49,849 nt of DNA. It comes from a virus. Location: the IMG/VR virus record IMGVR_UViG_3300023178_000072, positions 1-49,849 of that record. One strand, 5' to 3'. Below the pieces are notes generated by a model. It made no database searches. It was not told the DNA's origin and saw only the letters and a list, made by a program, of their open reading frames with translations. Numbering within the stretch: the stretch's first letter is position 1; each line of letters opens with the position of its first letter. The translations under genes and the position numbers were made by a program. Below, in pieces: positions 1-49,849 of this stretch.

Positions 1-1
1 T

Positions 2-250
2 AAAGAACAAATTTTAAGAGCCTTGCATGCTGGAATTGTACAAGTGACATTTACAAAAAAAGATGGTACTGAACGTGTAATGGAATGTACTCTTATGGAC
101 GATCTAATTCCACAGCCAGAGCTTCCTCTTGAGGAAAGTAAAAAAGATAAAAAGGTTAATCCTGACGTTCAAGCTGTATGGGATGTTGAAAAAGAAGGCT
201 GGCGCTCTTTTCGTTGGGACTCTATTACGATGTGGGTGGCTGGAAAATAA
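2..250 (+). CDS. SH3-barrel (WYL_2-like) small phage protein, 5' partial
   Basis: The reading frame is open from the window edge, so the start lies upstream; the TTG at 23 is in frame but probably internal. The visible product contains VTFTKKDGTERVMECTL near the left edge and ends with VWDVEKEGWRSFRWDSI. Both match my memory of the small SH3 beta-barrel (WYL_2/DUF2693-type) protein found in many marine T4-like phages, where the first motif lies close to the N-terminus. No catalytic residues are apparent. A nucleic-acid or ligand-binding role is possible for the fold but is not shown here. The stop is followed by a 35-base gap before the radical SAM gene. Confidence 0.7.
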   Translation, partial: KEQILRALHAGIVQVTFTKKDGTERVMECTLMDDLIPQPELPLEESKKDKKVNPDVQAVWDVEKEGWRSFRWDSITMWVAGK

Positions 251-251
251 T

Positions 252-259
252 CATAAATA
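252..259 (+). promoter_or_regulatory. possible late-promoter-like box (CATAAATA)
   Basis: CATAAATA differs by one base from the T4 late box TATAAATA and sits 26 bases before the TTG start of the radical SAM gene, with GGAG at 274-277 between them. The downstream genes look like early or metabolic genes, so late control would be unexpected. This may be a chance match in AT-rich DNA. Confidence 0.25.
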
Positions 260-285
260 TCCCTTTATAGTATGGAGTATTTAAT

Positions 286-2232
286 TTGGTAGTAACTAAT
301 AACGACGTGGCTGCGCTTAATACATTAATGCGCACGAGCTCAGGCGAAGAAGCACCTGTCCCAACGCGCAAACTTAGAAATAATATCGAAAACGTAGAAA
401 TTTTCCACAGCACACGTAAAACAGAAATTACGTTGTGCATTCTTGGTATGTGGACTATTGATATGCCACCTTACGGGTTAGCTCGCCTTATTGGTATTAC
501 TAGAGCGGCTGGTTATAAAACAAATGTTTATGATTTCAATGTTGAAACCTATAACTATATGAAAGTATCAAGTGAGCATTTAAACAAAGCTTGGGAAAAT
601 GCTAACTACTGGATGTGGGAAGGTCAGCGTTTTTACGATATTATTTTCCCAGAATACAAAGATTATTTGGATGATTATGTCGAAAGATTAATTGACGATA
701 ATCCAGATATTATCGGATTTAGTTATTACATATCTAATGCTGCAGCCACTGACTATGTTGGTAAAGCAATTAAAGAAAAGCGTCCAGATATTACAATTAT
801 TCTTGGTGGACCAGAATGTCACGGTGAAAGATTTAGCCCACCTGAATATTGTGACTTTTATTTTGTTGGAGAGTCGGAAGGTAATATCCTAGACTTTTTG
901 GAAAACTATGAAAATGAAAAACTACCAGAGCAAAAGCGTATTGGTACTCTGTTTGGCCAAAAACGAATTAACCTCGATACTCTTCCATTCCCAGATTACA
1001 CTGATTTTCCATTAGAATATTACAAATCCAAAGGTGCAGTAACAACTGAGTTTAGCCGAGGCTGTGTTGCCCGCTGTGCTTATTGTACAGAAGTTTATTT
1101 TTGGAAATTTAGAGATCGTGATGCCGAGTCAACTGTTGACGAATTAGAACATATGTACCACAAATACGGAGTGCGATGGATCCTATTTGCTGACAGTTTA
1201 ATGAATGGCAATATGAAAGAATTCAGACGCTTTGTGGAATTGCTAGCAGAAAGAAAACTAGAACATCTTAAATGGTTTGGATACGCCCGTGCCGATGGTC
1301 GCATGGACGACGATTTTTATAGACTTATGAAAGAGTCTGGCGGGCAAGGTTTTAATTATGGATTTGAAACTGGTAGTGATAAAGTTTTAAAGGGCGTAAA
1401 TAAGAAAAATACTGTTGCAGAAATTAATGCTAATATTGAATCATCATATAAACACGGTCTTGCCGTTAACGCTTGTTGGGTTATTGGTGCACCTGAGGAA
1501 GATATTGAAGCATGGGCCCATAGTCTTAATCTTGTGTGGAATTATAAACATGCCATTCTTAGTATTTCTCCTGGCATTGGTCTTGGAGACAGCCGCGGAT
1601 CACTCTATGATGACAGAGTAAAATACAATATTTCGGATCGAGCTGTAAATTGGCAAGGTAAGTGGTGGACCTTGGATATGCAAAACACCGCAATTAATCG
1701 CTTTATACGAACAAAAATGATGCATATGTGGATCCACTATTGTAATGCAAATGATAAAAACCAAGTTATAAACAATTGGTTACTTGCTGATGATATGAGT
1801 AAGCATTATACGGTCCAGTACAACTCAGATTTTAACAATAAAAATGCACCATATGAATTTGATTTTGATTATAACATTATTAAATCAGGTTTAAGTGATT
1901 TTGCTGATACATTAATGAATGAAATCTTTGCGATGCTTAGGTTGATGTGGAGAGCAAGAGGTGCGCAAGAAGTTAAAATTACGTTTAATCCCGAATTAGA
2001 TAATGTAGATTTTGAAAACGCCGTGGCTGGAACTAATATGGAATGGCATGCTGACATTGATTTCAAAATTGACTCCAACGGTGTATGGCAAGCTAATAAC
2101 AAATACAAATTTGTTGATAACGAAAAAAGACGTTGCTTAACTGGTAGAGCAAATGAAAATGGTGAATATGAATATACTGATCGCGATGAAAGCTTTGAAT
2201 ATGAATATATTGGAAATGGTAAATGGGAATGA
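286..2232 (+). CDS. B12-binding-type radical SAM protein
   Basis: The N-terminal part (about residues 50-190) resembles a cobalamin-binding-type Rossmann domain, with PPYGLARLIGITRAAGY and DIIGFSYYIS followed by IILGGPECHG. The radical SAM core follows, with the iron-sulfur motif CVARCAYC: cysteines 260, 264 and 267 in CxxxCxxC spacing. The core continues to about residue 420. The last 200 residues are not recognised and end in an acidic, tyrosine-rich tail. I chose the TTG start at 286 because GGAG lies 8 bases upstream; an ATG at 328 is the alternative. I see no canonical DxHxxG cobalamin-ligand motif, so B12 binding itself is uncertain. Proteins of this class methylate or rearrange unreactive carbons. 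Its place at the head of a methyltransferase/glycosyltransferase cluster suggests nucleotide or DNA modification, but the substrate is unknown. Confidence 0.85.
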   Translation: MVVTNNDVAALNTLMRTSSGEEAPVPTRKLRNNIENVEIFHSTRKTEITLCILGMWTIDMPPYGLARLIGITRAAGYKTNVYDFNVETYNYMKVSSEHLNKAWENANYWMWEGQRFYDIIFPEYKDYLDDYVERLIDDNPDIIGFSYYISNAAATDYVGKAIKEKRPDITIILGGPECHGERFSPPEYCDFYFVGESEGNILDFLENYENEKLPEQKRIGTLFGQKRINLDTLPFPDYTDFPLEYYKSKGAVTTEFSRGCVARCAYCTEVYFWKFRDRDAESTVDELEHMYHKYGVRWILFADSLMNGNMKEFRRFVELLAERKLEHLKWFGYARADGRMDDDFYRLMKESGGQGFNYGFETGSDKVLKGVNKKNTVAEINANIESSYKHGLAVNACWVIGAPEEDIEAWAHSLNLVWNYKHAILSISPGIGLGDSRGSLYDDRVKYNISDRAVNWQGKWWTLDMQNTAINRFIRTKMMHMWIHYCNANDKNQVINNWLLADDMSKHYTVQYNSDFNNKNAPYEFDFDYNIIKSGLSDFADTLMNEIFAMLRLMWRARGAQEVKITFNPELDNVDFENAVAGTNMEWHADIDFKIDSNGVWQANNKYKFVDNEKRRCLTGRANENGEYEYTDRDESFEYEYIGNGKWE

Positions 2233-2681
2233 TCTGGATTAGTAAATGGGACGAGCGCTTTATGAAAATGGCAGAAATGATTGCCACTTGGAGTAAAGAT
2301 CCATCTAGTAAAATTGGTGCCGTTGCAGTTAATGACGAACATCGTATATTGGCTACAGGTTATAATGGCTTTCCTCGAGGTATTGAGGATAGTGAAGAGC
2401 GCCTTTATGATCGTGATGAAAAATATCCTCGTATAGTTCATGCGGAAATGAACGTTCTTATGAATGCTCTTTATAATGGAGTTTCTCTAAAAGGTGCTAC
2501 TCTTTATGTTTGGGGTTTGCCTATTTGTCCAGATTGTACAAAAAGTGTTATTCAGTGTGGCATTAAAAGAGTAGTGTTGCCATATCCTATTGAGGTTGGC
2601 GGCAGATGGAAACAAGTTTGGGAAGAACGCTCTATCCCAATGTTTAAAGAGGCCGGAATTGAAATCGCCTACATTGACTGA
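2223..2681 (+). CDS. dCMP deaminase (cytidine/deoxycytidylate deaminase family)
   Basis: The zinc-binding deaminase signature is complete: HAE with His73 and Glu75 (catalytic proton shuttle), and PICPDC with Cys102 and Cys105. The N-terminal WDERFMKMAEMIATWSKDPSSKIGAV is typical of phage deoxycytidylate deaminases, which convert dCMP to dUMP for thymidylate synthesis. At 152 residues it is shorter than the T4 enzyme (about 193) but a normal size for the family. It overlaps the end of the radical SAM gene by 10 bases. The ATG at 2229, which overlaps the TGA, is an alternative start; I kept 2223 because GGAA at about 2212 is better spaced. In this cluster it may also tune the dCMP pool for cytosine modification. 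Confidence 0.85.
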   Translation: MGMIWISKWDERFMKMAEMIATWSKDPSSKIGAVAVNDEHRILATGYNGFPRGIEDSEERLYDRDEKYPRIVHAEMNVLMNALYNGVSLKGATLYVWGLPICPDCTKSVIQCGIKRVVLPYPIEVGGRWKQVWEERSIPMFKEAGIEIAYID

Positions 2682-3306
2682 TATTTACTTTAAGGTAAAG
2701 AAAGATGATCCAAATAGGAGGGAAAACGATTTTTATCCAACCCCTCCTTTGGCGACATACGTATTATGTAAATATGTTAAACCTCCAACGTATTTAATTG
2801 AGCCTTGTGCTGGCCGTGGTAATATTTCCGTTGAATTAGAACGTAATGGCCATAGAGTTGCCAGTTATGATTTAAATGAGTACGATAATCCTCTAACGGA
2901 AATCAAAACCGGTGTTGATGCATTAGAACTAAAAACGTCAAAGATGTTTACAGGGCTTGTAACTAATCCACCATATCACAAAAATCTTCCGCATAAATTA
3001 GCTGAAAAATTTATAGAAGAATATGATTACGTAGCCATGTTTTTGCGCCTTACATTTTTAGAGGGCAAAAAACGAAAAAAGTTGTTTACAAAATACAAAC
3101 CTTGTGATATAATATTCTTATCAGATCGAGTAAGATTTGCTGAAGGCCACATTGAACCTATTGAATTGAAAGATCAAGTAGGTGGGATGATGGCTTATAT
3201 GTGGATTGTATGGAGAAAAAATTCTGAACAAACAAACTTACACTGGGCCTCTCTTGAAGAAAATTATCCAGAATGGAGAGAACAGTATGAGAAAAATGCT
3301 AAATAG
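2674..3306 (+). CDS. NPPY-motif SAM-dependent methyltransferase (adenine-N6 type)
   Basis: About 210 residues. The order DFYPTPP, then EPCAGRGNIS (SAM-binding motif I, with the FxGxG-like AGRG), then TNPPYHKN (catalytic motif IV, NPPY) is that of amino-methyltransferases acting on adenine N6 or cytosine N4 in DNA. The frame stays open further upstream inside the deaminase gene. I placed the start at the TTG overlapping that gene's TGA, because residues before it do not resemble the family and no in-frame ATG lies between it and the conserved DFYPTPP. The target-recognition region is short, so specificity cannot be predicted. It could protect phage DNA from restriction. A non-DNA substrate is also possible. 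Confidence 0.7.
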   Translation: MTDIYFKVKKDDPNRRENDFYPTPPLATYVLCKYVKPPTYLIEPCAGRGNISVELERNGHRVASYDLNEYDNPLTEIKTGVDALELKTSKMFTGLVTNPPYHKNLPHKLAEKFIEEYDYVAMFLRLTFLEGKKRKKLFTKYKPCDIIFLSDRVRFAEGHIEPIELKDQVGGMMAYMWIVWRKNSEQTNLHWASLEENYPEWREQYEKNAK

Positions 3307-3338
3307 AGTCGTAGTTAATAAAATAGAGGAGTACCTTA

Positions 3339-4184
3339 ATGGAACATCTAATTATTCCTACGCTTGGCCGATTGGACCGCCAGCGTACGTATAACAATTT
3401 ACCCCAAAAATATAAAGATATCACTCAATTCGTGGTTCAAGATCACGAATATGATGCTATGAATGAACGTTATCCTGGCAAGGTTTTGCGTCTGCCAAAA
3501 GAAATTAAAAAGCTATCTCCAACACGCCAATGGATTTGGGATGAGTTTTATGGAACTCGCCATATGGTTTTAGACGATGACTTTGATCATTTTAAAAATA
3601 AAACACCAGCCGAGTTTATGCCTGAGGTTAAAGTTGAAACCAAATGGATCTCAACTAATATGACTGACGAAGAATTTGACGACGCCTTTGATACTTTCAA
3701 TCGCTGGTGTGATGAGGAAGGTATTTACCACGGTGGATTTTCTACATCATGGACTGTACCTGACGCCCGCTGGTGGCCGCATCAAGATAATGTTCGTATT
3801 GCAACGAACTGTTATTTTGATTCTAAAAATCTTCCACGTAATATTATCTGGGATCGTCTTGAAACATCCCAAGACTTTGACGCCAACCTACAGCTTTTAA
3901 CTCAAGGTTTTCCAAACCGTGTTAATACTAAGTACCGTGTAACTGTCGGTGGTACTAATATTAAAGGTGGTTGCTCAACATATCGTACCACTGAAACAAT
4001 GACACGAGTTCACAAACAACTTGCCGAGCTATATCCAGACTTTGTATCTTTAAAAGTTAAAAAGCCAAAGTCGGGTCCATTGCAAGGACAGGAATATATT
4101 GCTTGTCATATTCAATGGCGTAAGGCTTACGAAGAATCAAAACGTAAGCGCGAGCAAGTTACTGTGGAGGATTTCTTCGCATGA
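3339..4184 (+). CDS. GT-A-type glycosyltransferase-like protein (DNA-modification type suspected)
   Basis: 281 residues. The N-terminus HLIIPTLGRLDRQRTYNNLP resembles the opening strand and sugar-nucleotide loop of GT-A glycosyltransferases. It is followed at residues 76-83 by MVLDDDFD, a DxD-like metal/nucleotide-sugar motif at the position expected for that fold. The pattern recalls the TET/JBP-associated glycosyltransferase families described in phages with modified cytosine, though I cannot run a profile search. It has a good ribosome site (GAGGAG before the ATG) and its TGA overlaps the ATG of the epimerase. Its neighbours (epimerase, nucleotide-sugar dehydrogenase, C5-methyltransferase) fit transfer of a sugar to modified DNA. 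It could instead act on another acceptor. Confidence 0.6.
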   Translation: MEHLIIPTLGRLDRQRTYNNLPQKYKDITQFVVQDHEYDAMNERYPGKVLRLPKEIKKLSPTRQWIWDEFYGTRHMVLDDDFDHFKNKTPAEFMPEVKVETKWISTNMTDEEFDDAFDTFNRWCDEEGIYHGGFSTSWTVPDARWWPHQDNVRIATNCYFDSKNLPRNIIWDRLETSQDFDANLQLLTQGFPNRVNTKYRVTVGGTNIKGGCSTYRTTETMTRVHKQLAELYPDFVSLKVKKPKSGPLQGQEYIACHIQWRKAYEESKRKREQVTVEDFFA

Positions 4185-5125
4185 AAGTAATGGTGACGGG
4201 TGCTGCTGGTTTTATTGGCTTTCACGTAGTCAATAAGCTAGTAGACGAAGGTTATGATGTTTGTGGTATTGATAGTTATAATGCTTATTATGACCCAAAC
4301 CTCAAAGTTGAAAGAAATAAACGTTTACCTATCGAGGTTGACGTTGTAGATTTAAAAGATAAAGAAGAACTTAAAATCCATATGGTGCGTGAAAAGCCAG
4401 ATGCTATTATTCATTTGGCTGCCTATGCTGGTGTCCGCTCGTCATTAGAGTTTCCACATGTTTATATTGATAATAACATCTATGGTACTCAAAACTTAAT
4501 TGACGTTGCTGAAGAACTTGGGATTGAAAATGCTCTTTATGCTTCAACATCGAGCGTAATGTCTGGCCAACCAATTCCATTTACTGAAACCAATCCTGGT
4601 CCGGCGAAACATCCATACGCTATGACTAAGATTGCTAATGAATCACAATTTAATTATTCTAAAATTGCAAAAACAATTGGCTTGAGGTTCTTTACCGTAT
4701 ATGGACCTTGGGGTCGTCCTGATATGGCTTTATTTACATTTACTGACAAAATTATAAAAGGTGAACCAATTGATGTTTATAACCATGGAAACATGACTCG
4801 TGATTTTACTTACGTTGACGATATTGTTAGCGGAATTATGATTCTTTTGAAAGAATGCATAAATAATGATGTACAAATCTTAAATGATGTATATAATATT
4901 GGATATGGTGATAGAGTTCCTCTTATCCACTTTATTGAACAGATTGAGAATAATTTAGGCAGAGAAGCAAAGAAAAATTATATGGAAATGCATCCTGCCG
5001 ATGCTGTAGATACTTGGTCTGACACATCTAAATTGCGAGCACTTGGATATAAGCCAACAACACCTATTGAAGATGGTGTTTATGAATTTATCCAGTGGTA
5101 TAAACATTATTATGGAGTTAATTGA
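4181..5125 (+). CDS. NAD-dependent epimerase, UDP-glucuronate 4-epimerase-like
   Basis: A complete 314-residue extended short-chain dehydrogenase. The NAD-binding GAAGFIGFH starts at residue 7, and HLAAYAGVRSS comes from the family's second conserved loop. The catalytic YxxxK is Tyr146 and Lys150 (YAMTK), preceded by the Ser/Thr-rich STSSV that supplies the catalytic hydroxyl. The segment LRFFTVYGPWGRPDMA is characteristic of UDP-glucuronate 4-epimerases, which interconvert UDP-glucuronate and UDP-galacturonate. It overlaps both neighbours, so translation is probably coupled. With the dehydrogenase next to it, it could make UDP-galacturonate from host UDP-glucose. A different 4-epimerase or a UDP-glucuronate decarboxylase activity cannot be excluded. 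Confidence 0.85.
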   Translation: MKVMVTGAAGFIGFHVVNKLVDEGYDVCGIDSYNAYYDPNLKVERNKRLPIEVDVVDLKDKEELKIHMVREKPDAIIHLAAYAGVRSSLEFPHVYIDNNIYGTQNLIDVAEELGIENALYASTSSVMSGQPIPFTETNPGPAKHPYAMTKIANESQFNYSKIAKTIGLRFFTVYGPWGRPDMALFTFTDKIIKGEPIDVYNHGNMTRDFTYVDDIVSGIMILLKECINNDVQILNDVYNIGYGDRVPLIHFIEQIENNLGREAKKNYMEMHPADAVDTWSDTSKLRALGYKPTTPIEDGVYEFIQWYKHYYGVN

Positions 5126-5967
5126 TGGAATTTAGAAAAGCAGACATTGCTATCGTAGGACACGGTTTTGTTGGAAAAGCTGTTGATTACGTATTTAATA
5201 ACGATGTAGCATACAAAACAATCATAGATCCAAAACTAGGAAACAGTGTAAAAGATCTCGGCAATAATACTATTGCTGATGTTGGATCTTATGACGCTAT
5301 ATTTGTTTGTGTGCCCACACCTATGGGCGAAGATGGCGAAATTAATTCTGACATTTTGGTTGAAGTTGTTAATGAAGTTAAACAATTTACTGACGGTTTA
5401 ATTATTATCAAGTCAACTGTAACGCCGGAAATTATTAGTAGTCTTGCGGGGCCTGGAGTAGTTTATAATCCAGAGTTTTTAAGGGAAGCAACAGCAGTTG
5501 CAGATATTCTCACACCTTCGATGCATATTTTTGGTGGGAGTCGAGAAGATACTGATCTAGCAGCTGCACTATTTGAAGAATATAGTTTATGCAAAGCTGC
5601 GCCGGTTTATCACATGACAATGGCTGACGCATCATTTGTTAAATATGGAATCAATACTTTCCTTGCATCAAAAGTTCTTTGGTTCAATCAATTTTATGAT
5701 GTAGTTAAAAATAATGGTGGAAATTATGGACAAATCGCAAGAGCTATTAGCACTGACCCTCGCATTGGTTATAGTCATATTATGGTACCTGGCCCTGACG
5801 GGAAACGTGGATTTGGTGGAGCTTGTTTTCCAAAAGATACTGCCGCCTTCCTAAAGTTTGCAGGCGAGTTTAGTGTATTGGAAGAAGTTATTAATAGAAA
5901 CAATGAATACCGTAAAGTTTACGAAAAAGATGATCGTGAAAAAGAACAAAATATTCATTATGGTTAA
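5125..5967 (+). CDS. short UDP-glucose 6-dehydrogenase-like protein
   Basis: 280 residues. The Rossmann motif GHGFVGKAV starts at residue 12, VCVPTP at residues 61-66, and STVTP and YNPEFLREATAVAD follow. The central domain ends in GFGGACFPKD with the catalytic-type Cys234. These are the signatures of UDP-glucose/GDP-mannose dehydrogenases, which oxidise the C6 hydroxyl to a carboxylate. Family members usually run to about 390-450 residues. This one stops soon after the cysteine motif and lacks the C-terminal UDP-binding domain. I chose the ATG at 5125, which overlaps the previous TGA and has GGAG about 7 bases upstream; a TTG at 5122 is the alternative. It probably feeds the epimerase, if active without the third domain. 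Confidence 0.8.
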   Translation: MEFRKADIAIVGHGFVGKAVDYVFNNDVAYKTIIDPKLGNSVKDLGNNTIADVGSYDAIFVCVPTPMGEDGEINSDILVEVVNEVKQFTDGLIIIKSTVTPEIISSLAGPGVVYNPEFLREATAVADILTPSMHIFGGSREDTDLAAALFEEYSLCKAAPVYHMTMADASFVKYGINTFLASKVLWFNQFYDVVKNNGGNYGQIARAISTDPRIGYSHIMVPGPDGKRGFGGACFPKDTAAFLKFAGEFSVLEEVINRNNEYRKVYEKDDREKEQNIHYG

Positions 5968-5978
5968 TTGGAGTTAGT

Positions 5979-7163
5979 ATGTATTCACACGCAAGTATCG
6001 TACCTCTAATTGGTGGTGAAACAATTGGCGCAACACGTGCGCACGGCCAAGAGCCAGATTATTTCCTATCATACAAAGCATTTGAGGCTAACGATAGTCA
6101 TATTAGAAATTATTATCCAAATGTACCATACTACGTATTAGATGAGGGTGGAAAGGCACCACATAAGGTTGATGTAATCCACACGGTATGTCCATGCGCG
6201 GGTCTGAGTACACTCTCTGCGGGGTTTGGTGACCACAATGAGAACAACAAATGGATGATTGAAACTGCTAACTACGTATTAGGAGAGTTAAAGCCAAAAG
6301 TTTTCTGGGGCGAAAATGCTCCAGGATTCGCGGGTAAGATTGGTAAAAATGTTAGAGAGCAATTAAGAAAAATTGGTAAAGATAATGGCTATACAATGTC
6401 AGTTTACCGAACACGAACTCTATTGCATGGAATGCCTCAAGTAAGAGAGCGTTCATTTTATTTCTTTTGGCATGACACCAAAGTTCCATTAATGGAATAT
6501 TATAACAGGCCATTTACACCCATCGAGGATTTGATTACTGGAGTTAAATCAAACTTTCAAACTGAAGTTATTAATAATAAAAAGCCAACTGACAACCCTT
6601 ATTACAAATATATCCTTGAAGAACTAGAAGGTGGTATTACTCATAAAGAGTTTGCAGCTATGGTAGATCCAGAAACTGTACGCAACTCGACTGTTTTAAC
6701 TTATATTGAACGTCGTAAAGGTTATCTTGAAGTTGCTGATTGGATGGAAAAGCATGGATATGATCGTGAGGTAGAAAAATGTAAATATCGCCACGAAAAA
6801 CTCAAAGCGGGTGGTTCAATTATGAGACGAACAACTATTGTTCCTCGTAATTATATTGGAGCATTTGTTGGTCATTATCCATCTTGTCTTGCGCATCCTA
6901 TTGAAGATCGTTATATTAATTATCGCGAAGCTATGTCTATTATGGGATTGCCCGAGGACTTTGAGTTATTAGATCCAAAAAAGAATACAAACCATATTTG
7001 CCAAAATGTTCCAGTTCAAACTGCGACCGATATGGCTACTGAAGTTGTGGCTTATCTTAATGGTGAAAGAAAAATGGTTGACACGGATTATATTTTGCAG
7101 TATAATCATCAACAAAGGGCGGAATACGTCGAAAAGCAAAATACGTTGGAGGCGTTTATTTAA
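5979..7163 (+). CDS. cytosine-C5 DNA methyltransferase
   Basis: 394 residues with the ordered motifs of C5-methyltransferases. FEANDSHIRNYYPN (motif II-like) begins near residue 35. CPCAGLS carries the nucleophile Cys73 (motif IV). ENAPGF at 112-117 is motif VI and QVRERSF at 154-160 is motif VIII. After a variable target-recognition region come a GLPEDF segment and QNVPVQTATDMA (motifs IX/X). The SAM-binding motif I is unusual: IGGETIGA in place of the common FAGxGG. The enzyme methylates cytosine C5 through a covalent intermediate. Next to glycosyltransferases, its product could be the substrate for further oxidation and glycosylation. The start is the ATG preceded by GGAG. A role in simple restriction avoidance is the main alternative. 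Confidence 0.85.
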   Translation: MYSHASIVPLIGGETIGATRAHGQEPDYFLSYKAFEANDSHIRNYYPNVPYYVLDEGGKAPHKVDVIHTVCPCAGLSTLSAGFGDHNENNKWMIETANYVLGELKPKVFWGENAPGFAGKIGKNVREQLRKIGKDNGYTMSVYRTRTLLHGMPQVRERSFYFFWHDTKVPLMEYYNRPFTPIEDLITGVKSNFQTEVINNKKPTDNPYYKYILEELEGGITHKEFAAMVDPETVRNSTVLTYIERRKGYLEVADWMEKHGYDREVEKCKYRHEKLKAGGSIMRRTTIVPRNYIGAFVGHYPSCLAHPIEDRYINYREAMSIMGLPEDFELLDPKKNTNHICQNVPVQTATDMATEVVAYLNGERKMVDTDYILQYNHQQRAEYVEKQNTLEAFI

Positions 7164-8110
7164 TGCAGCAAAATAATGTATCTATTGAAGAATTAAGAAA
7201 ACATTCTATATTTGTAGGCTCACCAATGTATGGTGGTCAATGTGCTGGATCATATTCTAAATCTTGTACTGATTTGGCTATGATTTGTACTGCTAACGGA
7301 ATTAGTCTAAGATTCTATTATCTCTTTAATGAAAGTCTTGTTCAAAGAGCTCGTAACTATGTAGTTGATGAGTTTTTGAGATCTGACTGTACTCATCTAA
7401 TGTTTATTGACTCTGATATTGGTTTTAATGCTCGTGATGTTCTATCTTTGCTCGCATTACAAATTACTGATCCAGAAAAATACAATATCGTTACTGGCCC
7501 TTATCCTAAGAAAACTATTGCTTGGGAAAAAATTCAAAAAGCTTCGAAGCTAGGATTAGCCGACCAAAATCCATTTGAATTGGAAAAGTACACCGGTGAC
7601 TATGTATTTAATCCAGTACAAAAAGGGGGCAGCTTCCAACTGGGTGAGCCACTAGAAATTAGTGAAGGCGGCACAGGATTTATGCTTATTCCACGAGAAA
7701 CATTTACTAAATATGCTGCAGCATATCCTGAATTGAGCTATCTACCAGATCATGCTCGTACAGAGCAGTTTGATGGCTCAAGAGAAATTACAGCTTATTT
7801 TGATTGTATGATCGATCCAAATACTAAACGTTATCTGTCAGAGGATTACTTCTTTTGTCGTAAAGCTGCAGCTATTGGTTTACGTACTTGGATGTGTCCT
7901 TGGATGCAATTACATCATATTGGTACATATATCTTTAAAGGCAACATGGGATCTATCGGTCAGCTAGGTGTTTCAGCAACCGCCGATTCCACAAGTAATG
8001 CTAAACATTATAAAAAGCAAGCAGCACAAGCAGCACCTCAACAACCAGTAAAACAAGCCAATAGGGCTGAAAGGCGCCGCGCTGAAAAACTAGCAAAGAA
8101 AAATGGTTGA
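7163..8110 (+). CDS. glycosyltransferase-like protein (GT-A fold, DSD motif)
   Basis: 315 residues. It has SIFVGSPMYGG near the N-terminus, a helix with RARNYVVDEF, then HLMFIDSDIGF with the DxD-type motif at residues 83-85. A later SEDYFFCRKAAAIGL resembles the acidic catalytic-base region of GT-A enzymes. The last 40 residues are alanine-, glutamine- and lysine-rich with RAERRRAEKLAKK, a basic tail that could bind DNA or membrane phosphate. Its ATG overlaps the stop of the C5-methyltransferase, so the two are probably coupled. It may be the second sugar transferase of the modification pathway. The acceptor and sugar are not visible in the sequence. Confidence 0.6.
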   Translation: MQQNNVSIEELRKHSIFVGSPMYGGQCAGSYSKSCTDLAMICTANGISLRFYYLFNESLVQRARNYVVDEFLRSDCTHLMFIDSDIGFNARDVLSLLALQITDPEKYNIVTGPYPKKTIAWEKIQKASKLGLADQNPFELEKYTGDYVFNPVQKGGSFQLGEPLEISEGGTGFMLIPRETFTKYAAAYPELSYLPDHARTEQFDGSREITAYFDCMIDPNTKRYLSEDYFFCRKAAAIGLRTWMCPWMQLHHIGTYIFKGNMGSIGQLGVSATADSTSNAKHYKKQAAQAAPQQPVKQANRAERRRAEKLAKKNG

Positions 8111-8135
8111 CAGTATACCTAAATCGTGATAGAAT
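8107..8135 (+). promoter_or_regulatory. sigma70-like promoter before the clamp gene
   Basis: TTGACA at 8107-8112 and TAGAAT at 8130-8135 are separated by exactly 17 bases, close to the bacterial consensus. The -35 box contains the TGA stop of the glycosyltransferase gene. Transcription should begin near 8142, some 26 bases before the clamp ATG. It probably drives early expression by unmodified host RNA polymerase. Confidence 0.75.
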
Positions 8136-8167
8136 TAAAATGTAATGAAACAAGGAGTTCCTATATT

Positions 8168-8830
8168 ATGCAATTTTCTGAACAAGCTCTTACAGTTCTA
8201 AAGAGCTTCTCTACTATTAACAAATCCATTTTAATGAAACCGGGTAACGTTCTCAAAACAATTACTCCTGAGAAAACGCTCGTTGCTCAAGCTACAATCC
8301 CAGACCAAATTCCTTCGGGTGCATGTATCTATGATTTGTCAAGATTTTTATCAATTTTGTCACTTCATAACCAACCAGACGTCGAGTTTCACGATAAATA
8401 CTTCGTGATCAGTGAAGGCAAGCGACGCACAAAGTATGCCTTTGCAGATGTTTCCATGATACACACCGCGCCTGATAAGGAAATTACAATTCCTGCAGCA
8501 GACGTTGTTGTCAACGTCACATGGGAAGATTTGCAGTCGGTGCTTAAAGCCGCCGGCGTTCTTCAGTTTACTGAAGTTGCATTTGTTGGTCAAGAAGGAA
8601 AAGTCTATCTCAAGGCTGTTGATACTAGTTCAGCCAATGCTGATGACTATGGGATTGAGATTGGCGAAACTGCTGACGAGTTTACGATTGTTATTAAAAC
8701 AGACAATCTTAAACTTCTTCCGCAGAATTATCAGGTTACTCTTTGCGCAAAGGGTATCTCTGAATTTAAAGGAGAAAGTGCAACATATTTTGTTGCAATT
8801 GATACAAAGTCGACTTATCAGAAAGGATAA
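8168..8830 (+). CDS. 45: DNA polymerase sliding clamp (T4 gp45-like)
   Basis: 220 residues starting MQFSEQALTVLKSFSTIN, with an interior like that of T4 gp45 and its marine relatives (SILMKPGNVLKTI, IYDLSRFLSIL, a C-terminal TYFVAID segment). The clamp is a trimeric ring that tethers DNA polymerase to the template and, in T4, also activates late transcription. I set the start at ATG 8168, with AAGGAG about 10 bases upstream, rather than at the GTG at 8126, which would put the promoter inside the coding region. Its own promoter and the terminator at 9132 make a short unit with the next gene. Confidence 0.88.
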   Translation: MQFSEQALTVLKSFSTINKSILMKPGNVLKTITPEKTLVAQATIPDQIPSGACIYDLSRFLSILSLHNQPDVEFHDKYFVISEGKRRTKYAFADVSMIHTAPDKEITIPAADVVVNVTWEDLQSVLKAAGVLQFTEVAFVGQEGKVYLKAVDTSSANADDYGIEIGETADEFTIVIKTDNLKLLPQNYQVTLCAKGISEFKGESATYFVAIDTKSTYQKG

Positions 8831-8835
8831 AAAAG

Positions 8836-9126
8836 ATGAATGAACAAGTAGAAGACGCACAGGTTGTTGGCGAACAGCAACAACAAGAACCGGTACAGTT
8901 GTCTATGCAAGATATTGCTACATTCGTGCAAATCATTGATTTAGCGTCTCGCCGTGGTGCTTTTGAAGGCCGCGAAATGGCAGGAGTAGGTGTTCTCCGT
9001 AACAAAACGGAAATGTTCCTACGTCAACAAGCTCAAATGCAAGGTCAGCAACCACCACAAGGACGTATGCCTGAGGCACCAGCTGATGTTCCAAATGGAC
9101 CTATGGCCGATAAGGTAGTACAATAA
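8836..9126 (+). CDS. small conserved phage protein of unknown function
   Basis: 96 residues, not recognised. The N-terminus is acidic and glutamine-rich (four consecutive Gln). A middle helix-like segment reads MQDIATFVQIIDLASRRGAF, and the tail is rich in Gln, Pro and Met. It begins 5 bases after the clamp stop and is followed by a terminator, so it is co-expressed with the clamp. A clamp- or polymerase-associated role is only a guess from position. Confidence 0.7.
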   Translation: MNEQVEDAQVVGEQQQQEPVQLSMQDIATFVQIIDLASRRGAFEGREMAGVGVLRNKTEMFLRQQAQMQGQQPPQGRMPEAPADVPNGPMADKVVQ

Positions 9127-9131
9127 TGGTG

Positions 9132-9158
9132 GGGGCTAATAGCCCCTTCCTTTTCTTT
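9132..9158 (+). terminator. rho-independent terminator after the clamp unit
   Basis: A six-base-pair GC-rich stem GGGGCT/AGCCCC (9132-9137 with 9141-9146) has a three-base loop and is followed by the T-rich run TTCCTTTTCTTTT. It separates the clamp unit from gene 44. Confidence 0.75.
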
Positions 9159-9181
9159 TATATTATGATTATGGTGAATGA

Positions 9182-10132
9182 ATGCTTAATGCAAAACAAA
9201 ATGAAGTGCTCTGGGTTGAGCGCTATCGCCCGCAGGTAATTGCGGATACTATTCTTCCCGAAAAAACTAAATCAATGTTTAAAAAGTTTGTTGCGGACAA
9301 TAATGTTCCCAACCTATTATTGACTGGTGGTCCAGGTGTTGGTAAAACTACCATCGCAAAAGCTATGCTTGAAGAACTAGACTGCGATTATAAAATCATG
9401 AATGGCTCGTTGAATGTTAATATCGATGCTATTCGTTATGACATTTCTACATACGCATCGGCAGTATCTCTGCAAGGTGGTCGTAAATATGTAATCTTTG
9501 ACGAAGCTGATTATCTTAATGCAGCTAATGTTCAACCAGCTCTCCGCAATTTTATTGAAGAATACTCTTCTAATTGTGGATTTATTTTTACTTGTAACTT
9601 TAAAAATCGTATTATTGCACCTCTTCGTTCCCGTCTATCTGAAGTTGATTTTACAATTGAAACATCAGATCGACCTAAACTTGCAATGCAGTTTATGAAA
9701 CGAGTGCAAGGAATTCTTGAACAAGAGCAAGTTGAATATGACCAAGCTGTCGTTGCTAAAGTTATCCAAAAACACTTCCCAGATTTCCGTCGTGTATTGA
9801 CAGAATTACAATCTTATTCAGCATCCGGTAAAATTGATGAAGGTATCTTTGTTAACCTCAAACAAGAGTCGATGGATGAACTCTTTCGTTTGCTTAAGGA
9901 AAAGAATTTTACTGACATGCGCAAATGGGTTGCAAAGAACTCAGATCAAGACATGAATGAAATGTTCCGTCGTATCTATGATATGGCTACAGATAAAGTT
10001 GAGATGAGATCTATGCCGGGTTTTGTCGTGACTCTTGCTGACTATATGTATAAAGCAAACTTTGTTGCAGATCTTGAGATAAATATGGTTGCGTTCCTCA
10101 CGGAAGTCATGATCGAAACGAGCTTTAAATGA
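9182..10132 (+). CDS. 44: clamp loader large subunit, AAA+ ATPase (T4 gp44-like)
   Basis: 316 residues. VLWVERYRP near the N-terminus is the usual opening of RFC/gp44 subunits. Walker A is GGPGVGKTT at residues 49-57, Walker B is VIFDEAD at about 103-109, and the sensor/arginine-finger region is APLRSRLSEVDF. With gp62 it opens the gp45 clamp and loads it at primer ends using ATP. The length matches T4 gp44 (319). Its stop overlaps the next ATG. I see no clear promoter after the terminator at 9132, so read-through or an atypical promoter must supply transcription. Confidence 0.92.
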   Translation: MLNAKQNEVLWVERYRPQVIADTILPEKTKSMFKKFVADNNVPNLLLTGGPGVGKTTIAKAMLEELDCDYKIMNGSLNVNIDAIRYDISTYASAVSLQGGRKYVIFDEADYLNAANVQPALRNFIEEYSSNCGFIFTCNFKNRIIAPLRSRLSEVDFTIETSDRPKLAMQFMKRVQGILEQEQVEYDQAVVAKVIQKHFPDFRRVLTELQSYSASGKIDEGIFVNLKQESMDELFRLLKEKNFTDMRKWVAKNSDQDMNEMFRRIYDMATDKVEMRSMPGFVVTLADYMYKANFVADLEINMVAFLTEVMIETSFK

Positions 10133-10338
10133 CAGACATTGCACCAATAGCGCCAATACAAGTTGTAAGTAGTTATGTGGAAAACTATAACAACGGTAAA
10201 TATGATATTACTTCATCTGTAAAACACATAAATGATAATGGCGCGACAAGAATACAAAGCGTAGATATTATTCGTTACGATGGCCACGGTAATCTTATAA
10301 GACAAACCCCTCCGCCTAAAGTGGATATTAGCACATGA
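10129..10338 (+). CDS. small protein of unknown function
   Basis: 69 residues starting MTDIAPIAPIQVVSSYVENY. It is rich in beta-branched residues, with a VDIIRYDGHGNLI segment suggesting a small beta structure, and has no signal peptide or membrane segment. ATGA overlaps join it to gene 44 upstream and to the next gene downstream, which supports it as a real translated link in the operon. No function is recognised. Confidence 0.6.
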   Translation: MTDIAPIAPIQVVSSYVENYNNGKYDITSSVKHINDNGATRIQSVDIIRYDGHGNLIRQTPPPKVDIST

Positions 10339-10541
10339 GCGAGTGGATGAAAAAACTGATAGGTATGCATACCTGTTGGAATTGTGAAAGTTATATTGAT
10401 AAAAAAAGTATTTACAAAGTAACGGTTGATACGCTTGAAGGTCCATTGAATTTAACTATGTGCCAAAAGTGTGCTGAAAGCTTTGACGAAATGTTAAAAG
10501 AGTTGGAGGAAGCCATTGAAGAAAGAAATAAGTCCTTTTGA
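10335..10541 (+). CDS. small zinc-ribbon-like protein
   Basis: 68 residues with two CxxC pairs (Cys14/Cys17 and Cys43/Cys46) about 25 residues apart, the spacing of a zinc ribbon. An acidic helix (MLKELEEAIEERN) follows. It overlaps the previous gene by 4 bases and gp62 by 26 bases. GGAGGA within its 3' end is the ribosome site for gp62. A nucleic-acid or replication-protein contact is plausible from fold and position but not shown. Confidence 0.65.
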   Translation: MSEWMKKLIGMHTCWNCESYIDKKSIYKVTVDTLEGPLNLTMCQKCAESFDEMLKELEEAIEERNKSF

Positions 10542-10920
10542 TTTTATGAATGCAGTCTCCTTGACAAAGGAAGATCTCATTGGCAACAGTGACAATCCGG
10601 ATATGACTGAAAAAGAATATAATGCTTATATTATAAATCGAGGATTTGCCAACTTTCAAGATACAATTCTTCATGCCAATGAAATGAATCAACGAGCTAA
10701 TTTATTTGACCGAGCTCAATTTGATTATTATCGTGGTTCACTGCGCAAGCGTAAACGCTTTTCTAAATGGCCTAAGGCAGACAAGAATAATGACTTGGAC
10801 GCTATTCAACAAGTATACAAATGTAATCGCACAATAGCTAAATTATATCTAAAAGCATTGTCACCTGACGATTTAAAAACCGTACATGAACGATTGTATA
10901 CCGGGGGAATGGGTAAATAA
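10516..10920 (+). CDS. 62: clamp loader small subunit (T4 gp62-like)
   Basis: 134 residues. SPFDFMNAVSLTKEDL and YIINRGFANFQDTILHANEMN match the conserved front half of T4 gp62, the non-ATPase subunit that completes the gp44/62 clamp loader. It is shorter than T4 gp62 (187), as I recall for other marine T4 relatives. The start is TTG 10516, chosen because GGAGGA lies 5-6 bases upstream and the first in-frame ATG is already inside the conserved block. It overlaps the zinc-ribbon gene, so expression is probably coupled. Confidence 0.85.
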   Translation: MKKEISPFDFMNAVSLTKEDLIGNSDNPDMTEKEYNAYIINRGFANFQDTILHANEMNQRANLFDRAQFDYYRGSLRKRKRFSKWPKADKNNDLDAIQQVYKCNRTIAKLYLKALSPDDLKTVHERLYTGGMGK

Positions 10921-10987
10921 TAAATAAACCAGATGGTCATGGTGACGCATCAGCATATAACTATAATAAAAAAGGTGCTGTGTAATA

Positions 10988-11392
10988 ATGCAAGATGAGA
11001 ATATTTTTAAAGGTGTCGGTGTAGAGATTTCATTACCATCGGCCGATAGCTTTTTAAAGGTTAAAGAAACTTTAACGCGTATTGGTATTTCGTCGCGTAA
11101 AGAAAGAAAGCTTTATCAGTCGTGTCATATTCTACACAAACAAGGACGCTATGCAATTCTACATTTTAAAGAGTTGTTTATCCTTGACGGAAAGAATGAT
11201 ACATTTAGTGACGAAGATAAAGCACGTAGAAATACAATTGTTAACTTATTAGAAGAATGGGATTTATTGAAAGTGGTAGAGAACGAAAAATCGCAAGATC
11301 CAGTTGCACCACTTAATCAAATTAAAATATTATCTCATAAAGAAAAAGACAACTGGATATTGGAAGCAAAATATAATATTGGGAAAAAATAA
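10988..11392 (+). CDS. regA: RegA translational repressor
   Basis: 134 residues. The segment LPSADSFLKVKETLTRIGISSRKERKLYQSCHILHKQGRYAILHFKELF aligns almost position for position with T4 RegA as I remember it, and the end (W, LEAKYNIGKK) also matches. RegA binds the start regions of many early mRNAs, in T4 including those of clamp-loader genes and its own, and blocks ribosome access. It keeps the T4 gene order after 44 and 62. A 67-base leader precedes it. The last base of its stop is the first base of the next ATG. Confidence 0.92.
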   Translation: MQDENIFKGVGVEISLPSADSFLKVKETLTRIGISSRKERKLYQSCHILHKQGRYAILHFKELFILDGKNDTFSDEDKARRNTIVNLLEEWDLLKVVENEKSQDPVAPLNQIKILSHKEKDNWILEAKYNIGKK

Positions 11393-11727
11393 TGATTAAT
11401 GTGAAAGCCTCCATTAAAAATGGAGAACGTTTGAAATCTTATAATGCTTGGAATAAAGAAATGCCAGTCGTGGTAAAAGGTGTGGGAGGTAACGTTGATT
11501 CATTTCAGCTGCCTCCTATGGTTCGCGTAGCTATCCCGGTAGATCAAACTATTAATGGACCTGCATACATTTATATAGATCAAGAAGCGGCCGTTAAAAA
11601 AGGTTTAGCTTTGGTAACTGGCGTACAAATTGTTAATGAAGCTTCTTCCACTGACGAGCTTTATATTAAAAACATATCAGATAGCTTAGTTACTATTTCT
11701 AACGGTGACGTTTTAGCACAGGTATAA
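11392..11727 (+). CDS. small protein, possibly dUTPase-fold
   Basis: 111 residues, not firmly recognised. The C-terminal pattern ELYIKNISDSLVTISNGDVLAQV resembles motif 4 of trimeric dUTPases, where a strand of the type xLxNxG is followed by GDxIAQ. The middle LPPMVRVAIPVDQTINGPAYIYID is also beta-rich. The catalytic dUTPase motif 3 (a tyrosine-containing GVIDxxYRG-type loop) is not visible, so an active enzyme is unlikely. A structural or regulatory protein with this jelly-roll fold is more likely. It is coupled to RegA by one-base overlap. Confidence 0.6.
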   Translation: MINVKASIKNGERLKSYNAWNKEMPVVVKGVGGNVDSFQLPPMVRVAIPVDQTINGPAYIYIDQEAAVKKGLALVTGVQIVNEASSTDELYIKNISDSLVTISNGDVLAQV

Positions 11728-11764
11728 ATTGGAGGTTTCATTACATTAACGTAAGGAAACAACC

Positions 11765-12109
11765 ATGTTCAAGAAATTAGTACTACTAACTACACTACTG
11801 TTCCCTGCTACAGTTATAGCACAGGAAGATACGTCAAAGCAATTTTACACAATGAATGGTTGTGACCGCTGGGATAAAGTTGCGACTAAAATGGCTAAAT
11901 ACGAGGAAACTGTTTTAGCAACAGGGTCTATAGTTCAATTTCATGCATCAGGTCAGCCATTTGCTGGTCACATGCTTTTTCAGGTAAATCAAGATACTGG
12001 AACTTGGACACTTGTAAGTCTTTGGAATGACGGAACTGCCTGCGTTGTCGCTGTTGGAAAAGAATTCACACCTTTCAGTTTAAGTGAAAAAAATAAAGAA
12101 ACATATTGA
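11765..12109 (+). CDS. small secreted/periplasmic protein
   Basis: 114 residues. The first 19 form a clear signal peptide: two lysines, a hydrophobic core LVLLTTLLFPATV, and a probable cut after VIA before QED. The mature part has two cysteines (in MNGCDRW and TACVVAV) that could form a disulfide in the periplasm, and a WTLVSLWNDG strand. A good ribosome site (GTAAGGAAAC) lies upstream. Function is unknown. Export by the infecting phage suggests a role in envelope modification, superinfection exclusion or lysis timing. Its TGA lies inside the -35 box of the next promoter. Confidence 0.7.
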   Translation: MFKKLVLLTTLLFPATVIAQEDTSKQFYTMNGCDRWDKVATKMAKYEETVLATGSIVQFHASGQPFAGHMLFQVNQDTGTWTLVSLWNDGTACVVAVGKEFTPFSLSEKNKETY

Positions 12110-12135
12110 CATTTGAAAAAAATGTATTATATATA
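12106..12135 (+). promoter_or_regulatory. sigma70-like promoter before hsp20
   Basis: TTGACA at 12106-12111 and TATATA at 12130-12135 are 18 bases apart. The region between is AT-rich. The -35 box overlaps the TGA stop of the secreted-protein gene, the same layout as the promoter at 8107. It should give an mRNA leader of about 56 bases ending in the ribosome site AAGGAG at 12184-12189. Confidence 0.65.
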
Positions 12136-12197
12136 GTAATAGGACGCCACAATGGGTCCTGTAAAACAATCTTGCTTAATTAAAAGGAGATAGCAAA

Positions 12198-12641
12198 ATG
12201 AATACACGTACATTTACTACAGAAATGTTTAATGACCCTTTCTTCATCGGTTTCGATCGTATGGTAGACAGAATGAGAGCACAAACTCCAGGTCAAACAA
12301 ATTACCCTCCCTATAATATTGTCAAAACGGATGAAAACCAGTATGAGCTGCAATTAGCAATTGCTGGGTTTACTCAGGACGATCTTGAGATCGAACTGAA
12401 GGAAGGCATCTTGTCTATTGAAGGTAGAAAAGAAGGCGAAGACGAAAAGAATTATATCCATAAAGGAATTTCAGCTCGCGCCTTCCGTCGTACATTTACA
12501 TTAAATGACACAATTGTCGTAAATGGTGCAGATCTAACTGATGGTATTCTAACCGTTGAGTTAGAAAATATTATTCCAGAAGAAAAGAAACCACGTAAGA
12601 TCTCAATTGGTCGTCGTGAACCTGAACTTCTAGTCGAATAA
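12198..12641 (+). CDS. hsp20: small heat-shock protein Hsp20 (alpha-crystallin family)
   Basis: 147 residues. After a short N-terminal arm (FIGFDRMVDRM), the alpha-crystallin domain spans about residues 35-135. It includes YNIVKTDENQYELQLAIAGF, the LEIELKEGILSIEGRK strand pair and an FRRTFTL segment. Hsp20 chaperones form oligomers that hold unfolding proteins. Marine T4-like phages often carry one, thought to help virion assembly or protect replication proteins. It has its own promoter at 12106 and a strong ribosome site. It is complete and ordinary for the family. Confidence 0.9.
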   Translation: MNTRTFTTEMFNDPFFIGFDRMVDRMRAQTPGQTNYPPYNIVKTDENQYELQLAIAGFTQDDLEIELKEGILSIEGRKEGEDEKNYIHKGISARAFRRTFTLNDTIVVNGADLTDGILTVELENIIPEEKKPRKISIGRREPELLVE

Positions 12642-12670
12642 ATAAAAACCTGGAGGGTGAAAGGCCCTCC
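12642..12670 (-). terminator. probable minus-strand terminator
   Basis: The perfect stem GGAGGG/CCCTCC (12652-12657 with 12665-12670) has a seven-base loop. Read on the + strand it is followed by ATTCACAC, with no T run. Read on the - strand it is followed by AGGTTTTTATT. It therefore looks like a terminator for leftward transcripts coming from the inverted late block at 13300-18017, rather than for hsp20. Confidence 0.4.
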
Positions 12671-12697
12671 ATTCACACATAACACAGGAGAAATAAA

Positions 12698-12913
12698 ATG
12701 TTTTCAACAGATTATCTAACAAACGTATGGATCGATGCGGTCCAAAATGCAAAAACAACTTGGGTTAATACTTGGGTTAAAGATGAAGCAATGAGTGCAC
12801 CTTTGCACGCTTTCATCAAAGCACAAACAGAATTCACAAAAGAAGCTATGAAACAAACCAGCGCGTTTTCAAACGCAGCAGGTACTGCAATGGCGACTAC
12901 AATTAAATCATGA
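12698..12913 (+). CDS. small phasin-like protein
   Basis: 71 residues. It is almost entirely helical in composition, with the amphipathic segment FIKAQTEFTKEAMKQTSAFS. That resembles phasins, which coat polyhydroxyalkanoate granules, and related short helical proteins. There is no signal peptide. ACAGGAG before the ATG gives a good ribosome site. The resemblance is one of composition and heptad pattern only. A structural or scaffolding coiled coil is an alternative. The stop overlaps the next start (ATGA), so the two small helical proteins are probably made together. Confidence 0.6.
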   Translation: MFSTDYLTNVWIDAVQNAKTTWVNTWVKDEAMSAPLHAFIKAQTEFTKEAMKQTSAFSNAAGTAMATTIKS

Positions 12914-13140
12914 GCGACGCAATGAGTAAAAACCCTTTTGAGATCCGATCTGAAATGTTACAACTTGCTAAAGATTATATGGATCAGCAATATTATATGA
13001 ACAAAGAGTTTGCTGAAAAAATGTTTGAAGCAGGCAAAATGCAAATGGAAGAAATGCAAAAAGCCACAGAGATGTATAGTATGGAAGAATTGATGGAAAA
13101 AGCCAAGGAGATGTATAGCTTCGTATCAAAGAAAGACTAA
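12910..13140 (+). CDS. small helical protein of unknown function
   Basis: 76 residues, extremely rich in Met, Glu and Lys, and predicted to be one long helix. It contains NPFEIRSEMLQLAKDYMDQQY, then a repeated pattern of MEE/MEK units. Small proteins with the NPFEIR...LAKDYMD opening occur, from memory, in other marine T4-like phages as hypothetical proteins. It has no cysteine and no membrane segment. A partner role with the phasin-like protein is suggested by the 4-base overlap. Confidence 0.6.
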   Translation: MSDAMSKNPFEIRSEMLQLAKDYMDQQYYMNKEFAEKMFEAGKMQMEEMQKATEMYSMEELMEKAKEMYSFVSKKD

Positions 13141-13141
13141 A

Positions 13142-13276
13142 ATGTTTTTTAAATGGCACGAAAAGAAATATGAACAAGTCCGAAAGTGGCTAGGATGGAG
13201 TCATTACCAAATGGCATGGCTCGGAGGACTAAAAGGTTTAATCTACGGATTAATTATAGGATATTTCATATTTTAG
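13142..13276 (+). CDS. 44-residue membrane protein
   Basis: A short gene starting at the ATG one base after the previous stop and ending in TAG just before the terminator. The N-terminal half is basic and aromatic (MFFKWHEKKYEQVRKWLGW). The C-terminal half, GLIYGLIIGYFIF, with the preceding AWLGGLKG, forms one glycine-zipper-like hydrophobic segment long enough to span a membrane. No function is recognised. Small phage membrane proteins of this kind can act in lysis or exclusion. Confidence 0.55.
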   Translation: MFFKWHEKKYEQVRKWLGWSHYQMAWLGGLKGLIYGLIIGYFIF

Positions 13277-13277
13277 G

Positions 13278-13301
13278 AAGGAGCCTTCGGGCTCCTTTTT
13301 T
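13278..13301 (+). terminator. strong rho-independent terminator closing the early block
   Basis: An eight-base stem AAGGAGCC/GGCTCCTT with the very stable TTCG loop (13286-13289) is followed by a run of T. It ends the rightward early block where it meets the converging minus-strand gene, whose stop is at 13300. On the minus strand the stem is not followed by a T run. Confidence 0.85.
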
Positions 13302-15297
13302 AATGCAAGAATCCAAAGCCAGCATCTGACATATAGTCCCAGGTACCGCCGCCTCCACCACCAAATATGTTGTTAACTGCAATATTAGGAGCTGGGGCAG
13401 CTTGATTTATAACAGTTGGGCCGCCTTGGTTATATACAATTTGGCCATCCGCAGTTCTTCTTAGGTTTGGCTGCATAGCTAATAATCTATTAACTAAGTC
13501 AGTATTTTTCATTTCTATATTATTGAGTTGAACTGGATCTCCCATTTCATCATAAGTAACAAGACCACCTGTTAAAGGATTAAACCCTGTATTTCTCATA
13601 ATACTATAAAGGCGCGCAGCTCTTTCACGAGCAGGAAGGTTTTCCAATTGAGATCTTAATTGTTGCAAACGAGCCAAAGCGTCTTCATCCGCTTTCTCTG
13701 CTCTTATTTTTTCAAAATCTTCTACAGTAGGTCCTCCGGTAGGAGAACCAATTGAATTTTTATATGAATCTTGCCAAGCTTTTAACAAATCTTGTCTTGC
13801 TTCAGGACGAATTTCTCCAGCATTAATTGCGGCGGTTAAAAATTCATTGTATCTGTTAGACCCTCGAGTAAAATATGAGTCTATTTCAGATTGCATCAAG
13901 TTTCTGCCTAAAGGACCATTTTGGTTTTTTCCAGTTATTCTTCCGTTTTCGTCAATTATCCATCCGGCCTGGCGCATTGCGGAAAAATACATTTCTTGCT
14001 CGGCTAAGTATCTTTCTCTATCCCTGTCATATGTAGCGTCAGATCCAGTGACTTCCCCGGTTCTATAAAATGTGCCTTGTATTGCTCTTTGCTGTGCTGG
14101 GGTTAAGCTTTTCCACATTTCAGTCTGTGTAATTTCATTAAATCGATTTACCTGATCTGTTGAATATCGTGGAAACTTAGCAAGTTCGTTTTGTATATAT
14201 TCTACTCTGCTTTTAGCCGCAGAATCCTCAAACATTTTATCAACTTCAGCAATTTCTCCTGCAATTCTAGCTTCATTTTCGGCTTTCTTCTTTTTCCAGA
14301 ATTCCCAGGCTTTAAAACCAAGAGTAACAGTTGCGCCAATTACAGCACCAATGAGAGCTCCCTGTGGACCAAACATGAATCCAATTGAAGCACCCTGCAT
14401 AGCTGCAGAGGCAACATCTAGACCAGCCTTAGCTAGATCTCCTTTTGTATATCCACCGATTTCGTCATCTGACCATTTTTGCTTATCAACCCATTCTCCT
14501 ACTTGATTAACAGCATAAGATGTTCCAGCTAAAACCAAACCTAATGCGGAGAGTTTTACAAAACTTCTTAATCTGCTTCTTCTTTGAGCTACTGCATTAT
14601 CACTATCTGCAGCATTTAAAAGTCCGCCGAGCCCTGCAGCTGTTATTACCGCAGCGCCAACAGTAGGACCACTTAAGCTTCCTAAAATAGTCCCTAATGG
14701 ATCTTCAAGAAAATTTATAAAACTTTGAGCACCAGCTGCAATAGAGCTAGCTATTGATGTCATGTTGGTGGTCATTGTAGCCCAGTCTATATCTTCAAAA
14801 AACTTTGTAAACCCACCTTCAGTTTGTGCATCAAAGAAACCGCGCGCTAATTCAAAGATAGCAATACCGCCGACAGCACCCAATAAACTTTTAATTACAA
14901 ATGATTTAAATCCGCCCATCATTCCTGATAGCATACTACCAATAGAACCAACTTCTTCTTTTACCGCTTTACTACTATCTTCGGTCTTTTTAGAGGAGTC
15001 GTCGTCGTCTTTTTTCCTCTGATCATCTTCACGTGCTTTTTGCGCTACCTCATCCAGCTCGCGTTCTCTTGCAATGCGCGCCTGTGTTCTTTTATCTACG
15101 TCTAGTGTTTCTCGTAATATATCTGTTTGTGCCCTAAGTTCTAGGTTGATGCTTTTAAAAACACCACTAAATTTATCTAACTTAATGCTTACAGCTTTTA
15201 TAGAGTTTGTACCAGAATTTCTTGTAAGTTTTCCTTCTTGCTTAAGCCTTTCTAAAATGGCTAAAGTTTCTGGTGACATTTCGTTTGGGCCGGCCAT
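13300..15297 (-). CDS. 29: tail-length/baseplate hub protein, gp29-like (probable)
   Basis: 665 residues. The N-terminal 115 residues are charged and probably coiled coil, ending in a KKDDDDSSKK-type acidic/lysine run. Hydrophobic, glycine-rich segments follow at about 131-153, 204-228, 246-266 and 303-330, a pattern typical of tape-measure proteins. The remainder is polar, and the C-terminus has six consecutive Gly near FGGGGGG. T4 gp29 (590 residues) sets tail length and sits in the hub, and this gene directly follows gp51 and gp26. I assign it by composition, size and position rather than by a firm sequence match. It lies 4 bases after the gp51 stop. Confidence 0.55.
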   Translation of the reverse strand: MAGPNEMSPETLAILERLKQEGKLTRNSGTNSIKAVSIKLDKFSGVFKSINLELRAQTDILRETLDVDKRTQARIARERELDEVAQKAREDDQRKKDDDDSSKKTEDSSKAVKEEVGSIGSMLSGMMGGFKSFVIKSLLGAVGGIAIFELARGFFDAQTEGGFTKFFEDIDWATMTTNMTSIASSIAAGAQSFINFLEDPLGTILGSLSGPTVGAAVITAAGLGGLLNAADSDNAVAQRRSRLRSFVKLSALGLVLAGTSYAVNQVGEWVDKQKWSDDEIGGYTKGDLAKAGLDVASAAMQGASIGFMFGPQGALIGAVIGATVTLGFKAWEFWKKKKAENEARIAGEIAEVDKMFEDSAAKSRVEYIQNELAKFPRYSTDQVNRFNEITQTEMWKSLTPAQQRAIQGTFYRTGEVTGSDATYDRDRERYLAEQEMYFSAMRQAGWIIDENGRITGKNQNGPLGRNLMQSEIDSYFTRGSNRYNEFLTAAINAGEIRPEARQDLLKAWQDSYKNSIGSPTGGPTVEDFEKIRAEKADEDALARLQQLRSQLENLPARERAARLYSIMRNTGFNPLTGGLVTYDEMGDPVQLNNIEMKNTDLVNRLLAMQPNLRRTADGQIVYNQGGPTVINQAAPAPNIAVNNIFGGGGGGTWDYMSDAGFGFLH

Positions 15298-15301
15298 TTA
15301 T

Positions 15302-15472
15302 TTACCTTTGTTGACGTTCTTGTTGTTGCTCTACATGATCTAACAGCATACCAAAATATAAATCTCTTTCATAAGGCATCATAGCTTCAATCTCTGTTAT
15401 AGAGTATTTATGGTGCTGTGCCATAGCGAATATAATCTGGTAAAAGTTTGCCAAATTAATATGGCACAGCAT
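15302..15472 (-). CDS. 51: baseplate hub assembly catalyst, gp51-like
   Basis: A 56-residue gene on the minus strand. The product begins MLCHINLANFYQIIFAMAQH and continues HKYSITEIEAMMPYERDLYF, ending in a Gln/Arg-rich tail. The MPYERDLYF segment is what I associate with gp51 of marine T4-like phages. The start codon overlaps the gp26 stop as TAATG. In T4, gp51 is needed to assemble the baseplate hub but is not found in the finished particle. Between gp26 and the gp29-like gene it is in the expected company. Confidence 0.65.
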   Translation of the reverse strand: MLCHINLANFYQIIFAMAQHHKYSITEIEAMMPYERDLYFGMLLDHVEQQQERQQR

Positions 15473-16173
15473 TAGAGAAAAAAACTTCGCATTCCCTCTA
15501 TTACGAATGTTTGCTCTTTACCTTCTTTATTTGTATATTTTGTCTCATGCCGTAATCTTGGCATAGTTTCAAAGAAAGTTTGAATTTTTTTAATAACGTC
15601 ACCTTGCATACTTTCCATAAACGCATCAATGTCTTTTTGTCCATAATCTTTAAATCTATGAATTTCATCATCAGATGCGATATAATCTAAGCAAGAAACC
15701 ATAACAAAATAATCTGCTAATGGATCATCTGGATTCATTTCAAAAATTTGAATGAATTCGTTAATGCTTGGATACTTTAGGAATAGTGAATATTCATCAT
15801 TAATTGGAATTTTGTTAGAATGTTCTTCTTTAACTTCCAATTTCATCTGGTCTAGATCAATAGTAAGAGAAACATCTTCCTCCGTATCCGGATCTTTAAC
15901 CTGGAATTCAATTGTGTTATTTACTGATTTTGCTCTTAGCTGAAGTAGTATATACTCAACGTCAAACATTGGAAGTTCTTCTACGTCAATATCCATAACG
16001 CAGTTATTAACGATTTGTTTTATTGCTAAAAGTTCTTGTCCTGGCTCATTGGCTTCTTGAGCTACTAACAATATTTTTTCTTCCTTAACAGTGAAAGGTC
16101 TATATTTAATATTTTTCTTTGTTGAAGGAAGAACCGTTTCAAAAACGGGTAAGTCGATTTTTGGTAATGCCAT
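15472..16173 (-). CDS. 26: baseplate hub subunit, gp26-like
   Basis: 233 residues starting MALPKIDLPVFETVLPSTKKNIKY, followed by RPFTVKEEKILLVAQE, the conserved opening of gp26 in T4-like phages (T4 gp26 is 208 residues). The rest is acidic, alternating strands and helices, with a CLDYIASDDEI segment and an aromatic C-terminus. It acts in hub assembly with gp51 and gp29. It is 17 bases downstream of gp54 on the same strand, with GGATTATAA as a probable ribosome site, and is joined to gp51 by TAATG. Confidence 0.8.
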   Translation of the reverse strand: MALPKIDLPVFETVLPSTKKNIKYRPFTVKEEKILLVAQEANEPGQELLAIKQIVNNCVMDIDVEELPMFDVEYILLQLRAKSVNNTIEFQVKDPDTEEDVSLTIDLDQMKLEVKEEHSNKIPINDEYSLFLKYPSINEFIQIFEMNPDDPLADYFVMVSCLDYIASDDEIHRFKDYGQKDIDAFMESMQGDVIKKIQTFFETMPRLRHETKYTNKEGKEQTFVIEGMRSFFL

Positions 16174-16190
16174 AATTTATAATCCTCAAT

Positions 16191-16952
16191 TTATTTAAAT
16201 AGATTCGTTATTTGATCCCATGCGTTGCTGACTCTATTAACTCTATTTACCGCATCTTGTAAGCTATCTGGTAGACTAAATCCTAAATTAAATGTTTGTC
16301 CGATTACACTAACACTAGATAATAAGTCAAACAATCCATTTCCTCTATTTAATCTTGTTGTTGGTGAGCCTGTAATTTCACCTTGATATTCTATACTGTC
16401 ATATTGGAAACCAACTCCCATAACAGCAACACCCTCAGAACTCCAGTTTAAGTCAACATCACCTAAGGCTATTGGAAATACTTTATTTAATCTTGTTAGA
16501 TAGTATCCGTCGTTAGCATAAGTAGTATAATGCTTAATTGTACAAGTTGCACAATACTCGTCTCTGTATCCTACCTCATACGGTAACATTCCATTATATT
16601 CAGAAAAGTTACCAGCAGCTGTACTATAGTTAACTACTCTTTGCATCCAAGAATGAAATAAACTTTTAATTTGGTGGTTAGAATCCAGCATAAACTGACA
16701 AGCCAATTGATCATGCGACATGCCAGTGATGTAAGTTTTTGCTTTGCCACCTACAGGCTGATACGTCGCGGTGTCGGCTTGCATTCCCGGTATTGCCGCA
16801 GATGAACAAAACAGTGTAAGGTCTCTAGAATCCATTTCTGAATTAGGTGCCCAACCATTTCCGAATGTGAATGTTACTTCAAAAAGGTTAGCGTGAGAAG
16901 GTCCACCGTATTTGTGAATACCAGCTTTAAATTCATTTATTTTAAAAGCCAT
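16191..16952 (-). CDS. 54: baseplate-tail tube initiator, gp54-like
   Basis: 253 residues. The early segment HANLFEVTFTFGNGW and the phrase CSSAAIPGMQADTATYQPVGGKAKTY are typical of tail-tube-fold proteins of T4-like phages (gp19, gp48 and gp54 share this fold). With gp48 clearly present at 18075, this is best read as gp54, which nucleates tube polymerisation on the baseplate. T4 gp54 is longer (320). It directly abuts the unknown gene upstream, without a gap. Confidence 0.7.
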   Translation of the reverse strand: MAFKINEFKAGIHKYGGPSHANLFEVTFTFGNGWAPNSEMDSRDLTLFCSSAAIPGMQADTATYQPVGGKAKTYITGMSHDQLACQFMLDSNHQIKSLFHSWMQRVVNYSTAAGNFSEYNGMLPYEVGYRDEYCATCTIKHYTTYANDGYYLTRLNKVFPIALGDVDLNWSSEGVAVMGVGFQYDSIEYQGEITGSPTTRLNRGNGLFDLLSSVSVIGQTFNLGFSLPDSLQDAVNRVNRVSNAWDQITNLFK

Positions 16953-17561
16953 TTATCGTCCTACTATTTTTGATCGTGAGTCTAAATAAACTTTTCGCTT
17001 ATTAGCGCCCACAAACTTAGCCGTTGGTAAAAATAAAGCAATATCCCATTCTGTAGGGTGAATATAAACTAACTTAGATCTTACTTGACTATTTAAATAA
17101 TGTTTAACAGTTGGTTTAAAAAACCTAAACTTTGAAGCACTTTCTAAAATGTCATAAGAAATTCTTAGTTTAGTATTCTCATTATATGTTTCATTCGTTG
17201 TTACGGTGTATAATTGGTCCATTAACCTAGCTCGCATGGGAGGAGACAGGTAATGCATGTTAATTCCCAAAAATCCACCTTTAGCTTTATTTATGGGAAA
17301 AATTAAAGGATATCGATCATAGTATGGTAAGGTCTTTTTATGCTTAGGGTCATAAGAAAATGTGTACATATGACCCATTTTAAAAGTGGTTTCCATCCTT
17401 TTAGAATCAGCTTGTCTTATAAATTTACCTTCACCAACTTTAGAGGCTGTCACCTGTCCTGCTTGAGCTCTAAACCAATCGCGAGCCTGTTGAGTTTTTG
17501 CAGGAACTTGTCCAGCATTAACCCCAGCTTGCAGAATGTCCGACATTAATTTGGTTGCCAT
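16953..17561 (-). CDS. unrecognised virion-related protein
   Basis: 202 residues. The N-terminal third is helical, with TQQARDWFRAQAGQV. The rest is beta-rich and aromatic, with a MGHMYTFSYDPKHKKTLPYYDRYPLIFP stretch and GGFLGINMHYLSPPMRARLMDQL. It has no membrane segment and a strongly basic C-terminus. I recognise the family only as one that stands next to gp4 in marine T4-like genomes. In T4, the DNA-end protector gp2 lies next to gp4, so that role is one possibility, but I see no sequence basis for it. Tight spacing on both sides places it in the late transcript with gp4 and gp54. Confidence 0.6.
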   Translation of the reverse strand: MATKLMSDILQAGVNAGQVPAKTQQARDWFRAQAGQVTASKVGEGKFIRQADSKRMETTFKMGHMYTFSYDPKHKKTLPYYDRYPLIFPINKAKGGFLGINMHYLSPPMRARLMDQLYTVTTNETYNENTKLRISYDILESASKFRFFKPTVKHYLNSQVRSKLVYIHPTEWDIALFLPTAKFVGANKRKVYLDSRSKIVGR

Positions 17562-18017
17562 TTATTTTATTCCTAAATCTCTTTCTGTCATTATCATAAA
17601 TTGCCAACCTCTATCTGCACAATAATTTCTCGCAGCTTTCCATTTGGCTTCATTAATCCCATATGTTTTAACCTCATTTAGATATCTTCTAGATAATCCG
17701 CCTTTGGCTGTATTCTTTTTACTTATATCAGGTGGCTTCGTTTGAGATGCCGGTTTTATTTCAATCATCATTGTTTTATTTTTACCACTAGGATCTTTTT
17801 TACAAACAATTACATCTGGGAAATATCTATGGCGTCTGCCATCTATAGGTGACACATATGGAACAACTACTTCCTCAGATTGCCACCATAGTACTTCAGG
17901 GTGTTGATCAAGTGTACTAAAAAATCTCAATTCCCATGATGATCTATAAATAATTTTAGTTGGATCACCTTTATATTTGCTAGGGTTTTTAGGCCTAAAC
18001 CTTCCCTTATAAGCCAC
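17562..18017 (-). CDS. 4: head completion protein, gp4-like
   Basis: 151 residues, almost the length of T4 gp4 (150). GRFRPKNPSKYKGDPTKIIYRSSWE, RRHRYFPDVIV, a MIEIKPASQTKPP segment and a KWKAARNYC segment line up with T4 gp4. The ExK of IEIKP and the preceding PDV form a nuclease-like (PD-(D/E)xK) core, consistent with the proposed trimming or end-processing role during head completion. It is the first gene of the leftward late block, about 37 bases after the minus-strand TATAAATA box. Confidence 0.88.
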   Translation of the reverse strand: MAYKGRFRPKNPSKYKGDPTKIIYRSSWELRFFSTLDQHPEVLWWQSEEVVVPYVSPIDGRRHRYFPDVIVCKKDPSGKNKTMMIEIKPASQTKPPDISKKNTAKGGLSRRYLNEVKTYGINEAKWKAARNYCADRGWQFMIMTERDLGIK

Positions 18018-18037
18018 TAGTCACTCCATATTCTCAA

Positions 18038-18045
18038 TATAAATA
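18038..18045 (+). promoter_or_regulatory. T4-type late promoter box, rightward
   Basis: An exact TATAAATA, the -10 box recognised by the gp55 late sigma in T4. Transcription would start near 18052, about 23 bases before gp48. AAGGTAG before the ATG is the ribosome site. Confidence 0.75.
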
Positions 18046-18053
18046 ATCCATAG

Positions 18054-18061
18054 TATTTATA
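18054..18061 (-). promoter_or_regulatory. T4-type late promoter box, leftward
   Basis: TATTTATA on the + strand is an exact TATAAATA on the - strand. Transcription would start near 18047, leading into gp4 (start 18017). It points toward the rightward box only eight bases away. Confidence 0.7.
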
Positions 18062-18074
18062 AAAAGGTAGTATA

Positions 18075-19241
18075 ATGCCGAACCAAGATTTGGGCGTAAC
18101 GCCCGCCAAGGTATCAAAGTTAGAATCAATAAGAAACAGTAATCGGAATATGCATAGCAACAGCGGGATGTTATCATTTCCATCTAGACCGTATGCGCAC
18201 TCATTTTTAATGGTTTTTGAAGAATATCAATATACACCTCTTGGAAAATACGGTGTTCTTAGTCCAAAAGTTGAAGCAAAAACAGGGCGCGCTGTTAGTT
18301 CATCTCTTAGAGGTTCATCGGCAATAGAACTACCGTTTCCAACAAGTCTTTTAGATGAAACAGCTTTAAATGTTGGGCCATTTGAGCGCAGTATGGTTGC
18401 AGAAAACATTGCAAATAAATTAGCACCATTTATTAATTCTAATAATGAAGCTGATTTAAAAACGACGTTAAATAACATCGGTGCTGGGGTGCAGAATACT
18501 TTAAGTAGCTTTATGAGCTCAGTTGATGCTCAAGGTGGATTTGGTGAATCAGCAACGAATTTGGTAAAAAGCGCGACGCAAGGTTTACTAGGAACGCAAA
18601 CGGGCGATATTATTTCAGGTGCATCATTTCTATTGAGATCTTATGCGCCTAATCTGTTTGGCGGTACTGTTGGCTCTACTATTGACAATGTAACTGGTCA
18701 AACTATTAACCCAAGGATGACATTAGCATTCCAAGGTGTTCAATTAAAAAACCATAACTTATCTTGGCAGTTATTTCCAGAAAATCAAAAAGACTCTGAT
18801 ATTATCAGAAATATTATAAGTCAATTAAAAATTAGTTCTTTACCAGCAGTTCAAGATTTGCCAGGTATTAATAGAGCATTTTTAAAATACCCATCTATTG
18901 TAAAACCGTATCTGTTGGGTGTTAACCCAGGCTATTGGTTTCAATTTAAGCCTTGTATGATTTCAAGTGTATCAGTGGATTTTGGTGGTGGCGGTATTGT
19001 ATCTGTTATTAAAGGTGGTAAGCCAACTGCTGTTACCATTTCAATACAGTTAATGGAACTAGAGATTCATACACAAGAAGATTATACTGGTGGTGGTGCA
19101 AGTATTGCTGGACCGCAGGGCGCGACCATAGATCAACAACTGCAGCAAATGGATAGTAGTGTTACAAGCTTCTTGGGTGGATTTGGCGGGCCGCCAGCAA
19201 AAACTAGCTCAACAACAGTTATACCGCCCAACGGCAGATAA
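18075..19241 (+). CDS. 48: baseplate tail tube cap, gp48-like
   Basis: 388 residues (T4 gp48 has 364). The segment NPRMTLAFQGVQLKNHNLSWQLFPENQKDSDIIRNII and the later NPGYWFQFKPCMISSVSVDF are conserved in gp48 of T4-like phages. The protein caps the baseplate and, with gp54, starts the tail tube. The C-terminal 50 residues are Gly/Gln/Thr-rich and probably flexible. It is the first gene of the rightward late block, about 23 bases after the predicted start of transcription. Confidence 0.85.
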   Translation: MPNQDLGVTPAKVSKLESIRNSNRNMHSNSGMLSFPSRPYAHSFLMVFEEYQYTPLGKYGVLSPKVEAKTGRAVSSSLRGSSAIELPFPTSLLDETALNVGPFERSMVAENIANKLAPFINSNNEADLKTTLNNIGAGVQNTLSSFMSSVDAQGGFGESATNLVKSATQGLLGTQTGDIISGASFLLRSYAPNLFGGTVGSTIDNVTGQTINPRMTLAFQGVQLKNHNLSWQLFPENQKDSDIIRNIISQLKISSLPAVQDLPGINRAFLKYPSIVKPYLLGVNPGYWFQFKPCMISSVSVDFGGGGIVSVIKGGKPTAVTISIQLMELEIHTQEDYTGGGASIAGPQGATIDQQLQQMDSSVTSFLGGFGGPPAKTSSTTVIPPNGR

Positions 19242-19264
19242 TAAACAAACGAAGGAATATCATA

Positions 19265-19642
19265 ATGTCAAAATATTTCGATGAATTTCCAATTATAGAA
19301 TATGAGGGTAAACAAATTCGCGATATCACTCGTAGAAATACTTTAATGAAAAGTGTTACTACTAATCCTTTAGTTTATCTTCCATACACAGTACAAGATG
19401 GAGAGAAACCAGAGGATATTGCTAATTGGTACTATGGTTCCACAGATTATACATGGTTAGTATTAATGGCAAATAATATTGTAGATCCATATCACCAGTG
19501 GCCAAAAAACGTTGAAGATTTTAACAATTATATGATTAAAAAATACGAAGCCGAAAGCGGCAAAGAAGGCCCTGAAGTTTTACAATGGGCACAAGATGAA
19601 GATAGACAAGATAACGTTGTCTATTATTATAAAGAGGTTTAA
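19265..19642 (+). CDS. 53: baseplate wedge subunit, gp53-like
   Basis: 125 residues. GEKPEDIANWYYGSTDYTWLVLMANNIVDPYHQWP matches the LysM-like core of T4 gp53, in which a small-domain YGNPQLYWVLLMCNDNYDPYYGW pattern is seen. gp53 joins the wedges around the hub. It is shorter than T4 gp53 (196) but keeps the core. The ribosome site GAAGGAATATC precedes the ATG. Confidence 0.85.
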   Translation: MSKYFDEFPIIEYEGKQIRDITRRNTLMKSVTTNPLVYLPYTVQDGEKPEDIANWYYGSTDYTWLVLMANNIVDPYHQWPKNVEDFNNYMIKKYEAESGKEGPEVLQWAQDEDRQDNVVYYYKEV

Positions 19643-19644
19643 AA

Positions 19645-19902
19645 ATGGCTGATGTAATTAGGTTAGCTCCCGACTCATTCCGTACGATATATCTACGAAG
19701 AGAAGACCGTGTCATTTTGTTAACAGAAACCGGGAGAAGAATTTTTATCAAGCGTATTATTCCTGACGAATGGGTTCCTTACAGAATTTATGAACAAGAG
19801 GAAGCTCTTAATGATAATAAAAAAGAGATCTTCTTATTTGACAGAAAATACTTACCGCAGATTACAGACGAGTTTATTCAAAAAATAAGAAATAATGCCT
19901 AG
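19645..19902 (+). CDS. small late protein of unknown function
   Basis: 85 residues, rich in Arg, Ile and Glu, without membrane segments. It contains DRVILLTETGRRIFIKRIIPDEWVPYRIY. It lies between gp53 (2-base gap, GAGG ribosome site inside the gp53 end) and gp27 (8-base overlap), so it belongs to the baseplate transcript. It could be a minor wedge or hub component; no family is recognised. Confidence 0.6.
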   Translation: MADVIRLAPDSFRTIYLRREDRVILLTETGRRIFIKRIIPDEWVPYRIYEQEEALNDNKKEIFLFDRKYLPQITDEFIQKIRNNA

Positions 19903-21280
19903 AGATTTTAATAATTCAAGTTATACAATAACTTCTGCTAAGTTATATTCATATGGTAATTCAAAGCCGTTCGATTTAGACGGCTTTATTACTCAAGTTC
20001 ATTTTACTCAATCAATGGACATGGCTAGTTATACTTGTGTTATTGTGGTGACTGATGCTATTGGTATTGCAGAAAATTTACCAATTAGAGCAGAAGAGCG
20101 CATTGACTTGCAGCTTTCAGTTGATGACCTTCAAAGTCCATTAAAAGTACAACTTCAGATTTATAAAGTTAGTGATCTCACAATCGGTGATAACAGTGCT
20201 ACGGTATCTTTTACTGCACATTGCGTTTCTACAACATCATTTAATATGATGAAAAGAAGAATTACAAAACACTATAAAGGAACAACTGAAAAAATTGCAA
20301 AGGAAATGTTTGATGAATATATTGGAAAGGTGGGTAGCAAATCTGACATAGATCCTGATTATAAATCAAATGGAGTAATAAGAGGCTCAACATTTCCGTA
20401 TGCAGTGGTCAGATATGAACTTCAAGGAGAAAGAGAAAGATTTTTCTTTGTGCAGCCTGGCGCAAGTATTTTGAATTTTATTATTCCTAGATATACACCA
20501 GTTAAAGCAATGGATTTTCTAGCTGCTAAATCTTATCAACCAGAAACAGCATCACATACTTTTAGATTTTTTGAAAATTGGATTGGTTATTATTTTGTTA
20601 CTGACGAGTTTTTCTTTGAAAGAGCAAAACAAAATAAATCTGCTATTCAGTTATTTTATTCTCCAACTGCTTCATCAGATTATACTGATACTGAGTCACA
20701 AATCGGAAGAATTGACAGTCTTTCTAATCCTGAAAGAGGTCTAAATACTGGGAAAGATATATTTAGTGGAAAATATATGGCAGACGTGTTTGAAATTGAT
20801 CTGCTTAAAAGAACAACTCGTATAGAAAAATTTGATTATTTAAAAGACGGTACTAAGTTCGTAGACGCAACTGGTAATACTAGAAAATTATCTAGTATGC
20901 CACATACTGAGCAGTTTATTAAAGATACATTCACGGAAGAAAATTCGCATAGATATATAATTGTAAGAGATTATCAAAGCGCAGAAGATTTGCCTTCAAC
21001 GTTAAAAGCTGAAACTCATTATGCTGAAATAGCATTAAAAAGAGACTCGTACCGCGGTCATTTAATGGATATGGTTGTTAATGCAGAATTAAGAGGTCGT
21101 GCAGATATTACTCCAGGAAGAATTATAGATTTAAGCATATCTGCATCCGGAGGTAATTCGGCAGAAAAACACAACCAATTAGCAGGCAAATATTTAGTAT
21201 ATGGAACTAGACATGCCTTTGTAAATTTTGAATTGAAAACTTCTTTAACATTAGTTAAATACGATTGGAGTACAACATAA
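19895..21280 (+). CDS. 27: baseplate central hub protein, gp27-like
   Basis: 461 residues. The opening FDLDGFITQVHFTQSMDMASYTCVIVVTDAIG, the central block of aromatic beta segments, and the C-terminal LAGKYLVYGTRHAF are consistent with the hub proteins (T4 gp27, 391 residues) that form the trimeric torus holding gp5. It is somewhat longer than T4 gp27. It overlaps the preceding small gene and ends in TAATG at the start of the gp5-like gene, the T4 partner pair. Confidence 0.75.
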   Translation: MPRDFNNSSYTITSAKLYSYGNSKPFDLDGFITQVHFTQSMDMASYTCVIVVTDAIGIAENLPIRAEERIDLQLSVDDLQSPLKVQLQIYKVSDLTIGDNSATVSFTAHCVSTTSFNMMKRRITKHYKGTTEKIAKEMFDEYIGKVGSKSDIDPDYKSNGVIRGSTFPYAVVRYELQGERERFFFVQPGASILNFIIPRYTPVKAMDFLAAKSYQPETASHTFRFFENWIGYYFVTDEFFFERAKQNKSAIQLFYSPTASSDYTDTESQIGRIDSLSNPERGLNTGKDIFSGKYMADVFEIDLLKRTTRIEKFDYLKDGTKFVDATGNTRKLSSMPHTEQFIKDTFTEENSHRYIIVRDYQSAEDLPSTLKAETHYAEIALKRDSYRGHLMDMVVNAELRGRADITPGRIIDLSISASGGNSAEKHNQLAGKYLVYGTRHAFVNFELKTSLTLVKYDWSTT

Positions 21281-22614
21281 TGGAAGCTGGAATTGGTATT
21301 GCAAATCCTTTATTTTTTATAGGCGTGGTTGAAAATTGTATCGATCCTCGTAATGAAGGACGTGTTCAAGTTCGAGCATTTAGTGTGCACGGAACTCTAG
21401 AAGAAATTCCAACAGAGCATCTACCTTGGGCTATTTGTATGAAAGGTGATTATACACCAAATGGCCAAATGATACCGGAGCTAAATGATTTTGTTTTTGG
21501 TGTTTTCTTAGATGGAAGGGATGCTCAAACTCCTATGATAATGGGATTAATTCCTACTCAATTTGCTGAAGCACCAAACCCTGAGAAAAACGGGTGGGGC
21601 ACGAAAGTTGGCACTCACCATTCTAGCGAAGATAGACTTGCTAATGGCTCAAAACCACAAAATTTTGGCCAACCTCAACAAGACAGACTTGTCCGCGGTG
21701 AAAATATTGAAGAAACCTATGTTATGGAACAATCAGTGGCTGCGATAGATGTTGAAAAGGTTGCTGAGGGTGCTGTTGCTTGGAAAGAACCACAGCCAGC
21801 GTACGCTGCTCAATATCCATTTAATAAAGTTTGGAAAACGTCAGAGCACGTTATTGAATTAGACGACACTAAAAACAACGAGCGTATTATGATTTGGCAT
21901 AAAGCTGGGTCCTATATACAAATTGACTCTAATGGTAGTATGACCACCAGATCTACTGGAGATAAGTTTGATGTTAATAAAACCGGTCAACATGTTTATA
22001 TCGGCGGACAATCTAATGTGACCATTATGGGTCACACATATATGTATCACGACGGAAATGTTACACAAGAGATTAACGGTGATTATAAACAAATTATTCA
22101 CGGTAACCATTATGTCGGTGTTGGAGGGCAAGGTAACTTCAATATTAGCGACTCTCTGCAAATAAAATCAAACGATATGATGTTAGATGCTCATAATGGT
22201 ACGATGGGTATATACGCAAAGGATACTCTTAATATTCAGTCTAAATTAGATATGAATTTAAAAGCAAATAAAACATGGATTGATGCGGCTGCCGATCTTA
22301 ACGTTTGGGCCGATAATCTTTATATGACTGGCGAAAGCGATGCCAACCTTTATGGTGCAGCAAATGTTCAAATTGGAGGAGGAGCAGAGGGCCAAGTTAG
22401 TATTTCTGCTGCTACAGTTGCAATAGACGATGTAGTCACTATGGCAAACGGCGAGGCAGACTCTGCTACAGGCGGAGAGCAAGGCGTGGGTGCCGCTAGA
22501 ACAGAATTACCTGAGCCTCCAGCTAAATCGACAGCAACGACCGCAGATAAAAGAACAACGGAGCCGGTTACTTCAGCTGGTATTACAAGCGTTGATGAAG
22601 GAGTAATTGTCTAA
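21280..22614 (+). CDS. 5: baseplate needle protein, gp5-like without lysozyme
   Basis: 444 residues. The N-terminal OB-fold-like domain contains FFIGVVENCIDPRNEGRVQVRAFSVHG, as in gp5 and VgrG proteins. After a polar linker (about 100-185) comes HVIELDDTKNNERIMIWHKAGSYIQIDSNGS, leading into a repetitive beta-helix needle (VYIGGQSNVTIMGHTYMYHDGNV and onwards to about residue 390). The T4 lysozyme domain between OB fold and needle is absent. The C-terminal tail is Thr/Ala-rich. I chose the ATG at 21280 because it overlaps the gp27 stop as TAATG; a TTG at 21265 is the alternative. It probably forms the membrane-piercing spike. Confidence 0.75.
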   Translation: MEAGIGIANPLFFIGVVENCIDPRNEGRVQVRAFSVHGTLEEIPTEHLPWAICMKGDYTPNGQMIPELNDFVFGVFLDGRDAQTPMIMGLIPTQFAEAPNPEKNGWGTKVGTHHSSEDRLANGSKPQNFGQPQQDRLVRGENIEETYVMEQSVAAIDVEKVAEGAVAWKEPQPAYAAQYPFNKVWKTSEHVIELDDTKNNERIMIWHKAGSYIQIDSNGSMTTRSTGDKFDVNKTGQHVYIGGQSNVTIMGHTYMYHDGNVTQEINGDYKQIIHGNHYVGVGGQGNFNISDSLQIKSNDMMLDAHNGTMGIYAKDTLNIQSKLDMNLKANKTWIDAAADLNVWADNLYMTGESDANLYGAANVQIGGGAEGQVSISAATVAIDDVVTMANGEADSATGGEQGVGAARTELPEPPAKSTATTADKRTTEPVTSAGITSVDEGVIV

Positions 22615-24392
22615 TGTCAAAATGTCCTGATCTTGATTTTAATACAAATTTTAGAACTACAAACACTGTATCCTTATTTAATACTGGAGCTACGGGATCT
22701 TATACGAATGCGAATGGTACTTGGTCTTTAGATCAAGTAGCTGTTATTGAAAATCAGTTTTTAAATAATATAGTAACTAAACTTGATAGTAATGAGCTTA
22801 TTGATGCGGTTGCTGAGTTCGGTGACAAAGAATTTTATGGATCGGTAAATAATTTAAATAATGCATTTAGTACTAATATTAATATAAAAGAATCAGTAAC
22901 TAATTCAGATGGAACAGCTAGAGAAGGTTACGAGGTAGTTTTTGGTATTATTGAAAAAGGAAGAAAAATAACACCTTTTGAAATGGCTTTGTTTATGAAA
23001 GATTATTATTATGATCCTACTAGCGTTAATAATGCAATAAATGGGAATAATACAGACAGCTTTTTATCAAGCTTAAATGACTTTTATAACGGAAGCTTTT
23101 TAAATAGTATTATGGGCGGTTTCTGTAGTGCGTTGCCAAACATATTTGGTGTTTTTGCTTTATTTGATGAGATACAAAAAGTTGCTGGTAAAGCATTAGC
23201 TATTCTATCTAAAATTAAAAACTTTGAAAATCCTTTAAAAGCTTTTTTTGATGCTTTAAAAGTTGAAGCCTTAATTACTAAAATTAAAGATCAGATTACT
23301 AAGGTTATTGATAAAACAATTAATAAAGTTAAAAAAATGGTTGAAAACTTTAGCTTAGATAAAATGTTTAAGCAAGCAGAAGTTTTTATTAATCAGACGA
23401 TTGCTCAAAATGTAATGAAAATTAAAGAAGAAGTTATGAATTTCTTCGATGGCGATTTTATTAATAATGTAAAAGAAAAAGCTAAAAACTTAATAGATTA
23501 TGCTTGTAATTTATTAAAAAATCCAACGTTAGAGCAAATTCTATTTTTAATGGCTAGATTTTGTGGTTTAGCCAATAATATTGCTCAAGTATTTGAAGAC
23601 GCTAAAAAACCATTAGATCAATTTGTACAAAAATATAAAAGAAATTATGGCATCGTCAAAAGCTCTTCAGCCGTGAACACAGGTGCGGCCATTGAAAATG
23701 GTGCGAGAAGATACAGTGATGAAAAACGCACAGAAGAGATAAATAGAATGAACGAGGACCTTTATAAGCAACCAATTACTGATGATACTATTGTACCAAA
23801 TACAGACCCACCGGTAACATATGGCGATCTCAAAACGGGTAGAATAGACCCCGTTTATCTTGCCGACGATGCTGCATATGGAGTTAAAAAATATGGTGAA
23901 AGATTAAAATTAGAATACCCGCCTACACCTGAGGAACTTGCGGCGATACCTAATTTTGATGATTTAATTGATGGCAAAGATCCTAGATTTGTATTAACTA
24001 AGGGTGGTGCTTATCGGTACTATAAAGAAAAACCAGGCGGTGCTTCTCAAATGTGGTGGAAATGTGGACAATTAGAACGAGTAATGTTAATGAGGTTACA
24101 GAAACAGTTTGGAAAACGAATAACGATTTTGAGTGCCTTCAGGGGTGATGGTTATAATGAACATATTCGCAAAAATGGCAGCGGCGCTGTTGACAAAAGT
24201 GCACATACAAACGGAAGAGCTTTTGACTGCACTTGGAGTGGATTTAACGCAACGTCAATTAAGAACTTTAAAGCAATTGCTGTAGCTGTTGGATTTAATG
24301 GAATAGGAACCTACATAGGGGATGGCTTCATTCATGTTGATACTAGAACAAAAATTGTTAACCCAGATGGACTTATGTTTTGGGACGGATAA
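22614..24392 (+). CDS. baseplate-associated protein with C-terminal M15 peptidase
   Basis: 592 residues. The first 350 are helical and lysine-rich (for example ITKIKDQITKVIDKTINKVKK) with no recognised domain. The C-terminal 130 carry an M15-type D-Ala-D-Ala metallopeptidase: SAFRGDG, then HTNGRAFDCTW with His531 and Asp538, and FIHVDTR with His574 and Asp576. This is the HxxxxxxD...HxD layout of zinc peptidases that cut peptidoglycan cross-links. It starts at the gp5-like stop (one-base overlap), so it probably supplies the wall-cutting activity missing from that spike. The helical part may anchor it in the hub. Confidence 0.75.
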   Translation: MSKCPDLDFNTNFRTTNTVSLFNTGATGSYTNANGTWSLDQVAVIENQFLNNIVTKLDSNELIDAVAEFGDKEFYGSVNNLNNAFSTNINIKESVTNSDGTAREGYEVVFGIIEKGRKITPFEMALFMKDYYYDPTSVNNAINGNNTDSFLSSLNDFYNGSFLNSIMGGFCSALPNIFGVFALFDEIQKVAGKALAILSKIKNFENPLKAFFDALKVEALITKIKDQITKVIDKTINKVKKMVENFSLDKMFKQAEVFINQTIAQNVMKIKEEVMNFFDGDFINNVKEKAKNLIDYACNLLKNPTLEQILFLMARFCGLANNIAQVFEDAKKPLDQFVQKYKRNYGIVKSSSAVNTGAAIENGARRYSDEKRTEEINRMNEDLYKQPITDDTIVPNTDPPVTYGDLKTGRIDPVYLADDAAYGVKKYGERLKLEYPPTPEELAAIPNFDDLIDGKDPRFVLTKGGAYRYYKEKPGGASQMWWKCGQLERVMLMRLQKQFGKRITILSAFRGDGYNEHIRKNGSGAVDKSAHTNGRAFDCTWSGFNATSIKNFKAIAVAVGFNGIGTYIGDGFIHVDTRTKIVNPDGLMFWDG

Positions 24393-24809
24393 ATGGTAGT
24401 TAACTTATTAACTGGAAACAGTAAGAAAATTAATTTATATTCTGATTTCAAGAAAGATCTTGAGATCAGTCCTTTGTCTGATGATTTAACGTTATTAAAA
24501 GATGAGGATGCCGTAAAGGAATCTATTAAAAATCTTATTTTAACCGACCGCGGTGAAAGATTATTCCAACCCAACCTCGGTGGTAATATTAAGGCAATGT
24601 TATTTGAAAACATCACCCCCGGCTCATTAAAATTTATAGAAGAACAAATTACTACAACAATTAAATTACACGAGCCAAGAGCAGAATTAATTGGCGTTAC
24701 TGTTGGAACAACGAGAGACGAAAATACTGTAGCAGTCCAAGTAGAATTTTATATAACAAACCGAGAAGCGCCAGTAGAGCTAAGTGTATTTTTAGAGAGG
24801 ACACGATAA
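24393..24809 (+). CDS. 25: baseplate wedge subunit, gp25-like
   Basis: 138 residues (T4 gp25 has 132). ESIKNLILTDRGERLFQPNLGGNIKAMLFEN and the conserved EPR motif in LHEPRAELIGV are hallmarks of the gp25/lysozyme-like sheath-initiator family. It links the wedge to the first sheath ring. It starts immediately after the stop of the M15 gene and is followed two bases later by gp6, the usual order. Confidence 0.92.
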   Translation: MVVNLLTGNSKKINLYSDFKKDLEISPLSDDLTLLKDEDAVKESIKNLILTDRGERLFQPNLGGNIKAMLFENITPGSLKFIEEQITTTIKLHEPRAELIGVTVGTTRDENTVAVQVEFYITNREAPVELSVFLERTR

Positions 24810-24810
24810 G

Positions 24811-26604
24811 ATGGCTAAATTAAATCTTGCTGAATTAGACTTTCAGTCAATTAAAGAGCAGTTTAAAATCTTTCTGCAAGATCAAACGCAGTTTAAAGAT
24901 TACAACTTTGACGGCTCAAATATGAGCGTCCTTTTAGACGTCTTAGCATATAACACTTATCAAAATAACTTTTATACTAATATGGCAATCAATGAGATGT
25001 TTATCGACTCGGCCGTATTAAGAAACTCCGTTGTCTCGCATGCAAAAGAATTAAATTACTTACCAAGATCTCGCAAATCAGCAAGAGCTACAGTAACGGT
25101 TAAAATTTTAGATGATACTATAACTGGTACAACTGTCGTAATTCCTCAATACCAAAGTTTTAGTGCTACATATCTTGGAAATAATTACGAATTTATAACC
25201 GATAGAGTACACATTGCAAAGGCTTCGTCACCAGGAGTTTATGAAAGTGAAGAAATTACGCTGTACGAAGGATCTATTCTTACAAGCTTTGAGCGTGAAG
25301 GTTTCTTTATTGACGATGACGGTGTTTTAAGAGTTAATCTATCTAACGAAAATTGTGATACCGACTCTATTGAAGTATTTGTTGATGCCGAAGCAACCGA
25401 AGATACAAACATTTTTGTAAGAAAAAATGATGTATTTGGCGTTGGAGCATTGGATAAAGTATTTTATGTTGAACCATATTTTGATGGACGTTATTCTGTT
25501 TATTTTGGCAGAAACGTATTTGGATATCAACCAACAGAACTAGAAGATGTTCGCGTAAAATATAGAGTTACATCGGGCGCCGAAGCAAATGGTATTCAAT
25601 CATTTACAGCCCAGATTACAGAAAATGGAGCCACAGTTGTTACTACAGTAACTAAAGCCCAGGGTGGGTCAGACCAGGAATCGACTGAAAGTATTCGCTT
25701 TACAGCTCCTAGAGCTTTGCAAATTCAAGAACGCGCTGTTACTCAATCGGACTATGAGCAATTGTTAAAAAATCAATTCCCAGAGATCGTGGCTGTTGCT
25801 GCATATGGTGGAGAAAAATTAGAACCTCCGCAATATGGTAAAGTTGCAATCTCAGTTTATCTGGGTCAAGGTAACGATCTATTATCAAAATCTGCTGCAG
25901 CACAATATATCGATTACTTAGCTGATAGAACTCCGCTGGCTGTTGAGCCTATTTTTATCGATGCTCAGTATTATTATGCTGATATTACAGTAAATGCATA
26001 TTACAGTAAGTCAGTTACTACAAAATCTGCTGGTCAATTAGAATCTTTAGTCAGAACCACGATTACAAACTATTCAGACACGAACTTAGATGACTTTAAT
26101 AAAACACTTAGATTATCAAAGCTTTCAACCTTAATAGATAATTCTGATATTGCTTTCCAATCAAATGCTATTGTTGCAAAACCAATAATTGATTATACTC
26201 CTGAATTAAATGTTTCGTTAAACCCGGAATTTAATTTTAATACAGCTTTAGTCAAACCATATGCATATAATACTACAAATAAATTTACTGATTATAAGCC
26301 TGCAATTAAATCTGGCGAATATGATTTAGATGGTGTTTGTGTATTTTTCCAGGACGATGGTAATGGCAAAATTCAAATTGTTGCTGCCGACTCTGTTAAT
26401 CCCGAAGTTATTGAGCCAAATTTAGGCACAGTTGACTATACAACAGGCCAAGTTAAATTAACAGGATTTAAAACAGAATCATTTAATGGCTCAGCAATTA
26501 AAGTTGTAGCTAATACAAAAACAGACGATATTAAAGCACCTAATGGAAGAGTTTTTGCTATAAGAGATGCAGATGTAACTGTTAAAATTATAGAGACAAA
26601 ATAA
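24811..26604 (+). CDS. 6: baseplate wedge subunit, gp6-like
   Basis: 597 residues (T4 gp6 has 660). MSVLLDVLAYNTYQNNFYTNMAINEMFIDSAVLR and SVVSHAKELNYLPRSRKSARA are the highly conserved opening of gp6/J-like wedge proteins. RITSGAEAN-type and QSDYEQLLKNQFPEI segments follow in the middle. gp6 dimers form the continuous inner ring of the baseplate. Its stop overlaps the next start. Confidence 0.9.
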   Translation: MAKLNLAELDFQSIKEQFKIFLQDQTQFKDYNFDGSNMSVLLDVLAYNTYQNNFYTNMAINEMFIDSAVLRNSVVSHAKELNYLPRSRKSARATVTVKILDDTITGTTVVIPQYQSFSATYLGNNYEFITDRVHIAKASSPGVYESEEITLYEGSILTSFEREGFFIDDDGVLRVNLSNENCDTDSIEVFVDAEATEDTNIFVRKNDVFGVGALDKVFYVEPYFDGRYSVYFGRNVFGYQPTELEDVRVKYRVTSGAEANGIQSFTAQITENGATVVTTVTKAQGGSDQESTESIRFTAPRALQIQERAVTQSDYEQLLKNQFPEIVAVAAYGGEKLEPPQYGKVAISVYLGQGNDLLSKSAAAQYIDYLADRTPLAVEPIFIDAQYYYADITVNAYYSKSVTTKSAGQLESLVRTTITNYSDTNLDDFNKTLRLSKLSTLIDNSDIAFQSNAIVAKPIIDYTPELNVSLNPEFNFNTALVKPYAYNTTNKFTDYKPAIKSGEYDLDGVCVFFQDDGNGKIQIVAADSVNPEVIEPNLGTVDYTTGQVKLTGFKTESFNGSAIKVVANTKTDDIKAPNGRVFAIRDADVTVKIIETK

Positions 26605-28910
26605 TGGAAATAGAAAAAAGTATTTTATTTAAAGTCGAGCAGCAGTTTCCTGCAATATATCGAGAGTCGGGAACCGAACTCGTTCAGCTGATTAAAGACT
26701 ATTATGAGTTTTTGGAAACAGAAACTAATATGAGTCACTATAGATCAAGAAGACTTTTTGAATATAGAGATATTGCTAGAACAACTTCTGAGTTTATTAT
26801 CCAATTCCATAAAATGTTTATGCCGGATATGGATTTGTTGGAACCTGATGTAGCGCGACTTGCTGTTAGGAGTATTTTAGATCTTTACAGGCGTAAAGGT
26901 ACTCCCGGCGCTATTAAAGTATTTTTTAGGCTTTTCTATCGCGAAGATGCGCAAATAAAATATCCTGGACAGTTTATGGCCAAGCCTTCAGACTCTTCTT
27001 GGAGAAAAGGCGTTTATTTAGAAATGTATCCAAATAATAATGTTTTCTATGATAAAGATGGAAACAAATATGATTATGGTGACTTATATGGAAAAAATAT
27101 TAAGGGCGCTGCTTCTGGCGCACGAGCTGCTGTTGACACCGTAAGCTTTATCAATGTTAATAAAACTCTTATACCTGTTCTTTATTTAAGTGACGTTAAA
27201 GGTACCTTTGAAAAATATGACGATATTGTTAGTGTTATCAATGGTAATTCAGTTTCATTTGGTAGGTTATCTGGCTCTTTAAGTAATATTAATATTACAA
27301 CCGATCCTAACATTTTTAGTGGTACTACTAATCATGAAGTTGGGGAAATATTTGATGTAGAAAGTCAGACAGGATCGGGTGGCCGCGCTATTGTTACTGA
27401 AGTATTTACTACAGCAACCGGTCTTGTTTCTTATAAAATTGCAGACGGCGGCTTTGGATACACTGTAGCTAATACAGAACTTTTAGTTTCAGATCAGGTT
27501 ATTATTATTGATAATCCTAATAAATCGTTTATTTTAGAAGAAAGATTAACAGACGATCTTGGAGCAAGTGGTCGAGTAATTGGCCAGAGCGAAGTTGCTG
27601 TTGGCGTTAAAATGAATCCGGGTGAAGCATTTAATGCTAATTCTATAGTTTTTGCTACTGACCGCGCCGGCAATCCACAAATTGATTCTTTCTTACAGGC
27701 AAACATTGCTCTTATTACTGATAAAAATGGCTCTTCTCCAGGGCCTCTTTTTCCTTTAACTGGTAACTCTGAAGATGTTAAAGTTAATATTACCAACCAA
27801 GAAACAGTAAGTCTTATTACTGACAAAATTGCAGATTATACTTCTGTTCTTATTAATTCATCAAATTATAATGATGTTCCTCCAGCAGTTAGACCAATGT
27901 CAGGCACGGCTGATCCAGTTACACTGGCTACTCCACTAGACGAAGCATTTGATTTACAAGATTTCCAAATTGGCACAATTAGTGAACTCGTTAATGTTAA
28001 CCCAGGTGCAGATTATACTAATGATGTATGGGCAATAGCTGTTGACGAAATAATGAGATATTTTGATAGATATGAACAAGTTATCACGGTTGACAACTTT
28101 GCTGCTGGTTTCACAGTTGGAGAAGAAATAGAGGGAACATCCACGGGACGAAGAGGCGTTATTACAGGAATTAATGCTTCTGATCCTAAGTATATAAAGG
28201 TCAGACCTTTTAGTTATTATGGATTTACAAAAGACGATGATATTATTTTCAATGGCGTTAGATATAATGTCGTAACTGTTGCTAGAGACTATAACAGTGA
28301 AAAATTGGGTGAAAGTGCAGATATTGAAGCAACTGTTGATTACGAATCTGGAAAAATTAAAGAAGTTGAAATATACAGATCTGGACTTGGATATCCAGAA
28401 GGTGATGTAGTTTATTTGGTAGATGAAGACGGAACTAAGCACGCAAGAGGCATAGCAAACTCATATACACAAGGTATCACAGAGGGATATTGGGCTACAT
28501 TCAATTCCCATCTAAACGGATTTTCTGACAGCAACGATGATGGATATATTGACGCCACAACAGAATATAAAGATTATGGCATGAAAATTCAAGATAGTGA
28601 TTATTATCAAGAATATTCTTATGTTATTAAAACGTTGGTTGGCGAAGAAAGATTTAGAGAACCAGTTGAAAGACATCTGCATTTGGCAGGTACAAAAATG
28701 TTTGGTGATTTCTTGTATCAAAGAGATGTACCAATTGGCATTGGCGCAAGAAACATTCTTGGTATCAAAGAAGACGAAGAAGTCGGCGGAGATTACATCG
28801 TTGGACCAGATCAATACGTTGCATATGCGGGCGGCGGCTTAAGGGCGGATACTACAACATATAGAGTTGATGATACAGATATAAGAGCTGACGCGACAGC
28901 AGAACCATAG
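26604..28910 (+). CDS. baseplate wedge protein, gp7-like by position
   Basis: 768 residues. The helical N-terminal 110 residues include FPAIYRESGTELVQLIKDYYEFLE and RKGTPGAIKVFFRLFYRED, a block I know from large baseplate proteins of marine T4-like phages in the gene-7 position after gp6. The rest is beta-rich, with repeated glycine-containing strand motifs such as DGGFGYTVAN and SGLGYPEGD. T4 gp7 is larger (1032), so if it is the counterpart it has lost outer domains. Tight linkage to gp6 supports a wedge role. Confidence 0.65.
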   Translation: MEIEKSILFKVEQQFPAIYRESGTELVQLIKDYYEFLETETNMSHYRSRRLFEYRDIARTTSEFIIQFHKMFMPDMDLLEPDVARLAVRSILDLYRRKGTPGAIKVFFRLFYREDAQIKYPGQFMAKPSDSSWRKGVYLEMYPNNNVFYDKDGNKYDYGDLYGKNIKGAASGARAAVDTVSFINVNKTLIPVLYLSDVKGTFEKYDDIVSVINGNSVSFGRLSGSLSNINITTDPNIFSGTTNHEVGEIFDVESQTGSGGRAIVTEVFTTATGLVSYKIADGGFGYTVANTELLVSDQVIIIDNPNKSFILEERLTDDLGASGRVIGQSEVAVGVKMNPGEAFNANSIVFATDRAGNPQIDSFLQANIALITDKNGSSPGPLFPLTGNSEDVKVNITNQETVSLITDKIADYTSVLINSSNYNDVPPAVRPMSGTADPVTLATPLDEAFDLQDFQIGTISELVNVNPGADYTNDVWAIAVDEIMRYFDRYEQVITVDNFAAGFTVGEEIEGTSTGRRGVITGINASDPKYIKVRPFSYYGFTKDDDIIFNGVRYNVVTVARDYNSEKLGESADIEATVDYESGKIKEVEIYRSGLGYPEGDVVYLVDEDGTKHARGIANSYTQGITEGYWATFNSHLNGFSDSNDDGYIDATTEYKDYGMKIQDSDYYQEYSYVIKTLVGEERFREPVERHLHLAGTKMFGDFLYQRDVPIGIGARNILGIKEDEEVGGDYIVGPDQYVAYAGGGLRADTTTYRVDDTDIRADATAEP

Positions 28911-28916
28911 AAATAA

Positions 28917-28937
28917 GATAAATAACTAAAAAGTTAT
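28917..28937 (+). promoter_or_regulatory. late-promoter-like box and small stem-loop before the fibre gene
   Basis: GATAAATA (28917-28924) is one base from the T4 late box. It overlaps a perfect six-base stem ATAACT/AGTTAT with an AAAA loop (28922-28937), just before the GAGGG ribosome site. It could give extra late transcription of the two genes downstream, or the hairpin could be an RNA processing site. Confidence 0.35.
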
Positions 28938-28946
28938 GAGGGAAAA

Positions 28947-29669
28947 ATGGCAAAACAAATAATTGATGTAGGCACTACAGCAGATGACGGTACAGGCGAT
29001 AGACTCCGTGATGCCTTCATCAAAGTTAATGAAAACTTTACCGAGTTATATACCTTCGACTCAAACATTAGTACGGGTATAGCATTAACAGATATTAGCG
29101 TAACCACCGGATCAGCAACAGGTGCTGGGGCATTAGCATATAATAACAGCACTGGTGTATTTACTTTCCAACCTGCGGTTCTTCCGTCGGCATTAACAGA
29201 CCTAGGAATTTCTGATGGTACTAACGGCCAGGTATTAACCACAAACGGAAGTGGCACCTTCACCTTTGAAGATGGCGGTGGCATTGGGTTAAGCTCAAGA
29301 ACTACTGGCGCTAATACCTCTCCTTCTATAGCTGATGCAGCGTCTGCAGATATAAACATTCCGGGATTTAAAGGCTATGTTTTAATGAAAATTCAAACGG
29401 ACAAGGCTGCTTGGGTAAGAGTTTATACTGACGATGCTTCAAGAACAGCAGACGCTTCAAGAACAGAAACAACCGATCCTGCGGTTGACTCTGGTGTAAT
29501 CGCTGAGGTTATTACCACAGGAGCTCAAACTGTATCAATGGCACCGGCTACAATCGGTTATAATAATGAAAGTTCTCCTACTACAACAATTCCAATAGCC
29601 GTGACAAATAAATCCGGTTCAACGGGAACCGTTACAGTAACATTAACGATCCTACAATTAGAGGCTTAA
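28947..29669 (+). CDS. tail fibre-like structural protein
   Basis: 240 residues. The N-terminal DDGTGDRLRDAFIKVNENFTELY is a motif common at the virion-attachment end of phage fibres and short structural proteins. Next, LGISDGTNGQVLTTNGSGTFTFEDGG is a typical fibre shaft element. The C-terminal 130 residues are Thr/Ser/Ala-rich and beta-type. It lies between the wedge genes and the subtilase, with a one-base gap to the latter. It could anchor the protease to the virion. Confidence 0.6.
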   Translation: MAKQIIDVGTTADDGTGDRLRDAFIKVNENFTELYTFDSNISTGIALTDISVTTGSATGAGALAYNNSTGVFTFQPAVLPSALTDLGISDGTNGQVLTTNGSGTFTFEDGGGIGLSSRTTGANTSPSIADAASADINIPGFKGYVLMKIQTDKAAWVRVYTDDASRTADASRTETTDPAVDSGVIAEVITTGAQTVSMAPATIGYNNESSPTTTIPIAVTNKSGSTGTVTVTLTILQLEA

Positions 29670-29670
29670 A

Positions 29671-31353
29671 ATGGCTAAAAAAGAATGGATCGTAACTCTT
29701 CATAGAAAAGAAGATTTGCAAGATTTCTATACTGATATGGAAACGCCTGGCGGAAGTTTGTATATTCCAGATCGTTCCGTAAGTGTTAGGCATAGAAGAA
29801 ACATAAGTAGAAATACTCACTATATGTTAGATTTTGATGAAGCACTCATGATATTAGATGATCCTAGAGTTGCCAGTGTAGAGTTAGCAGAAATTCTAGA
29901 TTTATTTACTAAACCGTCCGGTTGGACCTCGTCTGGAGAAGTTTTTTCAAAAGACTTTTTTACTGATGTAGGTGATATAAACTGGGGACTATTAAGACAT
30001 CAATTAGCTGCCAACATTAGTGGTTGGGGTGATGATGCTACTTCAAACGTGTCACAAGATTTCAGTGTTACTACCGGTGGTAAAAATGTTGACGTTGTTA
30101 TTGTAGACGGGCACATTGATCCTGCCCATCCAGAATTTGCAGTTAATTCTGATGGTACCGGTGGAACAAGAGTTGTTCAATATAATTGGTTGCAACATAC
30201 AAACGAAGTAAGTGGCGGGGCTAATGGAACTTATGTCTATACTCCATACGTAGATCCTAGCTATCCTGACACCGATGGTAATGGTATAGCAGATAGAACT
30301 GAAGATAATAATCATGGATGCCATGTTGCAGGAACGGTAGCAGGTAATACTCAAGGATGGGCTAGAGAAGCAAACATTTATAACATAAGCCCATATTCAA
30401 CTAATCAAAATAGTATTTCTTCATCTTTAATGTGGGACTATATTAGAGCTTGGCATAATAGTAAACCAATTAATTCAGCAACCGGGAGAAGAAATCCAAC
30501 TGTCACAAATAATAGTTATGGAACAACGATCACACTTAACAATGGCGATTTTGGCCCAGTTACAAGAGTAATTTATAGAGGCGTAGATTATAATCCGGGA
30601 AGAAGTCTTACATTAGCAGAATTACAAGCGCGCGGATTTTATGCAACTGATACATCCCCAACCGTACCTTATTGGTCTAGTGCAAGGGCAGCAGATATTC
30701 AAGATGCTATAGATGATGGTATTATAATTGTAGCTTCAGCAGGAAACGACTCTTTTAAAACCGTTAGATCTACTAACCAAGATTATAACAACTTTTTTTA
30801 TGCAACTTATCTCGGATTTGGTGCAACTTGGTATCTTAACAGGGGAAATCAGTCAGGATCAGCCGTAGAAAACGTGATTAACGTTGGGGCAACGGATAAC
30901 GGACAAGCAGAGTTTAAAGCAACTTTTTCTAATTGCGGAGATCTTGTTGACATATTTGCAGCAGGAGTCGCAATACAATCTAGTCTTCATACAAGTACTG
31001 GTGCCACTGCAGATCCTAGAAATGGGAGTTATTACTTAGGAAAATATCAAGGAACTAGTATGTCTGGCCCACAAGTTTGCGGCGTATTAGCTTGTCTATT
31101 AGAACACTATCCAGGTACTACTCAAGCAGAAGCTCAAGCTTGGTTAACACAATATGCAAACGTTAATGAAATGGGAGACAGCGGAACTGATGATCCTATG
31201 GACAGGACAAGTTTGCAAGGCGCGCCAAATTTATTTTTGCGCTGGTTTAACCAAAGATCAGACACTGGAACAGCATACCCAAGAACAGCTTTTAAAAATA
31301 GACCAACATCAGGACATGTTTATCCTCGTACTGCCATTCGTAGACGTGGATAA
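29671..31353 (+). CDS. subtilisin-like serine protease (S8) in the tail cluster
   Basis: 560 residues. The catalytic triad is complete: Asp146 in VVIVDGHID, His215 in NHGCHVAGT and Ser463 in GTSMSGPQV, with the oxyanion Asn359 in ASAGND. There is no signal peptide, so it is not exported by the usual route. The N-terminal 100 residues (YTDMETPGGSLYIP, RHRRNISRNTHYML) may be a propeptide or virion anchor. Flanked by structural genes and ahead of a late promoter, it is probably virion-associated. It could cut host surface proteins during adsorption, or mature a tail component. Confidence 0.88.
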   Translation: MAKKEWIVTLHRKEDLQDFYTDMETPGGSLYIPDRSVSVRHRRNISRNTHYMLDFDEALMILDDPRVASVELAEILDLFTKPSGWTSSGEVFSKDFFTDVGDINWGLLRHQLAANISGWGDDATSNVSQDFSVTTGGKNVDVVIVDGHIDPAHPEFAVNSDGTGGTRVVQYNWLQHTNEVSGGANGTYVYTPYVDPSYPDTDGNGIADRTEDNNHGCHVAGTVAGNTQGWAREANIYNISPYSTNQNSISSSLMWDYIRAWHNSKPINSATGRRNPTVTNNSYGTTITLNNGDFGPVTRVIYRGVDYNPGRSLTLAELQARGFYATDTSPTVPYWSSARAADIQDAIDDGIIIVASAGNDSFKTVRSTNQDYNNFFYATYLGFGATWYLNRGNQSGSAVENVINVGATDNGQAEFKATFSNCGDLVDIFAAGVAIQSSLHTSTGATADPRNGSYYLGKYQGTSMSGPQVCGVLACLLEHYPGTTQAEAQAWLTQYANVNEMGDSGTDDPMDRTSLQGAPNLFLRWFNQRSDTGTAYPRTAFKNRPTSGHVYPRTAIRRRG

Positions 31354-31358
31354 TTAAA

Positions 31359-31366
31359 TATAAATA
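31359..31366 (+). promoter_or_regulatory. T4-type late promoter box before gp8
   Basis: An exact TATAAATA between the subtilase stop (31353) and the gp8 start (31395). Transcription would start near 31373. Confidence 0.75.
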
Positions 31367-31394
31367 TTAGAAAAACATCAGGAAAAATGGTAGT

Positions 31395-33110
31395 ATGGCA
31401 GAGATTTTGACATCGAAATATAAGCAGGATCTTCTTAGGAATTTCTTTCTTGAAACGCAGGAAAATGCTAATACAGCATTAACCAACGAATTTTATATGA
31501 TGGTAGGAAACAATTTAGATTCTTTCGGAAATAAAATCACTTCTGTTAACGCGCAGGGTAGCGAAAGCAAATTTATGAATACCATTTTGTTTGGTAAAAA
31601 AGTTGCTCCAACTGACGTTAAAATTATGTTTAAATATAATCCTTGGCAAGAAGGAACGGTATTTGATGAATATGACGATCAAGTAAATCTATCAGACAAA
31701 AAATTTATTTGTGTTGTTGGCCCAAACTTAAATAAAACTGGCGACTATCGCGTATTTAAATGTTTAAATAACAATGGCGGCGCGGCTGTTCAAACACACC
31801 CAGAATATGATATAACAAACGAAGATCAAATTTATTCTGTTCTTACTGACGGCTATGTTTGGAAATATATGTTTAGAATTACTGCGGCTCAATTTGAAGC
31901 CTATAATGCAGTAGGCTATATCCCTATTATGGGAGATTTTATATTAGATCCATTTGATACTGCAAATAGTGCTGCTTTGCCAACCACTACTGGATCTCCA
32001 ATTAATAAAATTGAATTATCTAATGGTCTTGAAAATTTTGGATATCCAGCAATTTATGAAGGATCTGTTTATGGTATTAATAAGGCTGATAACATTGTTA
32101 CTGTCGAAACACCCGCTGATTATAGATTAAGCCAAATTCAAAATTATTATGCCGGTATGACAATGTCAATTGTTTTATCAGGACCTCAAACAGTTTTATG
32201 GGAAATTTCTAAATATGTTTATGATACAGGGTCAGGCCGCGGATTATTTACTTTAAAAGGTCAGCCTGTTATAAACAGTCCAGGCGCAAGAGATACGGCT
32301 AACGTTGAATTAACACAAGAAGTTAGCATTACACCAACCGTTATAATCGAAGGTGACGGAACAGGCTGTGAAGCTGTTTCCATAGTTGAAGATGAAGTTA
32401 TTACTGGAATTAAAATAAACAGTTCTGGCGATGGATATCATAATGCTACAGCTACTATTAAAGATCCATTATACGACTTTGATCCAGATGATCCACTAAC
32501 TGTAGATGTTAGAGCAACTTTAAGACCAATACTTTCACCAAAAGGTGGACATGGCACAGACCTTATTGCTGAATTAGAAGCAAAAAGAATTTTAATGTAT
32601 GCATATATCAATGAAACAAACAACTCATTGATTGGAGCAACAAACACGTTTAATACAGTTGGGCTTATTAAAAACCCAACGTGGGCTAATACGTCACCAA
32701 ATTATACATCCCCAGAAACATTCGATAATAGAATTGCAGTCACTACAGATTCATCATACGATATCTTATCTGTCGATACTCTAGTCACTCAAGTAGACGC
32801 AAATAATGACGTTATTTTTTCTGGAAAAATTCACGAAGTTGATGAGACGTCAAATACATTTTATATTTCAGAATATATTGGCCCGTATGTTAATAACCCA
32901 GATAGTACTAGCCAAACATCTTTAAATTTAAGTTATCCTTTATTAACTTTAGATGGTACTGCAATTCAGATAAATACACCTATAGAAGATAATGTTGTAG
33001 AATCTCCATATGTGCAGCGCTCTGGCGTATTATACTTTATGGAAGATATCACACCTCTAACAAGAACAGACCAATCACGTGAAGAATACAAACTGGTATT
33101 GGAATTTTAA
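31395..33110 (+). CDS. 8: baseplate wedge subunit, gp8-like
   Basis: 571 residues. The opening MAEILTSKYKQDLLRNFF and the later LTDGYVWKYMFRITAAQFEAYN fit gp8 of T4-like phages, whose conserved core ends in a GDGYVWEYLF-type motif. T4 gp8 has 334 residues. This one has a beta-rich extension of about 230, with ISSGDGYHNATATI-type strand motifs. gp8 forms part of the wedge joined to gp7 and gp10. It is the first gene after an exact late promoter box. Confidence 0.8.
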   Translation: MAEILTSKYKQDLLRNFFLETQENANTALTNEFYMMVGNNLDSFGNKITSVNAQGSESKFMNTILFGKKVAPTDVKIMFKYNPWQEGTVFDEYDDQVNLSDKKFICVVGPNLNKTGDYRVFKCLNNNGGAAVQTHPEYDITNEDQIYSVLTDGYVWKYMFRITAAQFEAYNAVGYIPIMGDFILDPFDTANSAALPTTTGSPINKIELSNGLENFGYPAIYEGSVYGINKADNIVTVETPADYRLSQIQNYYAGMTMSIVLSGPQTVLWEISKYVYDTGSGRGLFTLKGQPVINSPGARDTANVELTQEVSITPTVIIEGDGTGCEAVSIVEDEVITGIKINSSGDGYHNATATIKDPLYDFDPDDPLTVDVRATLRPILSPKGGHGTDLIAELEAKRILMYAYINETNNSLIGATNTFNTVGLIKNPTWANTSPNYTSPETFDNRIAVTTDSSYDILSVDTLVTQVDANNDVIFSGKIHEVDETSNTFYISEYIGPYVNNPDSTSQTSLNLSYPLLTLDGTAIQINTPIEDNVVESPYVQRSGVLYFMEDITPLTRTDQSREEYKLVLEF

Positions 33111-33121
33111 GGAAACCGTAA

Positions 33122-36100
33122 ATGCCTATTAATACAGACTTAAATATTGCACCATATTTTGATGATTTTGATGCTGAGGATCAGTTTTATCGTATCTTAT
33201 TTAAACCAGGATACGCTCTTCAAGCACGTGAACTTACTCAATTGCAAACAATGTTGCAAAACCAAATTGAAACATTTGGAGATAATATTTTTAAAGAAGG
33301 TTCAATCATTAAAGGTTGTAACTTTGCACAAATTAACGGTTTGCAATATGTTAAATTAGCAGACAAAGGTGGATTTGATCCAAGAGAATATATTAGTAGA
33401 CAAGCGTTAGACACAGTAGGCGGTGTTGATAATGTTGAAGTTGAATTAGTATATGAGATTGAAGGTAGTGATAGTGGTCTTAAAGCACGTATTGTAGAAG
33501 CATCACGTGGTTTCTCTACTCGCCCACCTGATTTAAACACATTTTATATTCAATATATCAATAACACCGAAGTTAATACACAGTTTCGCTCTGGTGAGTT
33601 GCTGACTATCACAGAACGTAGATTTTCTGGCGAAGATGAATATAGCACAACTCTTAACTTAAATACAATTAACGTTACAACACAATCGCCGAGAGTTGGT
33701 TATTCATATGGTATCCAATCGACACCGGGTATTATTTTCCAAAAAGGCCAATTCATTTATGCAGAAGCTCAATCTTTAATTGTTGAAAAATACTCAGACT
33801 CTCCAGACGATAAAGCAGTCGGATATAAAATTACAGAAACTCTAGTTACTGCTTTACAAGACAGATCACTTTATGATAATGCTGCAGGAACAACTAATGC
33901 TAACGCTCCTGGTGCAGATAGACTTAAATTAGCACCTGTTTTAACAGTATTAGATATTTCTGATGCAGAAATAGACCTTGACTTCTTTACATTAATTAAA
34001 TATAATGAAGGAAAGGAAGTTACATTAAGAGACGTTTCACAATATAACGTATTAGGCGATGAAATGGCTCGTCGTACTTATGAGGAATCAGGTGATTATA
34101 TAATTGAAAAATTTAATGTAAGAACAGAAAGAAAAGCAAGTGCAAACAACGCATTAAAAGCAATCGTTGGACCAGGCTTGGCTTATATTCACGGATACCG
34201 CATTGAAAACGGTGGAGAGATTGATTTTACTATTGAGGATATTGAAGCAACAGAAACTTATAATAACCAATCTGTTTCTATGCAATATGGACATTATATT
34301 GATGTTACAAGTTCGTTCACTGGCCATCCTACGCTAAATTTAGAAGAAGTCAATCTATTAGACTCTGGACTTGTTACGCGCGGCACTGCAATTGTAAGAA
34401 ATATTACACCTAGCAAAATATATTTGACTGCTGTTAAAATGAATGGCGGTCAAGCATTCAACGATGTAAATTATATCAGCGCAAATGGTGATATTACAAT
34501 CCCATCAGATTCTGTAATCAGGGATCAGGCAAAAGCTCCTGTTATTTTCCCAACTGGTGTATTTAGCACAAAAGATACAACAGACATTTCTGTTCCAGTC
34601 AGATCTAAGTTTTCTGGTTCATTTGGCGGTACAACAATTTCAATTACTCAAGGTGGATCATCTGGTCGTGATTTTGCATGCGACAATGATGATATTGTTG
34701 TTATTGATAGTGCAGGTACTCAGCTAACAGTTACCGGATATAGCACATCTTTAAATAATAGCGTATTAAATATTACTCTTGGTTCTTCCGGAACAGGATA
34801 TGCAAACGTATTCTATAACGAAAGAATTCAATCTATCACACCATTTATTAAAACACCAGTAGAACCTTATATTAAAGTTGCATATGCAAGCGGAACAACA
34901 AGATATTCTTTAGGTTTCCCAGATGTTATTAGTATTCAAAGTATTGTTGACTCATCTGGAACTGATTTTACAAAAAGCTTCCGTTTAAAGCAGAACCAAA
35001 AAGATCATTATTATGATATTTCTTATATGGAATATATTCCTAATAGACCAGAGCCAACAGGTACTCTGACTATTAAGTTAAAAGTTCATCAAATTGGTTC
35101 GTCTCAATCTGGCGGTTATTTCTTTACAATCAGTAGTTACAAAATTGACGATGACTCAACTACACTTCCTTCAGGATTTATTCGTTCAAACGATATATCT
35201 GTTTATCAATCGTCTAGCGGAAAGAAATATAATTTAAGAGAAAGCGTTGATTTTAGACCGTATGTTGACAAAGACGCTGCAGCCGATTATACAGCGTTAA
35301 CAGCAGGTGCGGCTCCAACAATCTCAACCGCGGTTGATGCTTATACAATTTCATTTACAGATCATGCTTCTTATGGTAGGTCAAATGCTGCGGGATATTT
35401 AATTCCAGCATTAAATGAATCTATGGTCATGGACATTGAGTCCTATTTGGCTCGTGTTGACTTAATTACAGTTGACTCTTATGGTCGCTTTAGTCTTATC
35501 AAAGGTCAAGAAGATCAATCACCAAGACCACCTACAATTGGCGACGATCAATTCATTATTTCGCAACTGACAATTCCTGGGTATCCAGCTCTTTCACAAA
35601 AAGAAGCTGCTCAGCAAAAGAAAAATCAGTATGCTGTTAGAGCAACAACGTCTGGTGTTAGAAGATATACTATGGCAGACATTGCAGATATTGATAGAAG
35701 ATCAAAAAGCTTAGAATACTATATATCACTAAATGCGCTAGAACAGTCAGTAGAAAATATGATTATTCGCGATGGTGTCGTTAATAGATTTAAAAACGGT
35801 TATATCGCCGATCCTTTAAATGATTTAACTTTAGCTAATATGGAAAGCCCAGAGTTTAGTGCGTCAATTCTTCCTGATAGAAGAGTTATGGCCCCAGCTC
35901 TTAAAACTTATCCATTAGATATGAAATATAAAACATCATCTAATGCTACTATATTCCCAGCAACTGCAACCGCTGAAACAGCAACACTTTCTAGAAATGC
36001 TCACGTAGCAGTTATTAAACAGCCGTTTGCCACAGGAACAAGATCTTGTACAACAAACTTCTACAGCTATAGAGGCCAAGGACAATTATTCCCAGATCAT

Positions 36101-38635
36101 GATTTTGTGCACGATACTGTTACCGACCCGGTACCAGTATTAGCAAACATACCTAATCAGATGGATGCATTTGTTGATGATATTCAAGAATTCTTACCAC
36201 AAACGCAAACATCAACACAAAATATTGGATCAGTTCAAGTAGGAAGTTCTGATGATTTCTTCCCTGGATTTATTGAGCAGACAACAGTTACAGAAACAAC
36301 TGTTGGATGGAGAACAGAGCAACAAAACGTAGGTGACTTTGTTTCTAACATTCAATTTAATCCTTACATTCGTGGCCGTAAAGTAAGAATTTATATGACT
36401 GGTCTAAGACCAAATACTCGTCATTATTTCTATTTTGATGGTGAAGATGTTAATGCATATGTAACACCAGGTGATCCCGATGCATCAATCCCTCGTGACA
36501 TTTATACATATGGACAAAGAGGAGACGCAGTTACTACAGACGATAATGGTATTTTAAGAGCACTGTTTGACATTCCAGCTGGAACTTTCTTTGTAGGAGA
36601 TAGAATATTACACGTAGCGGACGTTGACGCTTATGATGATATTCAAACTGCAGCTGTTTCTCAAGGATTTATTACTTACCACGCTTATAACATTGACATT
36701 TCGTCAAGATCATTGACAATGTCTACAAGAATTCCAGAGCTTCAAGTTAATACATCCACTACAACACGTAACGTTCAAGGTCGTGCTAGACCACAACAGC
36801 CTGAACCAGCTGATAGTAGTAACGATAGTAACAATGGAAATAATGGTGTAGTTGGCGGCGGTGGCGGAGGCGGCGGTGGTGTTATTGCAGCCATTGCTCT
36901 TGCATTCGTTTTCTTTGATCCATTAGCACAAACATTCTACGTTAAAGAAGGTATGGGTAAAGGATCTGGCACAATTTATGCATCTAAAATTGATGTATTC
37001 TTTAAACGCAAAAGTCTTGTTAATGGTATTACACTTCAAATTAGAGAAGTTTTAAATGGCTATCCAACAAATAAAGTTATTCCATTCTCTAAAGTTCATA
37101 AGCTTCCTGGTGCTGTTAGTGTTTCTGACGACGCAAGTGTAGCAACAACGTTTGAATTTAAGAACCCGATTAAATTAAAAACAGATAGAGAATACGCAAT
37201 TGTTTTGGTACCTGATGCAAACGATCCAGATTATTTAGCGTTTACATCTAAGATCGGTGGAACAGATTTAACACCAGGTGATACTCAAGGTAAAGCTGTT
37301 ATCCAAGACTGGGGTGACGGTGTTCTATTTACATCCACAAATAATAAGGCTTGGAAATCTTATCAAGATGAAGATCTTAAGTTTACGTTATATCGTCACG
37401 AGTTTAATCAAAACTCTGGTTCTGTAACTCTTACAAACCAAGATCACGAATTCTTTACACTAACAGGTTATGATGATAACGTATTTGAGCAGGGTGAACT
37501 TGTTTATCAAGAAAAAGCGTTGCAAGGTAATACAAGCGCAACTGTTAGTATTTTAAACGGAAGTAACAGTTTAACGGGAACAGACCTAGACGAAACATTT
37601 GCTGTTGGTGACTGGATTAAAGTTACAACTTCAGGCGCAGGCAGAAAAGAGCTATTTGAAGTTATAGAAATAGTTTCAGATTCTGAAATTACTTTGGATC
37701 ATAAAATTGATTTTGAAGTTGCAAGCGGTTCTGCTGTTCCTATCGTTTCTGGAGAATGTGTTCAGCACAATCCAAATAAACCAGAGACTCTTATTCTAAA
37801 GAATAGTTCCGCAACAGCTACAAGAGGCTTTAGCGCAAATACTATTATTGGATATTCAAGCGGTACTTCTTGTCAGATTTCATCAGTCGATAACGTTAAT
37901 TTAGGATTTGTTCAACCATTAATTCAAAAAGTTAATGATATTACAACCACAACTAAGCTGGAAGGCAGATTTACTAATCCATCTGATGTATTGACACCTT
38001 ATGCAGTTCCTATGAAGTTTGCTGACTCTAACTACTTCACTCAAAATGGCGTATTAATATACAGTAAAACAAATGACCCGACAGGTAATAAACCATTTGA
38101 AGTAAAAGTTACTCTTGACAATAGAGCAAACTCAACATCTTCTCCGATGGTGGACATTGAGACTGCTTCACTTATTGCATACGAATATCAAGTTACAAAT
38201 GATGCTAATACGGCGCCAGAATTTATTACTAAAACCGTTGAATTAGCAGACGACATAGATGCAGAAGATATGAGAGTCTTTATTCAAGCATATCGCCCAG
38301 CAAGTACTGATATTAAAGTTTACATTAAAGCACAAAATCCAACTGATAGAACTTCATTTGATACTGTGCCTTGGATTGAAATGGAATTAGTAGACGGTAT
38401 TGGACAATATTCATCTGACTCAAACCTAGAAGACTTTAGAGAATATGCATTTGAAGTTCCAGAAGTCAGCCCAGGCGAAAACGGTATTAATGCAGGCGGC
38501 GTATTAGAATATACTAATGCTGAAGGAAGTACATATACAGAATACAGAAAGTTTGCTCTTAAATTTGAAATGCTATCACCTTATAAGCATAAAGTTCCAA
38601 CTATTAAAAACTATAGAGGGATTGCTATCTCATGA
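33122..38635 (+). CDS. very large virion structural protein (DUF4815-type, gp10 position)
   Basis: 1837 residues. The opening NTDLNIAPYFDDFDAEDQFYRILFKPGYALQARELTQLQTMLQNQIE is the signature I associate with the DUF4815 family of marine T4-like phages, found next to gp8. The first 450 residues form that domain. Later parts are beta-rich, with fibre-like strand repeats. Nine consecutive Gly at 1245-1253 are followed by a 12-residue hydrophobic run (VIAAIALAFVFF), then DPLAQTFYVKEG, which starts another conserved domain. It is probably a baseplate periphery protein that carries fibres. Its stop overlaps the next start. Confidence 0.8.
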   Translation: MPINTDLNIAPYFDDFDAEDQFYRILFKPGYALQARELTQLQTMLQNQIETFGDNIFKEGSIIKGCNFAQINGLQYVKLADKGGFDPREYISRQALDTVGGVDNVEVELVYEIEGSDSGLKARIVEASRGFSTRPPDLNTFYIQYINNTEVNTQFRSGELLTITERRFSGEDEYSTTLNLNTINVTTQSPRVGYSYGIQSTPGIIFQKGQFIYAEAQSLIVEKYSDSPDDKAVGYKITETLVTALQDRSLYDNAAGTTNANAPGADRLKLAPVLTVLDISDAEIDLDFFTLIKYNEGKEVTLRDVSQYNVLGDEMARRTYEESGDYIIEKFNVRTERKASANNALKAIVGPGLAYIHGYRIENGGEIDFTIEDIEATETYNNQSVSMQYGHYIDVTSSFTGHPTLNLEEVNLLDSGLVTRGTAIVRNITPSKIYLTAVKMNGGQAFNDVNYISANGDITIPSDSVIRDQAKAPVIFPTGVFSTKDTTDISVPVRSKFSGSFGGTTISITQGGSSGRDFACDNDDIVVIDSAGTQLTVTGYSTSLNNSVLNITLGSSGTGYANVFYNERIQSITPFIKTPVEPYIKVAYASGTTRYSLGFPDVISIQSIVDSSGTDFTKSFRLKQNQKDHYYDISYMEYIPNRPEPTGTLTIKLKVHQIGSSQSGGYFFTISSYKIDDDSTTLPSGFIRSNDISVYQSSSGKKYNLRESVDFRPYVDKDAAADYTALTAGAAPTISTAVDAYTISFTDHASYGRSNAAGYLIPALNESMVMDIESYLARVDLITVDSYGRFSLIKGQEDQSPRPPTIGDDQFIISQLTIPGYPALSQKEAAQQKKNQYAVRATTSGVRRYTMADIADIDRRSKSLEYYISLNALEQSVENMIIRDGVVNRFKNGYIADPLNDLTLANMESPEFSASILPDRRVMAPALKTYPLDMKYKTSSNATIFPATATAETATLSRNAHVAVIKQPFATGTRSCTTNFYSYRGQGQLFPDHDFVHDTVTDPVPVLANIPNQMDAFVDDIQEFLPQTQTSTQNIGSVQVGSSDDFFPGFIEQTTVTETTVGWRTEQQNVGDFVSNIQFNPYIRGRKVRIYMTGLRPNTRHYFYFDGEDVNAYVTPGDPDASIPRDIYTYGQRGDAVTTDDNGILRALFDIPAGTFFVGDRILHVADVDAYDDIQTAAVSQGFITYHAYNIDISSRSLTMSTRIPELQVNTSTTTRNVQGRARPQQPEPADSSNDSNNGNNGVVGGGGGGGGGVIAAIALAFVFFDPLAQTFYVKEGMGKGSGTIYASKIDVFFKRKSLVNGITLQIREVLNGYPTNKVIPFSKVHKLPGAVSVSDDASVATTFEFKNPIKLKTDREYAIVLVPDANDPDYLAFTSKIGGTDLTPGDTQGKAVIQDWGDGVLFTSTNNKAWKSYQDEDLKFTLYRHEFNQNSGSVTLTNQDHEFFTLTGYDDNVFEQGELVYQEKALQGNTSATVSILNGSNSLTGTDLDETFAVGDWIKVTTSGAGRKELFEVIEIVSDSEITLDHKIDFEVASGSAVPIVSGECVQHNPNKPETLILKNSSATATRGFSANTIIGYSSGTSCQISSVDNVNLGFVQPLIQKVNDITTTTKLEGRFTNPSDVLTPYAVPMKFADSNYFTQNGVLIYSKTNDPTGNKPFEVKVTLDNRANSTSSPMVDIETASLIAYEYQVTNDANTAPEFITKTVELADDIDAEDMRVFIQAYRPASTDIKVYIKAQNPTDRTSFDTVPWIEMELVDGIGQYSSDSNLEDFREYAFEVPEVSPGENGINAGGVLEYTNAEGSTYTEYRKFALKFEMLSPYKHKVPTIKNYRGIAIS

Positions 38636-38823
38636 TAGTTACTAATAGAAAAAGAGATCCAAAAACCGGCGCTGTACTTAACACAGATGTAGAAGCTCTA
38701 AATAAATATAAACAAGAAAGAGCTTTGTATAAAAAAGTTAATAAGCTCGGAGAGGACGTCAATGAAATTAAAATGTTGCTTAGCGATGTTTGTGAAAGAT
38801 TAGAAAAGTTAGAGAACAGATAA
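38632..38823 (+). CDS. short coiled-coil protein
   Basis: 63 residues. The second half, KVNKLGEDVNEIKMLLSDVCERLEKLE, has the heptad pattern of a trimeric or dimeric coiled coil. The first half is basic (TNRKRDPKTGAV). It overlaps the giant structural gene by 4 bases and is followed 1 base later by the fibre gene. It is probably an adaptor or oligomerisation factor for the fibres; no family is recognised. Confidence 0.6.
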   Translation: MIVTNRKRDPKTGAVLNTDVEALNKYKQERALYKKVNKLGEDVNEIKMLLSDVCERLEKLENR

Positions 38824-38824
38824 A

Positions 38825-39703
38825 ATGGCAAAACCTAGTTTAACAAATATTACAACTACACAAACGTTTCAAAACTGGTTTGATAAAACCAACGAAATGG
38901 TTGACATTTTTCGTGACGAAGCTATTACTGCATCGGCTATTGGGGACACCACAACGGGGAATGCAACATTAGTTGGGAACTTTACAGCAACAAACATCAT
39001 TGGTGATACAGCAGTTAAATCTGACAGAATATCAGCGCAAACCGGTGGTGGTGTAATAGATTTTACAGATCCAATTGAAATAACAGGTTCGTCAGATCAA
39101 GTTGTAGCCACATTTACTTATGTTGCAGACGGGCCGCGCGTCCAATTTACTGATGACTTAATTACATGGGATGTTGGATTTAAAGATACTTCTGCTGCAT
39201 TTATAATTAATACTGGAGTTGGCAGTAACAAATTTGAACTTTCCACCGCTGGAACTTTAACTGTACCAAATATCGACGTTCTTGAAGGTGTAGATATCAC
39301 AACAGATTTGGATGTTGGCGGGGATATGAGAGTTACTGGGTCGTTAACTATTAATAACCTTGTAGCAAATAATGTTTATGCTATTAACGAGTTGGTTACT
39401 GGGTACTCTGGTTCAGACATACGTTTAAAAGAAAATTTAGAAATTATCCCTAACGCGCTTGAAAAACTTTCGCAAGTTAATGGTTATACATTTAACTATA
39501 TTGGAAAAGAAGAAAGGGTTACTGGTGTTGTAGCTCAGGAAATAGAACAAGTATTACCTGGCATAGTTTTTGATGCAGAACACCCAGATTATGATGGTCC
39601 ACACAAAGCCGTTAGATACGGACACATAGTAGCCCTTCTTATTGAAGCAGTTAAAGAACTGCAAGGTGAGGTTGAAAGGCTAAAAGATGGCTCTTCAAAG
39701 TAG
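38825..39703 (+). CDS. tail fibre with C-terminal S74 self-cleaving chaperone
   Basis: 292 residues. After an N-terminal helical anchor (FQNWFDKTNEMVDIFRDEA), a beta-type shaft runs to about residue 190. The end is an intramolecular chaperone of peptidase family S74: GSDIRLKENLEIIPNALEKL, GVVAQEIEQVLPGIV and RYGHIVALLIEAVKELQ. The Ser-Lys dyad is Ser197 and Lys202, in the known SDxRxK spacing. The chaperone trimerises the fibre and then cuts itself off, leaving a mature fibre of about 196 residues. The stop overlaps the next gene by 17 bases. Confidence 0.85.
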   Translation: MAKPSLTNITTTQTFQNWFDKTNEMVDIFRDEAITASAIGDTTTGNATLVGNFTATNIIGDTAVKSDRISAQTGGGVIDFTDPIEITGSSDQVVATFTYVADGPRVQFTDDLITWDVGFKDTSAAFIINTGVGSNKFELSTAGTLTVPNIDVLEGVDITTDLDVGGDMRVTGSLTINNLVANNVYAINELVTGYSGSDIRLKENLEIIPNALEKLSQVNGYTFNYIGKEERVTGVVAQEIEQVLPGIVFDAEHPDYDGPHKAVRYGHIVALLIEAVKELQGEVERLKDGSSK

Positions 39704-40994
39704 CGGCGCAATTTCATTACTAGATATTGCTCAAGAGTTTGGTGGAGGCGTGCCCCACGCTTTAAACGAGTACTATAGAAACGGCGGATTAGTGCCGGAT
39801 ATTTCCCCTTATAACGACAACATTCCTACTTCAGGTACAATAGCATTTGATGATTTTTATGGCGCATTAAATGCAGCACCTTTCATTGTTCGCATGATTG
39901 GTGCTGGCGGCGGCGGGGCTTCGGGCGTAAATGACGGCACTGGATCTCCACAAAGTTCATACGCTGGAGGGTCTGGAACATCTAGTGTTATTGCCAGTAT
40001 AAACATTGACAATGTTAGTGGGATTTATTATGATAATATTAATGGCGTATTTGGCAATTATAGTCAGTTAAATAGTCCAGGGGGTACCGGGGGAACGCAT
40101 AATGCTGGAACCAATGGCAATGCGGGGGCAGCTTCCGTGTACGGCCCAGGCGGCCCGGGCGGCAATGCTAACAATTCCGCTCCATCACCTTTTACCGGCA
40201 CAAACTTTGCCGATGACTCTGTGGATAGTCCTAGAAGAGTTAATAATACATCATGGAATTATATTAAAGTACCGGCTGGCTATTCGGGTGCAGAATTAGG
40301 TCATAGCGCATCTGACAGAATTGCAGTAGAATCAACAAACGGACTTGGCGTAGGTATTCATAGATCAACAGCAAACGCTGAGTGGATCATTAGCGGTAGT
40401 GGTACGGTGTATTATGAAGTATATGTTGATTCTGAACGATATTGGGATTTTAGTAGATTCTATTTAAACGGAACCCGATATGTTAATATTTCAGGTTCAA
40501 ATACAACTAGTTCGGGCAATCTAGCAGCAAGTGCTGGTACTGTTATCAAATGGCAATACTATAAAGATGGGTCAGTTGATCGTTATTCAGATCTAGGAAG
40601 ATGCTATTTTTATGTTACTAACCAAAGTACTTTAGATTATTCTTATGGCGCAGGCGGCGGCGGTGGCGGCGGAGATGCTTCTTCTAAAAATGATCCGTCC
40701 GGCACTGGCGGTAATGGCGGTAATGCCGGGACCAACCAGACAGGACCAGTAGGAACTGTTCCGTTGCTAACAAATGGTCAGCATTGGATATATTTTAAAA
40801 GAAGTAATCCAAGCCTTACCAGTCAATATAGACCATTTGTTGGATTCCAAGGAGCAGGAAATAACCAAGGTAACCAAAATGGTGCTGCAGGTGCTAATGG
40901 ACGTATACAAATAGTAGATATGCAAAATTGGGAAGAATGGAATTGGCGTGGCGCCGGTGTAAATAACTATGTTTGGCAGGTTCCCGAAGGATAA
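39687..40994 (+). CDS. glycine-rich tail fibre/adhesin
   Basis: 435 residues. MALQSSGAISLLDIAQEFGG is the usual start of a class of phage fibre-tip proteins. Glycine-rich blocks occur at about residues 71-100 (GAGGGGASG), 130-160 and 326-355 (AGGGGGGGDA). They resemble the glycine-rich motifs of T-even gp38-type adhesins, where loops between them set receptor specificity. Two beta domains separate the blocks. It overlaps the S74 fibre gene by 17 bases, suggesting coupled production of a fibre and its tip. Codon use looks ordinary. Confidence 0.65.
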   Translation: MALQSSGAISLLDIAQEFGGGVPHALNEYYRNGGLVPDISPYNDNIPTSGTIAFDDFYGALNAAPFIVRMIGAGGGGASGVNDGTGSPQSSYAGGSGTSSVIASINIDNVSGIYYDNINGVFGNYSQLNSPGGTGGTHNAGTNGNAGAASVYGPGGPGGNANNSAPSPFTGTNFADDSVDSPRRVNNTSWNYIKVPAGYSGAELGHSASDRIAVESTNGLGVGIHRSTANAEWIISGSGTVYYEVYVDSERYWDFSRFYLNGTRYVNISGSNTTSSGNLAASAGTVIKWQYYKDGSVDRYSDLGRCYFYVTNQSTLDYSYGAGGGGGGGDASSKNDPSGTGGNGGNAGTNQTGPVGTVPLLTNGQHWIYFKRSNPSLTSQYRPFVGFQGAGNNQGNQNGAAGANGRIQIVDMQNWEEWNWRGAGVNNYVWQVPEG

Positions 40995-41002
40995 AATTTA
41001 AA

Positions 41003-41791
41003 ATGACTACAAAAACGTATCCTGGGTTTGGTTGGGTTTCTGATTATGTTGAAAACATAGTCGGCGCAAATACGTATGTAATAAGCGAAGATTTAAACAA
41101 TAAAATTTCAACTGTTCTTATAAGAAGAAACGATCAGGGAGCTTTTGATTGGGGCTATACAATGCCCGCAGTTTATGCAAATACAGTAATAGATTTTTTT
41201 AGTGACAATGGCGTAGTTTTAAACGACGAATTAATAAACTTTATAAATCAATGGCAAGCAATAAATGAAGTTTGTATAAATCCAAGATTTGGTATTGATG
41301 TTTCTAGAAGTTTAAACGGAGATAATACAATATGGATTGGCGGAGTTATTCCATATGCTGCTAATTGGTGGATTCAAGATTATGATTTAGGCGATTTAAA
41401 TGTTGAAGAAGCGGTAAAAGGTGGAGTTAAATTAGGTTATAATTTAACAGAAGAAAGATTTGTAACTCTAAAACTTTATTCTAGATTTAGACTCGCGTGG
41501 GGTGACGATTCTGCAGCAACGAATTATGTATACTCAATAGATGCAGACAACAATTGTACCCTTATAACAACACAGGGGTGCAAACACTATCCGTCAACAA
41601 CAGACGTGGTTAGTGTTACCCAAAGATGGGAAGATATTTTACCGAGTATAAACACATTGCAAGCTAAATACGAGGCTTATGATTGGTGCCGCGGCACGGC
41701 AATTAAATTTAACGAGCGAGTACAAACCGGAGAAGGTGCTCAAAATCAAGGTTACTTTTATCTTTCGGTAATGAAAAACCGCGACGCATAG
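41003..41791 (+). CDS. unknown protein beside the fibre genes
   Basis: 262 residues from the ATG at 41003; the frame extends to a TTG at 40973 inside the previous gene, but the ATG has AAGGA about 11 bases upstream. The product starts MTTKTYPGFGWVSDYVENIV and is rich in Trp, Tyr, Asp and Asn. It has segments such as IWIGGVIPYAANWWIQDYDL and QRWEDILPSINTLQAKYEAYDW. There is no signal peptide or transmembrane segment. I recognise no family. Its position suggests a fibre tip, a fibre chaperone or a carbohydrate-binding protein. Confidence 0.6.
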   Translation: MTTKTYPGFGWVSDYVENIVGANTYVISEDLNNKISTVLIRRNDQGAFDWGYTMPAVYANTVIDFFSDNGVVLNDELINFINQWQAINEVCINPRFGIDVSRSLNGDNTIWIGGVIPYAANWWIQDYDLGDLNVEEAVKGGVKLGYNLTEERFVTLKLYSRFRLAWGDDSAATNYVYSIDADNNCTLITTQGCKHYPSTTDVVSVTQRWEDILPSINTLQAKYEAYDWCRGTAIKFNERVQTGEGAQNQGYFYLSVMKNRDA

Positions 41792-41805
41792 GCACGCGTA
41801 TTCAT

Positions 41806-41813
41806 TATAAATA
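41806..41813 (+). promoter_or_regulatory. T4-type late promoter box before the giant fibre
   Basis: An exact TATAAATA, 32 bases before the ATG at 41845, with AAGGA in the leader as ribosome site. It probably gives the giant fibre gene its own late transcript. Confidence 0.75.
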
Positions 41814-41844
41814 AAAGTAAAATATTAAAAAAGGATAGTTTAGA

Positions 41845-44800
41845 ATGTCAAAGATTTCAGAATTAGGTCCTATATTAGGGATTAATACGCGATCTGAAGA
41901 CCTATTCGTTATTGTAAACCTTATTCAAGGTGATGATGGTACAAAGAACATTACAAGAAAAGAACTCGTTGAAGCTATTCAATATGAAGTTTTCTCACAC
42001 ATTGAAATTACGGGTGGAACTATCCGAAATGTTCAAATGTTCACTTCCGAACTTAGCAATGTTACCATTAACGACTCAGTTATTAATAGAAATACGATCA
42101 ATGATTCAACGCTAAATAATTCTCAAATTTACGTTGCAAATGCTCAGGACGTCACTGGGCTTCGTTTTGACCTAAGCAATTCATCAATTCACTATTCAGA
42201 TATAGATAATACAACATTTACAGATGGATCAATATTTGATTCAACAGCTAACAATGTTACCATTACAAGTTCATATTTCCTAGATGGAAACATGGCTCGC
42301 AGCTCAGGTAATAATATGACATTTGTCGACTCAACAATCGACAACTCTATTATTACTGCATCAGAATTTAATGATGGCACAGCTAATAACGTCGTAATTC
42401 GTAATTCTACATTTACCAATGGAGACATGTACAACTCCACCGGTAATAATATGGTATTTACCAACTCAACTATTGACGATTCAACTTTCAATAATATGAC
42501 TATTGAAGGTGCTGTAGCTAATAACTTTACAATTACCAATCTAAATCTTGACGAAGTTGTTATGACTGACGTCGAAATTAGCCGTGGTACAATCGACAGT
42601 GTTGATATTGCTAATGCTACATTTATCGGTGGCTTAACAGATGTTACTATTGCTAACGCACAGATTACCGACTCTGATTTCTCAAATGGTACTGGTAATA
42701 ATGTAACATTTACTAACTTGGTAGACTCGACAATTCTTAGATCTGATTTCTCAGATGGAACTGGCTCAAATAACGTATTTACGGATACAACAATTGAAGC
42801 TGGCGTATTTAGAGATGGCGTTATTGCTAACACGACATTCCAAGGTGGATTAAACGATGTTACTATTGACGACGCAACAATCACAGACTCTAATCAAGCA
42901 AACAGCAACCTTACAGACTCGACATTTAGAGATGGTACAATTGAAGATACCGTTATTAAAAATTCTAAATTTGACGGTGCAATTGAAAGAGTTGAAATTG
43001 CTAACAGTGTTATTATCGATTCACAACTTATTAATTTCGATGTAAGCCTAGATCCTAAATTTGAGCCTATGATGGATGACGAATCTTATTTCGTCATAAG
43101 AAATGCTTTAACAGGTAAAACAGAACAGCTTACATACAAGCAACTTAACGACGAGCTTGGTAAAACAACCGAAAAAGCTCTTAAAGTTCACGTAGCAGTT
43201 GATGGCGATGATAATAATCCAGGTTCAATTTTAAAACCTGTACGTACTCTTGCTAGAGCTTCCGAACTTGCTATTGAAAAAGCCGGTGGTAATCCAAACC
43301 GTAATGATATTAACAACGCCATTCATATTTCAGTTGGACCAGGTACTTATTATGTAGATGAACCAATTGTTCTTCCAGATGATTGTGCTCTTACATCAAC
43401 AGCTGGTCAGTACGCAACAGTTATTCAAAAGAAACCAGGTTGGGAACGAACCAATGGTATCCAGGTTGGATCCGGCTGTTATGTTCAAGGCTTTGGTTAT
43501 ATGAACTTTGAAGTCGATAACTTTGACAATCCTGAAGGTGGATTTGCAATCGTCTATCGTCCAGGCGCTCTATTACGTCGTTCTCCATATATTCGTGACT
43601 CCTCTCAGCTTTCAAACTTTAATCGTTTGGATGTTGAACCACCACTCAATCCGTTTAACTCAAAAGGTACAATTGCAGACCTTGGCCAAGAATTCTATCT
43701 TGAAGCTGGCCACTCTCCAGAAAACCAGTTTGAAGTAGATGATGAAGTTACATTCTCAAGTGGTGCATCAGGATACATTTCTTGGACAACTGATATTAAT
43801 TCAAATCGTCAGATTTATGTTCGTAACTTAAAAGGTAACGTAGAAGTTGGTGATACATTATATGCACAAACAGGCGGTACGGGCGTGATTGAAAGAATTG
43901 GTATCGATGACTTCCCGAACAGATTAGTTGGTCGCGGTGGCGGTTGTGCTCTTATGGATAGAGCCGTCCTAGATACAGACTCACTATATACCTACCTGCT
44001 CTGCTTTGGTTTCACACCTCGTACTCAAAACGGTACTGGATATGTTGCTAAAAACGGTGCTGGTGTTAACGGGATTGGTTCGTTGTCAATCTTTACTCGT
44101 CAGGCATTCTTTGCTCTTAATGGTGGACAGGTTACATTGAACAACTCAGGTTCTCAGTTTGGTGACATCTCAATGAGAGCTAAAGGCAAAACAACCATTG
44201 TAAAACCAGCAGTAGGTACTGAAAGCGTATTCATTGCTAACTCAGCATTTGGTGATTTGATAGAAGAAAAATCTGATGATATCGTTAACGATATGATTGC
44301 TCACCTAACAGCCAATACTGCAAGTGGTGGCTTGGGTTATCAAGGTTATAATGCAGATAAATGCTTTAGAGATACCGGAATTATTGTGGATAATGTTGGC
44401 TACGACGTTGCAACAAACTCTAACTATTGGGGTCGTCTAAACGGTATTACATATCGTTCACCAATCTCATATGTAGTTGTTAATGAGCAGTTAACAGAAA
44501 CAGTTGGTTCAATCGAACACTTAAAAGACGAAATGATCGATGGCATTTTTGTTAATGCTAATACACAAATACAAGATCGCATCTCAACTTCATTAGATGA
44601 AACACTAAATGTTCTTCAAAATGGAGAGCCTCTTGCAAATCCAATTACTTTTGCTGACACTGGCGTTGGAACTCGTACTGGTGCTCGTGAAGTAGTTCAA
44701 GACAATAGAGAATTTATTATTGAAGAATTTATGGATTGGATGGATAATAATCCAGACTTCTTTGCATATGATTCTGATAAATGTAAGAGAGATGTTCGCG

Positions 44801-47800
44801 AGTACATCTTGCCAGCAGTTAAATACGACACAATGCTGGATACAAACTATAACTCAATAACAGCAGGGTATGCTTATTATTTCAATGCTACAAGAAACGT
44901 AGCCGGTGCTCAGCGTGACGAAACAGTAGCAGCATATCAAAGATTGCGTGATACTACTGATGACTTAGTACAAGCAAACTCGGCAGCATTTGCTGCAGAA
45001 GCATATTATAAATTTAATAACGTTATTGATATTCTTAAACAATCAGGAACAAGATACGATCCAACAGACGCTTCATATGACCCAGCAACTGGCGATTTCA
45101 CAGTCACAATTGGAACTCACGGTCTTGAGGTTGGAAACTATATCCTGTTAATGCCTGAAGGATTTACATTCACTTGTGATACAGATGGTAATAAATTAGA
45201 ATTTAAACATCCACGTAAATCTGACCCAGCATTTAAATCAGCAATGCCAATTACGGCAAAGACAGCCACGACAATTACAGTTAATGTTGGCTCAACCGGC
45301 TATACTGGAGTTCATACATTCGTCGATGCACTAGATGGTTCGGTCATAGAAATGGGCGAAACATATACATTTAGTGATGATGCTGGAATTACAGCAGCTA
45401 ATAGAAATGCACGCAAACAACTACAGTCAAATAAAGGCTTTATCCAAGACTATATGATGGATTGGGCTGATGATGAGTGGTTCTTCTACGACAGCAAAAA
45501 ATGTCAGCGTGACACAAATGCTTATATTGTACCAGCAGTATTAAGAGATATGCAATTAGGTACAAACTTTAACTCAGTTCAAAACGGTATTGCTTATCGT
45601 CAAGCCATTACATCAGTTGTTCCAGATTCACAACTGTCAGAAACAGTCGGTGCCTTCTCTCACCTAAGAGATGAAATTTCCGAAACTTTAACTGATAATA
45701 TTGCAATTGCTAAAACTGAAGAAGCATTTAACGAAATTATTGGAATTATGCAAAAAGATGGTAGGGAATATACTCCTACTAATGCAACATATAATCCAAC
45801 TACCGGCGAGTCAGTAATTACAATTGAAAATCACGAATTTGAAATTGGTGACATGATTACCCTTGCGAAGGAAGGTTTAACTTTCTATTGTGCAAATACT
45901 GCCACAGGCGCGAACACAAGTATTTCACATCCAAGAGCAACAGATCCAGCGTATCAGAGCCCATTACAAATCACAGCGGCCACAGATACTACTATTACGG
46001 TTTATGTTGGTGATGCAAATGGATATACTGGAGCCCATACATTCCAAAGAGCTAAACTAAATGCTGTTAAACAATATGCAAATGTTAAATCATCTCATAC
46101 ACCAACCACAGCAACTTATAACCCAACAACTGGTATCATGGTTGCAACAATTGGCGATCACAATATTCAGCCGGGTGATACAATTGTTATGGATAAAGAA
46201 AGCATCACATTTAGCTGTGCGAACACAGATACTTTAGTCGTAACAAATATTTCGCATCCAAGAGTTACAGATCCAGCATTTAACTCACTAACACAAGTCA
46301 CAAGTGTAACTGCTAATACAATTACAATTGACGTTGGTGCTGTTCCTAATGGTTATGCAGGAGCCCATACTTTTGTAAGCGCATCGTCAAATGCAATTAA
46401 AACTATTTCTTTCGCAAATGGTAGATTTACACCGTCAACAGCAACATATGATCCAATAACTGGTATCTTCACTGCTACAATCGGCGAGCATAATTTGGTC
46501 GTTGGAGATAAAATTAAAATCGCAGATGAAAGTATTACATTCTCTTGCGGATCTCCAGCTGAGGAAATTTCACATCCAAGACCAACAGACCCAGCTTCAG
46601 GTGCAGAGTTGGTAATTTCAGCTGTAACTGACAATACAATTACAGTTAATGTTGGTAATGCTGGAACATATACTGGTGCTCATACATTCGTAAGTGCACA
46701 GCCATTTGCCATCACATTAGCAACACCTTATAATGGAAAATATACTCCATCTAACGCTACTTACGATCCACAAACTGGTGACATGACAGTTGATATTGGA
46801 CAGCACAACCTAAGAGTTGGTAAATGGATTTCAATAGCAGATGAGAGCATTACATTCTCTTGCGCAAATGGAGCAATTAACTCAGAGCTTTCACATCCAA
46901 GAGTTAATGAACCAGCGTTTAGACAACCAGTTAGAATTACTGGCGTAACAGGCACAGCAATTACATTTAATGTTGGTAATGCTGGCGGCTACGCAAATAC
47001 TCACACATTCGTAAGTGCGGAAACAGATTGTATTGACACAAATGCAATTTATTGGACTGACGCGGCTAAAATTGATTCGTTCCATACTCCATCCACAGCA
47101 ACCTATAACCCAGCAACTGGTGTTATGGAATTAACTATGGGTGCAGATCATGGATTTACAACAGATGACCATATCGAATTTAAGCCAAACTCAATCACAT
47201 TTAGTTGTGCTAATACATCAACTGGTCAAACTATTGAAATATCACACCCAAGAATTGGCGAGCCTAACTACCAAAAACCGCTTGCAATTTCAGCAGTAAC
47301 ATCCACAACAATTACTGTAAATCCTGGTGCGGTACCAAATGGATATGCTGGTGCTCATACATTCGTATCAGCTGAAGAAGGCTCAGTTATTAAAACCAGA
47401 ACAACTCGTGATGGATTAAATGCAGCAGAGCAACTTAAAAATAACAAAGTATTCTTGCAGGATGAAGTAGATGCTTGGATCCGCGATAACTATTTTGTTT
47501 ACAATGACGAAAAATGCTTCAGAGATACGGGCCTTATTCTTGACTCCGTACGTAGAGACTTTGCAACAGACTCTAACGTCAACTCTGTATTCGCTGGCTT
47601 AGCATATCGCTCAGGTAATGCATCCACAAACACAGTAATTACTGAACAGCTAACAGAAACTGTTGGCGCAATTGCTTGGCTAAGAGATGAAATTAGAGGA
47701 AACATCTTAAGTGGAACTGCTGAAAATAGAGCAAACACAGCATTTAATGAAATCATTGATATTATGCAAAATGATATTGCTGCAGCTGACACTAGAACGT

Positions 47801-49849
47801 TTGGCGGAGGATATGTTTCAGATGAAGCATATGAAGCAAAAGCAATACTACAAGCTAACAAACAATTTATTATTGACGAAACAACAGCATGGATTGCAAA
47901 TAACCATCCTGATTTAACCTACGACTCTGCAAAATGCGAAAGAGACGTTGGTTACTTTATCGACTCAGTATCTTGGGATATTCAGCATGGTTCTAACGCT
48001 TCAACTGTTAATAATTCAAGACTATATTTTGACAATGCTGTTTCAGTATTAGGTAAAAATGAAAGAGCACCAACAGCAGAAGCATTTGAGCATATCTCAA
48101 ATATTGCTGGACAAATTGTAAGAAACGAATTAGTATTTGATTTACAACAAGGTGCTTCTACTCAAACACGTGCTGATAATACAACTTATACACCAACAAA
48201 TGCAACATATGATCCAACAACTGGTATCATGGTCGCAACAATTGGAACACACAGCTATGTTCCTGGTGATAGAATTAGCATTGCTGAAGAATCCATTACA
48301 TTCTCTTGCGCAAACGGAGCGGTTGTAACAAACATCTCGCACCCACGCTCAACAGATCCAGCATTTAATGTGCCAATTACAATTACGGACACGACATCAA
48401 CTACAATTACAGTTGACGTTGGCGCAATTCCAAATGGATACGCAAATAACCATACATTTGTAAGTGCAACTGCAAATGCTATTAAATCAGCAACAGTTCA
48501 ACCAACTTATACTCCAACAAATGCTACATACGATCCAGTAACTGGTATCTTTACTGCTACAATTGGAACGCACAGATTGGAAAAAGGCGATTACATCATT
48601 ATGGATGAAGAAGCCATTACATTCTCTTGTGCAAACACAGCAACTGGAGCTATTACTCAGATTTCGCATCCAAGAGCAACAGATCCATATTTTAATAGAC
48701 CAGTAGAAATTCTTGAAGCAGATGATACAACCATCACAATGAATGTTGGCGCAGCTCCTAATGGTTACGCTGGAGTTCATTACTTCGAAGGTTCAAACGC
48801 TGACGCTATTCGCAAATCTGCACCTCCAGCAATTGCTGATAAAGTTAATGATCTATTTAAAATTGTTGCTGATATGGTTCGCGGAAATGACTTTAGCGAA
48901 TTACCAACAATAGTGGAACCTACATTAACTGGTACAGGTTACAATTCTGCAATCAATGCTCAATTTAACAAAGTATGGGGAAACACTCCTAAGTATCAAG
49001 AGGAAATTATCCAATTTATCAGAGAAGAGTATAATGGCTTAGCTTATGACACAGATCTTTGCTACCGTGATGTTGGACTAATAGTTGATGCTATCAGAGA
49101 AGATTTGGAATATGGTGGCGACGCTGCAACTATAGATGCTGCAGGTTATTATTTCAAGAACGCAGTTAGTATTCTTCCATATGACCAAAGAGAACCTACT
49201 AGATTGGCGTTTGAGCACTTAGCTACTGTTGCTGAAAGTGTTATCACAGAAACTACTGTAACACCAACAACAGGTAATAGCACAGCTCAGAATACATCTG
49301 GTACAGCTGGCACATCTACCATTGCGGCAACTGCAAAAGATCTAATTAATGTAATCTCTGGATTAATTGATGATAATATTGTAATTCCTGATTATGCAGG
49401 ATCTTTAGATATTACTCAAAAAGTTAATGCAAGATTGGATGAAAAATTCCCAGTAGCAAATACTGCAACTCTTCCATTGGTTGAGCCAAGCAGAACCTTT
49501 GCTCGTAAAGCACTACAGAAAAACAAAGACTTTATACAAGACGAAGTTGTTGCTTATATCAACAACAGATACTTCGTTTATGATGAAGATAAATGTGCAA
49601 GAGACACTGGATACATTCTTGATGCCGTAGCATACGACGTCGCAACCGGTGGAGATTACTACGGTAAATTTGCAGGTAAAGTCTATCGCGCTGGAACGAC
49701 AAGCTTAAGCAAAGTTATTGATGAACAATTAGCTGAAACAGTTCAAGCAATTGAATACCTACAAGCAGACATCGAAGGTCGTTTAACAGGCACAGCTAAA
49801 ACTAGAGCTACTGCTTCTTTCAATGCAATTAAAGATGCAATGATTTACG
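41845..49849 (+). CDS. giant modular tail fibre, 3' partial
   Basis: The frame is open from ATG 41845 to the window edge: at least 2668 residues with no stop. The N-terminus is MSKISELGPILGINTRSEDL. Residues 65-405 are a beta-helix-like run of short repeats with frequent NNxTFxxS/T units. Near residue 449, VAVDGDDNNPGSILKPVRTL and then ISVGPGTYYVDEP are typical of pectate-lyase-like beta helices. From about residue 830 onward two module types alternate (listed separately). Because DNA binding or enzymatic motifs are absent, it is probably a long host-recognition fibre or a tail-surface spike. Size and repeats are like those of giant structural proteins in cyanophage-like genomes. The end is outside the window. 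Confidence 0.85.
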   Translation, partial: MSKISELGPILGINTRSEDLFVIVNLIQGDDGTKNITRKELVEAIQYEVFSHIEITGGTIRNVQMFTSELSNVTINDSVINRNTINDSTLNNSQIYVANAQDVTGLRFDLSNSSIHYSDIDNTTFTDGSIFDSTANNVTITSSYFLDGNMARSSGNNMTFVDSTIDNSIITASEFNDGTANNVVIRNSTFTNGDMYNSTGNNMVFTNSTIDDSTFNNMTIEGAVANNFTITNLNLDEVVMTDVEISRGTIDSVDIANATFIGGLTDVTIANAQITDSDFSNGTGNNVTFTNLVDSTILRSDFSDGTGSNNVFTDTTIEAGVFRDGVIANTTFQGGLNDVTIDDATITDSNQANSNLTDSTFRDGTIEDTVIKNSKFDGAIERVEIANSVIIDSQLINFDVSLDPKFEPMMDDESYFVIRNALTGKTEQLTYKQLNDELGKTTEKALKVHVAVDGDDNNPGSILKPVRTLARASELAIEKAGGNPNRNDINNAIHISVGPGTYYVDEPIVLPDDCALTSTAGQYATVIQKKPGWERTNGIQVGSGCYVQGFGYMNFEVDNFDNPEGGFAIVYRPGALLRRSPYIRDSSQLSNFNRLDVEPPLNPFNSKGTIADLGQEFYLEAGHSPENQFEVDDEVTFSSGASGYISWTTDINSNRQIYVRNLKGNVEVGDTLYAQTGGTGVIERIGIDDFPNRLVGRGGGCALMDRAVLDTDSLYTYLLCFGFTPRTQNGTGYVAKNGAGVNGIGSLSIFTRQAFFALNGGQVTLNNSGSQFGDISMRAKGKTTIVKPAVGTESVFIANSAFGDLIEEKSDDIVNDMIAHLTANTASGGLGYQGYNADKCFRDTGIIVDNVGYDVATNSNYWGRLNGITYRSPISYVVVNEQLTETVGSIEHLKDEMIDGIFVNANTQIQDRISTSLDETLNVLQNGEPLANPITFADTGVGTRTGAREVVQDNREFIIEEFMDWMDNNPDFFAYDSDKCKRDVREYILPAVKYDTMLDTNYNSITAGYAYYFNATRNVAGAQRDETVAAYQRLRDTTDDLVQANSAAFAAEAYYKFNNVIDILKQSGTRYDPTDASYDPATGDFTVTIGTHGLEVGNYILLMPEGFTFTCDTDGNKLEFKHPRKSDPAFKSAMPITAKTATTITVNVGSTGYTGVHTFVDALDGSVIEMGETYTFSDDAGITAANRNARKQLQSNKGFIQDYMMDWADDEWFFYDSKKCQRDTNAYIVPAVLRDMQLGTNFNSVQNGIAYRQAITSVVPDSQLSETVGAFSHLRDEISETLTDNIAIAKTEEAFNEIIGIMQKDGREYTPTNATYNPTTGESVITIENHEFEIGDMITLAKEGLTFYCANTATGANTSISHPRATDPAYQSPLQITAATDTTITVYVGDANGYTGAHTFQRAKLNAVKQYANVKSSHTPTTATYNPTTGIMVATIGDHNIQPGDTIVMDKESITFSCANTDTLVVTNISHPRVTDPAFNSLTQVTSVTANTITIDVGAVPNGYAGAHTFVSASSNAIKTISFANGRFTPSTATYDPITGIFTATIGEHNLVVGDKIKIADESITFSCGSPAEEISHPRPTDPASGAELVISAVTDNTITVNVGNAGTYTGAHTFVSAQPFAITLATPYNGKYTPSNATYDPQTGDMTVDIGQHNLRVGKWISIADESITFSCANGAINSELSHPRVNEPAFRQPVRITGVTGTAITFNVGNAGGYANTHTFVSAETDCIDTNAIYWTDAAKIDSFHTPSTATYNPATGVMELTMGADHGFTTDDHIEFKPNSITFSCANTSTGQTIEISHPRIGEPNYQKPLAISAVTSTTITVNPGAVPNGYAGAHTFVSAEEGSVIKTRTTRDGLNAAEQLKNNKVFLQDEVDAWIRDNYFVYNDEKCFRDTGLILDSVRRDFATDSNVNSVFAGLAYRSGNASTNTVITEQLTETVGAIAWLRDEIRGNILSGTAENRANTAFNEIIDIMQNDIAAADTRTFGGGYVSDEAYEAKAILQANKQFIIDETTAWIANNHPDLTYDSAKCERDVGYFIDSVSWDIQHGSNASTVNNSRLYFDNAVSVLGKNERAPTAEAFEHISNIAGQIVRNELVFDLQQGASTQTRADNTTYTPTNATYDPTTGIMVATIGTHSYVPGDRISIAEESITFSCANGAVVTNISHPRSTDPAFNVPITITDTTSTTITVDVGAIPNGYANNHTFVSATANAIKSATVQPTYTPTNATYDPVTGIFTATIGTHRLEKGDYIIMDEEAITFSCANTATGAITQISHPRATDPYFNRPVEILEADDTTITMNVGAAPNGYAGVHYFEGSNADAIRKSAPPAIADKVNDLFKIVADMVRGNDFSELPTIVEPTLTGTGYNSAINAQFNKVWGNTPKYQEEIIQFIREEYNGLAYDTDLCYRDVGLIVDAIREDLEYGGDAATIDAAGYYFKNAVSILPYDQREPTRLAFEHLATVAESVITETTVTPTTGNSTAQNTSGTAGTSTIAATAKDLINVISGLIDDNIVIPDYAGSLDITQKVNARLDEKFPVANTATLPLVEPSRTFARKALQKNKDFIQDEVVAYINNRYFVYDEDKCARDTGYILDAVAYDVATGGDYYGKFAGKVYRAGTTSLSKVIDEQLAETVQAIEYLQADIEGRLTGTAKTRATASFNAIKDAMIY
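42040..43050 (+). repeat. beta-helix-type short repeats in the giant fibre
   Basis: Residues about 65-405 of the giant fibre. Units of roughly 10-20 residues recur with the pattern NNxTFxxS/T-xIxDSxF and GTGNNVTFTN-like variants. Asn, Thr, Ser and Asp dominate and single hydrophobic residues alternate, as in right-handed beta helices. The DNA repeats are diverged, so the unit is clearer in protein than in DNA. Confidence 0.65.
44341..49849 (+). repeat. module B: seven CxRD repeats in the giant fibre
   Basis: A module of about 110 residues recurs around 44341-44560, 44701-45050, 45412-45760, 47416-47790, 47845-48180, 48955-49255 and 49504 to the edge. The recurring core is NKxFIxDExxxWI, then YDxxKCxRDxG, then a helix, an AYR or YYF segment, and ETVGAIxxLRDEI. 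Cys-x-Arg-Asp is present in all seven. The last copy is cut by the window edge. Confidence 0.8.
45055..48792 (+). repeat. module A: eight HPR repeats in the giant fibre
   Basis: A beta-type module of about 95 residues recurs at about 45055, 45769, 46096, 46426, 46741, 47083, 48187 and 48508. The pattern is TPTxATYxPxTGxxxxTIGxH, then ITFSCAN, then ISHPRxTDPAF, then TITVxVG, ending GYxGAHTF. Cys and HPR occur in every copy. Copies 2-6 and 7-8 stand in tandem; module B copies separate the groups. Confidence 0.82.

Follow-up and report, generated by a model that had tools for sequence, protein, structure and literature searches.

Genomic context of the proposed modification operon

The window, by which we mean the whole 49.8 kb stretch of DNA analyzed here, is a fragment of a marine T4-like phage whose gp42 gene has been cut off by the left edge. 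Its T4-like nature is apparent from gp45, gp44 and a clamp-loader small-subunit-like gene, which are followed by structural genes. Upstream of gp45, five open reading frames on the same strand either overlap their neighbors or are separated from them by 1-12 bases (Table 1), as expected of the tight operon described in a first-pass annotation of this DNA. This arrangement is not a product of chance, because the same gene order recurs in independent contigs. Profile matches also bear out the radical SAM protein, deaminase and NPPY methyltransferase that the annotation had placed upstream, and locate gp44 downstream of the operon, after gp45.

Table 1. Coordinates of the operon genes, their C-terminal tails and the flanking genes in the window.
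Feature	Position	Strand	Support
B12-binding radical SAM protein	286..2232	+	PF02310/PF04055
dCMP deaminase, constant gp42-module member	2223..2681	+	PF00383 4e-22; phrog_174 2.6e-48
NPPY DNA methyltransferase, probably N6-adenine	2674..3306 (frame 2590-3306; likely start TTG 2674)	+	phrog_799 2e-41
TAGT-family (PF20691) DNA glycosyltransferase, 281 aa	3339..4184	+	PF20691 1.2e-16; phrog_842 4.6e-37
C-terminal clamp-binding-like tail of TAGT, VTVEDFFA	4158..4181	+	resembles gp43 tails of relatives
UDP-glucuronate 4-epimerase-like SDR, 314 aa	4181..5125	+	NAD epimerase PF01370 6e-49
Short UDP-glucose 6-dehydrogenase (UGDH), 280 aa, ATG at 5125	5122..5967	+	UDPG_MGDP_dh PF00984 3.5e-15, PF03721 1.9e-13
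C5-cytosine DNA methyltransferase, 394 aa	5979..7163	+	DNA_methylase PF00145 1.7e-16
C-terminal clamp-binding-like tail of C5 methyltransferase, NTLEAFI	7140..7160	+	strict pattern in relatives
GT-A-fold protein, phrog_1574 (function unknown)	7163..8110	+	phrog_1574 4e-58; PF13506 sub-threshold, 0.018
gp45 sliding clamp, presumed docking partner	8126..8830	+	PF09116 5e-17; phrog_223 1e-69

A T4-type dCMP hydroxymethylase adjoins the operon

Over an overlap of 13,477 bp with the window, the contig L001 shows 99.9% identity, and it reaches 4,151 bp further to the left. In this extension, L001:3229-3921 encodes a 230-aa protein that matches the T4 dCMP hydroxymethylase (1b49) with an E-value of 9.8e-68. 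This gp42 gene lies approximately 0.2-0.9 kb beyond the left end of the window, with two small genes between it and the radical SAM gene. The protein shares 45-53% identity with T4-type dCMP hydroxymethylases, and only around 25% with a second group of thymidylate-synthase-like hits, which includes the Thanatos enzyme. Two residues, the catalytic Cys and an Asp diagnostic of dCMP specificity (the latter, as we take it, at position 179 in the T4 enzyme), are invariant in 16 aligned sequences, and the dCMP deaminase gene adjoins gp42 in nearly all relatives. Assignment of gp42 to the T4 type disfavors an RB69-type 5-hydroxycytosine. Given a T4-type gp42 next to the operon, we expect hydroxymethylcytosine (hmC) to be incorporated while the DNA is being replicated, as happens in T4. 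The first-pass annotation had read the absence of an oxidizing enzyme from the window as either a gap or the sign of a different chemistry; a base-modifying enzyme is indeed encoded beyond the window edge, but since it is the classical T4 enzyme no new oxidation chemistry is needed.

The replacement of cytosine may be partial, because the T4 dCTPase (gp56) family PF08761, which was detected in T4, was absent from 13 window-related records, most of them fragments. A dATP/dGTP-pyrophosphohydrolase-like gene (dGTP_diPhyd_N) lies directly before gp42, and its product might stand in for the gp56 dCTPase.

A TAGT-family glycosyltransferase in a swappable sugar cassette

The first gene of the operon encodes a homolog of the T2/T6-type enzyme adjoining gp42, and its best PHROG match is to the beta-glucosyl-HMC-alpha-glucosyltransferase family. 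The PF20691 match in a replication-gene context supports the earlier proposal of a DNA (cytosine) glycosylation cluster, and this protein is the best candidate, judged by its family, for the glycosylation of hmC; its predicted structure is of low confidence (pLDDT 58). Comparison of both putative transferases of the operon with profiles gave a divided outcome: the TAGT groups with the TET-associated DNA glycosyltransferases rather than with any cell-surface family, while the phrog_1574 protein reaches a glycosyltransferase profile only below threshold.

About 50 relatives in IMG/VR share, with variations, the order gp42 - dCMP deaminase - sugar cassette - C5 methyltransferase - phrog_1574 - gp45 - gp44. 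The cassette consists of TAGT, epimerase and UGDH in the window and in L003. Its place is taken in L035 by an AGT (T4 DNA alpha-glucosyltransferase family PF11440, 8e-71), which also occupies the slot after gp42 and the dCMP deaminase of other relatives (3e-30 to 1e-53); in L047 by a GT4 enzyme; and in L040 by a GalE-like epimerase, an unknown protein (c38) and a UDP-galactopyranose mutase, a combination that suggests a galactofuranose set. On the methyltransferase tree, at least two changes are required to account for the distribution of the TAGT cassette. The corresponding order in T4 is gp42-b-gt-uvsX, a single homing endonuclease gene separating the last two, and in T6-like phages it is gp42-TAGT-uvsX.

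Throughout the ≥63% clade, all untruncated TAGT loci also contain UGDH and epimerase, and a further TAGT immediately precedes the epimerase and UGDH in L132, L155 and L174 (PF20691 down to 1.5e-49). A profile scan for UGDH recovered at least 592 confirmed relatives, and among the matches listed are many phages, marine relatives included, with the order gp42 - dCMP deaminase - AGT - epimerase - UGDH - C5 methyltransferase - uvsX. In 77 further UGDH loci among these matches, a replication or modification gene is present in 75, an epimerase-like gene in 65, and at least one of gp42, AGT, TAGT or C5 methyltransferase in 37. The supposition that UGDH is tied to TAGT alone proved wrong, as the wider scan found UGDH with AGT and with neither.

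Predicted sugar-donor enzymes

The epimerase-like protein has an SDR fold, a YxxxK motif and a uronate-type RPDM motif. It aligns end to end with 6zl6 (9e-45), which we take to be a UDP-GlcA 4-epimerase, and with 5u4q (1e-78), deposited as a dTDP-glucose 4,6-dehydratase. The RPDMA motif is common to all three, and its Arg presumably reads the carboxylate. Of the 63 longer epimerase-like relatives among the UGDH-set matches listed, 59 have an R(P/K)DM motif. On these features the SDR would turn UDP-glucuronate into UDP-galacturonate. The UGDH is short, with 280 aa versus 393-478 aa for its PDB relatives; only PF00984 and PF03721 match, and the C-terminal UDP-binding domain was not detected. The columns of the catalytic Thr, Glu, Lys, Asn, Cys and Asp are nevertheless invariant, and the enzyme would make UDP-glucuronate. 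The simplest donor product of the pair is UDP-GalA, or UDP-GlcA where epimerization is incomplete. The dedicated sugar-acid route of the first-pass annotation is thus upheld at the level of enzyme families and retained catalytic residues and motif.

Together with the adjacent gp42 and TAGT, these enzymes lead us to favor, with moderate confidence, a T4-type module for glycosylation of hmC that carries its own supply of a uronic-acid donor. The most likely product, on sequence grounds, would be hmC bearing a glucuronosyl or galacturonosyl group.

The strongest competing explanation, which we nonetheless consider unlikely, also ends in glycosylated hmC; the TAGT would take UDP-glucose from the host as in T2/T6, with UGDH and the epimerase serving capsule or virion sugars or draining host UDP-glucose. 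More distant TAGTs adjoin gp42 without UGDH (the 48% group L110-L112 and the 38% L115, among the matches listed), so a TAGT need not use a uronate. UGDH is found in many other phages, and UGDH and epimerase genes lie together beside uvsX in C48C1, a complete genome of 156 kb, and in a 177 kb contig, in neither of which gp42 or any thymidylate-synthase-family protein was detectable; the uronate supply can therefore serve other ends and is not tied to hmC alone. Against this explanation, UGDH and the epimerase are inseparable from the DNA glycosyltransferase in the clade of the window, the pair recurs with AGT-type DNA glycosyltransferases, and it sits within the replication block that runs from gp42 to uvsX or to gp45, far from the structural genes.

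A pentose donor is less probable still. Here the SDR would decarboxylate UDP-glucuronate to UDP-xylose or UDP-arabinose, giving a pentosyl-hmC comparable to the modifications of RB69 or Thanatos. UDP-xylose is usually made from UDP-GlcA, and pentosyl cytosines are known from T4-like phages (PMC6024577, PMC12838424). However, the end-to-end alignment of the SDR with UDP-GlcA 4-epimerases and the RPDM motif common to both argue for epimerization, and the low similarity of the base enzyme to that of Thanatos, set beside its T4 hmC type, also speaks against a pentose.

Clamp-binding-like tails on the DNA-modifying enzymes

The C-termini of the TAGT and the C5 methyltransferase resemble the end of the gp43 polymerase of relatives (STLDEFFG in L007; T4 gp43 ends in SLDFLFG), the comparison being made with the gp43 of relatives as the window does not include its own. 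A strict LExFF-type pattern, drawn after the first set of loci had been viewed and applied to 952 distinct C-termini, is present in 13 of 14 distinct gp43 proteins, all nine TAGTs and 21 of 30 C5 methyltransferases; it also occurs in one of seven AGTs and in the GT4 enzyme found in the exchanged cassette. Elsewhere a single match occurs among 585 unassigned proteins, in a Dam-like DNA methylase encoded by phage C48C1, and none among approximately 300 other assigned proteins; the chance rate expected from composition alone is 0.0007 per protein. In a held-out set of loci, all 18 AGTs accompanied by UGDH end in LEEFF or LDEFF.

The T4 proteins gp43, gp55 and gp33 bind gp45 through tails that can replace one another (PMC2988020). 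The T4 alpha-glucosyltransferase also binds gp45, and this binding is not the main determinant of the level of alpha-glucosylation (PMC13216743). Hardly any other proteins encoded in these loci have the gp43-type tail, and the TAGT, the C5 methyltransferase and the AGTs linked to uronate genes therefore probably travel with the sliding clamp. Bacteria typically use UGDH and UDP-uronate epimerases to make capsule and LPS, but the DNA-glycosyltransferase families, the replication-gene context and these polymerase-type tails make it very improbable that the target of the cluster is the virion or the cell surface instead of DNA.

The C5 methyltransferase and genes outside the core unit

The PC(A/S)GLS, ENAP, QxRxR and QNVP motifs of the C5 methyltransferase are kept in 24 relatives and are intact in the window copy, and the catalytic Cys, Glu and Arg are invariant. 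The presence of such an enzyme in an hmC phage is puzzling. Our plainest guess is that cytosine is partially replaced and that the remaining cytosine is methylated, to which the negative search for a gp56-type dCTPase lends some support.

The first-pass annotation gave this enzyme another role, as the first step of a route in which cytosine is methylated, oxidized and then glycosylated. Phages combining TET and TAGT are established, and the operon holds both a C5 methyltransferase and a member of the TET-associated glycosyltransferase family. Oxidation of 5-methylcytosine by an unseen TET-type dioxygenase or by the radical SAM protein, followed by TAGT action, has very little probability when set against the adjacent gp42. 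L022 and L023 keep gp42, TAGT, epimerase and UGDH and have no C5 methyltransferase, which is missing from the entire 73 kb contig of L023. The search for a TET/JBP dioxygenase called for by the annotation returned no match to PF12851 in the window or in 35 related, incomplete records, in a search that had no positive control. The radical SAM protein, which the annotation had offered as a possible source of the chemistry, was rejected as the base-activating enzyme: its gene is lineage-specific, having no relative at 1e-10 in a set of 50,697 phage records, and L003, the closest other relative, lacks it. The NPPY methyltransferase is likewise absent from L003 and from most relatives, and has distant relatives in many phages. 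Both proteins are neighbors of the module and not part of its conserved core.

The phrog_1574 protein was also rejected as a core member. A predicted structure (AlphaFold, pLDDT 70) matches GT-A enzymes in the PDB, with 77 chains at E<=0.001 and TM scores of only 0.3-0.45, a weak resemblance. The description of this protein as GT-A-type is therefore sustained by the model, but not its place beside the TAGT as a second transferase of the module, as it is missing from TAGT- and UGDH-bearing contigs of 136 kb and 126 kb.

As a separate observation, phrog_1574 is a companion of gp45 in several T4-like groups, including alphaproteobacterial phages without gp42. In Cr30, phiM12, DLP6 and RHph_I1_18 it is next to the clamp gene or close by, and a clear gp42 was not found in any of these phages (DLP6 has a weak match at 7.6e-5).

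Proposed mechanism

Read from the genes present, their families, active-site residues, recurrent synteny and tails, the mechanism that we infer, including the identity of donor and acceptor, the sugar, its linkage, clamp binding and the role of the methyltransferase, would run as follows. The gp42 protein would convert dCMP to hmdCMP, which would be polymerized into DNA. UGDH would oxidize host UDP-glucose to UDP-glucuronate, and the SDR would convert this to UDP-galacturonate. The TAGT, docked on gp45 through its LExFF tail, would place the uronosyl group on hmC behind the replication fork, and the C5 methyltransferase, likewise docked on the clamp, would probably methylate those cytosines that had escaped hydroxymethylation.

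A broader proposal, which we advance tentatively and hold at somewhat less than even odds, is that marine T4-like phages have acidic DNA, in which a large share of cytosines carry a hydroxymethyl group bearing glucuronic or galacturonic acid, added at the fork by glycosyltransferases that ride the clamp on polymerase-type tails, with the cassette (glucose, uronic acid or galactofuranose) being swapped between otherwise constant modules. If this is true, a negatively charged sugar-acid cytosine joins the known phage bases, and the abundance of UGDH relatives indicates that the genes concerned are widespread. Swapping of the sugar while the hydroxymethylase, deaminase and methyltransferase stay constant is a possible means of escape from glycan-specific defenses. 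The common clamp tail offers a sequence mark for DNA-modifying enzymes of T4-like phages, and makes replication-coupled modification directly testable.

Comparison with known systems

In the literature searched, coverage of which is far from complete, we found no report of hexuronosyl-cytosine or of galacturonic acid on phage DNA. A precedent for the donor is the Bacillus phage SP-15, whose UGDH has been proposed as the source of glucuronate for its DNA (PMC5977210). The SP-15 enzyme is 29% identical to that of the window; SP-15 differs in carrying glucuronolactone on dihydroxypentyluracil through a phosphodiester, whereas hmC with a direct glycosidic bond is predicted here.

The TAGT family is held in common with the TET/TAGT phage systems; in the window phage, however, hydroxymethylation by gp42 is pre-replicative, and no TET was found in the records searched. 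RB69 and Thanatos are, like the window phage, T4-like phages with their own sugar-nucleotide genes and a base enzyme of the thymidylate-synthase family (PMC6024577, PMC12838424, PMC13390438). They have glycosylated 5-hydroxycytosine or a pentose on cytosine, in contrast to the T4 hydroxymethyl type and the hexuronic acid indicated for the window.

The closest likeness is to the glucosylation of hmC in T4, T2 and T6, with which the window phage shares the hydroxymethylase, the glycosyltransferase families and a similar slot between gp42 and uvsX. To this scheme it adds a supply of UDP-glucuronate and UDP-galacturonate and a C5 methyltransferase. Its TAGT also bears a polymerase-type tail, unlike the T4 alpha- and beta-glucosyltransferases and the T6-like TAGT.

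Sugar cassettes and candidate transferases

In the related phage contigs L040, L050, L051 and L054, a GalE-like epimerase and a phrog_14998 protein share the sugar-cassette slot after gp42 (dCMP hydroxymethylase) and dCMP deaminase with a UDP-galactopyranose mutase (PF03275, 1.5e-55). The set is likely a galactofuranosyl-hydroxymethylcytosine cassette.

Other candidates lie beside genes for an epimerase and UDP-glucose 6-dehydrogenase (UGDH). The L137 protein, which also neighbors a C5 methyltransferase, has no Pfam match and ends in TTLEDFFA; it is probably a further DNA glycosyltransferase with a tail, like that of gp43 polymerase, predicted to bind the gp45 sliding clamp. In L138 and its relatives L140, L141, L147, L149 and L151, all gp42 phages, dCMP deaminase is separated from UGDH-epimerase by two proteins, candidate members of new transferase families.

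Features of the window and related phages
Locus	Feature
L040:7032-9996	Epimerase, mutase, phrog_14998
L137:2327-3574	415-aa protein
L138:5992-8009	Two proteins (about 327 and 341 aa)
L065:7172-10918	Epimerase and UGDH, adjoining uvsX
Window 7163-8110	phrog_1574
Window 29671-31353	Subtilisin-like serine protease
Window 286-2232	B12-binding radical SAM protein

Predicted clamp-associated and other genes

The Dam-like DNA methylase of phage C48C1 (L065) ends in STLDAFFG, a predicted polymerase-type clamp tail; the complete 156 kb genome has no thymidylate-synthase-family gene. The GT-A-like phrog_1574 gene precedes the sliding-clamp gene directly or by a few genes in the window and in L066, L067, L068 and L069, T4-like phages that infect Caulobacter, Sinorhizobium, Rhizobium and Stenotrophomonas.

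The window protease appears to lie amid virion structural genes. The radical SAM gene, whose product has no phage relative at 1e-10 among 50,697 phage records, is lineage-specific cargo; the protein possibly acts in sugar or base tailoring, and its kin are C- and P-methyltransferases such as PhpK and RiPP C-methylases.
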